64,000 nucleotides of DNA from contig NZ_AP019657.1 of assembly GCF_009938225.1 (NCBI RefSeq), positions 124,001-188,000 on the forward strand. Reading direction: 5' to 3'. Positions 1 to 64,000 of the stretch are shown here, in pieces. Below the pieces are notes generated by a model. That model did no database searches. It had not been told where the DNA came from and saw only the letters and a program-made list of their open reading frames with translations. The position numbers and the translations under genes were made by a program. This stretch comes from Vibrio ponticus. GTDB taxonomy: Bacteria; Pseudomonadota; Gammaproteobacteria; Enterobacterales; Vibrionaceae. Within the stretch, counting starts at the first letter, position 1. The number at the start of each line of letters is the position of its first letter.

Positions 1-49
1 GCTGCTTCAAATATTCAAGACGCTCTTGGCTGTTGTGTGTGTTTTTCAT
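1..49 (-). CDS. nadC: Start of nicotinate-nucleotide pyrophosphorylase NadC (partial)
   Basis: Only the first 16 codons lie in the window; the gene runs off the left edge. Reading from the ATG at 49 on the minus strand gives MKNTHNSQERLEYLKQ and stays open to base 1. NadC makes nicotinate mononucleotide from quinolinate and PRPP in NAD synthesis. The call rests on this short, vibrio-like N-terminus and on the known divergent nadC/ampD arrangement in Vibrio and enterics. No catalytic residue is visible and no clear Shine-Dalgarno precedes the ATG, so another gene cannot be excluded. Confidence 0.5.
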   Translation of the reverse strand, partial: MKNTHNSQERLEYLKQ

Positions 50-182
50 CGCAAATCTAATACGCAGTTGAACAGAGGAAGGCATGATACGCTGACTGCG
101 AGTGAAATTCAGCCATTAATCTCGCATTTTAATGGCAAAAAGTTAAAATTAGTGACCATTATGGAGAGTGAGAAATAGCCTG

Positions 183-728
183 ATGATTGATTCTCAAGGT
201 TGGTACAAGTCAGCTCGTCACGTACCTTCGCCGTTTTTTGACCAACGCAGCGATAGCCAAGATGTTTCGCTATTGGTGATTCATAACATCAGCTTGCCAC
301 CGGGGCAGTTTGGCGGTCCTTATATTGAGCAGTTTTTTCTTGGTCAATTGGATCCTGCCGAGCATCCATTTTTTCAGGTGATTCACAAGATGGGCGTGTC
401 AGCCCACTGCTTGATCCGCCGTGATGGTGAAGTGGTGCAGTTTGTGTCGTTTCTTGATCGGGCTTGGCATGCAGGCGCATCCAGTTTTGCCGGACGCGAG
501 CGTTGCAATGATTATTCGATTGGAATTGAGATGGAAGGCAGTGACTATGTGGCTTATACCGATGAGCAATATCAAGCGCTCACCACGTTGACTCAAGATT
601 TAATGATTCACTATCCGCAGATCACGCCTGCGCGTATTACCGGGCACCAATACATTGCGCCGCTGAGAAAGACCGACCCAGGTTTGGTGTTTGATTGGAC
701 GAGGTTTCGCGGGTCGCTCAACGCTTAG
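183..728 (+). CDS. ampD: 1,6-anhydro-N-acetylmuramyl-L-alanine amidase AmpD
   Basis: Cytoplasmic zinc amidase that removes the stem peptide from 1,6-anhydroMurNAc muropeptides during cell-wall recycling; in species with inducible AmpC its loss raises beta-lactamase. The protein (181 aa from ATG 183) is one Amidase_2 domain. Zinc ligands His34, His155 and Asp165 are present, with Glu116 and Lys163 at the catalytic positions, in the motifs VIHNIS, ITGH and RKTDPG. An in-frame GTG at 168 would add five residues, but homologues align from MIDSQGW and GTG 168 lies too close to GGAGAG to use it as a ribosome site. A GC-rich hairpin begins right after the stop. Divergent from nadC. Confidence 0.95.
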   Translation: MIDSQGWYKSARHVPSPFFDQRSDSQDVSLLVIHNISLPPGQFGGPYIEQFFLGQLDPAEHPFFQVIHKMGVSAHCLIRRDGEVVQFVSFLDRAWHAGASSFAGRERCNDYSIGIEMEGSDYVAYTDEQYQALTTLTQDLMIHYPQITPARITGHQYIAPLRKTDPGLVFDWTRFRGSLNA

Positions 729-899
729 GAACGCCCGAGTCGGGCTTACGGACAACGGAACGCTTCGCTTCGGGAACACTTCGTTACGGAGTATGGAACT
801 CACAATCTAGTTCATATCAATTCTCGAAGCTTGCGTTAAAAACGCAAGCGTTCCGGGCGCGAAGTGGTTTTATCGCTTCGCATTCCGTCGTCCCGAATC
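729..899. repeat. Intergenic repeat block with hairpins (ampD/fldB)
   Basis: This convergent gap has no credible gene. It holds two hairpins, GCCCG-AGT-CGGGC at 733-745 and a perfect 9-bp stem GCTTGCGTT-AAA-AACGCAAGC at 829-849, neither followed by a T tract. It also carries the motif CGGAACGCTTCGCTTCGG followed by GGGAACAC and TCGTTACGGA. The same motif set recurs, twice in tandem, at 18774-18849, so this is a dispersed non-coding repeat rather than decayed coding sequence. It may also serve as the transcription barrier between ampD and fldB. Confidence 0.65.
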
Positions 900-1424
900 C
901 TATAACGATTCGTGATATTCCGTTAGCACTTGCTCAATCCAAGTGGCAATGCGCTCGTCACTGAGATCGTATTGCGAATCTTCATCCAGCGCTAAGCCAA
1001 CAAACATGCTGCCGTCTTCTGTCAGTGCTTTTGAGGCTTCAAATTGATATTTCTCGTCGTTTGGCCAGTAGCCAATCACCGTTGCGCCGGCTTTTTTGAC
1101 TTCATCGTGCAGTAGCCCCATCGCATCGAGGTACCATTCGCCGTAACCCTCTTGGTCACCTAAGCCAAATAGTGCCACGGTCTTGCCTTGTAGAGATACA
1201 CCGCCAATAGTGTCCCAAATTGCTTGCCAGTCTTCTTGGATTTCACCGAAATCCCAAGTGGAAATGCCCAGTAGCAGCAAGTCGTAATCTGCCATCATTT
1301 CTAGTGGCGTTTGTTTTACATTGTGAATGTCGACCAACTCTTCACCAATGATAGCGCGCATCTTTTCTGCTGCCATTTCGGTGTAGCAAGTGGTTGAACC
1401 ATAAAATAGACCGATTTTCATCAT
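900..1424 (-). CDS. fldB: Flavodoxin FldB (long-chain flavodoxin)
   Basis: Small FMN-binding electron carrier of the cytoplasm, 174 aa, the usual long-chain flavodoxin length. The N-terminal FMN phosphate loop GSTTCYTE (about residues 9-16), the isoalloxazine-contacting STWDFGE segment and the [11 protein letters not shown] loop are all present, with the FldB-type ending [15 protein letters not shown]. FldB is preferred over FldA because of sequence and because fldB sits divergent from xerD-dsbC-recJ in E. coli, as here. Two ATGs are adjacent; the first is used because it aligns with the E. coli start. Physiological redox partners are not visible from sequence. Confidence 0.9.
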
Positions 1425-1514
1425 TGTGTATCTTTGTTGTTGAGCGGTTGGCGAATTCTAACCATAAAATGGCGAGCTTTGCAGCGAATATCGGCGGTTA
1501 ATTCGATTTTTTAT

Positions 1515-1548
1515 GGCTTTATTAGCTGTACGCATTTACAGTAAAGCC
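1515..1548 (+). other. Stem-loop in the xerD leader
   Basis: GGCTTTA (1515-1521) pairs with TAAAGCC (1542-1548), and inside it CTGT (1526-1529) pairs with ACAG (1538-1541). This gives an 11-bp interrupted stem 30 bases before the xerD start. There is no T tract, so it is not a terminator. It may be a leader RNA fold or a DNA operator for the fldB/xerD divergent promoters. Confidence 0.4.
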
Positions 1549-1578
1549 AATTGTTACAACGAAATTTAGAGAGTTGTT

Positions 1579-2487
1579 GTGTCAGAATTTATCTCGCCGG
1601 ATCACGGTATTGTTGAGCAGTTCCTCGATGCGATGTGGATGGAGCGTGGGCTTTCAGAGAATACCCTGTCTTCTTATCGTACGGATTTAGTCAAGCTGCT
1701 GGCATGGATGCAAGAACACAATTATCGACTCGATTTTATTAGTCTTTCAGGTTTACAGGAGTATCAAACCTGGCTGGTGGATCAAGATTATAAACAGACT
1801 TCCCGTGCGCGTATGCTCTCGGCGATTCGCCGTTTGTTTCAGTACCTGCACCGCGAAAAAGTGCGCAGTGATGATCCCAGTGCACTATTAGTCAGCCCTA
1901 AATTGCCTAAGCGTCTACCGAAAGATTTGAGTGAGGCGCAGGTAGATGCGCTACTGAATGCACCAGATCCTAACGATGCCATGGAACTGCGTGACAAGGC
2001 GATGTTGGAGTTGCTGTATGCGACGGGCTTACGTGTGACGGAATTAGTCAGCCTGACCATGGAAAATGTCAGCCTGCGTCAAGGGGTCGTGCGAGTCACG
2101 GGTAAAGGGGGGAAAGAGCGTTTAGTGCCGATGGGTGAAAATGCTATCGAATGGATTGAAACTTTTATCCAACAAGGGCGGTCTGAGTTACTTGGGGAAC
2201 AAACCTCTGATGTGGTTTTTCCGAGCAAACGCGCGAGACAGATGACTCGTCAAACGTTTTGGCATCGTATAAAGCACTATGCTGTAATTGCAGGGATTGA
2301 TACTGAGCTATTGTCACCCCATGTATTGCGTCATGCCTTTGCAACGCACTTGCTAAACTATGGCGCAGATCTCCGTGTTGTACAGATGTTACTTGGACAT
2401 AGTGACTTGTCGACGACACAAATCTATACTCACGTCGCAACCGAGCGATTGAAGCAGTTGCATAGCGAACACCACCCAAGGGCATAA
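1579..2487 (+). CDS. xerD: Site-specific tyrosine recombinase XerD
   Basis: With XerC it resolves chromosome dimers at dif under FtsK control, and in vibrios it is also exploited by integrating phages. The 302-aa protein has an N-terminal core-binding domain (about 8-95) and a C-terminal catalytic domain. The tyrosine-recombinase residues are all present: Arg152, Lys176, His248, Arg251, His274 and nucleophile Tyr283 (motifs ATGLRVTEL, HVLRHAFATH, LGHSDLSTTQIYTH). The start is GTG preceded by GAGAG. First gene of the conserved xerD-dsbC-recJ order; dsbC follows after 34 bases. Confidence 0.96.
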   Translation: MSEFISPDHGIVEQFLDAMWMERGLSENTLSSYRTDLVKLLAWMQEHNYRLDFISLSGLQEYQTWLVDQDYKQTSRARMLSAIRRLFQYLHREKVRSDDPSALLVSPKLPKRLPKDLSEAQVDALLNAPDPNDAMELRDKAMLELLYATGLRVTELVSLTMENVSLRQGVVRVTGKGGKERLVPMGENAIEWIETFIQQGRSELLGEQTSDVVFPSKRARQMTRQTFWHRIKHYAVIAGIDTELLSPHVLRHAFATHLLNYGADLRVVQMLLGHSDLSTTQIYTHVATERLKQLHSEHHPRA

Positions 2488-2521
2488 CCCCTTGCTTTGG
2501 AAACTATTTAAGGTGAAAACA

Positions 2522-3268
2522 ATGAGCGTATTACGCCGAATGACATTACTTGCGCTGCCACTTCTAGCAGTGTCTTCTTTTGCTAGCGCGAGTTCCGAAA
2601 GTGAATTTAATAAGGCTGAATTGGCAGAGCGTTTTGCCCAGCTTGGCTTGCAAGTAAATGACGTAGTACCGGCAGACATTAAGGGTTTAGTTGAAATTCA
2701 AACCAATGGTGGTGTGCTGTTTGCTTCTCCGGATGGTCAATACTTCTTGGCAGGTACTTTGTATAAACTGGATAACAACGGTCAGTACAAAGATGTATTA
2801 GCAGAGCGTCAAGCACCAATCAATGCCGCTAAAATTGAAGCGATGAAGGACTCAATGATTGAGTTTAAAGCGGATAACGAAAAGTATGTGGTGACGGTAT
2901 TCACTGATATTACCTGTGGTTACTGTGTGAAACTGCACAATGAGATGCAAGGTTACAACGACTTAGGTATCACGGTTCGTTACATGGCATTCCCACGCCA
3001 AGGCGCGGTTGGCAGTGTAGCGGATCAAATGGCATCGATTTGGTGTGCAGACGATCAGCAAGCGGCGATGCATGATGGCAAAGTAAACCGTAAGTTCCCA
3101 GCACAAGGTGAGAACTTTAAACAGTGCCAAGAGACGATTCAAAAGCATTACATGCTAGGTCGTGAACTGGGCATTAGCGGCACGCCAGCAATCTTCCTAC
3201 CAAATGGTGAGATGGTCGGTGGTTACTTACCACCAGAAAAACTACTGCAACGTCTACAACAGAAATAA
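2522..3268 (+). CDS. dsbC: Periplasmic protein disulfide isomerase DsbC
   Basis: Homodimeric periplasmic isomerase that reshuffles wrong disulfides and is kept reduced by DsbD. From ATG 2522 (preceded by AAGGTG) the precursor is 248 aa with a signal peptide ending near SSFASA, an N-terminal dimerisation domain and a thioredoxin fold. The active site is CGYC (Cys132, Cys135), the cis-proline lies in GISGTP, and the second structural disulfide pair is Cys175/Cys202. An upstream in-frame TTG at 2492 would put extra residues before the signal peptide and lacks a ribosome site. A strong terminator follows the stop by 7 bases. Confidence 0.95.
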   Translation: MSVLRRMTLLALPLLAVSSFASASSESEFNKAELAERFAQLGLQVNDVVPADIKGLVEIQTNGGVLFASPDGQYFLAGTLYKLDNNGQYKDVLAERQAPINAAKIEAMKDSMIEFKADNEKYVVTVFTDITCGYCVKLHNEMQGYNDLGITVRYMAFPRQGAVGSVADQMASIWCADDQQAAMHDGKVNRKFPAQGENFKQCQETIQKHYMLGRELGISGTPAIFLPNGEMVGGYLPPEKLLQRLQQK

Positions 3269-3275
3269 CCTAAGG

Positions 3276-3300
3276 AAATAGGCTCGATAGAGCCTATTTT
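3276..3300 (+). terminator. Intrinsic terminator between dsbC and recJ
   Basis: Perfect 10-bp stem AAATAGGCTC / GAGCCTATTT with loop GATA, then a T-rich run. It ends only 11 bases before the recJ start, so recJ expression depends on read-through or a promoter further upstream. It also affects the recJ ribosome-binding region. Confidence 0.8.
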
Positions 3301-3310
3301 TTATTTTGAT

Positions 3311-5050
3311 ATGATAGAAATTCAACGCCGTCCTGAGCAGGACACATCACTGCTGCCTGATACCATTGCGCCCCTGCTCAAGCGTATTTATTTGTCGCGT
3401 GGTATTACTTCTGTCGAGCAACTCGAAACAGGCGCTCGCGGTTTGCACTCATTTCAGAAATTGCATGGTATTCAGCTGGCGGTGGAATTGCTGTTTGCGG
3501 CGATAAAAACCAATCAGCGTATTATCGTGGTCGGTGACTTTGATGCCGATGGCGCCACCAGTTCCGCGTTATCGGTGCTTGCTTTACGTATGCTTGGCAG
3601 TAGTAATGTTGACTACCTCGTACCGAATCGCTTTGAAGATGGTTATGGTTTAAGCCCAGAGGTGGTCGATCAAGCCATTGAGATTGGCGCTCATGTGATC
3701 ATGACGGTGGATAACGGTGTCTCTTCGATTGAAGGGGTGCGTTACGCCAAAGAGAAGGGGTTACAAGTTTTAGTGACCGACCACCACTTACCTGGTGGAG
3801 AGTTGCCTATTGCTGATGCGATGGTAAACCCGAACTTGCAAGAGTGTGCTTTTCCCTCTAAATCGCTTGCTGGTGTTGGCGTTGCTTTTTATCTAATGAT
3901 GGCATTGTGCGTACACATGCGAAATTTGGGTTGGTTCCAACAACAAGGAAAACCAGAACCTAAATTAATGGAGCTGATCGATCTCGTTGCGCTGGGCACT
4001 GTCGCTGACGTAGTCGCGCTCGATGAGAATAACCGTATTTTGGTTCATCAAGGCTTACAACGCATTCGTGCAGGCTTAGCTCGTCCCGGTATTCAAGCGT
4101 TAATCGAAGTGGCTAAAAAAGATGCTAGCCGTTTAGTCGCTTCTGATTTTGGTTTTGCTCTTGGTCCTCGAATTAATGCCGCGGGGCGTTTAGATGACAT
4201 GTCATTTGGGGTGGAGTTATTACTGAGTAATAACATCCATGCCGCGCGTCGTATGGCAAGTGAACTGGATGGTCTCAATCAAACTCGTAAAGAGATTGAG
4301 GAGGGAATGAAGCAAGAAGCGATGGCTTTTTGTGAGCGATTACAGTTTGGTGAAAATGCCAAATTGCCGTTTGGATTGGTGCTGTTCCAACGTGATTGGC
4401 ACCAAGGTGTGATTGGTATCTTAGCCTCGCGTATCAAAGAGAAGTTCCACCGCCCAGTGATCGCTTTTGCCGATGGTGGTGATGGCATCATTAAAGGTTC
4501 TTGCCGCTCAATCCCAGGGTTGCACATGCGCGATACGTTGGATCGTATCGATACGCAAAACCCCGGATTGATCTTAAAATTTGGCGGGCACGCGATGGCG
4601 GCGGGTTTATCGATTGAAGAGAAAAATTTTGAACGCTTTGCCAAGTTGTTTGATCAGGCAGTGGAAAGTGAACTTGATGAAGCGGCGTTAAAAGGCGTAA
4701 TTCTCTCCGATGGTGAGCTTAAGCCTGAAGAGTTTTCTATGCACGTCGCACAGATGCTTAGAGCGGGTGGACCATGGGGACAAGCCTTTCCTGAACCGGT
4801 TTTTGATGGTGAGTTTAAAGTGCTGCATCAGAAACTGGTCGGTGAAAAGCATCTTAAGTTGATGTTGGAGCCGTTATTTAAAGGTCATCCAACCAATATT
4901 ATGATTGATGGTATCGCCTTTAATGTTGATTTACGCCGTTGGCCTGATGCGTCGGTCAAAACGGTGCATCTGGCTTATAAACTGGATGTTAATGAGTTCC
5001 GAGGTAATCAATCACTCCAGTTGCTCATCGATTCAATTGAAGCTAAGTAA
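3311..5050 (+). CDS. recJ: Single-stranded-DNA-specific 5'-3' exonuclease RecJ
   Basis: Processive 5'-3' exonuclease on single-stranded DNA in RecFOR recombination, mismatch repair and base-excision repair. The protein is 579 aa, the usual size. DHH-family motifs are complete: GDFDADG (Asp76, Asp78, Asp80), the DHH signature LVTDHH at 155-159, and the DHHA1 motif FGGHAMAAGL near residue 425; an OB-fold tail follows. The start MIEIQRRPEQ aligns with the E. coli N-terminus, but there is no Shine-Dalgarno in the 11 bases between the upstream terminator stem and the ATG. A 12-bp terminator follows the gene. Confidence 0.95.
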   Translation: MIEIQRRPEQDTSLLPDTIAPLLKRIYLSRGITSVEQLETGARGLHSFQKLHGIQLAVELLFAAIKTNQRIIVVGDFDADGATSSALSVLALRMLGSSNVDYLVPNRFEDGYGLSPEVVDQAIEIGAHVIMTVDNGVSSIEGVRYAKEKGLQVLVTDHHLPGGELPIADAMVNPNLQECAFPSKSLAGVGVAFYLMMALCVHMRNLGWFQQQGKPEPKLMELIDLVALGTVADVVALDENNRILVHQGLQRIRAGLARPGIQALIEVAKKDASRLVASDFGFALGPRINAAGRLDDMSFGVELLLSNNIHAARRMASELDGLNQTRKEIEEGMKQEAMAFCERLQFGENAKLPFGLVLFQRDWHQGVIGILASRIKEKFHRPVIAFADGGDGIIKGSCRSIPGLHMRDTLDRIDTQNPGLILKFGGHAMAAGLSIEEKNFERFAKLFDQAVESELDEAALKGVILSDGELKPEEFSMHVAQMLRAGGPWGQAFPEPVFDGEFKVLHQKLVGEKHLKLMLEPLFKGHPTNIMIDGIAFNVDLRRWPDASVKTVHLAYKLDVNEFRGNQSLQLLIDSIEAK

Positions 5051-5060
5051 TAAAAATAAA

Positions 5061-5095
5061 TCAACGCTCTATTTTATATAGAGCGTTGAATTTTA
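5061..5095 (+). terminator. Intrinsic terminator after recJ
   Basis: Perfect 12-bp stem TCAACGCTCTAT (5061-5072) / ATAGAGCGTTGA (5078-5089), loop TTTAT, then ATTTTAT. It closes the xerD-dsbC-recJ unit. Confidence 0.85.
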
Positions 5096-5267
5096 TATAA
5101 AAATACAGTGTAAACAGAGATGTAAACCTCTATTTGTTGCAAAAGTGCTATTACTTTTCTTTTCAAAATAAGTATATAAATTTCAACATTTGTTCATTTT
5201 TCCATAAAACTTACCAATTATAGCGTGATCGCTAGCACGCCTTATTCCCGCCTGTTTATATTTTGTA

Positions 5268-5282
5268 ATTGGTAAGACCAAT
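5268..5282 (+). promoter_or_regulatory. PdhR operator 1
   Basis: ATTGGTAAGACCAAT is a perfect inverted repeat of ATTGGT with a 3-base spacer, the known PdhR (pyruvate-responsive GntR repressor) operator. It lies 165 bases upstream of pdhR in the 396-base gap after recJ. Apart from this site, a second operator at 5404 and an FNR-like site, I see nothing else in the gap. Confidence 0.8.
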
Positions 5283-5338
5283 CTCATTGCCTTATCTATT
5301 AACTATTGTTAATTATTGGTTACAGCAACCCCCATTCT

Positions 5339-5352
5339 ATGATTTACATCAA
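5339..5352 (+). promoter_or_regulatory. FNR/CRP-family-like site
   Basis: ATGAT-TTAC-ATCAA matches the FNR consensus TTGAT-N4-ATCAA at nine of ten positions. It sits between the two PdhR operators, which would fit anaerobic control of pyruvate dehydrogenase. No binding evidence is available. Confidence 0.4.
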
Positions 5353-5403
5353 TTTTTGGCTGGAACTTGCCGCGTGGATATGTTAATTTCTACGCCATTG
5401 AAA

Positions 5404-5418
5404 ATTGGTATTACCAAT
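5404..5418 (+). promoter_or_regulatory. PdhR operator 2
   Basis: ATTGGTATTACCAAT, a second perfect ATTGGT-N3-ACCAAT palindrome, 28 bases before the pdhR ATG. It is placed to block transcription of pdhR-aceE-aceF when pyruvate is low (family knowledge). Confidence 0.85.
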
Positions 5419-5446
5419 TACCTGCAAAGAGAAAACTATAAAAAGT

Positions 5447-6214
5447 ATGGCTTATCAAAGGATTCGTCAGCCGAAGCTTTCTGATGTTATTGAACAAGAG
5501 CTTGAAAGGTTGATTGTAGAAGGAACATTGTCTCCGGGGCAGCAGTTGCCACCAGAGCGCGAGCTGGCTAAACAGTTCGATGTTTCCCGTCCTTCGATTC
5601 GTGAAGCCATTCAGAGACTAGAAGCAAAACGACTGCTAACCCGTCGTCAGGGTGGTGGTACGTTCGTCAGTGAGAAGATTTGGACGAGTTTTTCCGATCC
5701 TCTGCTAAATTTATTGTCTAGCCACTCTGAAACTCAGCTGGATTTACTGGAATCGCGCCATGCGATGGAAGGCATTTCAGCTTACTTTGCAGCATTGCGT
5801 GGTACCGATGAAGATTTTGCTCGTATTCAAGCCGCGCTAGAGAACATTAGCGCAGAACAAGCAAAGCAAGATGTTGAAGCAGAAGCCGCCGCGGTCATGC
5901 AGTTTCTTATTGCACTGACAGAAGCCGCCCATAACGTGGTGTTGCTGCATATCGTGCGCAGTCTTGCTCCTCTGCTCGAGCAGAACATTCTACAGAATTT
6001 AAAATTACTACACCGCCGTGAAGAGGTGGTGGAGAAAGTAAGTAAGCACCGAGCTAATATCGTGGATGCGATTGTTTCAGGTCAGCCAGAACAGGCACGT
6101 GAAATGTCTCACTCACACTTAGCTTATATTGAAGAAACATTGTTGGATTTGACTCGTGAAGAGTCTCGACGAGAGCGCTCTCTGCGTCGAATTCAGCAAG
6201 GTAACAACTCATAA
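5447..6214 (+). CDS. pdhR: Pyruvate dehydrogenase complex repressor PdhR (GntR/FadR family)
   Basis: DNA-binding repressor of the pyruvate dehydrogenase genes, released by pyruvate. From ATG 5447 it is 255 aa: a GntR winged helix-turn-helix at about 9-75 ([20 protein letters not shown], then the wing RRQGGGTFV) and an all-helical FCD effector domain at about 90-230. The start [13 protein letters not shown] aligns with E. coli PdhR; a TTG at 5405 would add 14 residues inside the operator region and is rejected. Two PdhR operators precede it, indicating autoregulation, and aceE follows after 49 bases in the same direction. Confidence 0.95.
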
Positions 6215-6263
6215 GAGTTGTTGCTTAAATCAGTAGATCCAACCAACAGAAGGATAGATCGCC

Positions 6264-8927
6264 ATGTCTGATATGAAGCATGACGTAGATGCACTGGAAA
6301 CTCAAGATTGGCTAGAAGCACTTGAGTCAGTGGTACGTGAAGAAGGTGTTGAGCGTGCACAGTTTCTACTAGAAACCGTTCTAGAGAAAGCACGTCTTGA
6401 TGGTGTAGATATGCCAACAGGTATCAATACTAACTACATCAACACGATTCCAGCCGCTCAAGAGCCGGCTTACCCAGGTGACACCACGCTCGAGCGTCGT
6501 ATTCGTTCAATCATCCGTTGGAACGCAATCATGATCGTTCTACGTGCTTCTAAGAAAGACCTAGACCTAGGTGGTCACATGGCTTCTTACCAGTCAGCAG
6601 CAGCGTTTTACGAAGTGTGTTTCAACCACTTCTTCCGCGCAGCGAACGACGTAGACGGCGGCGACTTGGTTTACTACCAAGGTCACATCTCTCCAGGGAT
6701 CTACTCTCGTGCTTTCGTTGAAGGTCGTCTAACTGAAGAGCAACTAGATAACTTCCGTCAAGAAGTGGATGGTAAAGGTATTCCTTCATACCCACACCCT
6801 AAACTGCTTCCTGAATTCTGGCAGTTCCCTACGGTATCTATGGGTCTTGGTCCTATCTCAGCGATCTACCAAGCTCGTTTCCTAAAATACCTAGAAGGTC
6901 GTGGTCTTAAAGACACTTCAGCTCAACGTGTATACGCTTTCCTTGGCGACGGTGAGATGGATGAGCCAGAATCACGCGGTGCACTATCGTTTGCAGCTCG
7001 TGAAAAACTAGACAACCTATGTTTCCTAATCAACTGTAACCTACAGCGTCTAGACGGTCCTGTAATGGGTAACGGTAAGATCATTCAAGAACTTGAAGGT
7101 CTATTCAAAGGTGCTGGTTGGAACGTAGTGAAAGTAATCTGGGGTAACAACTGGGATTCACTACTAGCAAAAGATACCTCTGGTAAGCTACTACAGCTTA
7201 TGAACGAGACTATCGATGGCGACTACCAAACGTTCAAATCTAAAGATGGTGCTTACGTACGTGAACACTTCTTTGGCAAGTACCCAGAAACAGCGGCACT
7301 TGTAGCAGATATGACAGATGACGAGATCTTCGCACTTAAGCGTGGTGGTCACGATTCATCTAAACTATTCGCGGCATTCAACAACGCGAAAGAGACTCAA
7401 GGCAAACCAACTGTAATCCTAGCGAAAACCATCAAAGGTTACGGCATGGGTGACGCAGCAGAAGGTAAGAACATTGCGCACGGTGTGAAGAAAATGGACA
7501 TGACTCATGTTCAACACCTACGTGATCGCCTAGGTCTACAAGATCTAATTTCAGACGAAGAAATGAAAAACCTTCCATACCTAAAACTGGAAGAAGGTTC
7601 GGCTGAATACAACTACCTACACGGTCGTCGTCAAGCGCTACTAGGTTACACGCCTAAGCGTCTACCGAAGTTCACTGGTGAATTCCAAGTGCCAGCACTG
7701 GAAGAGTTTGCTCCGCTACTTGATGAGCAAAAACGTGAAATTTCAACCACGATGGCATACGTACGTACGCTAAACATCCTGCTTAAGAACAAGCAAATCG
7801 GTAAGAACATCGTTCCTATCATTTGTGACGAAGCACGTACGTTTGGTATGGAAGGTCTATTCCGTCAGATTGGTATCTACAACCCACACGGTCAAGAATA
7901 CACTCCAGAAGACCGCGGCGTAGTGTCTTACTACAAAGAAGCAACTTCTGGTCAAGTTCTACAAGAAGGTATCAACGAGCTAGGCTCAATGGCATCTTGG
8001 GTAGCGGCTGCAACATCTTACAGCACCAACAACCTGCCAATGATTCCATTCTACATCTACTACTCAATGTTTGGTTTCCAACGTGTAGGTGATATGGCAT
8101 GGCTAGCTGGCGACCAACAAGCGCGTGGCTTCCTACTAGGTGCTACAGCTGGTCGTACGACACTAAACGGTGAAGGTCTACAGCACGAAGATGGTCACTC
8201 GCACATCATGGCGGGTACGGTTCCTAACTGTATTTCTTACGACCCAACGTTCGCATACGAACTAGCAGTTATCATGCAAGACGGTATCCGTCGCATGTAC
8301 GGTGAGAACCAAGAGAACGTGTTCTACTACCTAACGCTAATGAACGAAAACTACGCAATGCCAGCAATGCCAGAAGGCGCTGAAGAAGGCATCCGTAAGG
8401 GTATTTACAAGCTAGAAACTTACGCAGGTTCAAATGCGAAAGTTCAGCTAATGAGCTCTGGTACTATCATGAATGAAGTACGTAAAGCAGCTCAAATCCT
8501 AAGCGAAGATTACGGCGTAGCGTCTGATGTTTACTCAGTAACATCATTCAACGAACTAACTCGTGACGGTCAAGATGCAGAGCGCTTCAATATGCTTCAC
8601 CCAGAAGCGGAAGCGAAAGTACCTTACATCACAACTGTACTTGGTAAAGAGCCTGCAATCGCAGCGACTGACTACATGAAGAACTACGCAGAGCAAGTAC
8701 GTGCGTTCGTTCCTGCTGAGTCTTACAAAGTACTGGGTACTGACGGTTTTGGTCGCTCAGACAGCCGCGACAACCTACGTCGTCACTTCGAAGTGAATGC
8801 AGGTTACGTTGTAGTTGCAGCCCTAACTGAACTAATGAAACGTGGTGAAGTTGAGAAATCAGTAGTTGTTGAAGCGATTAAGAAATTCGACATCGACACT
8901 GAAAAAACTAACCCGCTATACGCATAA
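6264..8927 (+). CDS. aceE: Pyruvate dehydrogenase E1 component
   Basis: Thiamine-diphosphate-dependent homodimeric E1 that decarboxylates pyruvate and acetylates the lipoyl groups of AceF. 887 aa, the length of the enterobacterial homodimeric type. The ThDP motif begins with GDGEMDEPES near residue 230 and ends at INCNLQRLDG. The central transketolase-like domain and C-terminal domain are intact. AAGGAT precedes the ATG. The wobble bases are strongly biased (many CTA and GGT codons), as in highly expressed Vibrio genes. Second gene of pdhR-aceE-aceF. Confidence 0.97.
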   Translation: MSDMKHDVDALETQDWLEALESVVREEGVERAQFLLETVLEKARLDGVDMPTGINTNYINTIPAAQEPAYPGDTTLERRIRSIIRWNAIMIVLRASKKDLDLGGHMASYQSAAAFYEVCFNHFFRAANDVDGGDLVYYQGHISPGIYSRAFVEGRLTEEQLDNFRQEVDGKGIPSYPHPKLLPEFWQFPTVSMGLGPISAIYQARFLKYLEGRGLKDTSAQRVYAFLGDGEMDEPESRGALSFAAREKLDNLCFLINCNLQRLDGPVMGNGKIIQELEGLFKGAGWNVVKVIWGNNWDSLLAKDTSGKLLQLMNETIDGDYQTFKSKDGAYVREHFFGKYPETAALVADMTDDEIFALKRGGHDSSKLFAAFNNAKETQGKPTVILAKTIKGYGMGDAAEGKNIAHGVKKMDMTHVQHLRDRLGLQDLISDEEMKNLPYLKLEEGSAEYNYLHGRRQALLGYTPKRLPKFTGEFQVPALEEFAPLLDEQKREISTTMAYVRTLNILLKNKQIGKNIVPIICDEARTFGMEGLFRQIGIYNPHGQEYTPEDRGVVSYYKEATSGQVLQEGINELGSMASWVAAATSYSTNNLPMIPFYIYYSMFGFQRVGDMAWLAGDQQARGFLLGATAGRTTLNGEGLQHEDGHSHIMAGTVPNCISYDPTFAYELAVIMQDGIRRMYGENQENVFYYLTLMNENYAMPAMPEGAEEGIRKGIYKLETYAGSNAKVQLMSSGTIMNEVRKAAQILSEDYGVASDVYSVTSFNELTRDGQDAERFNMLHPEAEAKVPYITTVLGKEPAIAATDYMKNYAEQVRAFVPAESYKVLGTDGFGRSDSRDNLRRHFEVNAGYVVVAALTELMKRGEVEKSVVVEAIKKFDIDTEKTNPLYA

Positions 8928-8957
8928 GACAACGCTTAAGTAAAAGGTAGATAAGCA

Positions 8958-10859
8958 ATGGCAATCGAAATTAATGTACCAGACATCGGTGCGGATGAGG
9001 TTGAAGTTACTGAGATTCTTGTAAGCGTTGGCGACAAGGTTGAAGAAGAACAGTCTCTAATCACTGTAGAAGGCGACAAGGCTTCTATGGAAGTTCCAGC
9101 TTCTCAAGCTGGTATCGTGAAAGAAATCAAAGTTGCTGAAGGCGACAAGGTTTCTACCGGTTCTCTAATCATGATCTTCGAAGAGGCAGGCTCTCCTGCT
9201 GAAGGTGCCGCTGAAGCGGCTCCTGTATCAGCTCCTCAAGCAGCAGCGGCAGCGCCTGCGGCGTCTGTAGCAAACGAGCTTAAAGAAGTTCATGTTCCAG
9301 ATATCGGCGGTGATGAAGTTGAAGTTACTGAAATTATGGTAGCAGTAGGCGACAGCATCGAAGAAGAACAATCTCTAATCACTGTAGAAGGCGATAAAGC
9401 TTCTATGGAAGTTCCAGCACCATTCGCTGGCGTACTAAAAGAGATTAAAGTAGCCGCAGGCGATAAAGTATCGACTGGCTCACTAATCATGGTATTTGAA
9501 ACAGCAGGTTCAGGCGCAGTAGCGGCACCTGTTGCGGCAGCGCCAGTAGCAGCGGCTCCAGCAGCATCTGCAGTTAAAGAAGTGAACGTTCCAGATATCG
9601 GTGGCGACGAAGTTGAAGTAACTGAAATCATGGTTGCTGTTGGCGATACAGTAGAAGAAGAGCAATCTCTAATTACTGTTGAAGGCGACAAAGCTTCAAT
9701 GGAAGTACCAGCACCATTTGCCGGTACTGTTAAAGAGATCAAGATTGCAGCTGGCGACAAAGTGTCAACTGGCTCACTAATCATGGTATTTGAAGTTGCA
9801 GGTGCAGCACCAGTTGCGGCGCCAGTAGCAGCAGCTCCAGTAGCACAAGCGGCAGCACCAGTAGCAGCGCCAAAAGCTGAAGCTCCTGCAGCAGCAGCAC
9901 CAGCAGCAAACGACTTCCAAGAGAACAACGAGTACGCTCACGCATCTCCAGTGGTTCGCCGTCTAGCGCGTGAATTTGGCGTTAATCTTTCTAAGGTTAA
10001 AGGTTCTGGTCGTAAGAGCCGTATCCTGAAAGAAGACGTACAAAACTACGTGAAAGAAGCACTTAAGCGTCTTGAGTCTGGTGCAGCAGCATCTGGTAAA
10101 GGTGACGGCAGCGCTCTTGGTCTACTACCATGGCCAAAAGTTGACTTCAGCAAGTTTGGTGAAACAGAAGTTCAGCCTCTATCTCGCATTAAGAAGATCT
10201 CTGGCGCGAACCTGCACCGTAACTGGGTGATGATTCCACACGTTACTCAATGGGATAACGCAGACATCACTGAGCTAGAAGCGTTCCGTAAAGAGCAAAA
10301 TGCGATTGAAGCGAAGAACGACACTGGTATGAAGATCACGCCACTTGTGTTCATCATGAAAGCGGCGGCGAAAGCACTAGAAGCATTCCCAGCGTTCAAC
10401 TCTTCTCTATCAGAAGACGGTGAGAGCCTAATTCTGAAGAAATACGTGAACATCGGTATTGCAGTAGATACACCAAACGGTCTAGTTGTTCCTGTATTTA
10501 AAGACGTGAACAAGAAAGGCATCTACGAGCTATCTCGTGAGCTGGCTGAAGTATCGAAGAAAGCACGTGCAGGTAAATTGACTGCGGCTGACATGCAAGG
10601 TGGCTGTTTCACTATCTCTAGCCTAGGTGGTATCGGCGGTACAGCATTTACGCCAATCGTAAATGCACCAGAAGTTGGTATCCTTGGTGTGTCTAAGTCT
10701 GAAATGAAGCCAGTTTGGAACGGTAAAGAGTTTGAACCTCGCCTACAACTGCCACTATCTCTATCATACGACCACCGTGTGATCGATGGTGCGGAAGGTG
10801 CGCGTTTCATCACTTTCCTAAACGGTGCGCTATCAGACATCCGTCGTCTAGTTCTTTAA
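8958..10859 (+). CDS. aceF: Dihydrolipoyllysine acetyltransferase E2 with three lipoyl domains
   Basis: Core of the pyruvate dehydrogenase complex; moves acetyl groups from E1 to CoA. 633 aa: three tandem lipoyl domains with lipoylated lysines Lys41, Lys147 and Lys245 in the repeated motif [12 protein letters not shown], Ala/Pro-rich swinging linkers between them, a peripheral-subunit-binding domain at about 328-365 ([14 protein letters not shown]), and the catalytic domain ending in DHRVIDGA with His606 and Asp610. Three lipoyl domains match E. coli AceF. The protein repeats are near-identical but the DNA differs at many synonymous sites. A GC-rich hairpin follows the stop. Confidence 0.97.
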
Positions 10860-10877
10860 TTTAGACAAGACGAACGA

Positions 10878-10899
10878 GAGGCGGCATTATTGCCGCCTC
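10878..10899 (+). other. Hairpin after aceF in the aceF-lpd gap
   Basis: GAGGCGGC-ATTATT-GCCGCCTC, an 8-bp GC-rich stem with no T tract. It could be an inefficient terminator or protect the aceEF mRNA 3' end. The rest of the 267-base gap before lpd probably holds the lpd promoter, which I cannot place confidently. Confidence 0.55.
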
Positions 10900-11126
10900 C
10901 ATTAACACTATTACCTGACAATTGGATTAAATACCTACTCAAACTGTGAGTATGTAAGGTCGAATTGCTGTCTAGCTCACAGGCTAAATTGATTTACTTT
11001 TCACATCGTTAACATCTCTGTAAAATATTGACGGTCTGAAAAGCTGTTTAAAACAAGCAAAAAGTTTGAACACATAACATCAATACCCATTCAGCCTGTT
11101 AGGGATAATGACTACAAGAGGTCAAA

Positions 11127-12557
11127 ATGAGCAAAGAAATTAAAGCCCAAGTTGTTGTACTTGGTTCTGGTCCTGCTGGTTACTCTGCTGCATTCCGTTG
11201 TGCAGACTTAGGTCTAGAGACCGTTCTAGTTGAGCGTTACAGCACTCTTGGTGGTGTATGTCTTAACGTAGGTTGTATCCCATCAAAAGCACTACTGCAC
11301 GTATCTAAAGTTATCGAAGAAGCAAAAGCGATGGCTGAGCATGGTGTTGTGTTTGGTGAGCCACAAACTGACATCAGCAAAATCCGTATCTGGAAAGAAA
11401 AAGTTGTTAATCAGCTGACCGGCGGTCTAGCTGGTATGGCGAAAATGCGTAACGTAACAGTGGTTAACGGTTATGGTAAATTCACTGGTCCTAACTCAAT
11501 CCTAGTTGAGGGCGAAGGTGAGTCTACAGTAGTTAACTTCGACAACGCGATCGTTGCGGCGGGTTCTCGTCCAATTAAACTACCATTTATCCCACATGAA
11601 GACCCACGTATTTGGGATTCAACTGACGCGCTTGAGCTAAAAGAAGTACCAGAAAAACTTCTTATCATGGGTGGTGGTATTATCGGTCTAGAGATGGGTA
11701 CGGTTTACCACTCGCTAGGTTCGAAAGTGGATGTGGTTGAGATGTTCGACCAAGTTATCCCAGCGGCGGATAAAGACATCGTTAAAGTATTCACTAAGCG
11801 CATCGAGAAGAAATTCAACTTGATGCTAGAAACTAAAGTAACGGCAGTTGAAGCGAAAGAAGATGGTATCTACGTTTCAATGGAAGGCAAGAAAGCACCT
11901 GCAGAAGCTGAGCGTTACGATGCAGTTCTAGTTGCTATCGGTCGTGTACCAAACGGTCTGTTGATTGATGGTGAGAAAGCGGGTCTTGAAATCGACGAGC
12001 GCGGCTTTATCAACGTTGATAAGCAAATGCGTACTAACGTACCGCACATCTTCGCTATCGGTGACATCGTTGGTCAACCAATGCTTGCGCACAAAGGTGT
12101 GCATGAAGGTCACGTAGCTGCAGAAGTTATTTCTGGTAAGAAGCACTACTTTGACCCTAAAGTTATTCCTTCAATCGCTTACACTGAGCCAGAAGTGGCA
12201 TGGGTTGGTAAGACTGAGAAAGAAGCAAAAGCAGAAGGCATCAACTACGAAGTGGCAACATTCCCATGGGCAGCTTCAGGTCGTGCAATCGCATCTGACT
12301 GCGCTGACGGTATGACTAAGCTTATCTTTGATAAAGAGACTCACCGTGTTATTGGTGGTGCTATCGTTGGTACTAACGGTGGTGAACTACTAGGTGAAAT
12401 CGGTCTAGCGATCGAGATGGGTTGTGATGCGGAAGATATCGCACTAACTATCCACGCTCACCCAACGCTACACGAGTCTGTTGGTCTTGCGGCTGAAGTA
12501 TTTGAAGGTTCAATTACTGACCTGCCAAACAAGAAAGCAGTGAAGAAGAAAAAGTAA
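11127..12557 (+). CDS. lpd: Dihydrolipoyl dehydrogenase (E3)
   Basis: FAD-dependent enzyme that reoxidises dihydrolipoyl groups with NAD+ for the pyruvate and 2-oxoglutarate dehydrogenase complexes and glycine cleavage. 476 aa: FAD-binding GSGPAGYSAA at the N-terminus, redox disulfide in GGVCLNVGCIPSK, NAD-binding GGGIIGLEMG, and the C-terminal HAHPTLHE with the catalytic His-Glu pair. It ends in a lysine-rich KKAVKKKK tail. The 267-base leader after aceF suggests a promoter of its own, as in E. coli, which lets it serve the other complexes. A strong terminator follows. Confidence 0.97.
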   Translation: MSKEIKAQVVVLGSGPAGYSAAFRCADLGLETVLVERYSTLGGVCLNVGCIPSKALLHVSKVIEEAKAMAEHGVVFGEPQTDISKIRIWKEKVVNQLTGGLAGMAKMRNVTVVNGYGKFTGPNSILVEGEGESTVVNFDNAIVAAGSRPIKLPFIPHEDPRIWDSTDALELKEVPEKLLIMGGGIIGLEMGTVYHSLGSKVDVVEMFDQVIPAADKDIVKVFTKRIEKKFNLMLETKVTAVEAKEDGIYVSMEGKKAPAEAERYDAVLVAIGRVPNGLLIDGEKAGLEIDERGFINVDKQMRTNVPHIFAIGDIVGQPMLAHKGVHEGHVAAEVISGKKHYFDPKVIPSIAYTEPEVAWVGKTEKEAKAEGINYEVATFPWAASGRAIASDCADGMTKLIFDKETHRVIGGAIVGTNGGELLGEIGLAIEMGCDAEDIALTIHAHPTLHESVGLAAEVFEGSITDLPNKKAVKKKK

Positions 12558-12581
12558 ATACTCTTCTTTGAGCTAGATTTT

Positions 12582-12610
12582 AAAACCGCTGAGTAATCAG
12601 CGGTTTTTTT
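12582..12610 (+). terminator. Intrinsic terminator after lpd
   Basis: AAAACCGCTGA-GTAA-TCAGCGGTTTT, an 11-bp perfect stem followed by further Ts. Confidence 0.9.
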
Positions 12611-12626
12611 GTATCTGAACAGGAAT

Positions 12627-12656
12627 AAAAAAAGCTGATGTTTTCACATCAGCTTT
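12627..12656 (-). terminator. Intrinsic terminator of the LuxR-type regulator
   Basis: On the minus strand the stem AAAGCTGATGT / ACATCAGCTTT with loop GAAA is followed by Ts. It lies 18 bases after the stop codon of the regulator at 12674-13288 and back to back with the lpd terminator. Confidence 0.88.
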
Positions 12657-12673
12657 GTCCATTACCACAAATG

Positions 12674-13288
12674 TTACTCGGCGGTTTTGTAGATGCACAG
12701 CATATTTAGATAGCTATCTGCGAGCTTGACGAGTTCGCTATGCTCACGACTACGATTTGCTTGTACAAACAGTGAGTAGCAAATGCCGTGGAATAGTGTT
12801 GCGAGATCTTCTGGATCATGCTCATCACATACTTCACCGCGCTGTTGCGCCTTGATAAACATGTTTTTCACCAACAGTTGGTTGGTGCGATTGGTACTGA
12901 CAAACAGTGGCCAAACTTCATCGCGCGTCGATGCGCTCCACTCAAACCATACTTTCAACCAATCGCAATCTTGAGCGATAAGGTCGAGCATTGAGCTAGT
13001 GATGTTTTCCAAATTTTCTTTTGCGTGCAGATCAAGGTCGATATTGTCTGATAAGAAGTTCGAGAATTGGCGAACTACGTAGTTAAGTACATCATCAACC
13101 AAATCTTCACGAGTCGGGAAGTAGTTGAAGACAGTCGCGACTGAAACTTGTGCAATTTCAGCAATATCAGCATGACCACCGCGACCGATACCACGGCGAG
13201 CAAATACCTCGAGTGAGATATCCATCAGTTGTTGTTTACGCTTTTTGGGCGAAAGACGAGTTCGAGGTCTTTTTGCTATTGAGTCCAT
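12674..13288 (-). CDS. Quorum-sensing master regulator, LuxR/HapR/OpaR/SmcR family
   Basis: TetR-family DNA-binding protein that carries the high-cell-density programme in vibrios (bioluminescence, proteases, biofilm, competence, type III/VI secretion). 204 aa from ATG 13288. The N-terminal HTH (DIAEIAQVSVATVFNYFPTR) and the flanking RGGHAD segment are as in LuxR of V. harveyi and HapR of V. cholerae; the C-terminal dimer domain has WFEWSASTRDEVWPLF and ends LNMLCIYKTAE. An upstream in-frame start at 13399 would add 37 residues with no family counterpart, while AAGGA lies before 13288. The position between lpd and hpt matches opaR. The gene carries a Qrr target in its leader. Confidence 0.95.
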   Translation of the reverse strand: MDSIAKRPRTRLSPKKRKQQLMDISLEVFARRGIGRGGHADIAEIAQVSVATVFNYFPTREDLVDDVLNYVVRQFSNFLSDNIDLDLHAKENLENITSSMLDLIAQDCDWLKVWFEWSASTRDEVWPLFVSTNRTNQLLVKNMFIKAQQRGEVCDEHDPEDLATLFHGICYSLFVQANRSREHSELVKLADSYLNMLCIYKTAE

Positions 13289-13301
13289 AAAGTTATTCCT
13301 T

Positions 13302-13317
13302 GCCAATAGAGTTGTTA
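13302..13317 (-). promoter_or_regulatory. Qrr small-RNA target in the LuxR-type regulator leader
   Basis: The mRNA reads TAACAAC-TCTA-TTGGC just before the Shine-Dalgarno AAGGA. This pairs with the conserved Qrr segment GCCAACUGACGUUGUUA as 5 bp, an internal loop and 7 bp, as described for luxR/hapR mRNAs. Pairing would cover the ribosome site, silencing the regulator at low cell density. The qrr genes are not in this window. Confidence 0.8.
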
Positions 13318-13426
13318 CCTTCCATGCGTTAATGACATTTTCAGTAGATGCTTTTAAATCGTGAGATTCAGAATTTGTAATACATCGAATGTAAATCAAC
13401 GAGTTAAGGTGATATGGGCTTTGCCC

Positions 13427-13446
13427 TATTAATTATTTTGTTAATT
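13427..13446 (-). promoter_or_regulatory. Possible LuxR-family autoregulatory site
   Basis: TATTAATTATTTTGTTAATT is an imperfect AT-rich palindrome resembling the LuxR/HapR operator (TTATTGATAAATTTATCAATAA-like). It lies about 140 bases upstream of the regulator start, and LuxR-family proteins repress their own genes. The match is loose. Confidence 0.3.
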
Positions 13447-13484
13447 GCATTTAGCGTTTATGAGTGTAATGGTGCATATGGGCG

Positions 13485-13513
13485 TGGTCAATGTTTTCAG
13501 TACATTTTATAAT
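13485..13513 (+). promoter_or_regulatory. Candidate sigma-70 promoter toward hpt
   Basis: TGGTCA-N17-TATAAT in the 392-base gap between the LuxR-type gene and hpt. The -10 is perfect and the -35 matches 4/6. It would leave a 5' leader of about 160 bases before hpt. The AT-rich region may also serve the divergent gene. Confidence 0.35.
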
Positions 13514-13680
13514 CACATTTATTATTAACGTGCGAGAGGTCATATTGTTTATGGGGCTGTATGCAAACTCTCAGGATTAGGTTTTTCCTTCCTCGAAGGC
13601 AGTGCTAAACTACGCGTTCGAAAAATTGTCAGTGTTTGGACTACTATTAGCCAAAGACTGAAACGACAAACGAGAATGGT

Positions 13681-14211
13681 ATGAAACACACAGTAGAAGT
13701 AATGATTTCTGAGCAGGAAGTTCAGGAACGTGTACGTGAACTAGGTAAGCAAATCACTGAGCACTACCAAGGTAGTGAAGATCTCGTGATGGTGGGGCTA
13801 TTGCGCGGCTCATTTGTATTTATGGCAGATTTAGCGCGCAGTATTGAATTGACTCACCAAGTCGACTTTATGACAGCGTCTAGCTACGGTAATACCATGG
13901 AGAGTTCACGCGATGTACGTATCCTGAAAGACCTAGATGATGACATCAAAGGTAAGGATGTATTATTGGTAGAAGACATTATCGATACCGGTAATACATT
14001 GGCGAAAGTGAAAGAGATCCTATCGCTTCGTGAACCTAAATCTATCGAGATTTGTACCCTATTGGATAAGCCATCACGTCGCGAAGTAGACGTCCCTGTG
14101 AAATGGGTTGGCTTTGAAATTCCAGATGAGTTTGTTGTGGGTGTTGGTATCGACTACGCGCAGAAGTATCGTCACCTTCCGTTCATTGGCAAAGTTGTTC
14201 CTCAAGAATAA
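13681..14211 (+). CDS. hpt: Hypoxanthine phosphoribosyltransferase
   Basis: Purine salvage: converts hypoxanthine (and guanine weakly) plus PRPP to IMP. 176 aa, the usual size. The PRPP-binding loop [14 protein letters not shown] (about 97-110), the flexible loop [14 protein letters not shown] and the C-terminal base-contacting segment [21 protein letters not shown] are all present. The order hpt then can on the opposite strand is as in E. coli. The two genes converge on a shared terminator. Confidence 0.95.
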
Positions 14212-14229
14212 TTTGCAGATCATATGAGC

Positions 14230-14260
14230 AAAAAACCCATCATTGAGTGATGGGTTTTTT
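14230..14260. terminator. Bidirectional terminator between hpt and can
   Basis: AAAAAACCCATCA-TTGAG-TGATGGGTTTTTT, a perfect stem with A tract and T tract on opposite sides, so it works for both converging genes. Confidence 0.92.
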
Positions 14261-14285
14261 ATTATCTAAAGCTTTGCACAGTTTG

Positions 14286-14954
14286 TTAGCGACAAAGTAG
14301 TTTGTAGTCTGGGTTCAGGATTTTATCCATTGCGGTTTGGTAAGACGCTTCGACAGTTTCGATCGAGTGAGAGCGAATACCTAAATATTCTAAACGCCCA
14401 TCTTCAATACCATAGACCACACCATGAATTTCGACTTCCTGATCGCGTTCCCAAGCATTTTGCATAATGGTTGAGTTGCCAAGGTTGTACACTTGTTCCG
14501 CTACATTGAGTTCAGCCAGCTTATCGGCTTTATCGAGCTCCGGCATTTGATCTAGGTAAGAACGATGTTTGAAGTAGATATCGCGAATGTGGAGTAGCCA
14601 GTTATTAATTAGACCCAGTTTAGGGTTTTCAATCGCGGCATTAACACCACCACAGCCGTAGTGACCACAAATGATGATGTGTTTTACTTTGAGGACGTCG
14701 ACAGCGTATTGGACAACGGAAAGGCAATTAAGGTCGGTGTGGATGACAAGGTTAGCAACATTGCGGTGAACGAAGAGCTCACCAGAAAAAAGTCCAGTTA
14801 AACGCTCGGCAGGGACTCGACTATCGGAGCAACCAATCCAAAGAAAATCGGGTTTCTGTCCTTCGGCAAGCTTGGCAAAATATTCCGGTCGTTCAGATTT
14901 AATTTCTTCCGACCACTTGGAGTTGTTATCAAAGAGCTGTTTGATTTTCGGCAT
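14286..14954 (-). CDS. can: Beta-class carbonic anhydrase Can
   Basis: Zinc enzyme that interconverts CO2 and bicarbonate, supplying bicarbonate for carboxylases. 222 aa from ATG 14954. Zinc ligands Cys42, Asp44, His98 and Cys101 fall at exactly the E. coli Can positions (motifs [10 protein letters not shown] and [10 protein letters not shown]). Asp44 next to Arg46 marks the type II, bicarbonate-regulated form. An in-frame upstream start at 15071 would add 39 residues that lack family support. Divergent from a SulP-family anion transporter, suggesting a joint role in inorganic-carbon supply (inference). Confidence 0.95.
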
Positions 14955-15196
14955 GGTAGTGCATATATCCCTAAAGTTTCTAGGCGATAATATACACAAT
15001 GTTACAAAATCGATCCCGTTAAATATACGTTCTGCGGTACTCATCTGACTTGTTATCGTGGCAAAACACATAAACTTGGCGGCGAAAAAGGCATTTGGCT
15101 CGATTTCCTCTCGATCTTGCGCCAGTTAACACATTTAAGTGAATCTAAACATTTGTTACAGTGACAAAAAACTTTTCGCATATTACAGGGAGCAAT

Positions 15197-16870
15197 ATGT
15201 TGTTCGGAGAGCGTTTTAAAGACATCAACTTCAAAGGCGATCTATTTGGTGGTGTCACCACCGCGATAATATCTCTACCTTTGGCATTAGCCTTTGGTGT
15301 CGCCTCAGGAGCAGGAGCAGAAGCGGGTCTTTGGGGCGCGATCATGGTCGGCTTGTTTGCCGCACTATTTGGTGGTTCGTCGACACTGATTTCAGAGCCA
15401 ACCGGTCCGATGACAGTGATCATGACAGCGGTACTGACTAGCATGATGGCGAAGTACCCGGAAACGGGCATGGCGATGACTTTTACCGTAGTGATGATGG
15501 CCGGCGCTTTTCAGATTTTACTGGGGACACTAAAACTCGGTAAGTACGTCACTTTAATGCCCTATAGTGTGATATCCGGATTTATGTCAGGGATAGGGGT
15601 TATCCTGATTATTCTGCAGATCTCGCCATTACTTGGTCATGCCGCTCCTTCTGGTGGTGTAATTGGTACACTTAAAGCTCTGCCGGATCTTTTTGCCAAC
15701 ATCAAATTTTCAGAGCTTTTTCTCGGAGCTCTAACTCTTGGCATTCTGTTCTTCTTTCCGCAAAAGTACCGTAAATACATTCCGGCGCAGTTAGTCGCTT
15801 TAGTGGCGGTGACCTTATTGTCGGTTATGTTGTTTGATACCGATGCTATCCGTCGTATTGGTGAAATTCCGGCAGGTTTACCGTCACTGGTTATGCCGCA
15901 TATTAATGCCGAGATGTTTACCACCATGATTATCGACGCTCTAGTCCTGGGTACGTTAGGTTGTATTGATACCTTGCTGACGGCGGTAATTGGTGACTCA
16001 CTGACGCGTAAAGAGCATGACTCTGATAAAGAGCTGCGCGGTCAGGGATTAGCGAACATGATCTCTGGTCTGTTTGGTGCACTGCCAGGGGCTGGTGCGA
16101 CAATGGGAACCGTCACCAATATTCAAGTTGGCGCGCGTTCTCCGTTGTCAGGTGTAATCCGTGCTTTAATGTTGGCGTTAGTGGTATTGGTGGCTGGCGG
16201 TTTAACCGAACCAATTCCAATGGCTGTATTGGCGGGTATCGCGGTGTATGTGGGTTTCAACATTCTGGACTGGAGCTTTATCCAACGCGCACACAAAGTC
16301 AGTATGCAAGGTATGGCGATCATGTACGGCGTAATGATGTTGACTGTGTTTGTCGATTTGATTGCTGCGGTTGGTCTAGGGGTATTTATTTCCAATATTA
16401 TTATTATTGAACGTTTGAGCCGCGTGCAATCACGCCATGTCAAAGCGATCAGTGATGCGGATGAAGATGATGTGCCGCTAACCGAAGGTGAGCGGGCTTT
16501 ACTCGACCAAGCGAATGGTAAGGTGTTGTTCTTCTACTTATCTGGACCAATGATTTTTAGTGTCTCCAAGGCGATTTCACGGCAGCATAGCAGTATCGCT
16601 GATTATGAAGCGATGATCCTTGATTTAACCGATGTGCCGATGATCGATGTTACCGTCGGCTTGGCTCTGGAGAATGCGATTAACGATGCGCTCGACGCCA
16701 ATTGTGCGGTTTATTTACTGTGCCCTAATAAGCAGATATGGCAGCAACTTGAAAAGTTCCATATTCTTGATTTAGTACCAATAGAAAATACCTACTCATT
16801 CCGCTATGAAGCGCTACGAGCGGCAACTAAGCAGGTGGAAGGGAGTGATGAGCCTGTCTACTCCATCTAA
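15197..16870 (+). CDS. SulP/SLC26-family anion transporter with STAS domain
   Basis: Inner-membrane secondary transporter of 557 aa from ATG 15197, which has AGGGAG four bases upstream; a GTG at 15161 would add 12 residues with no ribosome site. The hydrophobic core (about 20-395) shows the Sulfate_transp pattern, including LISEPTGPMTVI and TLGCIDTLLTAVIGDSLTRKEHDSDKEL. A cytoplasmic STAS domain covers about 430-545. SulP proteins carry sulfate, bicarbonate, dicarboxylates or other anions. Divergence from a carbonic anhydrase makes bicarbonate the likeliest cargo here, as in BicA-type systems, but this is inference. Confidence 0.88.
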   Translation: MLFGERFKDINFKGDLFGGVTTAIISLPLALAFGVASGAGAEAGLWGAIMVGLFAALFGGSSTLISEPTGPMTVIMTAVLTSMMAKYPETGMAMTFTVVMMAGAFQILLGTLKLGKYVTLMPYSVISGFMSGIGVILIILQISPLLGHAAPSGGVIGTLKALPDLFANIKFSELFLGALTLGILFFFPQKYRKYIPAQLVALVAVTLLSVMLFDTDAIRRIGEIPAGLPSLVMPHINAEMFTTMIIDALVLGTLGCIDTLLTAVIGDSLTRKEHDSDKELRGQGLANMISGLFGALPGAGATMGTVTNIQVGARSPLSGVIRALMLALVVLVAGGLTEPIPMAVLAGIAVYVGFNILDWSFIQRAHKVSMQGMAIMYGVMMLTVFVDLIAAVGLGVFISNIIIIERLSRVQSRHVKAISDADEDDVPLTEGERALLDQANGKVLFFYLSGPMIFSVSKAISRQHSSIADYEAMILDLTDVPMIDVTVGLALENAINDALDANCAVYLLCPNKQIWQQLEKFHILDLVPIENTYSFRYEALRAATKQVEGSDEPVYSI

Positions 16871-16887
16871 TTAAGGTGAGGTTATTG

Positions 16888-16918
16888 AACGCCGTGGGTT
16901 TACGCTCACGGCGTTTTT
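16888..16918 (+). terminator. Intrinsic terminator after the SulP gene
   Basis: AACGCCGTG (16888-16896) pairs with CACGGCGTT (16907-16915), followed by more Ts. Confidence 0.85.
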
Positions 16919-16954
16919 GTTTATTTCGCTAAGTGATAACCGTCGACGATAATA

Positions 16955-17003
16955 TTTCGAAAAAAATCGAAAGGTTTAATTGTAATCATCGTCACTCGAC
17001 GAT
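16955..17003 (+). promoter_or_regulatory. Inverted repeats upstream of yadG
   Basis: TTTCGA-N6-TCGAAA (16955-16972) and ATCGTC-N4-GACGAT (16988-17003) lie 66-115 bases before yadG. They could be operator sites. I do not recognise the regulator. Confidence 0.3.
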
Positions 17004-17069
17004 AGACTTAACCTAATTGATAAAATCAGCCGCGGTATAACACACTGCGACGCAGAAGAATGAGAAGCT

Positions 17070-17996
17070 ATGTACGCACTAGAAATAGACCAACTGCGTA
17101 AGACCTATGCAGGTGGTTTCGAGGCGCTAAAAGGAATCAGCCTCAATGTTGAAAAAGGAGATTTCTACGCACTACTCGGACCTAATGGGGCTGGTAAGTC
17201 GACCACTATTGGGGTGATCTCATCGCTGGTCAACAAAACTTCCGGTAAAGTCAAAGTGTTCGGCTTTGATATCGATCGTGACCTTGAACTTGCGAAGCAA
17301 AATCTAGGCTTGGTGCCACAAGAGTTTAACTTCAACCAGTTTGAAACGGTTGAACAGATCGTCATGCAGCAAGCGGGCTATTATGGTGTGTCAAAATCAC
17401 TGGCGAAAGAGCGTGCTGAGAAGTACTTAACTAAGCTCGATTTGTGGGAAAAGCGTAAAGAACGTGCACGTAACCTTTCTGGTGGTATGAAGCGTCGTTT
17501 GATGATTGCACGTGCGCTGATGCACGAACCGCAGTTATTGATTCTTGATGAACCGACTGCTGGGGTAGATATCGAATTACGTCGCTCAATGTGGGAGTTT
17601 CTCAAAGAGATTAACCAAGAGCAGGGCATCACGATTATCTTGACCACTCATTACCTAGAAGAAGCGGAAATGTTGTGTCGCAATATCGGCATTATTAACC
17701 GTGGTGAGCTAATTGAAAACACCTCGATGAAGTCGCTACTGGCTAAACTGCATGTTGAGACTTTTATTCTTGATATTGAAGGCGAAGGTGAAGTGCCACA
17801 ACTTGAACGTGTGGTCTCGCAACGTTTGGTGAATGGCTCACTAGAGATTGAAGTGGAAAAGACCCAAGGTCTTAACCCGGTATTTAGTCAGTTAACTCAA
17901 AGTGGTATTCAAGTGATGTCGATGCGCAACAAAGCGAACCGTTTGGAAGAGCTGTTTGTGAGCATTGTTCAGCAACAAACGCGAGGTGAAGGCTAA
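17070..17996 (+). CDS. yadG: ABC transporter ATP-binding protein YadG
   Basis: Cytoplasmic ATPase subunit, 308 aa, of an ABC-2 type exporter whose substrate is unknown even in E. coli. Walker A GPNGAGKST at 37-45, signature LSGGMKRR, Walker B LLILDEPTAG and the switch histidine in TTHYLEEAEML are intact; a C-terminal DrrA-like extension (about 225-300) follows. Strong match to E. coli YadG, and placed next to hpt-can as there. The stop overlaps the permease ATG by one base, so the two are translationally coupled. Confidence 0.92.
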   Translation: MYALEIDQLRKTYAGGFEALKGISLNVEKGDFYALLGPNGAGKSTTIGVISSLVNKTSGKVKVFGFDIDRDLELAKQNLGLVPQEFNFNQFETVEQIVMQQAGYYGVSKSLAKERAEKYLTKLDLWEKRKERARNLSGGMKRRLMIARALMHEPQLLILDEPTAGVDIELRRSMWEFLKEINQEQGITIILTTHYLEEAEMLCRNIGIINRGELIENTSMKSLLAKLHVETFILDIEGEGEVPQLERVVSQRLVNGSLEIEVEKTQGLNPVFSQLTQSGIQVMSMRNKANRLEELFVSIVQQQTRGEG

Positions 17997-18766
17997 TGTA
18001 TCAACTTTATTGGACCGCCTTTTGTAGCTTATTGACCAAAGAGGTTAATCGCTTTACTCGTATTTGGGTGCAAACCTTAGTTCCGCCAGCGATCACCATG
18101 ACACTCTACTTCATTATTTTCGGTAGCTTAATTGGCTCGCGAATTGGTGAAATGAATGGCTTTAGCTACATGGAATACATTGTGCCAGGCTTGATCATGA
18201 TGTCGGTGATCACCAACTCATATTCAAACGTCGCTTCGTCATTTTTTAGCTCTAAGTTCCAGCGTAATATCGAAGAGCTGTTAGTTGCCCCAGTGCCTAA
18301 CTACGTCATCATTTTAGGTTTTGTTATGGGCGGAGTCGTACGTGGCTTACTGGTTGGTACCATCGTCACTTTCGTTTCGTTGCTGTTTGTCGATCTGCAA
18401 GTTGAGCATTGGGGAATCATCATTGCCACGGTGTTTATGACTTCGGTGGTGTTCTCGCTGGGCGGTTTAATCAATGCGGTGTTTGCGCGCACGTTCGATG
18501 ATATTTCGATTATTCCAACCTTTGTTTTAACACCACTGACATACCTCGGTGGGGTGTTTTATTCGATCAGTTTGCTACCAGAGTTTTGGCAAGGCGTATC
18601 GAAAATCAACCCGATCGTCTACATGGTCAATGCATTCCGTTATGGCTTCTTAGGCGTTTCCGATGTGGGCATCGGTATGTCATTTGCGGTGCTAAGCGTG
18701 TTTGTTGTGGTGCTGTATGCGGTGGCTCACTACTTGGTGACCAAAGGGATCGGATTGCGTTCGTAG
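17996..18766 (+). CDS. yadH: ABC-2 type transporter permease YadH
   Basis: Inner-membrane partner of YadG, 256 aa, with about six predicted membrane spans and the ABC-2 signature region PLTYLGGVFYSISLLPEFWQ between the fifth and sixth. Homologues export drugs, polysaccharides or unknown compounds; nothing here reveals the cargo. It starts one base inside the yadG stop. A repeat-rich block begins 8 bases after its stop. Confidence 0.92.
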   Translation: MYQLYWTAFCSLLTKEVNRFTRIWVQTLVPPAITMTLYFIIFGSLIGSRIGEMNGFSYMEYIVPGLIMMSVITNSYSNVASSFFSSKFQRNIEELLVAPVPNYVIILGFVMGGVVRGLLVGTIVTFVSLLFVDLQVEHWGIIIATVFMTSVVFSLGGLINAVFARTFDDISIIPTFVLTPLTYLGGVFYSISLLPEFWQGVSKINPIVYMVNAFRYGFLGVSDVGIGMSFAVLSVFVVVLYAVAHYLVTKGIGLRS

Positions 18767-18773
18767 CGGGTTG

Positions 18774-18872
18774 CGGAACGCTGCGCTACGGATGTGGGAA
18801 CACATTGTTACGGAACCGCTGCGCTTACGGATGTGGGAACACGTTGTTACGGAATGCTGCACTTTCGCAGCG
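18774..18872 (+). repeat. Tandem copies of the CGGAACGCT/TGTTACGGA repeat
   Basis: Two full units of 37 and 39 bases (18774-18810 and 18811-18849) share CGGAAC.GCTGCGCT.ACGG, then ATGTGGGAACAC and TTGTTA; a third starts at 18850 and breaks off after CGGAATGCTGC. The same elements occur at 729-899. The small ORFs crossing this block have no family features and are not genes. Confidence 0.75.
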
Positions 18873-18913
18873 TTGAGCAAGTTTGTTTTACGACGGAAGG
18901 TGAGAGTAATATC

Positions 18914-18970
18914 TTATCCGTTATCCGTTATCCGTTATCCGTTATCCGTTATCCGTTATCCGTTATCCGT
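18914..18970 (+). repeat. Heptamer array, 8 x TTATCCG
   Basis: Eight uninterrupted perfect copies of TTATCCG (56 bases) followed by T. It runs straight into TAGCGAAGCGTTC, which is the reverse complement of the GAACGCTTCGCTA element of the flanking repeat family. So the array looks like an expansion at the end of an inverted copy. Slippage-prone and non-coding. Confidence 0.9.
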
Positions 18971-18985
18971 AGCGAAGCGTTCTCG

Positions 18986-19016
18986 AAAAAAAGGTTGGCA
19001 TCTGCCAACCTTTTTT
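18986..19016. terminator. Bidirectional terminator between yadH and panC
   Basis: A-tract, stem GGTTGGC / GCCAACC (loop ATCT), T-tract: AAAAAAAGGTTGGC then GCCAACCTTTTTT. Serves the converging yadGH and panCB units. Confidence 0.9.
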
Positions 19017-19056
19017 GTTCTCTAAGCGAAGCGCTCTAAACGCTCGCTTCTCGCTC

Positions 19057-19938
19057 TTAACCTTCCGAGCTTTCTTCGGCAGCCTCTGTCGTCATATCAA
19101 CGGTTTGGTTGTCGATAAGACGTGCTTTACCGAGGAAAGCTGACATCAGGATCACTGCTTGAGTGGTTTCTGCTGTGATGGTTTGTAGCGTACGAGCATC
19201 ACGGATGAAGATTTCATCTGGCTGTAAGCCTGCTGCGCGTAACTGATCGTTAGCATCTTCAACGATAGATGCGTAATCATCACGACCGCCACGGATAGCA
19301 CTGCTAATCCAACGCATAGTGCGAGCTAAAACTGGGGCACGTTGGCGCTCATCAAGAGTCAGTAGACCATTGCGTGAGCTCATCGCAAGACCATCCATTT
19401 CACGTACGGTTGGTACGCCAATGATTTCGATGTCCATCGCCATGTCTTCCACCATCTTGCGGATGATTGCTAGCTGTTGGAAGTCTTTCTCACCGAAGCA
19501 TGCCACTTCTGGCTGCACGATGTTGAATAGCTTAGTCACGATGGTCGAAACGCCACGGAAGTGACCAGGGCGTGAAGCACCCTCAAGCATGCTTGAAAGA
19601 CCAGGGACTTCAACAAAAGTTTGCTTGTCTAGACCTTCAGGATAAATAACTTCTGGAGTTGGAGTGAAGACAAGCTCAACACCTTCGCCATTGAGTTTGC
19701 TTAGATCATCTTCAAGAGTGCGAGGGTAGTTATTTAGGTCGTCGGCACGTTCAAACTGCATTGGGTTAACAAAGATGCTGACCACCACGATATCCGCGTG
19801 TTCACGAGCTTTACGCACTAAAGTTAGGTGACCTTCATGAAGGTTCCCCATAGTTGGTACGAAAGCAACTTTGCGTCCGTCGCGCTTGTACTGTTTGATC
19901 TGCTCACGGAGAGCTGAAATATCAGTAAATGTTTGCAT
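19057..19938 (-). CDS. panC: Pantothenate synthetase PanC
   Basis: Joins pantoate and beta-alanine with ATP to give pantothenate, the CoA precursor. 293 aa from ATG 19938, with GAGGAG six bases upstream; a TTG two codons earlier is rejected. The nucleotidyltransferase HIGH-like motif [10 protein letters not shown], the VFVNPMQF-like [10 protein letters not shown] segment, [11 protein letters not shown] and the KMSKS-like MSSRNGLL are present. It lies 11 bases after panB in the same direction. panD is not in the window. Confidence 0.95.
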
Positions 19939-19949
19939 GCTCAACTCCT

Positions 19950-20744
19950 CTAGGCAATCGTATGAGCTTCGTCAGGGAAGGCGCCAGTTTCCACATCTTG
20001 AATGTATTTAGTCACTGCTGTGCGCATGTCGCCAGTTTCAGCAAGGAAGTTTTTCGAGAATTTTGGCATGTAGTTCGCCGAAATACCGAACATATCGTGC
20101 ATTACTAGGATTTGACCATCAGTCACATTACCCGTACCGATGCCAATAACAGGCACATCCAATACTTCAGTAATGCGCGCGGCAAGATCAGCAGGTACGC
20201 ACTCTAGCAACACGATCTGTGCGCCAGCTTCTTGTAGAGCGAGTGCGTCACGAACCATACGATCCGCTTTGTCTTGCTCGCGACCTTGAACTTTGAAGCC
20301 GCCGAAAATGTTAACCGATTGAGGTGTTAGACCTAAGTGAGCACAAACTGGTACCGCACGCTCGGTAAGCATTTTCACCGTGTCAACTAGCCAGTCGCCA
20401 CCTTCGATTTTTACCATGTTCGCACCCGCGCGCATTAGCTTGCCTGCGTTCTCACAAGCTTGCTCAGGCGTTGCGTAGCTCATAAATGGCATATCAGCCA
20501 TTAGTAGGCAGTTTGGGCTGCCTGCGCGCACGCAGCGCGTGTGGTAAGCGATTTCGTCAACGGTTACTGGTAGCGTGCTTGATTCGCCTTGCAAAACCAT
20601 GCCTAGCGAGTCACCAACAAGTAGTACCGGCATTTCTTGTTGCTCAAACAGTTGAGCAAAGCTTGCATCGTACGCAGTAGAAGAAGCGAATTTACGACCT
20701 TCTTGTTTCCACTTCATTAGGTCGTTGATGGTAATTTTTTTCAT
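19950..20744 (-). CDS. panB: 3-methyl-2-oxobutanoate hydroxymethyltransferase PanB
   Basis: First committed step of pantothenate synthesis: transfers a hydroxymethyl group from 5,10-methylene-THF to 2-oxoisovalerate. 264 aa TIM barrel with metal-binding DSLGMVLQG, substrate-binding MADMPFMSY, catalytic Glu in [14 protein letters not shown] and IGIGTG near the end. AAGGA lies before its ATG. Upstream by 23 bases is folK, linking the folate cofactor pathway with a folate-using enzyme. Confidence 0.95.
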
Positions 20745-20767
20745 TTTTTTTCCTTACTAGGATCTGG

Positions 20768-21253
20768 CTATGACTGCCACACGCTGAGCCCGTTGCGATC
20801 GACTTGATTAAGTAACTGCGCAAGCTCAGTCCCATCAGGGAGAGTTAAATTAGGTGCGATTTCCGCCAGCGGATAGAGAACAAATTCTCTTTCACGCATC
20901 CCGTAATGTGGGACCGTTAAACGCTCGGAATCGATCACTTCATTGCCGTAAAGAACAATATCTAAGTCGAGGGTTCTTGGACCCCATCGCTCGTCTTTAC
21001 GGACACGCCCTTGTTCTAGCTCAATCGCTTGAGTGCAATTGAGCAGTTCAAGTGGCGTTAATTCGGTTTTGATCGCCACGACCGCATTAATGTAGTCCGG
21101 CTGATCTTGTGGTCCCATCGGTGCACTACTGTATAGCTGAGACGCTTGAATAAACTCAGAGCTCGGTAGCAACTTTAATGCGTCAATGGCGGCATTCGCT
21201 TGAGCGACTGGATCAGCAAGATTACTGCCGACAGCAATGTAGGCGGTAATCAT
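20768..21253 (-). CDS. folK: 6-hydroxymethyl-7,8-dihydropterin pyrophosphokinase
   Basis: Pyrophosphorylates the pterin alcohol for folate synthesis. 161 aa with N-terminal VGSNLADP, the substrate loop region PQDQPDYINAV and the signature RWGPRTLDLDIVLYG carrying the two magnesium-binding aspartates. Its ATG overlaps the pcnB stop in the sequence ATGA, so translation is coupled to pcnB. Confidence 0.95.
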   Translation of the reverse strand: MITAYIAVGSNLADPVAQANAAIDALKLLPSSEFIQASQLYSSAPMGPQDQPDYINAVVAIKTELTPLELLNCTQAIELEQGRVRKDERWGPRTLDLDIVLYGNEVIDSERLTVPHYGMREREFVLYPLAEIAPNLTLPDGTELAQLLNQVDRNGLSVWQS

Positions 21254-22623
21254 GAGTCACTTTTACTCTTACGGAAGCTACGCTTTTTATTGCTTGGCTT
21301 ACGGCGGCGAGAGCTTGGGCGGCTTGGTGCCGCATCATCTAAATCATTAACCATCGCTTGGCGCATATTGCGACCCGCGTTTTGGAAAGTGTTCCACCAT
21401 TTCGCTAGCTGCTCTGTTTCACCACCTTCGATTTCACCACGCATTTCAAGGAAATCGAAGCCAGCGCGGAACTTGTTCAGCTCCATTAAGCGGAACGCGC
21501 GCTTGCCATTACGACGAGGTAGGCGCATTTGCAGTTGCCAAATCTCGCGAATAGTCGCAGTGTGGCGACGTGGAATCGCAATGGTGCGTACTTGATCATC
21601 AAGGATGTAGTTACTCGCTTCCATTACGGCATCGTAATGACATAGATTGCGAGACTCCATCAACTCATCCGCTTTTGCTTGTAGTGGATACCAAAGCATT
21701 GCGGCAAACATAAACGCAGGGTTAATACGTTTGCCTTCTTCAACACGCTGATCGGTTGAATCTAAAACCAGATCCAACATCTGTTCCGCTTTTGAATCGT
21801 AGCTTTCAGTGAAAAACTCAGAGACTGACGGGAATAGCTGTTGGAATAGATTGTACTCACGCATTAAATGGTAAGTCTCTAATCCATAGCCACTTTGTAG
21901 CATCTTTAGTGATTCTTCGTACAGGCGCGCAGCAGGGATTTCTTTCAGTAGATGAGAAAGCTCTTCAATTGGTGCTGCGGTATCTTCTTCGATATCAAAA
22001 TCGAGTTTCACGGCGAAGCGAATGGCACGTAGCATGCGCACTGGGTCTTCACGGTAGCGCGTCTCTGGATCGCCAATCAGACGAACCAATTTGTCTTCGA
22101 GATCTTCAATACCACCTGCGTAGTCGTGAATCGCGTAGTTGCCGATGTTGTAGTACATCGCATTGATAGTGAAGTCACGGCGCTCCGCATCTTCATCAAT
22201 TGTGCCATACACGTTATCGCGTAGTAGCATGCCTTCTTTTGACTGCTGAGAGACGTTTTTGCTCGGCTCTTGGTGGTGACCACGGAAGGTTGCCACTTCG
22301 ATAATATCGCGGCCAAACATAATGTGTGCTAAGCGGAAGCGACGACCAATAAGACGACAGTTTTTAAAAAGCTGTCGAATCTGCTCTGGGGTTGCGTTAG
22401 TCGCAATATCAAAATCTTTTGGGTTTTGCCCTAGCAATAGATCGCGTACACCGCCTCCTACAAGAAAGGCATCGAAGCCTGCACCATGAAGTCGGTAAAG
22501 TACTTTCAGCGCATTGTCGCTGATCTGCTTACGCGAAATATTGTGCTCTTGGCGAGTTAGAATGTTAAGTGCGAGCTCAGGAAAGCTGATTGGCTCGCTT
22601 GGTGTATTGTCGTTTCTATTCAT
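21250..22623 (-). CDS. pcnB: Poly(A) polymerase I PcnB
   Basis: Adds 3' poly(A) tails that mark RNAs for decay and controls plasmid copy number in E. coli. 457 aa: class II nucleotidyltransferase head with FLVGGGVRDLLLG and the metal-binding DFDIATNATPEQI, the RRDFTINAMYYN motif, an RNA-binding helical body (about 200-400) and a very basic C-terminal tail rich in Arg, Lys and Ser. The poly(A) polymerase, not CCA-adding, identity follows from the long basic tail and the pcnB-folK context. Start at ATG 22623; E. coli uses a rare start codon further upstream, so a longer form is possible. Confidence 0.93.
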   Translation of the reverse strand: MNRNDNTPSEPISFPELALNILTRQEHNISRKQISDNALKVLYRLHGAGFDAFLVGGGVRDLLLGQNPKDFDIATNATPEQIRQLFKNCRLIGRRFRLAHIMFGRDIIEVATFRGHHQEPSKNVSQQSKEGMLLRDNVYGTIDEDAERRDFTINAMYYNIGNYAIHDYAGGIEDLEDKLVRLIGDPETRYREDPVRMLRAIRFAVKLDFDIEEDTAAPIEELSHLLKEIPAARLYEESLKMLQSGYGLETYHLMREYNLFQQLFPSVSEFFTESYDSKAEQMLDLVLDSTDQRVEEGKRINPAFMFAAMLWYPLQAKADELMESRNLCHYDAVMEASNYILDDQVRTIAIPRRHTATIREIWQLQMRLPRRNGKRAFRLMELNKFRAGFDFLEMRGEIEGGETEQLAKWWNTFQNAGRNMRQAMVNDLDDAAPSRPSSRRRKPSNKKRSFRKSKSDS

Positions 22624-22710
22624 GTGCTTTTAGCAAAATGCGGTGGTTAAACCAGCTCTGCTTCCATCTAAATTCTGAGGCCTTAGGGCGAATTTGCGGC
22701 TAATAATAGC

Positions 22711-23598
22711 TTACCGAGCGCGTTTTGAGAATCTCGGTGTGATCTCGGTAGTGTTTGGTAGCTGGCAAATTTGCCAATTTTGTACCCCCCACGCGATGAT
22801 TTCGGCCAAATTTGCCGTCTCAATATCGTTACTAAGTTCAAAGCCCAAAAAGTGCATCGCTTCTAAAAGCGCCGGTTTAGGGTTGAGGTTATCGATTGCT
22901 GGTGCATGGTTCTGTTTAGATAACTTTTGCCCGTTATCGCCCATCGCTAAAGGGAGGTGTAGATAGCTAATAGGTTGTTTACCCAGCATTTTGTACAGAC
23001 TTATCTGACGCCCAGTTGGCTCAATTAAATCTGCACCGCGCACCACTTCGGTGACACCTTGGTCAATATCGTCTAAGACGACGGCAAGATTATACGCAAA
23101 TAAGCCGTCTCGACGTTTGATAATAAAATCCTCATCAGCCAGTGCTTGAGGTATTTTTAACAATCCATGCTTTTGATCGATAAATTCGTAAACGGGTTCT
23201 GTCATACGCAGTCGAGTCGCGCTTGGATTGTCGTTAGTGAGCTGTTTTTCGCGACAAGTGCCTAAGTAGTAACCACCACTTTCTTTGATCTCTTTACGCG
23301 TGCATTGACAATAATAAGCTTGCCCCGACTCCAGCCAAGCATCAATTTGCTGTTGGTAAAGGTGATGGCGCTGGCTTTGATAGACCACTTCACCATCCCA
23401 TTCGAGTTGATAGGCTTCTAAGGTGCGCAGAATCAAATCGGCAGCGCCAGCCATTTCTCGCGGAGGGTCAATATCTTCAATACGAACTAGCCATTGGCCT
23501 TGATTAGCCTTAGCTTGAAAATAGCTGCCTAAGGCGGCAATTAAAGAGCCGAAGTGTAGTGGACCGGAAGGTGAGGGTGCAAAGCGACCGATGTACAT
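22711..23598 (-). CDS. gluQ: Glutamyl-Q tRNA(Asp) synthetase GluQ-RS
   Basis: Truncated glutamyl-tRNA synthetase that attaches glutamate to queuosine at position 34 of tRNA(Asp). 295 aa with only the catalytic domain: the HIGH-like SGPLHFGSL, the KMSKS-like KLSKQ, and a zinc site formed by Cys97, Cys99, Tyr111 and Cys115, the known GluQ-RS set. The anticodon-binding domain of true GluRS is absent. It follows dksA after a terminator and precedes pcnB by 87 bases. Confidence 0.94.
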   Translation of the reverse strand: MYIGRFAPSPSGPLHFGSLIAALGSYFQAKANQGQWLVRIEDIDPPREMAGAADLILRTLEAYQLEWDGEVVYQSQRHHLYQQQIDAWLESGQAYYCQCTRKEIKESGGYYLGTCREKQLTNDNPSATRLRMTEPVYEFIDQKHGLLKIPQALADEDFIIKRRDGLFAYNLAVVLDDIDQGVTEVVRGADLIEPTGRQISLYKMLGKQPISYLHLPLAMGDNGQKLSKQNHAPAIDNLNPKPALLEAMHFLGFELSNDIETANLAEIIAWGVQNWQICQLPNTTEITPRFSKRAR

Positions 23599-23633
23599 AG
23601 CTGAACCGAGGATAAAGTAGAATTAAGGAAACC

Positions 23634-23660
23634 AAAAAGGGAGCTTATACGCTCCCTTTT
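23634..23660 (-). terminator. Intrinsic terminator after dksA
   Basis: On the minus strand AAAAGGGAGC-GTATAA-GCTCCCTTTT then T: a 10-bp stem between dksA and gluQ, limiting read-through into gluQ. Confidence 0.87.
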
Positions 23661-23680
23661 CAATAGTCATCAGCAAAGAA

Positions 23681-24127
23681 TTAACCTTGCATCTGTCTCT
23701 CTTTGATTTCTGCAAGAGTTTTACAGTCGATACATAGATCTGCAGTTGGACGCGCTTCTAGGCGACGAATGCCGATCTCAACACCGCAAGACTCACAAAA
23801 ACCGAAATCATCATCATCCAATTTGTTTAATGTTTTTTCGATTTTCTTGATTAGACGACGTTCACGGTCACGGTTGCGTAGCTCTAGGCTGAATTCTTCT
23901 TCCTGAGAAGCACGGTCAACTGGATCCGGGAAGTTTGCCGCTTCATCTTGCATGTGGTGCACAGTACGGTCTACTTCTTCGCGTAGCTGGTTGCGCCAAG
24001 CTGATAAAATCTTTCTAAAGTGATCCATCTGCTCAGGTGACATGTACTCTTCACCTGGCTTTTCTTGATATGGTTCAACACCTGCAATGGCTAGGATGCC
24101 TAGCGCTTTTTTCTTCGATTCTGGCAT
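23681..24127 (-). CDS. dksA: RNA polymerase-binding transcription factor DksA
   Basis: Acts with ppGpp in the RNA polymerase secondary channel to repress rRNA and activate amino-acid promoters. 148 aa: a long coiled coil with the tip motif DPVDRAS, whose two aspartates are essential, and a C-terminal zinc finger CxxC-17-CxxC (CESCG ... CIDCK). Full length, with a recognisable promoter 58 to 86 bases upstream and a terminator after the stop, so it is likely a separate transcription unit. Confidence 0.96.
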
Positions 24128-24184
24128 GCAGCATCTCCTACTAACACCTAGTCAACTGCTTGAGCAGCTAATTTAAGGCGGGTA

Positions 24185-24213
24185 TCTATAGCAAAAAGAA
24201 CTTTAGGAGGCAA
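24185..24213 (-). promoter_or_regulatory. dksA promoter
   Basis: On the minus strand TTGCCT-N17-TATAGA, with an extended -10 (TGC before TATAGA) and a GC-rich discriminator ACCCGCC. This gives a leader of about 50 bases. The GC-rich discriminator fits known DksA self-repression (inference). Confidence 0.6.
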
Positions 24214-24259
24214 ATACTGTTGAGTAAAGTTAACGCCTATGTGAAGACTGCATCATTTT

Positions 24260-24979
24260 TCAGCCGAGATATCTGAAATCTACAGCCTTTGCGAGCTTAA
24301 TCTCACGTTGGGAAATATCGGCTTTGTAGCATAATATTTCCACCCCTTGTTCTATCGCTTTTTTCAGTAATTGTGAATAATCCGCGTCTATATGGTGTGC
24401 CGGAGAAACTTTTTCAATACCTGAATGCAAAACAATAAATAAAAGTACTGAACGGTTCCCACTTTTGACCATTTCTGTTAGCTCACGCAGATGTTTTTGA
24501 CCTCTTGTGGTCACTGCATCTGGAAAATATCCTTGCCCTTGTTGTTGGTCATCCAAAAGCGTAACACTTTTGACTTCGATATAGCATGTAGATCGTTCAG
24601 CGTCGCTAAGCATTACGTCAATCCGGCTATTTTCGTTGCCATACTTTACTTCGGTACGAAGATGCTGATAGCCCGCAAGCTCCTCAATCACGCCTTGTTC
24701 TATGCCTTCTACTGCCAGCTGGTTAGCTCGTGCAGTATTAATACATATACGGTGTCCAGCTTGGGTTTCGCTCAATTCCCAACTGTTTGGGTATTTACGC
24801 TTTGGGTTATCCGAGGTCGAAAACCAAACTTTGTTTCCCGGTTCGGCACATCCAGTCATGGCGCCCGTATTGGCACAGTGGATGGTGCGCTCGCTGCTGT
24901 CTTCGAGCTGAATGTCGGCCAAAAAACGTTTATAGCGTTTAATTAAAGTAGCTGATTGTAGGCAAGGTTCAAACTTCAT
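24260..24979 (-). CDS. sfsA: Sugar fermentation stimulation protein homologue SfsA
   Basis: 239 aa, homologous along its length to E. coli SfsA ([55 protein letters not shown]). The fold combines an OB-like N-terminus and a nuclease-like domain; the D..E.K residues in RIDVML and YIEVKSV fit a PD-(D/E)XK site. E. coli SfsA was linked to maltose metabolism and DNA binding, but its real role is unsettled. Its start codon is only 21 bases from that of the divergent hrpB. Confidence 0.9.
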
Positions 24980-25000
24980 TTAGGACTGGTTTTATGTACA

Positions 25001-27493
25001 ATGTTTGCAACATTACACCATAAGGCTCTCCCATTGTCACAATTGCCCATTGAAGGCGTGATGCCGGCACTTCTCTCCGGTGTGCGTAACGCTTCTCAAC
25101 TTATTCTTAAAGCAGCACCGGGTGCTGGTAAATCGACTTACTTTCCATTGCAACTGCTTAAGCAGGGTATTGTCTCTGGCAAAATTATTATGCTGGAACC
25201 TCGCCGCTTGGCGGCGCGCAATATTGCACGCTATTTAGCTGAGCAATTAGGAGAACGTGTTGGGCAGCGAGTGGGCTATCGAGTACGTGGTGAAACCAAG
25301 GTGAGTGATGAAACTCAATTGGAGATTGTCACCGAAGGGATTATGACTCGCATGATCCAAAGTGATCCGGAATTGTCCGGTATCGACTTGATTATTTTTG
25401 ATGAGTTTCATGAACGCAGCATTCATGCTGACATGGGGCTGGCGCTCTGTTTGGAGATTCAAGAAGCACTGCGTGATGATCTGAAGTTGGTGGTGATGTC
25501 GGCAACGCTTGAACAACAAGCTCTGGCGAGGTTAATGCCGGAGGCTGAATATATCGAGTCTGAAGGACGTAGCTTTCCGGTCGAGTTTCGTTATCAGCCG
25601 CTGAAAGCCAATGAACGCTTTGTGGATGCAATGGTGAAACAGATCCAAACCTTAATGCACAATGAAACAGGCTCGTTATTGGCGTTTTTGCCTGGTGTTG
25701 GCAGTATTCTGCAAGTGCAAGAACGGTTATCTGGGCTCGCGGCAGATATCGACGTCTCTCCTTTATATGGACAGTTAAGCTTTAGTCAGCAGCAAGCGGC
25801 GATTCAGCCCGCACCATCAGGTAAACGCAAAGTGGTGTTAGCCACCAATATTGCGGAAACCTCATTGACCATTGAAGGGATTCGTTTAGTGGTTGATGCC
25901 GGTTTAGAGCGGGTGGCAAAGTTCGATTTAAAAACAGGGATTACCAAGCTAGAGCAAGTTCGAATTGCTCAGTCATCCGCGGAGCAGCGAGCAGGTCGTG
26001 CTGGGCGTATTGAACCCGGTATCTGTTTACGTCTCTACAGCGAAAGCCAACTGAATCAGCAACCTTATGTGCCTAGCGCTGAAATTTTGCATAGTGACCT
26101 TGCTCCTCTGGCAATGGAGTTGGCGCAGTGGGGGTGCACGGACGCGAGTGAACTGAAGTGGTTGGATGTCCCGACGGTTAGTGCGCTTGCGCAGGCGCGT
26201 AGCTTACTCTGCTCGCTTGGGTTAATGGATGAGAAGCATCAGTTGACTACGGCAGGACAGAAAGTTCAGCAGTTGGGGCTTGAGCCTCGCAGCGGCGCGA
26301 TGTTAATTCATGCATTGGCTGACAATGATTGGCATAGCACAGCGCTTGCACTGGCTGCTTTGTTGGAAGAGCCAGAGCACAATGTGGTCGATTTTTCTCA
26401 TAGCGTGCAGCGTTTACAAGCAAGTAAACACAGCAAGCAAAAAGTTGTCGTCACGCGGGCTCAAAGTTTGGCAAACAGACTGAAATTGACATTTGATTTA
26501 GCTCAGGTGGATGAGCGATTAGCCCCTATACTGCTCGCCATCGCTTTCCCTGATCGAGTGGCACAGCGCCGCGTGCAAGGAAATCGCTTTTTGCTGGCTA
26601 GTGGTCATGGCGCTCAATTTCGTGAAGATGACCCACTGAGTGGCAGTGACTACATTGTGGCGATAGATTTGATGCGTAGCCAAGGTGAGTCAGCGTTAAT
26701 CAATTTAGCGACAGAGCTTGATATTACTCAATTGCGCAGTGCGATGGCAGAGAAGTTCATTCTGTCAGAAGTTGCCGATTGGGATGACAAGCGTGGCAAA
26801 CTGGTGGCTGAAGCGCGTCTTTGTTGGCTGGGACTTGTGATTGAAAGCAAGGAATTACCCGCGCCAGCTTCCGAAAAGGTCACCGAAGCATTGTTGAATT
26901 ATGTTCGTCGCCAAGGTCTGCAGGTACTGAATTGGACAGAGAGTGCTAACGAGTTATTAGCACGCATTCGCTGCGGGGTAGAGTGGATGCCTGAGCATGC
27001 GTGGCCGGCATTTGATGAATCGGCACTGCTGACCAATTTAGACCAATGGCTAGAACCGTATTTGGTTGGCATCAATTCAGCCAAAGCATTGCAACAAGTT
27101 AACTTAACTCAGGCGCTTTCTGCCTACCTTGGTTGGCCGCTTAATCAAGAGATCGACGAGTGGTTGCCGACACACTTTCAATTGCCTACGGGCAGCCAGA
27201 AAAAGATTGTTTACCAGGTTGGTCAAGAGCCTATGTTAGCTGTGCGTATGCAAGAAGTGTTCGGTGAACACAGTTCGCCTACGGTTGCGCAAGGTAAAAA
27301 GACAGTGGTACTCGAATTGCTATCTCCCGCACAGCGACCGCTACAAAGAACCAGTAACCTTGCAAGTTTTTGGTCAGGAGCGTACCAAGAAGTTAAAAAA
27401 GAGATGAAAGGTCGTTATCCTAAGCACGTTTGGCCGGATGATCCGGCTAATCATATTGCAACCACCAAAACTAAAAGACAGTTCAATCAATAA
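25001..27493 (+). CDS. hrpB: ATP-dependent helicase HrpB (DEAH-family)
   Basis: Superfamily-2 helicase of 830 aa, widespread and of poorly known role. Motif I APGAGKST, Ia EPRRLAARN, II DEFH, III SATL, V TNIAETSLTIEG and VI QRAGRAGR are in order in the first 350 residues; a winged-helix/ratchet region and the HrpB-specific C-terminal domain ending near GRYPKHVWPDDP follow. The start is uncertain: ATG 25001 has no ribosome site, and TTG 25034 with AAGG upstream is an alternative that would drop 11 residues. mrcB begins 2 bases after the stop. Confidence 0.93.
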   Translation: MFATLHHKALPLSQLPIEGVMPALLSGVRNASQLILKAAPGAGKSTYFPLQLLKQGIVSGKIIMLEPRRLAARNIARYLAEQLGERVGQRVGYRVRGETKVSDETQLEIVTEGIMTRMIQSDPELSGIDLIIFDEFHERSIHADMGLALCLEIQEALRDDLKLVVMSATLEQQALARLMPEAEYIESEGRSFPVEFRYQPLKANERFVDAMVKQIQTLMHNETGSLLAFLPGVGSILQVQERLSGLAADIDVSPLYGQLSFSQQQAAIQPAPSGKRKVVLATNIAETSLTIEGIRLVVDAGLERVAKFDLKTGITKLEQVRIAQSSAEQRAGRAGRIEPGICLRLYSESQLNQQPYVPSAEILHSDLAPLAMELAQWGCTDASELKWLDVPTVSALAQARSLLCSLGLMDEKHQLTTAGQKVQQLGLEPRSGAMLIHALADNDWHSTALALAALLEEPEHNVVDFSHSVQRLQASKHSKQKVVVTRAQSLANRLKLTFDLAQVDERLAPILLAIAFPDRVAQRRVQGNRFLLASGHGAQFREDDPLSGSDYIVAIDLMRSQGESALINLATELDITQLRSAMAEKFILSEVADWDDKRGKLVAEARLCWLGLVIESKELPAPASEKVTEALLNYVRRQGLQVLNWTESANELLARIRCGVEWMPEHAWPAFDESALLTNLDQWLEPYLVGINSAKALQQVNLTQALSAYLGWPLNQEIDEWLPTHFQLPTGSQKKIVYQVGQEPMLAVRMQEVFGEHSSPTVAQGKKTVVLELLSPAQRPLQRTSNLASFWSGAYQEVKKEMKGRYPKHVWPDDPANHIATTKTKRQFNQ

Positions 27494-27495
27494 CC

Positions 27496-29859
27496 ATGAC
27501 AGATAAAACAACAAAAACACCGCGTAAGCCAGCGGCGAAAAAAGCCCCAGCTAAACGTGGTAAACCGAATCCGCGCAAGAAAAAACCAGCAAATGGTAAA
27601 AAGTCATGGTTGAAAACCTTATGGGGTATCAGCTGGAAGCTGGCGTTGGTTGGTATGGCAATCTTGCTGTTTATTGGCATCTACCTAGACAGCTTGGTAA
27701 AGCAAAAGTTTGAAGGGCAGCTATTTGAGCTACCCACCGTCGTTTATGCGCGTATTCTCAATTTAGCGCCGGGCGATGAAATCAGTTTGCAAGAAGTTCG
27801 TAATGAACTGGATGTATTGAATTACCGCAAAGTACGTCAGCCGAAGTATGCCGGTGAATACTCTTCGTCATCGACCAAGATTGAGTTGATCCGTCGTCCG
27901 TTTGAATTTACTGATGGTCCGGAACCGGATCGCCATGTGATGCTGCATTTTGACAGTAGCGGTTTAACTCGCATTCAATCCTTAGAGCAAAAAGGGGATC
28001 TGGGTTATCTACGTATCGAGCCAAAAATGTTGGGTATGCTGGAGAAAAACCGCGATGAACAGCGCTTGTTTTTACGTCGCGAGCAGTTCCCTGAAGTGAT
28101 GGTGGATGCTTTGTTGGTCACTGAAGATCGTGATTTCTACAAACATGATGGGGTTTCACCATTGGCAATTGCGCGTGCCATGGTGGTCAATATCAAAGCA
28201 GGGCGTACGGTACAAGGCGGAAGTACCTTAACTCAGCAGTTGGCTAAAAACTTGTTCTTAACCAGCGATCGCACCTTGTGGCGTAAGATCCGTGAAGCCT
28301 ACATCGCGATCATTCTGGATTATCGCTACGACAAAGATCGTATTCTTGAAGCTTATCTCAACGAAGTTTATCTAGGTCAAAGTGGCGGTGAAGCGGTACA
28401 TGGCTTTGGCTTGGCTGCACGGCTTTATTTTGGTCAGCCTATCCAAGAGTTGCGTATTGATCAGTTAGCTATGCTGGTGGGTATGGTCAAAGGACCGTCT
28501 TACTACAATCCGGTGCGTTATCCAGAGCGAGCTAAGACGCGCCGTGATTTGGTACTGCGTTTGATGATGCAGCAGGGTTATCTGACCGCAAGTGAATTTG
28601 AGCATGCGGCGAGTCGCCCATTAGATATTCAAGATAACCCACGTATTGCCAGCCGTCAGCCAGCTTACTTCCAGCAACTGAATATTGAGCTAAAAGAGAA
28701 AGTGGGCAGTGCTTTTGAAGCAGATAAAGGCTTGAAGGTGTTCACCTCGTTGGATCCAGTTTCGCAACATGAACTGGAAAAAGCGATAGAGAAGAAGATC
28801 CCACAACTTGCTAAAGTGGCGGGCAAGCAGCTAGAAGGCGCGGCGATTGCTGTTGACCGTCATAGTGGTGAGATCCGCGCAATGGTTGGGGGCAAACGTA
28901 CCGGTTATGACGGTTTTAACCGAGCCCTAAATGCCAGTCGTCAAATTGGTTCACTGGCTAAGCCAGCGGTATACCTTACTGCATTACAACAACCGGAGCG
29001 TTACAACCTAGCAACGACACTGAATGATAAACCTTTGAGTCTAAAAGGCTCGAAAGGTAATGTTTGGTCGCCACGTAACTATGACCGCAAATATCGCGGA
29101 GATGTACCACTTTATTTAGCCTTAGCCAAGTCACTCAACGTGCCGACGGTGCAACTGGGGATGCAGTTAGGCATTCCTCAAGTGGTCGAGACGTTTGAAA
29201 AGTTGGGGGTCGATAAACAAGAAATTCGTCCGGTGCCTTCAATGTTCTTAGGCTCATTCAGTTTGACGCCATTCCAAGTGGCGCAGATGTATCAAACCTT
29301 AACCAATTCAGGTAAACAGGCTAAGTTATCAGCGCTGCGCTCTGTGGTGGATATGGACGGTAACGTTCTGTATCAATCATTACCGATTGCCAAGCAGACG
29401 GTTGATCAGCGTGCAGCATGGCTGACCACTTATGCGATGAAGCGTGGTGTGGCTGAAGGGACGGGGCGCTTTTTGAATAGCCAGTTTGCAGCAGCAGCAC
29501 TCGCGGGTAAAACGGGTACCAGTAACGATACCAAAGACAGTTGGTTTGTTGGCGTAGATGGTCGTGAAGTAACCACAATTTGGCTTGGGCGAGATGATAA
29601 CAAAACCACCAAGCTGACGGGTTCTAGCGGTGCTTTGCGCGTTTATGCAGAGTATCTACAACATCGTATTCCTACTCAGTTATTGCTGCCATGGCCAAAG
29701 GGTATCGCGACCTTTGGTTTTGCCAAAACTGCTAACGGTGATCTAGTCCTTGATTGTGGTAATAATTTTAAGCTGCCTGTTTGGGATGAACATGATAAGT
29801 TGCAACAAGAGTGTAGTAATCAACCTGCTGATTGGCTGAAGAAAATCTTTACTTGGTAA
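27496..29859 (+). CDS. mrcB: Penicillin-binding protein 1B
   Basis: Bifunctional class A PBP building septal and lateral peptidoglycan. 787 aa: Lys/Pro-rich cytoplasmic tail, one membrane segment (about 45-64), UB2H domain (about 75-155) that binds the LpoB activator in enterics, glycosyltransferase GT51 with catalytic Glu210 in TEDRDFYKHDG, and transpeptidase with SxxK Ser486-Lys489, SLN 546-548 and KTGTS 672-676. All catalytic residues are intact. Tightly placed behind hrpB, as in E. coli. Confidence 0.96.
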   Translation: MTDKTTKTPRKPAAKKAPAKRGKPNPRKKKPANGKKSWLKTLWGISWKLALVGMAILLFIGIYLDSLVKQKFEGQLFELPTVVYARILNLAPGDEISLQEVRNELDVLNYRKVRQPKYAGEYSSSSTKIELIRRPFEFTDGPEPDRHVMLHFDSSGLTRIQSLEQKGDLGYLRIEPKMLGMLEKNRDEQRLFLRREQFPEVMVDALLVTEDRDFYKHDGVSPLAIARAMVVNIKAGRTVQGGSTLTQQLAKNLFLTSDRTLWRKIREAYIAIILDYRYDKDRILEAYLNEVYLGQSGGEAVHGFGLAARLYFGQPIQELRIDQLAMLVGMVKGPSYYNPVRYPERAKTRRDLVLRLMMQQGYLTASEFEHAASRPLDIQDNPRIASRQPAYFQQLNIELKEKVGSAFEADKGLKVFTSLDPVSQHELEKAIEKKIPQLAKVAGKQLEGAAIAVDRHSGEIRAMVGGKRTGYDGFNRALNASRQIGSLAKPAVYLTALQQPERYNLATTLNDKPLSLKGSKGNVWSPRNYDRKYRGDVPLYLALAKSLNVPTVQLGMQLGIPQVVETFEKLGVDKQEIRPVPSMFLGSFSLTPFQVAQMYQTLTNSGKQAKLSALRSVVDMDGNVLYQSLPIAKQTVDQRAAWLTTYAMKRGVAEGTGRFLNSQFAAAALAGKTGTSNDTKDSWFVGVDGREVTTIWLGRDDNKTTKLTGSSGALRVYAEYLQHRIPTQLLLPWPKGIATFGFAKTANGDLVLDCGNNFKLPVWDEHDKLQQECSNQPADWLKKIFTW

Positions 29860-29894
29860 ATCGGAACAGAACCAAATATGAGGGAACATTACTG

Positions 29895-32195
29895 GTGAAA
29901 AAGCTAAGCCTACTACTGTCGATGGTAGCGTTTATTGCTTCTGGGGTATTGGCGCAAGAGGTCAATCAGACCCAAAAGTCGGAGCAAAAACAGCGACCGA
30001 AAGTTGCCTTAGTACTTGCTGGTGGTGGTGCCAAAGGGGCTGCGCATATCGGTGTGTTAAAAGCGCTCGAACAGATGCGTATCCCCGTGGACTATATCAC
30101 CGGTACCAGTATGGGGGCTTATGTCGGTGGTCTTTATGCGACGGGCATGAGTGCCGATGAGATTGAAGCCTTTATCGTCAGTATCGATTGGAATAGTGGC
30201 TATCGAGACCGCGTCGATCGCAGTGAGCGTCGCGTGCGAGATAAAGAGTATGAAGACCGCTATCAACTGACCACTGATATCGGTTTTGGTCATACCGGTA
30301 TTAAAGGTTCTCGCGGCGTAGTTCAAGGGCAGGGAATGTTACGTATCTTGCGTGAAACGACTGGTAATTTACCTGCGTTTGCCTCTTTTGATGACTTAGC
30401 TATCCCGTATCGTTCCGTTGCAACTGACATTATCGAATTAGAGTCGGTGGTTATTGATCATGGTTACCTTGTCGATGCGATGATGGCAAGTATGTCGGTG
30501 CCGGGCGCTTTGCCACCGTATCGAATTGGTGAGCGATTACTTGTTGATGGCGGCGTGACCAATAACATGCCAGTTGATGTTGCTCGCGAGTTGGGTGCTG
30601 ATGTTGTCATTGCTGTCGACATTAGTACTGACTATAAACAGGAAGAAGATTTTACCGATCTTTTCACGGTTGCCGATCAACTCTCCAATTATTTAGTGCG
30701 CCGCAGTACGAGTCGTCAGGCTGAAACGCTGACAGATCAGGATTTTCTATTGCAGCCGCAAGTGGGTGATATGGAAACCACTGAGTTTGAGCGTATGCCA
30801 GAGGCGTATCAAGAAGGCATTCGTATTGCTACGGCACAAAAGCAGCGTTTACAAGCTTTATCCCTTAGCAGTGCTGACTATCAGAAGTATGTTGAACATA
30901 AACAAGCATTGCGCAAACAACTCAAGTATGGCGACGAAGTTTCTGTCAGCGATATCGTGATTAACAACAACACCCACTATAGCGACGAGTTACTAGAGAG
31001 CCGCCTCAATTTAGAGCCTAATCAACAATTAACCACCAAGCAGCTAGAGCAAAGCGTTCAAGACCTTTACGCCCTGGACCGTTTTGAGTTAATTACCTAT
31101 CGCTATGATCAGCAAGATGATCAAGATGTGGTGGTTTTTGATGTGAATGAGAAAGCGTGGGGACCGAATTACCTTAATTTCCGTTTCTTTCTCGAAGATG
31201 ACTTCAATACAGATAGTCAGTACTCAATTGGTATGTCAGCTAACTTTACCGATTTGAATCAGAGTGGTGCAGAACTAAGAACCAACCTTGAATTAGGGAC
31301 AGATAAACTGGTTGAAGCTGAGATCTACAGTCCATTTCTATCCAACCAAAAACTCTTTACGACGTTTGGCGTTGAATACAGTAAGCAAAAGCGCAATGCT
31401 CCCGTTGCCGGATTTGAAGATACCAGCCTTAACGCGACGAAAGACTTCTTACCGGTCAGTTATAACGAGTGGGTGGTAGAGTGGGCTCTAGGCTATCAAG
31501 AGGCATTGTGGCGTGAGTTTACTCTTGGGGTTCGCTATACCGATGGTGATGGATTGTTTTCGACTTTACCCACACTTGGCGATGTTTCATTTAGGCGCCA
31601 AGGCATCTTCGCTAACTATCGTATCGATACATTAGATAATTACAGTTTGCCAACGCGAGGTATTTATCTTGATCTTCATTATTTAGTTTCGAAAGATGAA
31701 ACATCAGGCGATCCATCTTCAATTTTTGCTGGTGAAGAAAGCGATGTTTCTTACGAGTTTGGTGCCAGTTTTAGCGCTGCAAAGAGTTTTTCTCGCCATA
31801 CTTTGGTCGCAAATTTGGAGGGTGGCTTTGTTGAGAGCCAAAACTCAACTTTACCTATCGATCCTGAAAGCATTGGTGGTTTTTTACAACTATCCGGTAT
31901 CCCGCGTAATAGCCTAATTGGTAAAAACAAAGTATTCGGCAGTCTCGTCTATCGCTACCGTTGGTTTGACAACGACTTCGGCTTGTTTACCTCACCATTC
32001 TATGTGGGGGCATCGCTGGAATATGGTGGTGTGTGGTCCGATCCGGATATTGGTTTGTCAGATGCGCCGCTTTATACAGCAGGCTCGTTGTTTGCGGGGA
32101 TCGACTCACCCATTGGACCAATTATGTTCGCTTACGGGCGAACGGAAGATAACTTCGATTCAATCTATTTAATTGTGGGTACATCATTTAAGTAG
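29895..32195 (+). CDS. Patatin-like phospholipase with outer-membrane beta-barrel (type Vd secretion-like)
   Basis: Predicted precursor of 766 aa from GTG 29895, with AGGGA nine bases upstream and a signal peptide (KKLSLLLSMVAFIASGVLAQ). The patatin domain covers about 35-240: oxyanion loop GGGAKG (43-48), nucleophile Ser72 in GTSMG and Asp218 in DGG, so the Ser-Asp dyad is intact. A POTRA-like segment (about 335-410) and a BamA/TpsB-like beta-barrel of about 350 residues follow, ending SIYLIVGTSFK. This is the plan of PlpD-type (Vd) autotransporters: lipase displayed on or released from the surface. The longer in-frame ATG at 29832 would overlap mrcB and hide the signal peptide. Confidence 0.88.
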   Translation: MKKLSLLLSMVAFIASGVLAQEVNQTQKSEQKQRPKVALVLAGGGAKGAAHIGVLKALEQMRIPVDYITGTSMGAYVGGLYATGMSADEIEAFIVSIDWNSGYRDRVDRSERRVRDKEYEDRYQLTTDIGFGHTGIKGSRGVVQGQGMLRILRETTGNLPAFASFDDLAIPYRSVATDIIELESVVIDHGYLVDAMMASMSVPGALPPYRIGERLLVDGGVTNNMPVDVARELGADVVIAVDISTDYKQEEDFTDLFTVADQLSNYLVRRSTSRQAETLTDQDFLLQPQVGDMETTEFERMPEAYQEGIRIATAQKQRLQALSLSSADYQKYVEHKQALRKQLKYGDEVSVSDIVINNNTHYSDELLESRLNLEPNQQLTTKQLEQSVQDLYALDRFELITYRYDQQDDQDVVVFDVNEKAWGPNYLNFRFFLEDDFNTDSQYSIGMSANFTDLNQSGAELRTNLELGTDKLVEAEIYSPFLSNQKLFTTFGVEYSKQKRNAPVAGFEDTSLNATKDFLPVSYNEWVVEWALGYQEALWREFTLGVRYTDGDGLFSTLPTLGDVSFRRQGIFANYRIDTLDNYSLPTRGIYLDLHYLVSKDETSGDPSSIFAGEESDVSYEFGASFSAAKSFSRHTLVANLEGGFVESQNSTLPIDPESIGGFLQLSGIPRNSLIGKNKVFGSLVYRYRWFDNDFGLFTSPFYVGASLEYGGVWSDPDIGLSDAPLYTAGSLFAGIDSPIGPIMFAYGRTEDNFDSIYLIVGTSFK

Positions 32196-32326
32196 ATTGG
32201 ACAGAAAAGAGCAATCACAAAACAATCGTTTGTAACGGGCGGAAATAGCGGACAAATCATAGAACTTTAGTCTTAAGTTGCTATGTTGGTCAAAATGATG
32301 AGATTTTAATTTATGGTTAAATTTGC

Positions 32327-32332
32327 TATTAT
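32327..32332 (+). promoter_or_regulatory. Candidate extended -10 of the acnB promoter
   Basis: TTGCTATTATC contains TGC-TATTAT, an extended -10, 150 bases before acnB; no good -35 precedes it. Overlapping TTTTAATTTATGGTTAAA repeats resemble an ArcA site but this is weak. The leader downstream holds CTCCTC (32427-32432) complementary to GAGGAG at 32451-32456. Confidence 0.35.
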
Positions 32333-32465
32333 CCCGCCCACAGTTTGGCCTCTCTGGCGCTGTTTATCAGTCGATGAATAATGACAATATGGCAATGGAG
32401 AGCCAAGTTTCCAAGGATGTTTACTCCTCATGTTTATAACAAACAGAAAGCGAGGAGAAACCGCA

Positions 32466-32489
32466 ATGAGAGGAAAAAGTCGTGCTTGA
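32466..32489 (+). CDS. Possible 7-codon leader ORF overlapping the acnB start
   Basis: ATG 32466 reads MRGKSRA and stops at TGA 32487-32489, in a different frame from acnB and five bases past the acnB GTG. It has the best ribosome site of the region, GAGGAG, at proper spacing. It could couple or gate acnB translation. Too short for any homology test, so it may be fortuitous. Confidence 0.3.
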
Positions 32490-35070
32490 AGCCTACCGTA
32501 AACACGTCGAAGAGCGTGCTGCTGAAGGAGTTGTTCCGAAGCCTTTGGACGCTGAGCAAGTTGCTGGACTTGTTGAGCTTTTAAAGACCCCACCCCAAGG
32601 TGAAGAAGCGTTCATTCTTGACCTACTTGAAAACCGCATTCCACCTGGTGTTGATGAAGCCGCGTATGTTAAAGCTGGCTTTTTAACCGCAGTTGCTAAA
32701 GGTGAAGTTGCTTCTCCACTCGTCAGCCGTGAAAAAGCTGCCCAATTGCTAGGTACGATGCAGGGCGGTTACAACATTGCTCCGCTGGTTGAGCTACTGG
32801 ATGATGAAGCGCTTGCGCCTATCTCAGTGACTGCACTGTCTCATACTCTGCTGATGTTTGATGCCTTCTACGATGTCGAAGAGAAAGCCAAAGCAGGTAA
32901 CCAGTACGCACAGCAAGTAATGCAATCTTGGGCTGATGCGGAATGGTTTACCGCAAAAGACAAAGTTGCTGAAAAAATCACGGTGAAAGTATTTAAAGTC
33001 ACCGGTGAAACCAACACCGATGACTTATCACCTGCACCTGACGCTTGGTCTCGCCCTGATATTCCAGTACACGCCAAAGCGATGCTTAAAATGGAGCGTG
33101 ATGGCATCAACCCTGATGAGTCAGGAAGCGTTGGTCCAATCACGCAAATCAAAGAGCTACAAAAAGACGGTATCCCTCTAGCCTACGTCGGTGACGTAGT
33201 CGGTACGGGTTCTTCACGTAAATCTGCTACTAACTCAGTGCTTTGGTTTATGGGTGACGATATCCCGTACGTACCAAACAAACGCACTGGCGGTATCTGT
33301 CTAGGCGGTAAAATTGCACCAATCTTCTACAACACAATGGAAGACTCAGGTGCACTGCCGATTGAATTAGACGTACAGAACATGAACATGGGTGATGTGA
33401 TTGATATCTACCCATACGAAGGCGTGGTGCGCAAGAACAACGAAGAAATTTCTAAGTTTGAACTGAGCAAAGTGCTGTTGGATGAAGTTCGTGCTGGTGG
33501 TCGTATTCCACTTATCATCGGTCGTGGCTTAACCAGTCGTGCACGTGCTTCACTAGGTCTAGAAGAAACGGATCTGTTTGCTAAGCCAGTTGACCCATCA
33601 GCGTCAACCAAAGGCTACACATTGGCACAAAAAATGGTCGGTAAGGCATGTGGCGTAGAAGGCGTACGTGCAGGTCAATACTGTGAACCTAAGATGACCA
33701 CGGTAGGCTCGCAAGATACTACCGGTCCAATGACGCGTGATGAGCTGAAAGACCTTGCGTGTCTGGGCTTCTCGGCAGATCTTGTGATGCAGTCGTTCTG
33801 TCATACTTCGGCTTATCCAAAACCGGTTGATGTAAACACACACCACACATTGCCTGATTTCATTATGAATCGCGGTGGCGTGTCACTACGTCCGGGCGAT
33901 GGTGTTATCCACTCATGGCTAAACCGTATGCTACTGCCTGATACTGTTGGTACAGGTGGTGACTCACACACTCGCTTCCCATTAGGTATTTCTTTCCCAG
34001 CAGGTTCTGGTCTCGTTGCGTTTGCAGCGGCAACCGGTGTGATGCCATTGGATATGCCTGAATCTATCCTGGTGCGCTTTAAAGGTGAAATGCAGCCAGG
34101 TATCACGCTGCGTGATCTTGTTCATGCCATTCCTTACTACGCGATTCAGCAAGGTCTACTGACGGTTGAGAAAGCGGGTAAGATCAACGAATTCTCTGGT
34201 CGTGTACTAGAGATTGAAGGTGTTGAGCACCTAACTGTTGAGCAGGCGTTCGAGCTATCTGACGCGTCAGCAGAGCGTTCTGCTGCGGGTTGTACCGTTA
34301 AGCTGTCGCAAGAGTCAGTGGAAGAGTACCTTAACTCAAACATCACTATGCTTAAGTGGATGATCTCTGAAGGTTACGGTGACCGCCGTACTATCGAGCG
34401 TCGTATCACAGCGATGGAAGAGTGGTTGGCAAATCCTGAACTGATGGAAGCGGATGCGGATGCAGAATACGCACACGTGATTGAAATTGACCTTGCTGAG
34501 ATCAGCGAGCCAATTCTATGTGCGCCAAACGATCCTGATGATGCTCGTCTACTGTCTGAAGTTCAAGGCACTCAAATCGATGAAGTATTTATCGGTTCAT
34601 GTATGACTAACATCGGTCACTTCCGTGCCGCTGGTAAGTTACTTGAGCAGTTCGGTGGTCAACTCGATACTCGTCTTTGGGTAGCGCCGCCAACTAAGAT
34701 GGATAAGGACCAGCTAACTGAAGAAGGTTACTACGGCATTTACGGTCGTGCTGGGGTTCGTATTGAAACGCCAGGATGTTCGCTATGTATGGGTAACCAA
34801 GCGCGCGTAGCAGACAAAGCAACCGTAATGTCGACATCAACGCGTAACTTCCCTAACCGTCTAGGTACAGGCGCGAACGTTTACCTATCTTCTGCAGAGC
34901 TTGCAGCTGTGGGCGCGATTCTAGGTAAGATTCCAACCAAGGAAGAGTATCTAGAGTACGCTAAGCAAATTGATGCAACAGCTGCAGATACTTACCGTTA
35001 CTTGAACTTCCATAAGATGGAACAGTACACCAAGAAAGCGGATGACGTGATCTTCCAAGAGCCTGCATAA
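32482..35070 (+). CDS. acnB: Bifunctional aconitate hydratase 2 / 2-methylisocitrate dehydratase
   Basis: [4Fe-4S] enzyme of the TCA cycle converting citrate to isocitrate, also used in the methylcitrate cycle; the apo form binds mRNA in E. coli. 862 aa: N-terminal HEAT-like domain (about 1-160), swivel domain, then catalytic domains. Cluster cysteines are in GSCMTNIGH and PGCSLCMGN. Start is GTG 32482, giving [16 protein letters not shown], which aligns exactly with E. coli AcnB; AGAGG lies upstream. In E. coli yacL follows directly; here about 7 kb of other genes intervene. Confidence 0.96.
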
Positions 35071-35098
35071 GCTTGTTTTAGAATAAAGCTTAGCTAAT

Positions 35099-35129
35099 AA
35101 AAAACCGCAGAAGATATCTGCGGTTTTTT
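35099..35129. terminator. Bidirectional terminator between acnB and glxK
   Basis: AAAAAACCGCAGA-AGATA-TCTGCGGTTTTTT: perfect stem flanked by A and T tracts, serving the two converging genes. Confidence 0.9.
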
Positions 35130-35159
35130 GTTTTTATCAATGTAAGGAAAGCCGGTAAA

Positions 35160-36293
35160 TTACAGCTTCACCTGCAGCATCGCAGCAACGTTGCGCGCGG
35201 TTAACTCGATGTTTTGTGCCGCTTCTACTAGCGCGGTTGGCAAGTCTACTGAGCGGTTAACCACGGCAAAGACAGCATCGATACCGTGCTCATGCACCAC
35301 ACCACAATCTTGAGTTAGACAACCAGCAATGCCAATAACCGGCACATTGTGCTTTTTCGCGGTGCGTGCGACACCAATTGGCGTTTTACCGTGGATAGTT
35401 TGACTATCGATACGACCTTCACCAGTGATAACGAGATCAGCATCCGCAACCACTTCGGATAGATTGACCGCATCCATAACGATTTCGATACCTGGGCGCA
35501 GTTCTGCGTTTAGCAGTCCCATTAAGGCTGCACCTAAACCACCAGCCGCACCAGCACCAGGACGGTTTAGCACATCGTGACCCAATTGCTGTTTAATCAC
35601 TGCTGCATAGTGAGCAAGGTTACGGTCTAGTTGCGCGACCATCTCTGGTGTTGCGCCTTTCTGAGGACCAAATACTTGTGATGCCCCTTTCTCGCCGCAC
35701 AATGGGTTATCAACATCACATGCCACTTCTAAGCGTACATTCGCTAGGCGAGGATCAAGCTCACTCATATCGATGGTGTGCAGTTTCGCCAGCTCACCGC
35801 CGCCAAAACCCAGCGATTGACCTGACTCGTCAAGTAGGCGAATGCCCAGAGCTTGCGCCATGCCTAGACCGCCATCGTTAGTCGCACTGCCGCCGATACC
35901 AACGATAATGTGCTCAACACCTTTATCCAGTACCGCTTTGATTAGCTCGCCAGTACCTAAGGTGGTGGTGATCATTGGGTTGCGCTTTTCAGGTTCGACT
36001 AGGTGCAGACCCGATGCCGCTGCCATTTCAATGATGGCTGTTTTACCATCACCCATTAGGCCGTAGAACCCCGTCACTGATTGACCCAGTGGACCCGTGA
36101 CTGAGTGTTCAATGATCTCACCGCCCGTAGCGTCAACCAATGATTGCACAGTACCTTCGCCACCATCCGCCATTGGCAATTTGATGTATTCAGCATTTGG
36201 CAGGACTTGTTTGAATCCCTGCTCAATAGCAACGGCGACATCCATCGCACTAAGACTTTCTTTGTAAGAATCTGGAGCAATAACAATTTTCAT
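35160..36293 (-). CDS. glxK: Glycerate kinase (GlxK/GarK family)
   Basis: Phosphorylates D-glycerate with ATP, feeding glycolysis (2-phosphoglycerate in the GarK/GlxK family). 377 aa, complete Gly_kinase domain: N-terminal APDSYKESLSA, LPMADGGEGTV, the glycine-rich IGGSATNDGGLG and TGEGRIDSQTIHGKTP. Last gene of a cdaR-gntP-glxK set on the minus strand, 17 bases after the permease. No tartronate semialdehyde reductase or aldarate dehydratase is nearby, so external glycerate rather than glucarate is the likely substrate source (inference). Confidence 0.92.
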   Translation of the reverse strand: MKIVIAPDSYKESLSAMDVAVAIEQGFKQVLPNAEYIKLPMADGGEGTVQSLVDATGGEIIEHSVTGPLGQSVTGFYGLMGDGKTAIIEMAAASGLHLVEPEKRNPMITTTLGTGELIKAVLDKGVEHIIVGIGGSATNDGGLGMAQALGIRLLDESGQSLGFGGGELAKLHTIDMSELDPRLANVRLEVACDVDNPLCGEKGASQVFGPQKGATPEMVAQLDRNLAHYAAVIKQQLGHDVLNRPGAGAAGGLGAALMGLLNAELRPGIEIVMDAVNLSEVVADADLVITGEGRIDSQTIHGKTPIGVARTAKKHNVPVIGIAGCLTQDCGVVHEHGIDAVFAVVNRSVDLPTALVEAAQNIELTARNVAAMLQVKL

Positions 36294-36310
36294 AGTAATA
36301 CCTAAACGCC

Positions 36311-37576
36311 TTAAACAAATAAACCAAATACGCCGAACATCATGGTTGAGACAAATGCGATCATTAGACCAACCGCTGACTCGTAAGGAATGAGCTTAAG
36401 ACGCTCACGAATATCCATGTGAACTGCACCACCTGTCGCGTGGAAGAAGCTGCCGTGAGGCATGTGATCAAGTACGGTTGCACCTGAGTGAATCATTGCC
36501 GCGCCAGCAAGGGCTGGTACGCCAAGTTCCAAAATTGTGTGGCTAAATACGCTCGCGGCAACTGCAGTACCTGCTGTTGTCGAAGCGGTTGCCAGCGACA
36601 TCATTGCACCTGAGATTGGCGCTAGTAGATAAGATGGCAAACCTGAAGCCGTCAGGATCTCAATTAAGCCGCCTTTCAAACCTGAGTTAGCAATAATGCC
36701 AGCAAGTGTACCTGTACCAAGAAGCATGACTGCAACCGGAGCCATGCGGCTTAGACCAGAAACGGCGAAGTGGTTAGTATCGCTAAAGCGACCCATGACT
36801 ACAGCACCAATAAAGCCGCCAAGCGGAAGCGCGATAAGGGGATCAACGTTGATACCCGCGATAGGGCGTAGAGCTAAGAGTGCAATCGCAACTAGCGGTG
36901 CAACAATCGCTGCGCCAAAGGTAGGCAGTTTGCTGTGATCGACAGAAACCACTTCGCTTTCGTGCACCATGCTGCCTTTGTTGGTTAGGCGTTTAGCAAT
37001 GATATAAGCCAGTGCCAGACCAAATAGACCCGGGATAACACCCGCAGCCATGACTGAAGTCAGTGGTACGTTGAATGCATCAGCCGCAGCAATGGCGTTC
37101 GGGTTTGGTGACATGACGTTACCCGCTTTACCACCGCCGACCATCGCAAGAAGAATGGCTGTTTTAGAGATGTTAGCGCGCTGGGCAATCGCCAGCGCGA
37201 TAGGAGAAACAGTAATAACCGCAACGTCAACGAATACGCCAACTGCAGTCAAAATAAGAGTGGCTAGAGCAAGAGCAAGCAGGGCGCGAGTTTCGCCGAC
37301 TTTCTTAACAATGGTTTCTGCAATAGAGGTTGCAGCACCTGATTCAATCAATACGCCAGCGAGTACACCAGCGGCGAGAATGCGCAGAACCGCAGTAACA
37401 ATACCTTGAGCGCCGCCAATCATCAGCGACACAGTGTCAGTCAGCGAAACGCCGCCGACCACACCACCAACTAAGGCACCGATAATCATGCCGTATGCTG
37501 GTGGAACTTTGCGTAAAATAAGTGCAATGGCAACAACAAGTGCCGCTAAGGCACCAAGTGTAGAGACTTCAGCCAT
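36311..37576 (-). CDS. GntP-family permease, likely glycerate importer
   Basis: Inner-membrane proton symporter of 421 aa with about 12 hydrophobic segments, typical of the GntP/Gnt-II family (gluconate, D-serine, glycerate and related acids). Family-like stretches include MVGGGKAGNVMSPNPNA and STTAGTAVAASVF. ATG 37576 has TTGGAA upstream; an in-frame TTG at 37588 is less likely. It sits between a CdaR-type regulator and glycerate kinase, so glycerate is the best guess for substrate, not shown by the sequence itself. Confidence 0.88.
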   Translation of the reverse strand: MAEVSTLGALAALVVAIALILRKVPPAYGMIIGALVGGVVGGVSLTDTVSLMIGGAQGIVTAVLRILAAGVLAGVLIESGAATSIAETIVKKVGETRALLALALATLILTAVGVFVDVAVITVSPIALAIAQRANISKTAILLAMVGGGKAGNVMSPNPNAIAAADAFNVPLTSVMAAGVIPGLFGLALAYIIAKRLTNKGSMVHESEVVSVDHSKLPTFGAAIVAPLVAIALLALRPIAGINVDPLIALPLGGFIGAVVMGRFSDTNHFAVSGLSRMAPVAVMLLGTGTLAGIIANSGLKGGLIEILTASGLPSYLLAPISGAMMSLATASTTAGTAVAASVFSHTILELGVPALAGAAMIHSGATVLDHMPHGSFFHATGGAVHMDIRERLKLIPYESAVGLMIAFVSTMMFGVFGLFV

Positions 37577-37709
37577 GGGGATTTCCAAAAAGGTTTTAAG
37601 AATAATTTTGTTGGCACTATAGACGTGCTACTTAAAAGCGTCTTTGGATTGAACAACAAATATTCTGGCTGAAATAACGACATTTTTGTGCGTATGCACA
37701 AAGGTCTGT

Positions 37710-38861
37710 TTAATGACGAAATAGATTCAGTGCCAAATAGAGATGTAATTTGTCGTCTAAGTTATTGATATTTAATGATGTAATTTCTTCTATGCGCTCA
37801 AGGCGATAACGTAGTGTATTGCGGTGAATATGCAGGATTTGGCAAGTTTGATAAGCATCACAATTCTGTGCAAAATATGCTTTGAGGGTTTTCTCTAGCG
37901 TGCCTTTGCTGTCGTTTTGCACCAGCAAATCGAACGGTTCTCTAAGTTGATCGGCTTTCCACGACTCTTCGAACAGGCTGCTCAGCAGCACAGGTAGGCG
38001 GTGATTTTGGTAGAAAAACACTTCCCCTTGTTGGTCTGCGACAGCGTTTAAAGTCAGTTTAGCGGTTTGATACGATTTGCTTAGCCCGTCGCTATCGGCG
38101 AAATAATCACCCAGAGCGATGCGGATTTGAAACTTTCCTAACTGACGAACGCGTTTAAGTAATTTAGTGACGCGTTTGCGCTCATTGTCGACCGACCAAC
38201 CCGCTTTGGTTAGCTCAATAGGTTTTAGCACCACCACTTCATTGGTTGAAACTGACAAGATACCTACTAGGTTGTCACGTTCCGGAAACTCCAATAGATG
38301 CACCAACTGCTGCAGGTGTGCCAGTGATAACGGCGCATCACTGTCTGTGGGCATGACTTGAACGATAGCTGCGATACGTGGTTTAGCTAAGTCGAGCTCG
38401 AGTCTCTCAGCGATAACGCGAATTTGACCATCATCGGTTGAAGCACCTTGAATCAGCTGCATCACCAACTCTTCACGGTGACGTTTGTGCCATTCCACTT
38501 GTGACATCAACGCGGCTTGTTCGATGATCAGTTCAGCGGTCATTTTGACCAGTTCACCATATTGGTGCACCGCGTCGGGTTCGCCGGAAATGCCAATCAC
38601 ACCAATCACTTTATCTTGGAAAATAATCGGAAGATTGATACCCGGCTTAACCCCTTTAAGGTGCTCAGCCGTTGCTTGGTCGATGGCAACCACACGCTGC
38701 TCAGCGATAGCTAAGATCGAGCCTTCATGTCGTTGACGTAGGCGAGTCGGATCGCCAGAGCCGATGATTCGACCAAACTCATCCATCACGTTGACCGAAT
38801 AAGGAATAATTTTCATGGTGCGTTCGACAATTTGTCGCGCGATGGTTTCGTTGAGCTGCAT
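37710..38861 (-). CDS. cdaR: CdaR/SdaR-type sugar diacid (glycerate-responsive) regulator
   Basis: Transcription activator, 383 aa: N-terminal diacid-recognition domain (about 5-135; NVMDEFGRIIGSGD, GVIGISGEPD), a central region, and a C-terminal PucR-type helix-turn-helix (CQILHIHRNTLRYRLERIEE, about 340-360). E. coli CdaR activates glucarate, galactarate and glycerate genes and responds to glycerate. Here it lies 133 bases upstream of the permease gene in the same direction, so it probably controls that pair and may be co-transcribed. Confidence 0.9.
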   Translation of the reverse strand: MQLNETIARQIVERTMKIIPYSVNVMDEFGRIIGSGDPTRLRQRHEGSILAIAEQRVVAIDQATAEHLKGVKPGINLPIIFQDKVIGVIGISGEPDAVHQYGELVKMTAELIIEQAALMSQVEWHKRHREELVMQLIQGASTDDGQIRVIAERLELDLAKPRIAAIVQVMPTDSDAPLSLAHLQQLVHLLEFPERDNLVGILSVSTNEVVVLKPIELTKAGWSVDNERKRVTKLLKRVRQLGKFQIRIALGDYFADSDGLSKSYQTAKLTLNAVADQQGEVFFYQNHRLPVLLSSLFEESWKADQLREPFDLLVQNDSKGTLEKTLKAYFAQNCDAYQTCQILHIHRNTLRYRLERIEEITSLNINNLDDKLHLYLALNLFRH

Positions 38862-38890
38862 AGCCAGTGAGTATTTAGAGAGTAAAAACG

Positions 38891-38919
38891 CACAATAGCA
38901 TTGCCAGTTTATGGGAACA
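38891..38919 (-). promoter_or_regulatory. Candidate cdaR promoter
   Basis: On the minus strand TTGTTC-N17-TATTGT with TGC before the -10 (extended -10). This would give a leader of about 23 bases to the cdaR ATG. The -35 is weak (3/6). Confidence 0.35.
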
Positions 38920-38964
38920 ATAAGCTAACAGTTGGGAGGTGTGCTGTAGGGGAATCTTTGGAAT

Positions 38965-38992
38965 AAAAAAGCACCCGACAGAGCAGGTGCTT
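38965..38992 (-). terminator. Intrinsic terminator of the DUF5666 lipoprotein gene
   Basis: On the minus strand AAGCACC-N10-GGTGCTT followed by TTTTAT, 23 bases after the stop of the gene at 39016-40182. Confidence 0.8.
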
Positions 38993-39015
38993 AAAAGATT
39001 CTAGTCTAGTTGGAG

Positions 39016-40182
39016 TTAATCATCGTAACCTAATAGTTCGATTTCGCTCGCGATCAATTGGTTGTTTACTTTATAAGCTTCTACTTCGACAGTTTGGCCG
39101 TTAATTGAATCAAAGTTAATTAAACCACCATCAAATTCAGTATAGTTATTTAAGAAGACAGTTCTATTTCCTCTATTGTCGTAGACAACAAAACTATTAT
39201 CGTTTGCCAAAGATGATACTTTTCCTACAAGTTCAATATCATTATCTTGCCAATCATCACTGTCATTGTCGTTGTTCTCAAACTCAATTTCGATGGCATT
39301 GTTGTTGTAGCCTATAGTTACTTCAATCATCGTACCCTGTACCAAATGGTTTTTGTTACCATCTTCAAAACGTGTTTGAGCGGTTACATTAAAGCGACCA
39401 CGGTAGTTCAGTTCGAAATTACTTTTGTCAGCTGAAACCCAAGTAACCAGACCTTCGATTTCTGTGTCGTTATCGATATCGTCATATCGTTCTATTTCAA
39501 TGCTGTGAGCGATGATATCTAGATCGGATGCCTGACCTTCAACTTCGACCCAAAGACCATTGCTAAGTTCGCCACCCTCAACAGTATTAGGGTTGTACGA
39601 TACGTTTAAAGCCGCACCAAGTTTAAAAGTAGAGTTGTTTACATCGAGGTTTGATACGGTTCCTTCTACTTCAAAATAGCGATCTAGCAAGTCATTCTCA
39701 AATTTTACTACCGATAAGACTTTATAACCCGCATTTGCAGTCGGTAAGGAAGATACCATTACCCAATCACCATCATGGATGTGTGAAGATAGGTTAGCAA
39801 AAGTTAGTGTTACCCCATTTACAGTGAATTCACCTTTGTACGGCTCCGGAATACGGATTACACCAGTAATAGTTGGCTCAAGTTGAACATGATTGCCTGT
39901 TGAACGAGTGTTATTTGCAGACAGTGCTATCATCATTCCTGGCTCTAGCTGCGTACCGGATAAGTCGACATTGTTATCACCAGCTTGGTAGCTAATTGAA
40001 GCAACATCATACTGATGACCATTAACCGTTACTGTATTACCCGACACACGTTCTATGGTGCCTTGTGCTGCACTTGGACGTTGCTCGTTGTGACTTGAAT
40101 CTTTGTCACTGCTGCCGCCACCGCCGCCGCCACAACCAGTAAGTAGAGCGCCTAATACACTAACAAGAACTAACTTTTTCAT
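39016..40182 (-). CDS. DUF5666-type repeat lipoprotein
   Basis: Predicted lipoprotein of 388 aa: signal peptide with lipobox LLTGC (acylated Cys17), then a Gly run and Ser/Asp linker. The rest is beta-rich and holds about four or five repeats of roughly 70 residues, each starting like GTIERVSGNTVTVNG, GTVSNLDVNNSTFKLG, GLVTWVSADKSNFELN or GKVSSLANDNSFVVYD, the DUF5666 pattern. It is acidic, with an Asn/Asp-rich stretch near residue 310. Function unknown. It is divergent from a two-component system with direct repeats between them, so it is probably that system's target. Residue 18 is Gly, so the +2 rule does not predict inner-membrane retention. Confidence 0.8.
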   Translation of the reverse strand: MKKLVLVSVLGALLTGCGGGGGGSSDKDSSHNEQRPSAAQGTIERVSGNTVTVNGHQYDVASISYQAGDNNVDLSGTQLEPGMMIALSANNTRSTGNHVQLEPTITGVIRIPEPYKGEFTVNGVTLTFANLSSHIHDGDWVMVSSLPTANAGYKVLSVVKFENDLLDRYFEVEGTVSNLDVNNSTFKLGAALNVSYNPNTVEGGELSNGLWVEVEGQASDLDIIAHSIEIERYDDIDNDTEIEGLVTWVSADKSNFELNYRGRFNVTAQTRFEDGNKNHLVQGTMIEVTIGYNNNAIEIEFENNDNDSDDWQDNDIELVGKVSSLANDNSFVVYDNRGNRTVFLNNYTEFDGGLINFDSINGQTVEVEAYKVNNQLIASEIELLGYDD

Positions 40183-40237
40183 TTATCGACTTTTCCTGAC
40201 TAGAATGCTGAAAACGGGTGTATGCTAGGCGGCGAAA

Positions 40238-40265
40238 CGTGAAGCGGTCGTGAAGAAACGTGAGA
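40238..40265. promoter_or_regulatory. Three direct repeats CGTGA(A/G) between DUF5666 gene and response regulator
   Basis: CGTGAAG at 40238 and 40249 and CGTGAGA at 40259, spaced 11 and 10 bases, one helical turn each. OmpR-family regulators typically bind such direct repeats. They lie 56-83 bases upstream of the DUF5666 start and just before the regulator's own ATG. Confidence 0.5.
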
Positions 40266-40270
40266 AAAGC

Positions 40271-40939
40271 ATGAAAATTTTAATTGTCGATGATAGCCAC
40301 AACGTTGCTGAAACCATTGCTGATTATTTAGAGCTAGAAGGCATGACCATTGATTGTGCCTATCATGGAGAGGCGGCCTTAAATTTAGTCGCTCAGAACC
40401 ACTATGACGTGATCATCATGGATATCATGATGCCTAAAATTGATGGGATATCTGCGGTTAGACGCTTGCGCCAAGAGCAGTTTTGCAACACTCCAATCCT
40501 ATTTTTAACGGCGAAAGATAGCTTAGATGACAAGGTCGCCGCTTTTGAAGCGGGCGGGGATGATTACTTACTTAAACCCTTTGCAATGCAAGAGCTGAGT
40601 TTGCGCGTACGTGCACTCGCCAGCCGAGGTCCAAGGCAAGACATTGGCAGTTTACGTTTCGCCGATATTGAAATTAATAACCAAACGGGTGACGTGCAGC
40701 GTGCTGGTCAAATCGTAAAATTAAGTCGAATTCAAAAACGGATTCTTAAAGAGTTATTACGTCATGCTCCGGCGCTGGTTTCACGCCAAGAGCTGATTGA
40801 GTCTGTTTGGGGTGAAGATGAGCCAAGTAGTGACGCATTACGCAGTCATATCTATGGTTTACGCACCGCCCTAGACAAAGGCTTCGAACAATCAAGATTA
40901 GAGACAGTTCATGGGCAAGGCTACCGACTTAAAGCATAA
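40271..40939 (+). CDS. OmpR-family response regulator
   Basis: Two-component response regulator of 222 aa from ATG 40271: receiver domain with phosphoacceptor Asp51 (VIIMDIMMPKIDG), acidic pocket DD at 7-8, Thr80 and Lys102 (LLKPF), then a winged-helix DNA-binding domain (about 125-220; SRQELIESVWG, LRSHIYGLRTALDKG, TVHGQGYRL). A GTG at 40250 would add seven residues. All receiver residues are intact. The gene overlaps the sensor kinase by 29 bases. I cannot assign it to a named system. Confidence 0.9.
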   Translation: MKILIVDDSHNVAETIADYLELEGMTIDCAYHGEAALNLVAQNHYDVIIMDIMMPKIDGISAVRRLRQEQFCNTPILFLTAKDSLDDKVAAFEAGGDDYLLKPFAMQELSLRVRALASRGPRQDIGSLRFADIEINNQTGDVQRAGQIVKLSRIQKRILKELLRHAPALVSRQELIESVWGEDEPSSDALRSHIYGLRTALDKGFEQSRLETVHGQGYRLKA

Positions 40940-42149
40940 ACATCATCCCAGCATTTATCGCAAAATACGCCGCAGTTTCGGCTTAATGACTTTACTGATG
41001 TTCAGTATCTTTTGGGGGGTGATTTATTTTGCTGAAAACCAAATTGAAATATTGAGCCTCCATCACTGGTTAGACACGGAAGCTGAACGATATAAAGCCG
41101 ATTATCAGATTGAAGGCGAGTTAGCTCGCCTACCACAAGAAGCGGAGTTTTCGACTTATTGGAGTGAGCGTGATTTACCTGTTTGGTTAAAAACCTATCA
41201 TGCCCCGGGTTTTTATGAGCACTTATTGGGTGAAGAAGATAAGCACTTCTTAGTCACGGCACACCCGTCTGGTAAAGGTATGATGTACATCGTTTTTCAA
41301 GATGATGCTGATGATTATCTCGATGACTATGAATTAAGTCTGCACAATTATACTTTCTTACTCGGTGGCTTTGTTTCTCTGCTGGTGGTCTTATACGGAT
41401 TTAACGTGGTGCGTTCTTTATCAAAGCCATTAAGTCGTATTGAAGAGAAGATTCGTCAGATGCCTCCATCTGAGCCGATATTCGAAGTGGATACCAAGTA
41501 TGCTGAAACTCGCCATATTGAGCAGGCGTTGTTGGACAGTAAACGCGATATTGCCGGTTTCTTTCAGCGTGAAAAAGAGTTTAGTCGTTTCGCTTCTCAC
41601 GAACTGCGAACCCCGATAATGGTAGTGCGAGGTTCCACGGATTTATTAGCGAAAGTAGCTGATATGCCGCCTGTGGCGCAGAAGGCAATTTCCCGTCTTG
41701 ATCATGCCAGTGAGCAGATGCGGATTTTGACTGAAACGTTTTTGCTGTTGGGAAAAGAGAGCATTGATGACTACTACTTTAGTCATTGTGATCTTAACGT
41801 TGAATTAGATCTTCGTTTGGAAGAAATGGCGCCTTTATTTGCCAAGCAAGATGCCAGTTTTGAGTTGAACATCGAAGGGGAGCAGAAACTGTATGCGCCA
41901 CCAAGTTTTGTCACGATTGTCATCAATAACCTGATCAAAAATGCCTTTAGCTATAGTGTGGGTGAGATTGAGATTAGCTTGATTGATGGTTGTTTGATCA
42001 TTACGAACCGCCATGATGGCAATGAAACTTATAATGCAGGCTATGGCTGTGGTTTGGTGATCGTTGAGCGAATTTGCGAACGCATGAACTGGGTGTTTTC
42101 TACCCAAGATGATGGTCAACAGTTTACCGCTCAGGTCTATTTTACATAA
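40911..42149 (+). CDS. Sensor histidine kinase
   Basis: Partner of the preceding regulator, 412 aa. Two membrane segments (about 25-41 and 147-165) bracket a periplasmic sensor of about 105 residues; after a short HAMP-like linker come HisKA with phospho-His230 (FSRFASHELRTP) and an ATP-binding domain with N-box Asn340/Asn344 (INNLIKNAFSY). The ATP domain is short: the G1 box expected as DxGxG reads NRHDG, and the G2 box is GYGCGL. So it is probably active but divergent. Signal unknown; the periplasmic region is rich in His, Asp and Glu. Confidence 0.87.
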   Translation: MGKATDLKHKHHPSIYRKIRRSFGLMTLLMFSIFWGVIYFAENQIEILSLHHWLDTEAERYKADYQIEGELARLPQEAEFSTYWSERDLPVWLKTYHAPGFYEHLLGEEDKHFLVTAHPSGKGMMYIVFQDDADDYLDDYELSLHNYTFLLGGFVSLLVVLYGFNVVRSLSKPLSRIEEKIRQMPPSEPIFEVDTKYAETRHIEQALLDSKRDIAGFFQREKEFSRFASHELRTPIMVVRGSTDLLAKVADMPPVAQKAISRLDHASEQMRILTETFLLLGKESIDDYYFSHCDLNVELDLRLEEMAPLFAKQDASFELNIEGEQKLYAPPSFVTIVINNLIKNAFSYSVGEIEISLIDGCLIITNRHDGNETYNAGYGCGLVIVERICERMNWVFSTQDDGQQFTAQVYFT

Positions 42150-42221
42150 TTACGATAGCACTTTGCTCTGTTGTTAGGTTGTGGCTATACTCTCGCGTTT
42201 TCATTTTACTGGACTGTGACG

Positions 42222-42593
42222 ATGGAATTTGAATTTATTCGCAATACGCTAATGGGCGAATACTACGTTAAGTGCAGTATGGGGCACGAGATTGTAGGAC
42301 GCTGGCTACAAGACGAAATCGGTAAAGATTGGCAGAAAATCGAACGTGTTGAGCAACTTATCGAGCAAGCTTTGACTAACCCTCAAACTGAGCACTTCTT
42401 CGAAGGCACTGAAATCAGTGTTTCTATTCAAGACGATGAAGTGTTAGTGCAAGAAAATGTATTGGCGCACGGCGAAGAGATGGATGCGGATAGTGAGTTT
42501 GATTTTTATGATTGTGAAAGTACTGCCAGTTGTGGCATTGAGGATTTTTCAATCATGATTGAGCGTTGGAAAAGTTTCCTCACTACGCGTTAG
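42222..42593 (+). CDS. yacL: UPF0231 family protein YacL
   Basis: Small conserved cytoplasmic protein of unknown function, 123 aa from ATG 42222. It matches E. coli YacL in the N-terminal MEFEFIRNTL, SMGHEIVGRWLQDE and C-terminal CGIEDFS segments and is acidic. In enterics it directly follows acnB; here it is about 7 kb away, which marks the genes between as an insertion or rearrangement. An in-frame upstream ATG at 42171 adds residues without homology. A strong terminator follows. Confidence 0.9.
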   Translation: MEFEFIRNTLMGEYYVKCSMGHEIVGRWLQDEIGKDWQKIERVEQLIEQALTNPQTEHFFEGTEISVSIQDDEVLVQENVLAHGEEMDADSEFDFYDCESTASCGIEDFSIMIERWKSFLTTR

Positions 42594-42637
42594 TACTCTG
42601 CTTTGATAAAACACTCAGAGAATGCTTTATATTTGTG

Positions 42638-42668
42638 AAAAGGCGCACCAGGATGGTGCGCCTTTTTT
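42638..42668 (+). terminator. Terminator of yacL, overlapping an NtrC-type site
   Basis: AAAAGGCGCACC-AGGAT-GGTGCGCCTTTT plus Ts, a 12-bp stem. Within it GCACCA-GGA-TGGTGC (42645-42659) has the same half-sites and 3-base spacing as the E. coli glnA NtrC enhancer. Confidence 0.9.
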
Positions 42669-42722
42669 GTGCTTGAAATAAATCTAAATAAACAATTTGT
42701 TATTAATCAGTGATTTAATTAG

Positions 42723-42739
42723 TTGGCACGCCACTTGGA
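42723..42739 (+). promoter_or_regulatory. Sigma-54 promoter of glnK-amtB
   Basis: TTGGCACG-N4-TTGGA matches the sigma-54 consensus TTGGCACG-N4-TTGCA with one mismatch in the -12 element. Predicted start near 42750, 30 bases before glnK. Fits nitrogen control by NtrC. Confidence 0.7.
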
Positions 42740-42746
42740 TTGTTGA

Positions 42747-43118
<372 letters not shown>

Positions 43119-43141
43119 GACTCAAGGATTGGAGAATACTC

Positions 43142-44371
43142 ATGGAATTATCATTAACTGTAAGCGAACTACGTTACGCCCTCGACACCTTTTTCTTTCT
43201 CATTTCTGGCGCGCTTGTTATGTGGATGGCAGCAGGTTTTGCCATGCTAGAGGCAGGATTGGTTCGCTCCAAAAATACCACTGAAATCCTCACTAAGAAC
43301 GTCTGTTTGTATGCGATTGCTTGTACCATGTACCTGATTGTCGGCTACAACATCATGTATGTTGATAATGGCGAAGGGGGTTGGTTACCTTCATTTGGTG
43401 CACTGATTGGCACGCAAGGCGAAGGCGCTGATCACTCACTGGAATCTGATTTCTTCTTCCAAGTTGTGTTTGTTGCAACGGCGATGTCCGTGGTTTCTGG
43501 TGCGGTCGCTGAGCGCATGAAACTTTGGTCATTCCTTATCTTCTCAGCAGTACTAACCGCATTTATTTATCCAATGGAAGGTTACTGGACATGGGGTGGC
43601 GGTTTCTTATCAGAAGCAGGCTTTAGTGACTTTGCCGGTTCAGGCATAGTCCACATGGCGGGGGCAGCCGCTGCTCTAGCAGGTGTTTTGCTACTTGGTG
43701 CGCGTAAAGGCAAATACGGTAAGAACGGTGAAATCTACCCAATTCCTGGTTCAAACATGCCGCTTGCAACACTAGGTACCTTTATTTTGTGGTTTGGTTG
43801 GTTCGGCTTTAACGGCGGCTCTCAGTTGATGGTTTCTGATTTTGAGAACGCGACTGCCGTCGGTCAAATCTTCTTGAACACTAACGCAGCCGCAGCAGCT
43901 GGTGCCATTGCTGCGCTATTGGTTTGTAAAACTACTTGGGGTAAGGCTGACCTTACTATGATCCTAAACGGTGCATTGGCAGGTCTGGTTGCGATTACCG
44001 CAGACCCTCTCTCTCCTTCACCTGTCTACGCATTGTCGATTGGGGCTGTATCTGGTGCGCTAGTGGTGTTTAGTATCGTTGCGCTAGATAAGTTGAAAAT
44101 CGATGATCCGGTTGGTGCTATCTCGGTTCACGGTGTGTGTGGTTTCTTTGGTCTAATGGTCGTGCCACTGAGTAATGGCGATGCAACCTTTGGTGCTCAA
44201 CTTCTTGGTGCTGCGGTTATCTTTGCTTGGGTATTTGGTGCAAGCCTAGTGGTGTGGGGCGTACTAAAAGCAACCATCGGTATTCGTGTATCTGAGGAAG
44301 AAGAACTGGAAGGTATGGATATGCATGACTGTGGTGTTGGTGCTTACCCAGAGTTTGTTTCCGTGAAATAA
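43142..44371 (+). CDS. amtB: Ammonium transporter AmtB
   Basis: Trimeric inner-membrane ammonium channel, 409 aa, with about 11 membrane spans. Family motifs: AAGFAMLEAGLVRSKN, the Asp-containing FAGSGIVHMAGAAAALAG and the twin-His region (IVHMAG and ISVHGVCGFFG). N-terminus lacks the long signal peptide of E. coli AmtB, as in many Amt proteins. Co-transcribed with glnK (23-base gap), giving the usual GlnK-AmtB control of ammonium uptake. Confidence 0.95.
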   Translation: MELSLTVSELRYALDTFFFLISGALVMWMAAGFAMLEAGLVRSKNTTEILTKNVCLYAIACTMYLIVGYNIMYVDNGEGGWLPSFGALIGTQGEGADHSLESDFFFQVVFVATAMSVVSGAVAERMKLWSFLIFSAVLTAFIYPMEGYWTWGGGFLSEAGFSDFAGSGIVHMAGAAAALAGVLLLGARKGKYGKNGEIYPIPGSNMPLATLGTFILWFGWFGFNGGSQLMVSDFENATAVGQIFLNTNAAAAAGAIAALLVCKTTWGKADLTMILNGALAGLVAITADPLSPSPVYALSIGAVSGALVVFSIVALDKLKIDDPVGAISVHGVCGFFGLMVVPLSNGDATFGAQLLGAAVIFAWVFGASLVVWGVLKATIGIRVSEEEELEGMDMHDCGVGAYPEFVSVK

Positions 44372-44392
44372 AAGGTTACAAAAACATAATCT

Positions 44393-44430
44393 AAAAAGCC
44401 TGCTTTGGTTAACGCCTTAGTAGGTTTTTT
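44393..44430 (+). terminator. Intrinsic terminator after amtB
   Basis: AAAAAGCCTGCT (44393-44404) pairs with AGTAGGTTTTTT (44419-44430) as a 12-bp RNA stem using two G-U pairs, ending in six Ts. Confidence 0.7.
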
Positions 44431-44441
44431 GCTTTTAGCAA

Positions 44442-44469
44442 TTGAAATCCAAACAAACATGAATATAAT
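44442..44469 (+). promoter_or_regulatory. fbpA promoter
   Basis: TTGAAA-N16-TATAAT, near-consensus sigma-70 elements, 50 bases upstream of the fbpA ATG and directly followed by a Fur box. Confidence 0.75.
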
Positions 44470-44477
44470 AACGCAAC

Positions 44478-44492
44478 TGATAAACATTATCA
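44478..44492 (+). promoter_or_regulatory. Fur box of fbpABC
   Basis: TGATAAACATTATCA matches the 7-1-7 Fur palindrome TGATAAT-N-ATTATCA with one mismatch. It covers the start region of the preceding promoter, so iron-loaded Fur should repress fbpABC. Confidence 0.82.
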
Positions 44493-44518
44493 TTACAAAT
44501 AAGCAAAGGATTTCGATA

Positions 44519-45532
44519 ATGAAAAAGCTGTTAACTCTTTCTGCACTAGCTTGTGCAACTCTAGCCCCAACAGCAATGGCTGCTGAAGAGGTGAACGTAT
44601 ACTCTTACCGTCAACCTTTCTTAGTTGAGCCTATGTTCAACGAGTTCACTAAAGAAACCGGCATTAAAGTAAACGTAAAGTTTGCTAAAAAAGGCTTGGC
44701 TGAAAAGCTTGCTCAAGAAGGTGAATACAGCCCAGCAGACGTAATTCTGACTGTAGACATCAGCCGTCTTTCTGACCTGACTGAGAAAGGCTTGGTTCAA
44801 TCAGTTAACAGCGACATTCTAGAAAAGAATATCCCAGCACAATACCAAGATACGGATAACGAGTGGTTTGCACTAACAACTCGAACTCGTAGTGTTTACT
44901 CATCGCGCGACCGTGTTGGTAAACTAGGCGATGATTTCACTTACGCAGATCTAGCTAAACCTGAGTTCAAAGGTAAAATTTGTACTCGCAGCGGTAAGCA
45001 CCCTTACAACGTTTCTTTAGTATCAGCGATGATTGCAGAAAACGGTGAAGCGGCAACTAAAGAGTGGCTAGAAGGCGTAAAAGCCAACCTAGCACGTAAA
45101 CCTCAAGGTAACGACCGCGCGCAAGTGAAAGCGATTAAAGAAGGCCTATGTGACGTTTCTCTAGGTAACAGCTACTACCTAGGTAAGATGGTAAACGACA
45201 AAGAGCAAAAAGCTTGGGCTGATGCGGTTTACATTAACTTCCCTAACCAGAATACGACAGGTACGCACGTAAATATCTCTGGTATGGCTATGGCTAAGTA
45301 CTCGCCAAACAAAGAAAACGCAGTGAAACTGATGGAGTTCCTTGCAGGTGATACAGCGCAAAGCATGTACGCTGAAGTGAACTACGAATACCCTGTAAAA
45401 GCAGACGTGAAGCCATCAGAGCTAGTTGCTTCATGGGGTGAGTTTAAAGCAGACAAGATTTCTCTAGACAAGATCGCTGACCAACACGAAGCAGCAATCA
45501 AGCTACTAGATGAAGTGAAGTTTGACCTTTAA
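44519..45532 (+). CDS. fbpA: Periplasmic ferric iron-binding protein FbpA
   Basis: Substrate-binding protein for free Fe3+ import. Precursor of 337 aa from ATG 44519, with signal peptide ending APTAMA before AEEVNVYSYRQPF. The mature protein has the two-lobed transferrin-like fold of cluster-D Fe3+ binders and the tandem tyrosine motif NSYYLGKM that coordinates iron. The longer in-frame start at 44405 would run through the promoter and Fur box. First gene of fbpABC. Confidence 0.94.
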   Translation: MKKLLTLSALACATLAPTAMAAEEVNVYSYRQPFLVEPMFNEFTKETGIKVNVKFAKKGLAEKLAQEGEYSPADVILTVDISRLSDLTEKGLVQSVNSDILEKNIPAQYQDTDNEWFALTTRTRSVYSSRDRVGKLGDDFTYADLAKPEFKGKICTRSGKHPYNVSLVSAMIAENGEAATKEWLEGVKANLARKPQGNDRAQVKAIKEGLCDVSLGNSYYLGKMVNDKEQKAWADAVYINFPNQNTTGTHVNISGMAMAKYSPNKENAVKLMEFLAGDTAQSMYAEVNYEYPVKADVKPSELVASWGEFKADKISLDKIADQHEAAIKLLDEVKFDL

Positions 45533-45627
45533 TCATCGTTAAGGGTATAAAATACTCAATAATTGAAAATGGAATATGAGATGTGAAGTATAACTTTGCA
45601 TCTCTTTCCGCCTGAAATGATTAGGCG

Positions 45628-47253
45628 ATGAAAGAAAAAAACTCTATTTGGAAAGCCAGTAGTGGGTCTTTAGCCCTGCTACTGGTTTTGCCTATTTTTG
45701 CGATATTTTTTACAGCTATCGGTGAAACCGATCAGCTGTTTTCTCATTTAATGTCAACCGTTCTGCCGACTTACACCTTTAATACGGTGGCACTTGCGGC
45801 GGGCGTAATGTTGCTGTCTCTAGTCTTTGGCATTCCTTCAGCTTGGCTGATGGCAATGTGCCGTTTGCCAAGTGAGCGTATTTTGCAATGGGCTCTGGTC
45901 TTGCCGCTCGCCATGCCTGCTTATATTGTCGGTTATATCTTCACCGATTGGTTTGACTTTGCCGGTCCAATCCAGATTGCTTTACGTGATTTAATGGGGT
46001 GGCAAGCGGGTGACTACTGGTTCCCTGACATTCGAACGTTAGGCGGCGCGATCGTTGTTTTGGCGCTGGTGCTGTACCCTTACGTATATCTTTTATGCCG
46101 CGCTGCCTTTATGGAGCAAAACGTCTCTTTGCTGCAATCTGCCCGCCTGTTGAAGTGTTCCCCGTGGGAAAGTTTTTATCGTATTTCTCTACCGTTAGTG
46201 CGCCCTGCCATTGCAGTCGGCTTGTCATTGGTGGCGATGGAAACCATCGGAGACTTTGGCACTGTGAGCTACTTTGCCGTCAATACGTTAACTACTGCGG
46301 TTTACGATACTTGGCTTGGCTATTCGAGTTTGACTGCAGCAGCGAAAATCTCTGCCATCATGCTGGTCTTTGTGATCTTATTGCTCTCAACCGAACGCTA
46401 TAGCCGCCGTAAGCAGAAATTATTTCAAAACCAGTTTAGTAGCCGTGAAGACTTTCGTTATGAGTTAACGGGATGGAAAAAATGGTTCGCACTAGTATGG
46501 TGCTGGGGTTTGGTCTCGGTTGCCTTTATCTTTCCGCTGGGGCAATTGCTTATCTACGCCTATAAGTACTTCGCGCAGAGTTGGACAGCGGAGTTCCAGC
46601 AATACGCTATCAATAGCTTGTATGTGTCATTAAGCGCCGCCGTGATTGCGGTATTGATTGCCTTGGTGGTGAATTTCTATCAACGCCTCTCTGCTAAGCG
46701 TACCGCGGTTGCCTTTATGCGTTTTTCATCGCTTGGTTATGCTGTACCAGGCACCGTTTTGGCGATTGGTGTGATGGTGCCTGTGCTGTTTATGGATCAT
46801 TTGGTCAATGATATTGCCAAAGCAATGGAGTGGGGACGTCCAGGGCTGATTTTCTCAGGCTCGATGTTTGCGATTATTTTTGCTCTCGTGGTGCGCTTTT
46901 CTGCAGTTGCGATTGGCAGTATCGAAAGTAGTCTGAGTAAAGTTTCGCCATCGCTGGATATGGCGTCACGTACGATGGGGTGCAACTCCAATCAAATGTT
47001 GCGCCGAGTGCATCTACCTCTGATCCGTCGTGGTGCACTGATCGCGGGTCTATTGGTCTTTATTGAGTCTATGAAGGAGCTCAACGCTTCTTTGTTGCTG
47101 CGTCCATTTAACTTTGAGACACTGGCGACTTACGTTTATAACTTTGCTTCTGATGAGCACCTTGAGCTTGCAGCAATGCCTGCTGTTTTACTGGTCCTAG
47201 TTGGATTGGTGCCTTTGGTGTTGGTCAACCGTTCTTTAGAGCAGGTACATTGA
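45628..47253 (+). CDS. fbpB: Fe(III) ABC transporter permease FbpB
   Basis: Inner-membrane permease of 541 aa, a fused two-module protein with about 12 membrane spans. Each half ends with an EAA-type loop (about 170-200, LKCSPWESFYRISLPLVRPA; about 450-480, GCNSNQMLRRVHLPLIRRG) that contacts the ATPase. It follows fbpA by 95 bases with no terminator in between and overlaps fbpC by one base. Confidence 0.93.
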   Translation: MKEKNSIWKASSGSLALLLVLPIFAIFFTAIGETDQLFSHLMSTVLPTYTFNTVALAAGVMLLSLVFGIPSAWLMAMCRLPSERILQWALVLPLAMPAYIVGYIFTDWFDFAGPIQIALRDLMGWQAGDYWFPDIRTLGGAIVVLALVLYPYVYLLCRAAFMEQNVSLLQSARLLKCSPWESFYRISLPLVRPAIAVGLSLVAMETIGDFGTVSYFAVNTLTTAVYDTWLGYSSLTAAAKISAIMLVFVILLLSTERYSRRKQKLFQNQFSSREDFRYELTGWKKWFALVWCWGLVSVAFIFPLGQLLIYAYKYFAQSWTAEFQQYAINSLYVSLSAAVIAVLIALVVNFYQRLSAKRTAVAFMRFSSLGYAVPGTVLAIGVMVPVLFMDHLVNDIAKAMEWGRPGLIFSGSMFAIIFALVVRFSAVAIGSIESSLSKVSPSLDMASRTMGCNSNQMLRRVHLPLIRRGALIAGLLVFIESMKELNASLLLRPFNFETLATYVYNFASDEHLELAAMPAVLLVLVGLVPLVLVNRSLEQVH

Positions 47254-48284
47254 TGAGCTGTGCACTTTCTATAAATAATCTGACCTGCAAATATGATCAG
47301 CAGACGACCATTTTAAAAGAGCTTTCTTTGCAAGTAGAGCAAGGTGAGATCATTTGTCTGTTGGGGGCAAGTGGTTGTGGTAAAACTACTTTGCTAAAAG
47401 CGATCGCGGGTTTATTACCGCTTAGTTCTGGTTCAATGACGCTTAACGGCATGACCATCGATGATGGTGAAAACTGGATGCCGCCAGAGCAGCGTAATAT
47501 CGGCATGATTTTTCAAGATTATGCGCTATTCCCTCACTTGACCGTCGAGCAAAACGTGGCGTTTGGCTTACGAGAGTTGAGTGCTGCGGAGCAGAAAGCG
47601 AAAGTAACCGAGATGCTCGAGTTAGTCCATTTAGAGCAGTATGGTGAGCGCTATCCTCATCAACTGTCGGGTGGTCAGCAGCAGCGTGTTGCGATAGCTC
47701 GTTCGTTGGCTTACAAGCCAGATTTACTGCTGTTAGATGAGCCGTTTTCCAATATCGACACGCAGGTTCGGCATGAGCTGATTGGTGAAATTCGTAAAAT
47801 TTTCAAACAACAAGGCGTGACCGCAATCTTCGTAACGCACAGCCGTGAAGAGGCGTTTGCCTTTGCCGATAAGATGGCAGTAATGAATCACGGTGTGATT
47901 GAACAGTACGGGACCGCGAGTGAGCTCTATTACCAGCCATCAAGTAAGTTTGTTGCTGATTTCTTGGGTGGTGGCAGTTACTTAAGTGCCAAACGTATTT
48001 CAGAAACGGAGTTTGATACGGAGCTTGGTGTCATTGAAGCAACCGCGCAGCAGCCAATTGAGTTGGATGGCGTATGTGAATTATTGCTAAGACCTCAGCA
48101 TGTACAAATTAATGCCGCTGAAGAAAGTGGCGTTAAGGTAACAGAACAGCAGTTTATGGGTGACCATTGCCGCTATGTCATTAGTGCCAATGGGCACAAA
48201 CTGTTTGCTAGCTCTTCAGAAGCGCTAGAGATTGGTCAAATGGTGTCAGTTAAGGTGGAAACACAAGGCGTGTTAGCCTTTTAA
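47253..48284 (+). CDS. fbpC: Fe(III) ABC transporter ATPase FbpC
   Basis: ATPase of the ferric transporter, 343 aa. Walker A GASGCGKTT, Q-loop MIFQDYALFPHL, signature LSGGQQQRVAIARSL, Walker B LLLLDEPFSNID and switch His in VTHSREEA; a C-terminal TOBE-like domain (about 240-340) follows. ATG 47253 overlaps the fbpB stop (TGATG), giving coupled translation. The stop lies only 10 bases from that of a convergent gene, and the operon's terminator lies inside that gene. Confidence 0.93.
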   Translation: MSCALSINNLTCKYDQQTTILKELSLQVEQGEIICLLGASGCGKTTLLKAIAGLLPLSSGSMTLNGMTIDDGENWMPPEQRNIGMIFQDYALFPHLTVEQNVAFGLRELSAAEQKAKVTEMLELVHLEQYGERYPHQLSGGQQQRVAIARSLAYKPDLLLLDEPFSNIDTQVRHELIGEIRKIFKQQGVTAIFVTHSREEAFAFADKMAVMNHGVIEQYGTASELYYQPSSKFVADFLGGGSYLSAKRISETEFDTELGVIEATAQQPIELDGVCELLLRPQHVQINAAEESGVKVTEQQFMGDHCRYVISANGHKLFASSSEALEIGQMVSVKVETQGVLAF

Positions 48285-48294
48285 GCGAGTTATT

Positions 48295-48570
48295 CTACAG
48301 AGAAATACGCTGCCCACCATTGAGATAAGTAGTGCAGGCGACACGCAATAACGAGGTGAAGTTACCCACTTCACCTCGTTTTTCGATCACTTCTTGATAA
48401 ATGCGGGTAAGAAATTCGGCAACGCTGATGTTTGCTTCGGTCGCGATATCATCAATCACTTTCCAAAATACCGCTTCCAGTCGTACACTGGTGACGACTC
48501 CATCAATACGCACAGATTTGGTTTTAAGCTCAAACAATTCCACTTCTGTCCCAGAATAAATCTCACACAT
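48295..48570 (-). CDS. Ribbon-helix-helix domain protein
   Basis: Small protein of 91 aa of the RHH_4 type: TKSVRIDGVVTSVRLEAVFW forms the ribbon and first helix, ISVAEFLTRIYQEV the second helix, and the conserved ending GEVGNFTSLLRVACTTYL is present. Such proteins are predicted DNA binders, target unknown. It converges on fbpC. Codons for KRGEVGNFTSL coincide with a perfect 13-bp inverted repeat that acts as the fbpABC terminator on the other strand. Confidence 0.8.
   Translation of the reverse strand: MCEIYSGTEVELFELKTKSVRIDGVVTSVRLEAVFWKVIDDIATEANISVAEFLTRIYQEVIEKRGEVGNFTSLLRVACTTYLNGGQRISL
48350..48383 (+). terminator. fbpABC terminator inside the RHH gene
   Basis: AACGAGGTGAAGT (48350-48362), loop TACCC, ACTTCACCTCGTT (48368-48380), then TTT. 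Perfect 13-bp stem, 66 bases after the fbpC stop and within the coding sequence of the opposite-strand gene. Confidence 0.85.
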
Positions 48571-48663
48571 CTCGCTTTACCATACCGATTAACTCACACT
48601 AATCAGAATACTGGTTTATATAGAAAACGCAGTACGCCTTTAGTCTTATCATAAAGTATAAGG

Positions 48664-49227
48664 TTACTGAGTAAGTTGCTGATTAAATTGAGACAACCAC
48701 GCAGGATGTGCCGGCCAAGCTGGCGCGGTAACAAACTGTCCGGATGTGATGGCTTGATCCATGGCGAGATCAACATAATTGGCACCAGCTAGCACCACTT
48801 CAGGTGCGCAGGCAGGATAAGCAGAAATATTTTCACCCTCTATAACTTTAGCGGCAGTGAGTAATTGAGCTCCGTGACAGATAGCCGCGATGGGCTTGGC
48901 ATCATGATAGAAAGCTTGAACTAAGCTAATCACCTGAGCGTTAAGTCTTAAGTATTCAGGGGCACGACCACCAGGGATAAGTAGGGCATCGTAGTGAGTT
49001 GAATGCACCGTTTCAAAACTTTCATTGAGGGTAAAGTTATGACCGACTTTCTCGGTATAAGTCTGATCACCTTCAAAGTCATGGATAGCGGTTTTAATGT
49101 GTTCACCTTTCTGCTTATCAGGACAGACAACGCTAACTTGATGCCCAAGCATTGAGAGCGCTTGGAATGGCACCATCAGTTCGTAGTCTTCAACAAAATC
49201 GCCAGCGATGATTAGTACTTTTGCCAT
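48664..49227 (-). CDS. DJ-1/PfpI-family protein
   Basis: 187 aa, class I glutamine amidotransferase-like fold of the DJ-1/PfpI superfamily. Nucleophile-elbow cysteine in AAICHGAQLL (about residue 117) and an early acidic residue in DFVEDYELMVP, as in the YhbO/PfpI group. These proteins are variously described as chaperones, glyoxalases or deglycases; the reaction here is unknown. Monocistronic by context: 93 bases from the RHH gene and divergent from nothing close. Confidence 0.85.
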   Translation of the reverse strand: MAKVLIIAGDFVEDYELMVPFQALSMLGHQVSVVCPDKQKGEHIKTAIHDFEGDQTYTEKVGHNFTLNESFETVHSTHYDALLIPGGRAPEYLRLNAQVISLVQAFYHDAKPIAAICHGAQLLTAAKVIEGENISAYPACAPEVVLAGANYVDLAMDQAITSGQFVTAPAWPAHPAWLSQFNQQLTQ

Positions 49228-49303
49228 GAGAGCTTCTCCTATCGTTATTGGAGAAGTTAATTTAACAACTGTTTTACATTTGTGGGTAATAACCGATTAC
49301 TAC

Positions 49304-49331
49304 AAAGAAAAAGCCCAGCAAAATGCTGGGC
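49304..49331 (-). terminator. Terminator of the chitin oligosaccharide operon
   Basis: On the minus strand GCCCAGCA-TTT-TGCTGGGC followed by TTTTTCTTT, 40 bases after the stop of the last gene (49372). Confidence 0.9.
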
Positions 49332-49371
49332 AAAGGCTCTCTCGCTATAGGGGCTTAAGAGGCTTGGTAAA

Positions 49372-50784
49372 TTACAGTTGTAGAAAATTTTTCACTTGCT
49401 GAACGACTCTTTCTGCAGTTGGTTTATCAGCCATCTCAGCAAAGATCCTTAGTAGTGGCTCAGTACCAGAGAAGCGCGCAATGACCCAACCGCCGTTCTT
49501 AAAGTACACTTTTGCGCCATCTTCGTAGCTGACTTTTTCAATTTCAAACTCAAATTCAGGCAGCTGTTTCTCTACATAAATTTTGTCGTATAGAGATTGT
49601 TTTGCCGCAGCTTTGAATTTGCAATCGCCTTCTGCAGTATAGGCATAACCGTATTTGCTGTAGATTTCATCCAGTAGTTCGGAAAGCTTTTTCCCGGTCA
49701 CGGAGATCATTTCAACCAATAGGCTTGAAGCGAATACGCCATCCTTGCCTTTGATGTGACCACGAATGGTTAAACCACCCGAACTTTCACCACCGATCAG
49801 TGAATCGTCGGTTTCCATTTGTGAGCTGATATGCTTAAAGCCTACCGGAACCTCAAAGCTCTTTTCACCATGGTCTGCGGCGATTTTGTCGAGCAGGTGT
49901 GTGGTGGCAATGTTACGTACCACAGAGCCTTTCCAGCCTTTGTACTCAAGCAAGTAGTAATAGAGTAGGATCAATACTTCGTTCGGATGAATGAAGTTGC
50001 CTTTTTCATCGATGATGCCAAGACGGTCAGCATCGCCATCGGTACCGATACCAATATCGTAACCTTCGTGCGCCACAAGGTGCATCAAACGGTATAGCGT
50101 CGCCGCGCTTGGTGATGGCATCAAACCACCAAAATCCGGGTTTTTACCATCGTGAATCACATCCACTTCACAGCGACCATTGATTAGAACGGTTTGTAGA
50201 GCATTCTTTGCCACACCAAACATAGGGTCGATCAACACGCGTAGATTGGCTTTTTTGATCGCTTCGATGTCGATAAAATTAATAATTGAATCAACGAATT
50301 CGTTCATTGGATTGATGATGTCGATAACCTTGTCATCAACCGCTTGTTCAAATTCCACGCTTTTGACATCAGTTTGCGTCAATGTCGCGATTTGCGTTTC
50401 GATCTTCTGAGTGATCACCTCATCAGCATCACGACCACCTTCGATAAACACCTTGATGCCGTTGTAATCAGCAGGGTTGTGTGAAGCGGTAATACACGCT
50501 GAGTAGGCACAGTTCATCTCTTTGGCTTTAAACATCACAATCGGTGTTGGGACGAACTTGTCGATAAAGCTTACTTTAATATTGTTTGCGGCTAACACTT
50601 CTGCAAACCAGCGTCCGGCTTTATCGGAAAGAAAACGGCGGTCATAACCAATCACAAAGCCACGATCGGCTACTTGCTCATTATTAATGATATTGGCAAC
50701 CGCTTGAGCTACGAGACAGACGTTATCCTTAGTAAACTCTTCACCAATAAAGGCGCGCCAGCCACCTGTACCAAATTGGATCAT
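49372..50784 (-). CDS. Phosphohexomutase of the chitin operon (GlcNAc-1-P to GlcNAc-6-P)
   Basis: 470 aa alpha-D-phosphohexomutase: phosphoserine-loop ITASHNPADYNG (the expected active residue is Ser in TASHNP), metal-binding GTDGDADRLG, sugar-binding GGESSGGL and a C-terminal phosphate-binding RFSGTEPLLR. As last gene of the operon it would turn GlcNAc-1-P from chitobiose phosphorylase into GlcNAc-6-P, the role proposed for its V. cholerae counterpart. It is not GlmM of wall synthesis by length and context. A terminator-like hairpin lies between it and the phosphorylase gene, so its level may be lower. Confidence 0.88.
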   Translation of the reverse strand: MIQFGTGGWRAFIGEEFTKDNVCLVAQAVANIINNEQVADRGFVIGYDRRFLSDKAGRWFAEVLAANNIKVSFIDKFVPTPIVMFKAKEMNCAYSACITASHNPADYNGIKVFIEGGRDADEVITQKIETQIATLTQTDVKSVEFEQAVDDKVIDIINPMNEFVDSIINFIDIEAIKKANLRVLIDPMFGVAKNALQTVLINGRCEVDVIHDGKNPDFGGLMPSPSAATLYRLMHLVAHEGYDIGIGTDGDADRLGIIDEKGNFIHPNEVLILLYYYLLEYKGWKGSVVRNIATTHLLDKIAADHGEKSFEVPVGFKHISSQMETDDSLIGGESSGGLTIRGHIKGKDGVFASSLLVEMISVTGKKLSELLDEIYSKYGYAYTAEGDCKFKAAAKQSLYDKIYVEKQLPEFEFEIEKVSYEDGAKVYFKNGGWVIARFSGTEPLLRIFAEMADKPTAERVVQQVKNFLQL

Positions 50785-50799
50785 GGGATATTCCTTAGA

Positions 50800-50828
50800 A
50801 AAAGAGGGCAGCCAATAACCAGCTGCCC
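50800..50828 (-). terminator. Terminator-like hairpin between chitobiose phosphorylase and mutase genes
   Basis: On the minus strand GGGCAGC-N9-GCTGCCC then TCTTTTTC. A 7-bp stem with a T tract inside the operon, a probable partial terminator. Confidence 0.65.
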
Positions 50829-50835
50829 ATAGGGT

Positions 50836-53244
50836 TTAACCTAGAGTTACGATAACTTCGTTTACAGAGCCTTCGGCTTGAACTGGTACAGATGCCCCAT
50901 TTACCACTTCACCGTTAACTGTAATCGACTTAACGCCTTTGCTTACTGAGTCTGGGTTTACAACTTTGATGTTGTAAGTGGCACCCAACCATTGGCGAGT
51001 CACTTCAAAACCTGGCCAGTTAGTTGGGATACATGGATCGATAGTGAGACCATCAAAGCCTGTACGCACACCTAGAATAAAGTTAGTGACTGCGAAGTAC
51101 GCCCAGCCAGATGTACCGGTCAACCATGGGTGGTTGGCACGACCATGATCTTGGTGATCGCGACCCATGATGAACTGCACGTACGAGTATGGTTCTGCAA
51201 TACGTTTTTCGATCATGTCGTTTTGGTTGTATGGGTTTAATGCATCGTAGAACTTCATCGCTCGATCACCGCGACCCAATTTCGCTTCAGCTACCCATGC
51301 CCATGGGTTTGGATGTGAGAAGATTGCGCCATTCTCTTTTACGCCTTGGTAAACACGAGTCACGAAGCCGATGTCATCGTTTGGTGTGGCGAATGATGGC
51401 GAGTTTAGGTGCAGACCGTATTCAGAGAATAGGTTCTCGTCGACCGCATCCATCGCTTTTTCACCGCGTTCTTGCGATACCGCACCAGATAGAACCGCAA
51501 GTGTGTTTGATTCAAGGTGTACACGGCCTTCTGCTTGTTGTGCTGTACCGATTTTGTCGCCATTCTTGGTTAGACCACGGATGTACCAGCCACCTTCGTC
51601 GTCCCAAAGGTGCGTTTCACACGCTTCGCGAACATTGGCTGCCATAATGGTGTACTTTTCGACGTCTGCATCTTTACCTAGGTATTTTGCGAGATCAATG
51701 AACTCTTGCAGTGCCCAGAAGTGTAGGAAGGACACCATTGATGATTCACCACCACCTAGGTTTAGACAGTCATTCCAGTCAGCGCGCAGACCTTTACAAA
51801 TACCAGTTTGACCTACGTATTCAGCTGAGAAGTCGAGTGCCGCTTTCATGTGGTCATACACGCTAGCATCACCACCATCAGCGTAAGGGATCACTTCGTC
51901 AAAGAAGCTATGCTCGCCCGTTTCCATCACGTATTTACAGATAGTTGGTACTAGCCATAGGTGGTCATCCGAACAAGTATCTTCAATACCGTGGATCTTG
52001 TCTTCATCAGAAGGTGTTGGAACAACGGTTGGAGATTTCGATGGTTTAACATCGGCTTTTTCTGGATCGAACCAATCTGGATCAAATAGGTGTAGACCGT
52101 AACCCGCTTTTACCTGACCGCGTAGCAGGTCAACGATACGCTTGCGAGTCATTTTCGGGTTCGCGTGAGGGACAGAGATCGCGTCTTGCGCCGTATCGCG
52201 GTAACCAAGACCGGTACGACCACCTACCTCGATGAATGAAGCAAAACGAGACCACACCACACATGTTTCTGCTTGGTATAGTGTCCAAGCGTTGATCATA
52301 GTGTCTAGACCTTGGTTTGGTGATTTCACTTGGAACTTGCCACAACGTTCATCCCAGTGAGCTTTGATGCCTGCGAAGGCGTTATCGACTTCAGCCAAAT
52401 CTTGGTACTTAGCGCGTAGACGCTCACCGTTGCCTTTACCGATACCTAGGATGTAAGCAAAGCGAACTTCTTCACCTGGTTGGATGGTGAATTGCTTGTG
52501 TAGCGAGCCGCAGTGGTTGTAACAGGTTTGCGCGGTGTTGAAGCACTTACCTTGCTCAACCGCAAGTGGATTAGCTTCGTCACGGTATAGACCTAGGAAG
52601 CTGTCACGTTGACCGTCGTATGAATCTGGATCAAACGTTGACGCTAGGTAGTAGAAACCTTCGAAATCATTAGTGTTGTAGTACAGATCGTACTCAATCA
52701 CGCCATCTTTGTAAGCCGTGCCAGCAGAGTAGAGAGACATCTGATGGTTTTGATTGTCAGATTGAATATGGCTGAAAGAGAATTCTACGAATGAGAATGC
52801 GCTAATCGTGCGTGGCTTATCTGAGGTGTTTTTGATCACCACATCCCAAACTTCAGCGTCTTCACCTTTTGGTACGAATAGCGTTTTAGTTGCTTCGATA
52901 CCATTGTAGTCACATTTAAATTTCGAGTATGACAAACCATGACGAACTTCGTAGCTTGCTTCATCAAGGCTTTTTGCTACAGGTTGCCATGAAATTGACC
53001 AGTAATCACCAGTCTCGTCATCACGTAGGTAAACATAATGTCCTGGGCGATCAAATGTCGCATTCGGGCGGAATTTGGTTACGCGGTTGTACTCAGGAGA
53101 GTTGTAGAAAGAGTAACCGCCAGCATTGTGCGAAATTACCGTACAGAATTTTTCTGTACCAAGGTAGTTGGTCCATGGTGCTGGGACATCTGGGCGTGTG
53201 ATGACATATTCACGATTGTCATTATCGAAATAGCCGTAGTTCAT
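50836..53244 (-). CDS. chbP: N,N'-diacetylchitobiose phosphorylase (GH94)
   Basis: Cleaves (GlcNAc)2 with phosphate to GlcNAc-1-P and GlcNAc in the cytoplasm, saving ATP. 802 aa, the length of characterised Vibrio enzymes. Beta-sandwich N-terminal domain, helical linker and (alpha/alpha)6 barrel are covered. The general acid is Asp492 in ADWNDCLN, at the same number reported for the Vibrio proteolyticus enzyme. No signal peptide. Flanked by GH20 hexosaminidase and the mutase, which handle its substrate and product. Confidence 0.95.
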   Translation of the reverse strand: MNYGYFDNDNREYVITRPDVPAPWTNYLGTEKFCTVISHNAGGYSFYNSPEYNRVTKFRPNATFDRPGHYVYLRDDETGDYWSISWQPVAKSLDEASYEVRHGLSYSKFKCDYNGIEATKTLFVPKGEDAEVWDVVIKNTSDKPRTISAFSFVEFSFSHIQSDNQNHQMSLYSAGTAYKDGVIEYDLYYNTNDFEGFYYLASTFDPDSYDGQRDSFLGLYRDEANPLAVEQGKCFNTAQTCYNHCGSLHKQFTIQPGEEVRFAYILGIGKGNGERLRAKYQDLAEVDNAFAGIKAHWDERCGKFQVKSPNQGLDTMINAWTLYQAETCVVWSRFASFIEVGGRTGLGYRDTAQDAISVPHANPKMTRKRIVDLLRGQVKAGYGLHLFDPDWFDPEKADVKPSKSPTVVPTPSDEDKIHGIEDTCSDDHLWLVPTICKYVMETGEHSFFDEVIPYADGGDASVYDHMKAALDFSAEYVGQTGICKGLRADWNDCLNLGGGESSMVSFLHFWALQEFIDLAKYLGKDADVEKYTIMAANVREACETHLWDDEGGWYIRGLTKNGDKIGTAQQAEGRVHLESNTLAVLSGAVSQERGEKAMDAVDENLFSEYGLHLNSPSFATPNDDIGFVTRVYQGVKENGAIFSHPNPWAWVAEAKLGRGDRAMKFYDALNPYNQNDMIEKRIAEPYSYVQFIMGRDHQDHGRANHPWLTGTSGWAYFAVTNFILGVRTGFDGLTIDPCIPTNWPGFEVTRQWLGATYNIKVVNPDSVSKGVKSITVNGEVVNGASVPVQAEGSVNEVIVTLG

Positions 53245-53333
53245 CTTAATTTCCTTTTTACCAAGCCACTCTTAGGTGGTTAAAATTTAAAGCTAGTGAA
53301 AACGTCTAACAGTCAATGAGAACTGATTAGTGG

Positions 53334-55253
53334 TTATTTGGTTTGCCACGGTTGGCGGTATTTAACATCTTGTCTATCGAGCAGCGTTAAATGTCCTTTT
53401 AAACGTGATAAATAATCGTGCCAATCGCGCTGAGATTTATCCGTCCAACACGCCTCTGCGAGTGCAGTGATGCGAGGGAAAATCATGTAATCCATCCGTT
53501 GTTGGTGAGTCACAATTTCACACCACAGCGCGCATTGAATACCAAGAATGCGTTTGCGAATCGGATCGGTATCCGGTACTTCTTTTAATGGCTCATAACG
53601 ATAGGCAATTTCTAATGGAATGGTACTTGCCCAATCGACACCGGGCTCATCTGGTGAGTAATCTTGTGCCATATCGAGATAGGTGTATTGCGCCGGTTGT
53701 AAGATCACGTCAAAGCCTTGGCTAGCACAGTTGAGTGCCGCTTCTTCGCTTAGCCAAGAATAGATAATGGTGTCTTTACTCACTTTGTTGCCATGCTGGG
53801 CTTCTTCCCAACCGACCATTCGTTTACCTAGCGCTTTGAGGCGTTTTTCCGCAAAACGCAGTAGGTGACCTTGCAACTCTTTAGCGCTGTGGTAACCGTT
53901 TTCTTCCATTAGTGCTTGGCAACTTGGGCTGTTTACCCATACGCCATCAGGTACTTCATCCGCCCCAATATGCACCCATGGAGAAGGGAAAAGTTCAGCG
54001 ACTTCCGTGAGAACCGTATCGAGAAACTCATAGGTTCCAGCCAGAGCTGGCGACAGAACATTGTCGTTGTAGTGCTGGATACTGCGGTATTGAGAGCGAT
54101 CTTCATCATCGATCAGCAGATGAGGCAATGACTTAATCGCTGCACGGCAATGACCAGGAATATCGATCTCTGGAATAACGGTAATTCCTCGCTCAGCCGC
54201 AAAGCTGACGACATCTCGAATCTCTTCTTGAGTGTAAAAGCCCTGATATACTTGGTTCAAAGTACTAAATTGTGGTTCAAGCTGTGTACCTGAACCACGC
54301 TTGGACCCAATCTCAGTCAATTGAGGGTAGGCTTTTATTTCAACTCGCCAACCTTCGTCATCCGTCAGGTGCCAATGGAAATGGTTAAACTTATAGTGAG
54401 CCAAGTGATTGATAAGACGCTTTACTCGCTCAACTGGATGGAAATGACGCGCGCAGTCGAGCATCATGCCACGATAACGAAAGCGTGGCGTATCAGAAAT
54501 TTGTACATACGGCACTTGTAACGTATTGGCTTGTTCGGTCACTTGAATCAATTGCAATAAGGTTGCACTGGCATGGACAAAACCTGCTGCGGACCCCGAC
54601 TCCAAGCGAATACCATTGGCACTAACAGTCAGGTTATATTCACCCTCATCAAGTGTCGGGTTGTCGCGAAAGAGAATATCGCTATGACCAATGGGATTGG
54701 TCTTAAATTGGTACAGGTCATCCAATTCAAGTTGCAACCATTGCGCTGCGTTTTCTGCGCGCGTGGATTGCAAAGTGATTTGGCTATTTGGTGACAGTAA
54801 GTAATGCCCCTCTAGCTGGGTACATTGATTCGGCTTAGGGATAATAGCTAACCGATTGCTCTCAACCTGCGGCACTTCTGAACGTTCACGATATGGCGAA
54901 GCTAAAGCAATTGGCGTGACAACAACAGGGTGCGTCAGTTGACCATTTTGCTCAACAACTAAGGCGTCTTTGAAACCATCGGTATAGTAACGCAGCGGCG
55001 CTGTATTGATGCTGAACTCGCAGTAGTAATGCTGGTTTGCTTTAAGGATCGAGATCTCTGGTGTAACGGTACAAAAACTACCGACTTGCTTAATTGTGCC
55101 ACAAGTAAAACTGTCCGGCAGAATGTAGCGGTCGATAATAAACTGCAATTTCCAATCGATAAGATCTTGATCGGAAAGATTGTGTAGGGTTACGCCAAAG
55201 CGGCAAAACTGTTTTTGCTCAGACAATACAGTGAGATCAATTCGGTAGCTCAT
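53334..55253 (-). CDS. Cytoplasmic beta-N-acetylhexosaminidase (GH20)
   Basis: Releases GlcNAc from the non-reducing end of imported chitin oligosaccharides. 639 aa: an N-terminal beta-sandwich-type domain (about 1-120), a GH20b domain (about 135-250) and the catalytic barrel from about 255. The substrate-assisted pair is Asp432-Glu433 in HIGADEVPDG; the barrel motifs RGMMLDCARHF and HWHLTDDEGWR are intact. No signal peptide, so it acts inside the cell, as expected for a protein encoded with an oligosaccharide importer. Preceded by the kinase gene 12 bases upstream. Confidence 0.93.
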   Translation of the reverse strand: MSYRIDLTVLSEQKQFCRFGVTLHNLSDQDLIDWKLQFIIDRYILPDSFTCGTIKQVGSFCTVTPEISILKANQHYYCEFSINTAPLRYYTDGFKDALVVEQNGQLTHPVVVTPIALASPYRERSEVPQVESNRLAIIPKPNQCTQLEGHYLLSPNSQITLQSTRAENAAQWLQLELDDLYQFKTNPIGHSDILFRDNPTLDEGEYNLTVSANGIRLESGSAAGFVHASATLLQLIQVTEQANTLQVPYVQISDTPRFRYRGMMLDCARHFHPVERVKRLINHLAHYKFNHFHWHLTDDEGWRVEIKAYPQLTEIGSKRGSGTQLEPQFSTLNQVYQGFYTQEEIRDVVSFAAERGITVIPEIDIPGHCRAAIKSLPHLLIDDEDRSQYRSIQHYNDNVLSPALAGTYEFLDTVLTEVAELFPSPWVHIGADEVPDGVWVNSPSCQALMEENGYHSAKELQGHLLRFAEKRLKALGKRMVGWEEAQHGNKVSKDTIIYSWLSEEAALNCASQGFDVILQPAQYTYLDMAQDYSPDEPGVDWASTIPLEIAYRYEPLKEVPDTDPIRKRILGIQCALWCEIVTHQQRMDYMIFPRITALAEACWTDKSQRDWHDYLSRLKGHLTLLDRQDVKYRQPWQTK

Positions 55254-55265
55254 AAATACAAATCC

Positions 55266-56141
55266 TTAATACAGATTATGCTCTGCTTTGCCAGCCATCA
55301 TGAGTGCGCCTTCGATTGCGTCAAACTGAGGTGCGACAATCCATTGCTGTACAGGTGGAGAAAGCCACTCTTTGATCCGCTCAGCGATACTGCCCATTAG
55401 GCAAATACGAGTCGCGCCTTTTTTATTCAAAGCAATCAAAAACATTTCAATGTCTTGTGCGGTTTGCTTGAGCATTGAAATCGCCAGCGCATCGCCTTGG
55501 TAGGCATGCTGGAAGATAGCAGGAGAGAACTGACCATAATCTTTTGGTATCGCGCCTTTGGACCATTCAACAATCGCATCGACATCATGGTTAAAATGGT
55601 TAAGCACATGTTCGGCAAGCGGTGTTTTTTCGACAATGCCATCGTAGGCCAACAACACTTGTTGAATTAAGCGCAGCCCCATGATCGCACCACCACCTTG
55701 ATCGGAAATTGGGAACTCTCGACCACCGACTACGTGCTGTTCTCCACCTTTTAGCAAAATACCGCATGAGCCTGTACCGCCAATCATAATCGCACCATCA
55801 TCACCGTTGTGTGCACCTAAACATGCACCGTATGCGTCAGTATTTAGCACCAATGAGGCAAATGGATGAGGTTGAGCCATAAAGGCAAGCCAAGAGTTTT
55901 TATGCTCGGCTCCCGCTAACGCAAGCCCTACATGCATGTTGCGAAAATCTTGTTCACTAAGATGGGCTTGTTTTGCTGCGGCATGGATAGCTTCAATAAT
56001 CGCCGCCATGGCAATATCTGAACCGAGCATAATATTGGCGCTGCCGCTTTTGGCTTCGCCAATCAGTTGATTGTTTTCATCGCGAATACGTGCACGGCAA
56101 GAGGTGCCGCCACCGTCAATACCAACGTGGTATAGAGTCAT
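55266..56141 (-). CDS. gspK: Glucosamine kinase GspK-type (BadF/BadG family)
   Basis: 291 aa, ASKHA-fold kinase of the BadF/BadG/BcrA/BcrD family. Phosphate 1 motif GIDGGGTSCRARI, phosphate 2 region MIGGTGSCGILL and adenosine motif CLMGSIAERI are present. The V. cholerae homologue in the same operon position phosphorylates free glucosamine to GlcN-6-P, giving a route for deacetylated residues released by the upstream GH9 enzyme. GlcNAc as substrate cannot be excluded by sequence. Confidence 0.88.
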   Translation of the reverse strand: MTLYHVGIDGGGTSCRARIRDENNQLIGEAKSGSANIMLGSDIAMAAIIEAIHAAAKQAHLSEQDFRNMHVGLALAGAEHKNSWLAFMAQPHPFASLVLNTDAYGACLGAHNGDDGAIMIGGTGSCGILLKGGEQHVVGGREFPISDQGGGAIMGLRLIQQVLLAYDGIVEKTPLAEHVLNHFNHDVDAIVEWSKGAIPKDYGQFSPAIFQHAYQGDALAISMLKQTAQDIEMFLIALNKKGATRICLMGSIAERIKEWLSPPVQQWIVAPQFDAIEGALMMAGKAEHNLY

Positions 56142-56145
56142 TTGA

Positions 56146-57864
56146 TTAATCCTTTATGCTGTCAAAATGATTAAATTGACTGATGATGGCGAGCAGATAC
56201 CAAGCTCCGTGAGGGATCCATTGCTCACCCCATCGCCAGTTTTGCAACATATCATCTTTCTGCTTTGGTGGATTAAATGCGATATCCTCTTCGTCCTCAA
56301 AACCGCCTGTAATCCCGTTGCAAACGCCACCTTTGGCGTTAAAGAAGCCTAGATCAGGTAAGTAGTCAGGGTTGTTGTGACCAAAGCCATCTAACATACA
56401 CATGTCATATGGGTTATGACCCACAATCCAGTTGAGGGCATTTTGGCCAAATGCGAGAAGTTGCGTTTTTGTATCCTCATTGACAATGAAATCTTGTGCG
56501 ATAAATGCCATCGTCGCTAATGATCCGAGACGCGCATTTTCTCCCTGCCACCAATAGCCAGTCTCATTGTCGTGAGCGACGAAAAATGCATCACGCTTAT
56601 CGCCGTTGACAGCTTTAACATACTGACGAGGATAGCCAAATGGATTCGCGACTTGCTGGGTGATTGCAAGCTCAAACTTAACCGCTTGAGCAACAACGTT
56701 AGCGATAGCGTTCTGCGCTTCACTCTCTTGTTCAATGGCAAGATACTCACACAAAGCAATCACAGGCAGACCGGCTTCAGCGGCATGGAAGTATGGGCGA
56801 GATCCGTCTTGGTTTGCTGACCAAAAGTGCGTTTGATGCTCATCCGAGTGCTGGCGAGATGCCAAACGTTTCGCCCACAAACGGCTTTCGGCTAGGTAGT
56901 CATGGTTTTCAGTGACACGATAGAGTTCAACCGTCGCAAGTAGTGCACAGTACTCATCAATGATGTTTTCAGTGCCATCATTGAGGTACTGAGTGTTAAA
57001 TTCTTTTAGATGCCAATAAGCTTTTTCTGCCGTATGTAAGTAGTCTTGGCTAGAAAACTCGCCATCTTGCTTTAGACTGGCAGCTTTGGCGAGAGCGGCA
57101 ATCGCAATACCACCACCTTGTCTAAATCCGGCTTGATAATCTTCAGATTTATGACCTTGCTGAGTCGCATAAGCACAAATCTCACGTTGTTTGATATCTT
57201 TTGACCATTTATCAAACACCGTCATGTAGAAAAAGCCTTGCGGATTAAACATGCGCACCAAGAAATCAGCACCGTAAAGCGCTTCTTCAATTAGGCGTAC
57301 CGCTGAATACTTGGCGAACTTGGCATTGCTTTTAACCAACTCAAAACCTTTCAACATGTTCCAAATTACCATTGGTGTTTGTTGTGGGTTGAAGTAGTTA
57401 GCGTAAGACAGGTGGCTAAGATATTTGCTGACATCACCAGACGCATCGTACCAACCACCACGAACATCGACGGTTTGATCTGTGCCTAAAATAGGGGCTT
57501 GTTGGTCTTGTTTATCAAAGATCCCGCCGCAACGCTGGGATTTGAAATAGTGTAAGACATCCGAAAAGGTGCGCTGCATAAGTACGCCATGACCGATTTC
57601 AAAGATCTCGGAACGAATGTTGTCAAAGCGTAAGTAATAACGACCTAATTGAGTAAAAGCAGAGAAATCAATGCGAAAAAAATTCCCTTGGTGCCAACGA
57701 GCGGCTTTAGCGCCTTTTTCAACGTCTATAGCAGCCACAGTTTGATGACTGTCAGCACACACCAGTAAGGCAGTGGTAGTAGACAGGCGAGGCTTTCTCG
57801 TCATCAATACAGCCTGTTTAGGACCAAGGGATTCATAACCAATATGGTTAGTAACTAGCAGCAT
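56146..57864 (-). CDS. GH9-family exo-glucosaminidase of the chitin operon
   Basis: 572 aa from ATG 57864, which has GGAGA upstream; the longer frame to 57915 is unsupported. An N-terminal Ig-like domain (about 1-90) is followed by a GH9 (alpha/alpha)6 barrel. The GH9 base motif GGWYDASGD carries Asp140 and Asp144, and a C-terminal acidic GGFEDEEDIAFN provides the acid Glu. The V. cholerae counterpart, annotated as endoglucanase, was shown to be a glucosaminidase acting on chitosan oligomers. No signal peptide, so cytoplasmic. Overlaps nothing; 4 bases to the kinase gene. Confidence 0.85.
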   Translation of the reverse strand: MLLVTNHIGYESLGPKQAVLMTRKPRLSTTTALLVCADSHQTVAAIDVEKGAKAARWHQGNFFRIDFSAFTQLGRYYLRFDNIRSEIFEIGHGVLMQRTFSDVLHYFKSQRCGGIFDKQDQQAPILGTDQTVDVRGGWYDASGDVSKYLSHLSYANYFNPQQTPMVIWNMLKGFELVKSNAKFAKYSAVRLIEEALYGADFLVRMFNPQGFFYMTVFDKWSKDIKQREICAYATQQGHKSEDYQAGFRQGGGIAIAALAKAASLKQDGEFSSQDYLHTAEKAYWHLKEFNTQYLNDGTENIIDEYCALLATVELYRVTENHDYLAESRLWAKRLASRQHSDEHQTHFWSANQDGSRPYFHAAEAGLPVIALCEYLAIEQESEAQNAIANVVAQAVKFELAITQQVANPFGYPRQYVKAVNGDKRDAFFVAHDNETGYWWQGENARLGSLATMAFIAQDFIVNEDTKTQLLAFGQNALNWIVGHNPYDMCMLDGFGHNNPDYLPDLGFFNAKGGVCNGITGGFEDEEDIAFNPPKQKDDMLQNWRWGEQWIPHGAWYLLAIISQFNHFDSIKD

Positions 57865-57907
57865 TGCTGTCTCCGCAAAAAATTTGTAATCACATCTGTA
57901 AAGGGGG

Positions 57908-57935
57908 CAAGCCAAGAGTGGTGACCCTTGGCTTG
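57908..57935 (-). other. Intercistronic hairpin between ATPase and GH9 genes
   Basis: CAAGCCAAG / CTTGGCTTG, a perfect 9-bp stem with a 10-base loop, exactly at the border between the transporter genes and the catabolic genes. In the operon direction it is followed by Cs, not Ts, so it is not a terminator there; it may set mRNA stability. Confidence 0.6.
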
Positions 57936-57942
57936 TTTTTGC

Positions 57943-58938
57943 TTAACTTTCGTATAGATAACAACGAACAAAATGGTTATCGGACAACTGTGTTACGCCT
58001 GGCAGTTGCTCACGGCATTTGTCAGTTGCATGGGTACAGCGACCCGCAAAAGGACATCCCATGGATGTTGGCGTCCAAAGTGGAATTTCCCCTTTGTTGC
58101 CTTTCAGTTTTTCATGGATCGATTTGCTTGGATCTGGCACCGCTGAGACCAGCAATTGCGTATATGGGTGTTGTGGATCGTGAATGATCTCTTCCGTATC
58201 ACCCCATTCGACCATATGACCGACATACATAACCGCGAGATCTTCTGCGATGTAGCGAGCCGTTGCGATGTCATGGGTGATATAAAGCAGAGACATCTGT
58301 TTCTCAAACTTCATCTCTTCCATCAGGTTCAATACACCTGCCCGGATTGAAACATCCAGCATTGACGTTGGTTCGTCAGCCAATACGACTTCTGCACCAA
58401 CGGCAATGTTTCGTGCTAAGTTAACACGTTGACGTTGACCACCTGAGAGCTGGTGAGGGTACTTCTCTGCCGTCTCTTTTGGTGGGATTAAACCTACTTG
58501 CTCAAGTAAGTCATAAACACGTTCTTGCAGCTCTTTCTTGTTGCCCGGTTTGATTTTTTTATGGATCAAAAGTGGGCGAGCGATATGGTGGAAGATGTTG
58601 TGTGTTGGGTTAAGAGAACCAAACGGGTCTTGCCAAACCATTTGTACGCCTTCACGGTAGTGCATCAAGTCTGTTTTAGACTTGATATCTATGATGTCAC
58701 GACCTTTGTATTCAATCGTACCCGAAGTTGGCGCGTACATTTTTGCGATCATTTTGGCGGTAGTGGACTTACCTGAACCAGATTCACCCACTACGGCTAA
58801 ACCACGGCTTTTGTACATCTTGAATGATACGTCGTTAATCGCACGCATCATTGGTTGTTTTAGGGCATTACTGCTGATAGGGAAGTCCTTAACGAGGTTT
58901 TTTCCCTCTACCAGTAGTTCACCGAGTTGTTTGCTCAT
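57943..58938 (-). CDS. Chitin oligosaccharide ABC transporter ATPase (OppF/DppF-like)
   Basis: 331 aa. Walker A GESGSGKSTT, Q-loop MVWQDPFGSLNP, signature LSGGQRQRVNLARN, Walker B VLADEPTSMLDVS and switch His in THDIA; the C-terminal oligopeptide/dipeptide ABC region has the conserved cysteines CPFAGRC...CREQ of this subfamily, which can carry an Fe-S cluster in DppF-type proteins. Pairs with the OppD-like ATPase encoded 38 bases upstream to energise (GlcNAc)n import. Confidence 0.9.
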   Translation of the reverse strand: MSKQLGELLVEGKNLVKDFPISSNALKQPMMRAINDVSFKMYKSRGLAVVGESGSGKSTTAKMIAKMYAPTSGTIEYKGRDIIDIKSKTDLMHYREGVQMVWQDPFGSLNPTHNIFHHIARPLLIHKKIKPGNKKELQERVYDLLEQVGLIPPKETAEKYPHQLSGGQRQRVNLARNIAVGAEVVLADEPTSMLDVSIRAGVLNLMEEMKFEKQMSLLYITHDIATARYIAEDLAVMYVGHMVEWGDTEEIIHDPQHPYTQLLVSAVPDPSKSIHEKLKGNKGEIPLWTPTSMGCPFAGRCTHATDKCREQLPGVTQLSDNHFVRCYLYES

Positions 58939-58976
58939 AATTGTCTCCAGAAATTTTATTTTGCTTTTTTACATTG

Positions 58977-59960
58977 CTAGATCTTGGTCTGGGCAATTGG
59001 CTCACCGTATAGGTGGCAGTTTGAGAAGCGATTTGGCTCAATCTGTCTCAACTTAGTTTCAACCTGAGTACATTTGTCGTGTACACGGTCACAACGGGCT
59101 TGGAAACGGCAGCCTTGTGGTACTTCCAATAGGTTTAATGGGTTACCTGGAATACCTGTCAGCTTAGTTTTTGGCCCAGTTAGGGGAGGGAATGAGCTGC
59201 CCAAGCCCTTGGTGTAAGGGTGATAAGGGCTAGTTAAAATTTCCTTAGATGGAGCAACTTCGATCAACTCACCCGAGTACATGATGCCGATTCGGTCTGA
59301 GAACTCGACCATTAACGACAGGTCATGAGTAATAAACAGAATCGAAAAACCAAACTCTTCTTTTAGTGCGTAGATCTTTTGTAGAATTTCGCGTTGAACC
59401 ACCACATCAAGCGCTGTGGTTGGTTCATCCATGATGATCATTTTCGGGTTTAATGCTAGCGCAATTGCAATCACTAGACGCTGACGCATACCACCAGAGA
59501 ACTGGTGCGGGTAGTCAGTCAGACGACTAGGGTGAATATCAACAATTTCTAGTAAACCTTCTGCGCGCTTACGCGCTTGATCACGTGTCATGTTGGTGTG
59601 ACGCATAATTACGTCACAGAACTGTTCTTCCATGGTCAGTACAGGGTTTAGTGCGTTCATCGCACTTTGGAAAACCATCGACATCTCGCTCCAGCGGAAT
59701 GCCTGCATACGGTCATCACTGTACTCTAAGATATTTTCGCCATTGAAGATTACCTCACCACCGGTGATAAACGCTGGCGGCTTATGCAGACGCATGAGCG
59801 AGAACGCGACCGTTGATTTACCACAGCCAGATTCACCAGCGAGACCGAATACTTCACCCGGTGCAATATCAAAGCTCACGTTATTACAAGCTCGCACATC
59901 ACCCGAAGCGGTAATGTAGTCAACACAGAGGTTGCGGATAGAAATTAGTGGTGCCGTCAT
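58977..59960 (-). CDS. Chitin oligosaccharide ABC transporter ATPase (OppD/DppD-like)
   Basis: 327 aa. Walker A GESGCGKST, Q-loop MVFQSAMNALNP, signature FSGGMRQRLVIAIAL, Walker B MIIMDEPTTALD, switch His in THDLS, and a C-terminal Cys cluster CRFQARCDRVHDKC. It begins 2 bases after the permease stop. As usual for this family the two ATPases form a heterodimer, and the peptide-type (Opp/Dpp) family has been recruited for sugar oligomers here by operon context. Confidence 0.9.
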   Translation of the reverse strand: MTAPLISIRNLCVDYITASGDVRACNNVSFDIAPGEVFGLAGESGCGKSTVAFSLMRLHKPPAFITGGEVIFNGENILEYSDDRMQAFRWSEMSMVFQSAMNALNPVLTMEEQFCDVIMRHTNMTRDQARKRAEGLLEIVDIHPSRLTDYPHQFSGGMRQRLVIAIALALNPKMIIMDEPTTALDVVVQREILQKIYALKEEFGFSILFITHDLSLMVEFSDRIGIMYSGELIEVAPSKEILTSPYHPYTKGLGSSFPPLTGPKTKLTGIPGNPLNLLEVPQGCRFQARCDRVHDKCTQVETKLRQIEPNRFSNCHLYGEPIAQTKI

Positions 59961-59962
59961 GA

Positions 59963-60988
59963 TTATTTATCTCCGCTCCAAAGTGCATTTTGTGGTGGTA
60001 GATTTGGTTCACGCTCTTTCTTCTCTTGTTCAGCAAGTTTCTTCCAGCGTTTCATACCTTTGTGTGAACGAAGCTGCGGGTTAGCAATTTCATCTACCGC
60101 GAAGTTAAGTAGCGCCAGACCTGTCATCAGAAGAATCAAGGCAGCACATGGTGCAAGCAGTTCCCACCAAGCGCCAATTAGCATTGATGAAGAGGTTTGC
60201 ACGTTGTAGAGCATAATGCCCCAGCTAACTGTGTTCGGGTCACCTAGACCTAGGAACGAGATTGTTGCCTCCATCATGATTGCGTACATCACTGAACCGA
60301 TGAAGCTTGCACCAACAATTGGGATTAGGTTAGGCAAGATTTCAACGAAAATGATGCGCCATGATGATTCACCAAGAACTTCAGCGGCTTTAACAAACTC
60401 TTTTTCACGCAGTGCCATCGTTTGAGAGCGGACGACACGAGCCCCCCACGCCCAGGCGGTGAAACCGATTATCAAAGCAATGGTGAGCGGCCCTGCCTCA
60501 CCGATAAATGCAGCCAGTACGAAGAGAAGCGGGTATTGTGGAATAACCAGCATGATATTCATCGCTGCAGTTAGGATGTCATCAATGCGTCCACCGAAGT
60601 AACCTGCTGAGATACCGATAACCGTTGCTAGGAAACAAACCGTGATACCAGCACCAAAGCCTACCGCTAATGACACTCGAGCACCGTGAACGAACTGTGA
60701 CCAGATATCACGACCCATACGGCTAGTGCCCATTACGTGATCGGCTTTCTTTGACATGATCAACGTGCGGCGGTCATCGGCTAGGTTTTGCGCAATCCAA
60801 CCGTCAGGATTGGCTTGTGCTGACTTAACCACGATCGATGGGTATTCATGTGGATTACCCGTGCGTTTATCTGGAGCGTGTTTGGCCAGCATAGGCGCAA
60901 ATAGAGCAATAAATAAGAAGCTAGCTAGGATAATGCTGCCTACCAGTGCCATCGGGTTACCGACAACGAGTTTTAGGAAACCTTTCAT
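59963..60988 (-). CDS. Chitin oligosaccharide ABC transporter permease (DppC-like)
   Basis: 341 aa inner-membrane permease with one N-terminal membrane helix, a periplasmic stretch and five further spans. The EAA loop VKAAEVLGESSWRIIFVEIL is present. The C-terminal cytoplasmic tail is longer and more charged than in DppC, ending NLPPQNALWSGDK. Linked to the DppB-like permease by a 2-base gap. Confidence 0.9.
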   Translation of the reverse strand: MKGFLKLVVGNPMALVGSIILASFLFIALFAPMLAKHAPDKRTGNPHEYPSIVVKSAQANPDGWIAQNLADDRRTLIMSKKADHVMGTSRMGRDIWSQFVHGARVSLAVGFGAGITVCFLATVIGISAGYFGGRIDDILTAAMNIMLVIPQYPLLFVLAAFIGEAGPLTIALIIGFTAWAWGARVVRSQTMALREKEFVKAAEVLGESSWRIIFVEILPNLIPIVGASFIGSVMYAIMMEATISFLGLGDPNTVSWGIMLYNVQTSSSMLIGAWWELLAPCAALILLMTGLALLNFAVDEIANPQLRSHKGMKRWKKLAEQEKKEREPNLPPQNALWSGDK

Positions 60989-60990
60989 AA

Positions 60991-61977
60991 TTATTTGCCT
61001 CCCTTGCGTAGGCGAGGGTCAAGAACAACGTAAAGCATGTCAGCCAGTAGGTTAAAGAACAGCATGAACAATGTCATGATCAGTAGCTGACCTTGAAGTA
61101 CTTGGTAATCACGCGCTTTAATCGCATTAAATAGAACAGAACCAAGACCTGGGTAGTTGAAGATGATTTCAATGATTAGCTGACCACCAATCGCCATACC
61201 TAATGCCATTGAAAGCGCCGTCACACTTGGCAGCATTGCGTTACGCGCTGCGTAGTTGAATACGATTCGCTTCTCGTTAAGACCTTTACCCTTTGCCATG
61301 GTGATGTAGTCTTCAGCAAGTAGGTTGATCATGTTGTTACGCATGTTGACGAGGAAGCCACCGATCTGAACTACCGTTGCACAGAAAAGAGGCAATACTG
61401 CATGGTAAGCAACGTCTTTAATAAACGCCCAGCTCGTCCAGTCTGGTGAGGTGCCTGCCGTATAGGCATAACCGGTAGGGAACCACTTTAAGCCGATCGC
61501 AAAAGTAAACAGGGCGATCATTGCGATTACCACTTGAGGTACCGCTTGGATAACTAGCATGCCTGGAGTGATGAATGCATCGTATTTGCTACCACGTTTC
61601 CAAGCCGCGTAAATCCCTAAAATTGAACCCAAAGAGAAAGAAAGAATTACCGCAGTACCCGCTAGAAATAGTGACCAGCCAAATGCACCACCTAGTAATG
61701 TATTTACAGATAGCGGATAGAACTGAATTGAAGTACCCAATTCCCAGCTAAGAATGTTTTTCATGTAAGCAACATATTGAACTAACAGACCGCCATCGAC
61801 GAAACCTAATAGTTCTTTCATTGCTGCGATACGTTCAGGGGTAACCTGAACCGAAGCGTTCGCAAACATCATGGTAACTGGGTCACCAGGCATTGCTCGC
61901 GGAATAATAAAGTTCAAAGTCGCCGCAACTAAAAGAGCGACAAAATAAAATGACAAACGTCTTAAAAAATAACCCAT
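60991..61977 (-). CDS. Chitin oligosaccharide ABC transporter permease (DppB-like)
   Basis: 328 aa permease with about six spans, the Opp/Dpp-B start MGYFLRRLSFYF, the family motif NFIIPRAMPGDPVT and the EAA loop DYITMAKGKGLNEKRIVFNY. It is separated from the binding-protein gene upstream by 172 bases with a strong hairpin, typical for operons where the binding protein is made in excess. Confidence 0.9.
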   Translation of the reverse strand: MGYFLRRLSFYFVALLVAATLNFIIPRAMPGDPVTMMFANASVQVTPERIAAMKELLGFVDGGLLVQYVAYMKNILSWELGTSIQFYPLSVNTLLGGAFGWSLFLAGTAVILSFSLGSILGIYAAWKRGSKYDAFITPGMLVIQAVPQVVIAMIALFTFAIGLKWFPTGYAYTAGTSPDWTSWAFIKDVAYHAVLPLFCATVVQIGGFLVNMRNNMINLLAEDYITMAKGKGLNEKRIVFNYAARNAMLPSVTALSMALGMAIGGQLIIEIIFNYPGLGSVLFNAIKARDYQVLQGQLLIMTLFMLFFNLLADMLYVVLDPRLRKGGK

Positions 61978-62115
61978 AACTTACACCTTACTCACCCAGA
62001 TTTTCCCTGTTCCTGGTGTCAGGTCGCTCAGCGCGAAACTACAAATTTGAGCGTAATAATCCCCTGACGCTTGGCGCCATACCTTTCTTTGCTAGTAGGA
62101 AGGGAGGGGGAATAT

Positions 62116-62138
62116 GCGGCGCACAGGGAGTGCGCCGC
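62116..62138 (-). other. Strong hairpin after the binding-protein gene
   Basis: GCGGCGCAC-N5-GTGCGCCGC, a perfect 9-bp GC-rich stem 11 bases after the binding-protein stop, without T tract. Like the malE-malF element, it probably protects the upstream mRNA and lowers permease expression. The remaining 130 bases to the permease hold small inverted repeats but no gene. Confidence 0.75.
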
Positions 62139-62149
62139 AAGATTGCCTA

Positions 62150-63832
62150 TTACTTAACTGGTTTTAGGTCCAGTACGTGTAGTAGACGCTCAGGGATACC
62201 AGCCCAAATGTTTGGACGGCCTTGAGGATTTTCTTCGTTCCACCAACCAGTAAAGCGAGTTGTGTTGTACTGGAACATGTATGCACCAGACATTACAGGA
62301 ATCGTTACTTGGTCAGCGGCGATGATAGCTTGGATGCCGTGAGCAATTTCAAGCTGTTCTTGCTTATCAGCCGTCTTGTAGAAGCCGTTTAGTAGCTTGT
62401 CTAGCTCTGCATTTTTGTAGTAGTGCAGTGCGAAACGAGGCATACCGTCGCCAGACTGAAGGTTTGAGTTGTAACCACTGTTCCAGTACATGTGTGGATC
62501 TGCACCGTGGAAGTAGTTGGTGTACGCAACGTCATACGTTGCTTCAAGCATCGCTTGGTTGTACACAGAGAAGTCTGGAGTACGAGCTTTAGCTTGGATG
62601 CCCACTTCAGCTAGCTGTTCAACAGCAAGTTGAACGGTGTTGTTGAAGTCAGTCCAACCGTTTGGCGATTGAATTAGAAGCTCAAAAGACTTACCTGATG
62701 GAGTGTCAACAAAGCCATCGTTGTTTACATCTTTGAAGCCAGCTTTTGCTAGTAGCGCTTTAGCACCTTCAACGTTGTACGTGTTGTAGCCTTTGTACTT
62801 GTTGTGAGTCTCTTCGTTTGACCAAGTCTTGAACGCGTAGCCTAGACCTGATGCGAAGTCATTGACTGTACCGCCGCCGTAGAATGCGATGTCGATAATA
62901 GTTTGACGGTCAAGAGCCATAGAGAATGCGCGACGGAAATCAACGTTAGTTAGCGCTTCATTCTTCGCTGCATCTGGGTGCTTGAAGTTAACTACAAATG
63001 CTTGAGTACCTGCTGGCGGGTACCAGTATTGGTGGTTAGGGCTCGCTGCTGCGTAAGTGCGGTCGATATCTGGAATGAATGAAGAAGTCCAGTCCATCTC
63101 ACCATTTACAACTTTACCAAGGAATTGGTCGTTGTTAGCGATTTGAGGTACACGTAGACAGTCAACATCTAGGTTGTCAGCATCCCAGTAGTTCGGGTTT
63201 TCACACTGAACGTAAAGTTGTGGAGTGAATGTCGCAATTTCAGTAAACGGACCGCTACCAACTGGGTTTTCGTTAGTAAAGGTTGAAGGATCTTTCACCT
63301 TGCTCCATACGTGCTCAGGCACTACAGGAACTTTTACGATTTCGTAAGCTGCGTTTGAGTTTGCTTCTTTGATATTGAACTTAACTTGGTAATCGTTCAA
63401 TTTCTCAACGCTAGTAACCCATGCATTGATACCGCTTTGGTCTAGCTCTGGTTTTTCTTTAACTAGATTGAATGAGTAGATAACGTCATCTGCGTCAAAC
63501 TTCTCACCGTCAGACCATTTCACACCTTTACGGATGTCAAATACAACACTTAGTAGGTCGTCAGCAATGGTGTAGTTCTCTGCTAGACGGAACACTGGCG
63601 TGTTGCCTTGCATCTCGTTGAACACTACTAGTGGCTCGTATAGGAAGTCCGTTGTAGTGTGCAGGTTCGTTGCACCTAGGTATGGGTTAAAGTTACGAAC
63701 AAAAGTTGTAAACTCTTTAGGGTGGATCGTTAGTTCATTTTTTTCTGCAGCCGTTGCTACTGAAGCAAAGCCAGTAGTTGCAGTTGCGATAATCGCTGTT
63801 GCTAGTGCAGTTTTTTTAATGTTGGCAAGCAT
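62150..63832 (-). CDS. Periplasmic chitin oligosaccharide-binding protein (CBP), SBP family 5
   Basis: 560 aa precursor with a signal peptide ending FASVATA before AEKNELTIHPKEF and no lipobox, so soluble in the periplasm. SBP_bac_5 fold of the DppA/OppA family. In V. cholerae the orthologue at this operon position binds (GlcNAc)n, feeds the importer and holds the sensor kinase ChiS inactive when empty; chiS lies upstream there and would be beyond the right edge here. AAGGA precedes the ATG. A structured region occupies the upstream DNA at 63900-63971. Confidence 0.92.
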   Translation of the reverse strand: MLANIKKTALATAIIATATTGFASVATAAEKNELTIHPKEFTTFVRNFNPYLGATNLHTTTDFLYEPLVVFNEMQGNTPVFRLAENYTIADDLLSVVFDIRKGVKWSDGEKFDADDVIYSFNLVKEKPELDQSGINAWVTSVEKLNDYQVKFNIKEANSNAAYEIVKVPVVPEHVWSKVKDPSTFTNENPVGSGPFTEIATFTPQLYVQCENPNYWDADNLDVDCLRVPQIANNDQFLGKVVNGEMDWTSSFIPDIDRTYAAASPNHQYWYPPAGTQAFVVNFKHPDAAKNEALTNVDFRRAFSMALDRQTIIDIAFYGGGTVNDFASGLGYAFKTWSNEETHNKYKGYNTYNVEGAKALLAKAGFKDVNNDGFVDTPSGKSFELLIQSPNGWTDFNNTVQLAVEQLAEVGIQAKARTPDFSVYNQAMLEATYDVAYTNYFHGADPHMYWNSGYNSNLQSGDGMPRFALHYYKNAELDKLLNGFYKTADKQEQLEIAHGIQAIIAADQVTIPVMSGAYMFQYNTTRFTGWWNEENPQGRPNIWAGIPERLLHVLDLKPVK

Positions 63833-63880
63833 AGCTGTTCCTTACTATTTGCTTTCATTTCACTAATGGATATGAATGTT

Positions 63881-63890
63881 ATCAATTGAT
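63881..63890. promoter_or_regulatory. Palindrome upstream of the chitin operon
   Basis: ATCAATTGAT, a perfect 10-base palindrome, flanked by TGTT and GAACA as outer half-sites. It lies 49-58 bases upstream of the binding-protein start. Possible operator, regulator not recognised. Confidence 0.35.
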
Positions 63891-63899
63891 GAACACTCT

Positions 63900-63971
63900 C
63901 TAAGGCCTACCTCTATAACAATGCTTAGCGTCGGAGGTAGATAAGCATCTTGAGTGGCCTGTAAGCCTTAG
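63900..63971 (-). ncRNA. Candidate pseudoknotted leader RNA of the chitin operon
   Basis: On the minus strand three perfect 7-bp arm pairs occur within 72 bases. P1 is CTAAGGC (63971-63965) with GCCTTAG (63906-63900). P2 is ATGCTTA (63948-63942) with TAAGCAT (63927-63921). P3 is CTACCTC (63940-63934) with GAGGTAG (63913-63907). P2 and P3 interleave as an H-type pseudoknot (loops of 1, 6 and 7 bases), and the 3' arms of P3 and P1 abut, allowing stacking. It ends 67 bases before the binding-protein ATG. No known riboswitch class is recognised. If transcription starts downstream of it, the repeats would instead be DNA operators. Confidence 0.45.
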
Positions 63972-64000
63972 GCACGGTTAAGAAAACACCGAATTAACTT

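Follow-up and report, generated by a model that had tools for sequence, protein, structure and literature searches.

What is the folded stretch between positions 63900 and 63971 of the window (the whole 64,000 nucleotides of Vibrio ponticus DNA analysed here), and what could be its role just ahead of a chitin transporter operon? The stretch, read on the minus strand, lies within the intergenic region of approximately 640 bp between a gene for a 1156-aa hybrid histidine kinase located beyond the window, upstream of cbp (HAMP, HisKA, HATPase, receiver, PAS), which we take to be ChiS, and cbp itself (62150–63832, minus strand). The latter encodes the periplasmic chitin-oligosaccharide binding protein (SBP_bac_5; 560 aa, start codon at 63832–63830) and opens an ABC transporter operon, which continues on the minus strand with two permeases and then two ATPases; by comparison with PMC5519180 and PMC1976385, it presumably corresponds to VC0620 of V. 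cholerae. A first-pass annotation had regarded the stretch as a riboswitch-like H-type pseudoknot closed by an outer helix. The comparative evidence points instead to a nested structure that is probably a 5'UTR docking site for the small RNA MicX on the chitin-oligosaccharide transporter mRNA.

The cbp leader and its place in the transcript

The three perfect 7-bp complementary pairs on which the annotation was founded are all present: an outer pair (CTAAGGC 63900–63906 / GCCTTAG 63965–63971), a second pair (CTACCTC 63907–63913 / GAGGTAG 63934–63940) and an apical pair (ATGCTTA 63921–63927 / TAAGCAT 63942–63948); the annotated distance of 67 bases to the cbp start codon is likewise correct. 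Folded alone, the stretch reached −24.3 kcal/mol (z −1.16) and 27 of 200 shuffled versions were equally stable; since the stability of the single sequence is thus unremarkable, the case for structure rests on comparison. On the minus strand, the leader begins with GGUGUUUUCUUAACC (63976–63990) and proceeds through the 5' strand of helix P1 (CUAAGGCUUAC, 63961–63971), the bulge AGGCCA (63955–63960), the 5' strand of helix P2 (CUC, 63952–63954), the apical hairpin with the arm pair AUGCUUA/UAAGCAU and CCUCC in its loop (63921–63948), the 3' strand of P2 (GAG, 63911–63913; shared with an arm of the annotated pseudoknot), the 3' strand of P1 (GUAGGCCUUAG, 63900–63910) and the P3 hairpin (GAGUGUUCAUCAAUUGAUAACAUUC, 63874–63898) to the segment with the Shine-Dalgarno (SD) sequence and the start codon (AAAUAGUAAGGAACAGCUAUGC, 63829–63850).

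According to the available part of PMC5519180, Pchb of V. cholerae has two starts, a basal long and a chitin-induced short one, the latter located 167 bp from the SlmA site and giving a strongly chitin-induced transcript; a predicted hairpin was somewhat inhibitory, and regulation via the 5'UTR was suggested. In both V. mimicus and V. ponticus, an SlmA-like site was picked out by eye; counting 167 bp from it leads to the very beginning of the conserved leader (approximately 63993). By this carry-over from V. cholerae, the induced start falls upstream of the element and not downstream of 63900, a position that would have spoken against the annotation, and the element is placed inside the 5'UTR of the cbp mRNA. 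As a test for an attenuator, intrinsic terminators were searched before cbp; there were no terminator-like sites on either strand of L002:2750–3520. The annotation had recognised no known class, in agreement with the search of positions 62000–64000 against Rfam 15, in which the best match (E 1.5) belonged to unrelated families. Upstream of the leader (L002:3015–3090 and relatives), TTTTNACG repeats at a spacing of approximately 10 bp precede a predicted −10 element; these repeats are perhaps binding sites of ChiS.

Covariation of the nested helices

DNA matches to the leader were obtained in 155 of 196 own-genus genomes, and 110 of these leaders were read, all of them anchored on the ribosome-binding site and 106 also on an inexact match to the bulge region. 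Alignment A1 contained 69 leaders, 41 of the 110 having been dropped for similarity beforehand; for alignment A2 and the covariance model R1 of the core, 24 of these 69 were first dropped for similarity. The structure scored in A1 comprised P1 (11 bp), P2 (4 bp), P3 (10 bp) and a helix between the leader 5' end and the SD (10 bp): 93.4% of the cells were paired, compared with 42–50% for slid versions of the structure, and 16 pairs changed on both sides; shuffled alignments averaged 5.4 such pairs, and none of 500 shuffles reached 16. The latter count alone is weak, since the structure slid by −1 column gave 15 such pairs, yet with 42.5% of the cells paired. Both-side changes in the 69 sequences were distributed over P1 (8 of 11 pairs), P2 (3 of 4) and P3 (5 of 10), whereas the helix of 5' end and SD exhibited conserved pairing within Vibrio (0 of 10).

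The outer 7-bp pair, annotated as closing the fold, is the lower part of the covarying 11-bp P1 helix. The apical arm ATGCTTA/TAAGCAT was examined by a swap test: in 40 sequences whose loop is of CCUCC type, cognate arms gave a mean energy of −7.74 versus −3.66 for exchanged arms, and none of 10,000 permutations was as good (for the V. ponticus hairpin alone, 10 of 39 exchanged arms folded equally well). Judged by this comparison, the apical hairpin is real as a class and, by the alignments as a whole, so is a conserved structured RNA element upstream of cbp.

The arm CTACCTC/GAGGTAG, in contrast, was not supported as a conserved helix. In relatives it shrinks to 4–5 bp around CCUC/GAGG (listings read by eye); it takes residues that are used by P1 and P2, and the fourth P2 pair is kept with changing type, being standard in 36 of the 40 sequences with a CCUCC-type loop and switching among U-A, A-U, C-G and G-U. 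V. ponticus itself has an A-A mismatch at this fourth pair, so that the pseudoknot is possible in its own sequence. According to the comparison, the form under selection is the nested P1–bulge–P2 structure, with CCUC/GAGG perhaps pairing transiently in its place. The covariation check across relatives that the annotation had proposed was therefore passed by P1 and the apical hairpin but not by this arm: what stands of the riboswitch-like leader is a conserved structured 5'UTR RNA with compensatory changes, while its pseudoknot form is not supported. A further pseudoknot, CACUC/GAGUG as alternative to P3, was rejected; 90.7% of the cells were paired, without a single pair changed on both sides, and all of 500 shuffles were as high in cells paired.

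The first leader bases GGUGUUUUCUUA (63976–63990) are strongly conserved and match the SD at 63836–63845 by complementarity, interrupted by a single bulge. Of 15 leaders, four (L139, L158, L161, L220) had a duplex energy better than that of 95% or more of the shuffles, two (L148, L151) fell behind most shuffles, and the remaining ones, V. ponticus included (124 of 500 shuffles as good), were unremarkable. The ribosome-binding site had predicted unpaired values of at most 0.09 in 6 of 18 leaders and of 0.99 in V. ponticus. On this mixed evidence, the leader 5' end may mask the SD in cis.

R1 gave one match each in 95 of 197 family genomes (3 of 13 genera). In V. ponticus it matched this place only (next match E 6), and all 20 outlying matches that were fetched were positioned directly upstream of cbp. 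The model misses leaders of g8 and other genera in which the proposed dock was seen by eye; its silence outside the own genus does not equal absence. GRCCA was present in 110 of 110 own-genus leaders recovered, a count favored by the anchoring on the bulge region, and in seven other numbered genera; the leaders read in g3, g5, g6, g8 and g13 keep it between two helices of quite different P1/P2 sequences. By eye, GRCCA between two helices was also recognised in Grimontia, Veronia, Enterovibrio sp. ZSDZ35 and a Photobacterium record (Veronia leaders L166 and L168: GGCCA present, CAGCUAUG absent); leader L144 keeps part of P1 and has no GRCCA. Inspection by eye revealed no such leader in V. superstes, V. 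comitans, V. breoganii, V. inusitatus and the related genomes G015, G102 and G185, in V. ulleungensis, qd031, G168, two g10 genomes and g12 (G206), in V. genomosp. F10, Enterovibrio baiacu and E. norvegicus, and in a Plesiomonas MAG, where another stem is found instead.

MicX as the probable partner of the bulge

In the accessible part of Davis and Waldor 2007 (PMC1976385), MicX is an sRNA from the malG 3' region of V. cholerae that lowers the mRNAs of vc0972 and vc0620 (the effect on vc0620 being 1.7-fold, in glucose); TargetRNA predicted its pairing with vc0620 over the SD and start codon, and only there. VC0972 is the chitoporin ChiP, as stated in the part of PMC8461464 at hand. MicX (Rfam RF01808) is encoded in the same genome as the leader investigated here (C2:1167098–1167286, minus strand, 119.9 bits). 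In the Rfam consensus structure, UUGGCC forms a six-base loop and CAUAGCU is unpaired: UGGYC of the loop is the complement of GRCCA in the leader bulge, CAUAGCU is complementary to the cbp start codon, and the stem below GGUUUGGYCG changes in sequence. The SD and start-codon segment of V. ponticus is matched by GCAUAGCUG and UUCCUUAC of MicX. Of these, GCAUAGCUG, complementary to the start-codon sequence CAGCUAUGC, occurs in most MicX genes printed (L198 has GUAUAGCUG), and the SD complement UUCCUUAC was carried by all of the first 31 MicX genes read but is absent from five later ones of the own genus (G163, G041, G070, G184, G093). The MicX genes read from g3, g8, g9 and g11 (L242–L259, L296–L310, L312–L316) are without UUCCUUAC and keep UUGGYC and CAUAGCUG. 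The SD complement, carried by some of the own-genus genes, that of V. ponticus included, thus seems to have been added within a section of this genus.

Both sites of the proposed loop–bulge contact are predicted to be open in most sequences folded. The predicted unpaired value of GRCCA exceeded 0.9 in 12 of 18 leaders (V. ponticus: 0.91) and ranged from 0.73 to 0.89 in three, while in L082, L263 and L271 the motif was no more than roughly half open (0.47, 0.48 and 0.58); UGGYC reached 0.84–0.99 in the six MicX folded. When the primer numbering of PMC1976385 (available part) is transferred to three close MicX genes, the hexaloop falls at nucleotides 218–223, CAUAGCUGG at 260–268 and UCCUUAC at 282–288. 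On this numbering, the deletion of nucleotides 196–263, after which MicX no longer regulates its targets according to the same source, takes out the hexaloop together with the beginning of CAUAGCUGG but spares the SD complement UCCUUAC; the deletion may also misfold MicX.

In the docking mechanism proposed, P1 and P2 would hold the GRCCA bulge open, and the MicX hexaloop UUGGYC would kiss it first, in a predicted helix of just 5 bp; the linear MicX segment would then cover the start codon and SD of cbp, with the result of lowered cbp translation. As both contacts follow the same order along both RNAs, a single continuous duplex would not arise; two separate short helices are expected, as in a kissing complex. 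Structure, complementarity, co-occurrence and trans covariation were shown here from the sequences, whereas the start site and the repression of vc0620 are carried over from V. cholerae.

Among 95 genomes of the own genus, MicX (E <1e-10) was found in 79 of 80 with the leader (R1) and in 0 of 15 without it (Fisher's exact 1e-16; the genomes are related, so that this is no count of independent events). The leaderless genomes contained cbp (E <1e-150) in 5 of 15 cases and weak MicX matches (E 7e-5 to 5e-4) in 6 of 15, at the level of secondary matches elsewhere. The sole exception of the 80, G182, has a leader with intact GGCCA (L109) and no MicX found; in an earlier set of 61 genomes, G053 (65% complete) presented a leader and G003 a weak leader DNA match without MicX. 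In g10, both R1 and MicX were found in 0 of 8 genomes and cbp in 7 of 8; the two leaders read there have no GRCCA in the place of the bulge, and one g10 genome (G212) contains a U-type motif match elsewhere. All six MicX-less genomes with the leader region read (G204, G224, G015, G185, G102, G168) are without CAGCUAUG at the start codon; against this observation stand the Veronia leaders, which have no CAGCUAUG either.

Trans covariation was assessed in 66 genomes for which leader and MicX had both been read (27 of the own genus, 20 of g8, 14 of g11, 2 of g3, 2 of g6 and 1 of g9). The leader/MicX base combinations were A/U in 12, A/C in 0, G/U in 9 and G/C in 45 genomes, that is, GACCA leaders co-occurred with UGGUC in 12 cases and with UGGCC in none (Fisher 6e-8, uncorrected for kinship; 8 of the 66 rows classified by eye from printed leaders). 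G-U is the expected intermediate between G-C and A-U, and 9 of the 66 leader–MicX pairs rely on it. Nine of the A-U pairs belong to g11 and three, with near-identical leaders, to g8 (G235, G259, G266). The A-U changes would thus have arisen in at least two lineages, and the complementarity to MicX appears to be kept in evolution by compensatory changes, as the absence of A/C from the 66 genomes indicates. Part of the g8 genomes was chosen because their MicX was of U type; of the 8 g8 genomes with the U-type MicX motif, 5 were paired with their leader and 3 (G215, G263, G273) left out. G211, of U type with two further differences, was paired, and G199 and G208 stand outside the comparison. The MicX loop segments of alignment A3 were located via the loop motif itself, up to one mismatch being allowed, at 76 of 77 loci, and the invariance of the loop there is in part a result of this selection.

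The leader of G199 contains GGCCA, and its sole Rfam MicX match (40.8 bits) is without both elements. As the docking reading predicts, a pattern search gave a second region with GCAUAGCUGG, then the GGUUUGGCCG hairpin and then a terminator-like stem, the elements being in reversed order. This locus (L330; G199:C2, approximately 524231–524244, minus strand), with CAUAGCUGG upstream of the GGUUUGGCCG hairpin and a terminator-like stem plus U-run, has the appearance of a rearranged MicX-like gene missed by the Rfam model. The same search revealed motif copies without CAUAGCUG in G003, G168, G199 and G207; the motif alone therefore occurs by chance.

Alternative readings and related circuits

A P1–P3 element that acts exclusively in cis (as a determinant of stability or a site for an RNase or protein), with MicX pairing solely with SD and start codon as published, would agree with the TargetRNA prediction in the available part of PMC1976385, and the loop/bulge match is a short one of 5 bp that was noticed after looking. 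We nevertheless consider this reading unlikely, given the trans covariation, the co-occurrence of leader and MicX, and the MicX genes of g3, g8, g9 and g11 that have no SD complement yet retain loop and CAUAGCUG. Still less probable is a metabolite riboswitch, in which the P1–bulge–P2 core would bind a chitin sugar and free or mask the ribosome-binding site. An invariant bulge between covarying helices, an apt gene and a possible cis anti-SD at the 5' end would suit such a sensor, as would the two transcripts, the suggested 5'UTR regulation and the somewhat inhibitory putative hairpin reported in the part of PMC5519180 consulted; however, R1 finds a single site per matching genome, located at cbp in every case checked, no Rfam class corresponds to the element, the invariant bulge complements the loop of a known repressor sRNA, and in the own genus the presence and absence of the leader coincide with those of MicX. 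The sensing of GlcNAc or GlcN-6-P suggested in the annotation is not supported, the pattern of occurrence being the sole evidence that bears on it. Hardly any weight can be given to a DNA-level site for ChiS, SlmA or CRP with an inverted repeat formed by chance: the element is indeed situated just downstream of a ChiS/SlmA-controlled promoter, but also downstream of the inferred induced start, and its helices change in sequence while being kept by compensation.

Docking of MicX thus remains the best explanation of an element for which no earlier description was found in the literature and Rfam searched. The main texts of the V. cholerae TIER-seq and RIL-seq papers contain no mention of vc0620 or chitin, the V. 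alginolyticus MicX proteomics paper none of chitin, and titles and abstract starts of the openly licensed literature describe no such dock for MicX with chitin or kissing. A decoy role may be added to docking by analogy, in that the chitin-induced leader would mainly soak up MicX and derepress chitoporin; we hold this to be quite possible, if short of an even chance. The idea is favored by the repression of both vc0972 (ChiP) and vc0620 by MicX (PMC1976385, PMC8461464), by the strong chitin induction of the short chb transcript beside the basal long one (PMC5519180) and by the ChiX/chb precedent of E. coli (PMC4098024), each as far as the parts of these sources at hand go. Against it, the accessible part of PMC1976385 reports no rise of MicX after deletion of vc0972, and the leader of chiP itself was not found by the primer-derived pattern, whose matches were instead the gene of a FadL-like outer-membrane protein and a coding region.

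Compared with ChiX of E. coli and Salmonella (PMC4098024, available part), likewise an sRNA that represses a chitoporin and pairs with chb mRNA, the sRNA here would be MicX, the site the structured 5'UTR at the head of an ABC transporter operon, and the decoy action is putative. It is tempting, if somewhat doubtful, to go further and assume that the Vibrionaceae independently evolved a ChiX-like chitin circuit from a co-evolved kissing pair of chitin-induced leader and maltose-locus sRNA: MicX would hold down chitoporin and transporter operon until the induced leader sponges it and the whole import path opens. Such a convergent decoy circuit becomes directly testable. With the MicX/vc0620 system of V. 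cholerae (PMC1976385, same part), the dock proposed here shares the sRNA family, the target gene and the pairing region at SD and start codon; pairing at this region alone was predicted there, whereas a structured dock and a bulge contact are proposed here. Vsr217, an sRNA from the Vibrio malK 5'UTR, likewise involves a conserved 5'UTR RNA of a sugar ABC transporter, but the malK UTR yields a trans-acting sRNA (PMC8265627, available part).

The docking reading would explain a V. cholerae leader whose suspected regulatory role had not been worked out before, and would provide MicX with a conserved recognition element and a role in chitin use. A two-site interaction of similar kind is that of OxyS and fhlA, in which a loop of the sRNA makes a kissing contact with a folded part of the mRNA and the sRNA also covers the ribosome-binding site. 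The RNAs are unrelated, and the contact proposed for MicX is one of loop to internal bulge, in a pair that can be traced, and its co-evolution read, across a bacterial family.
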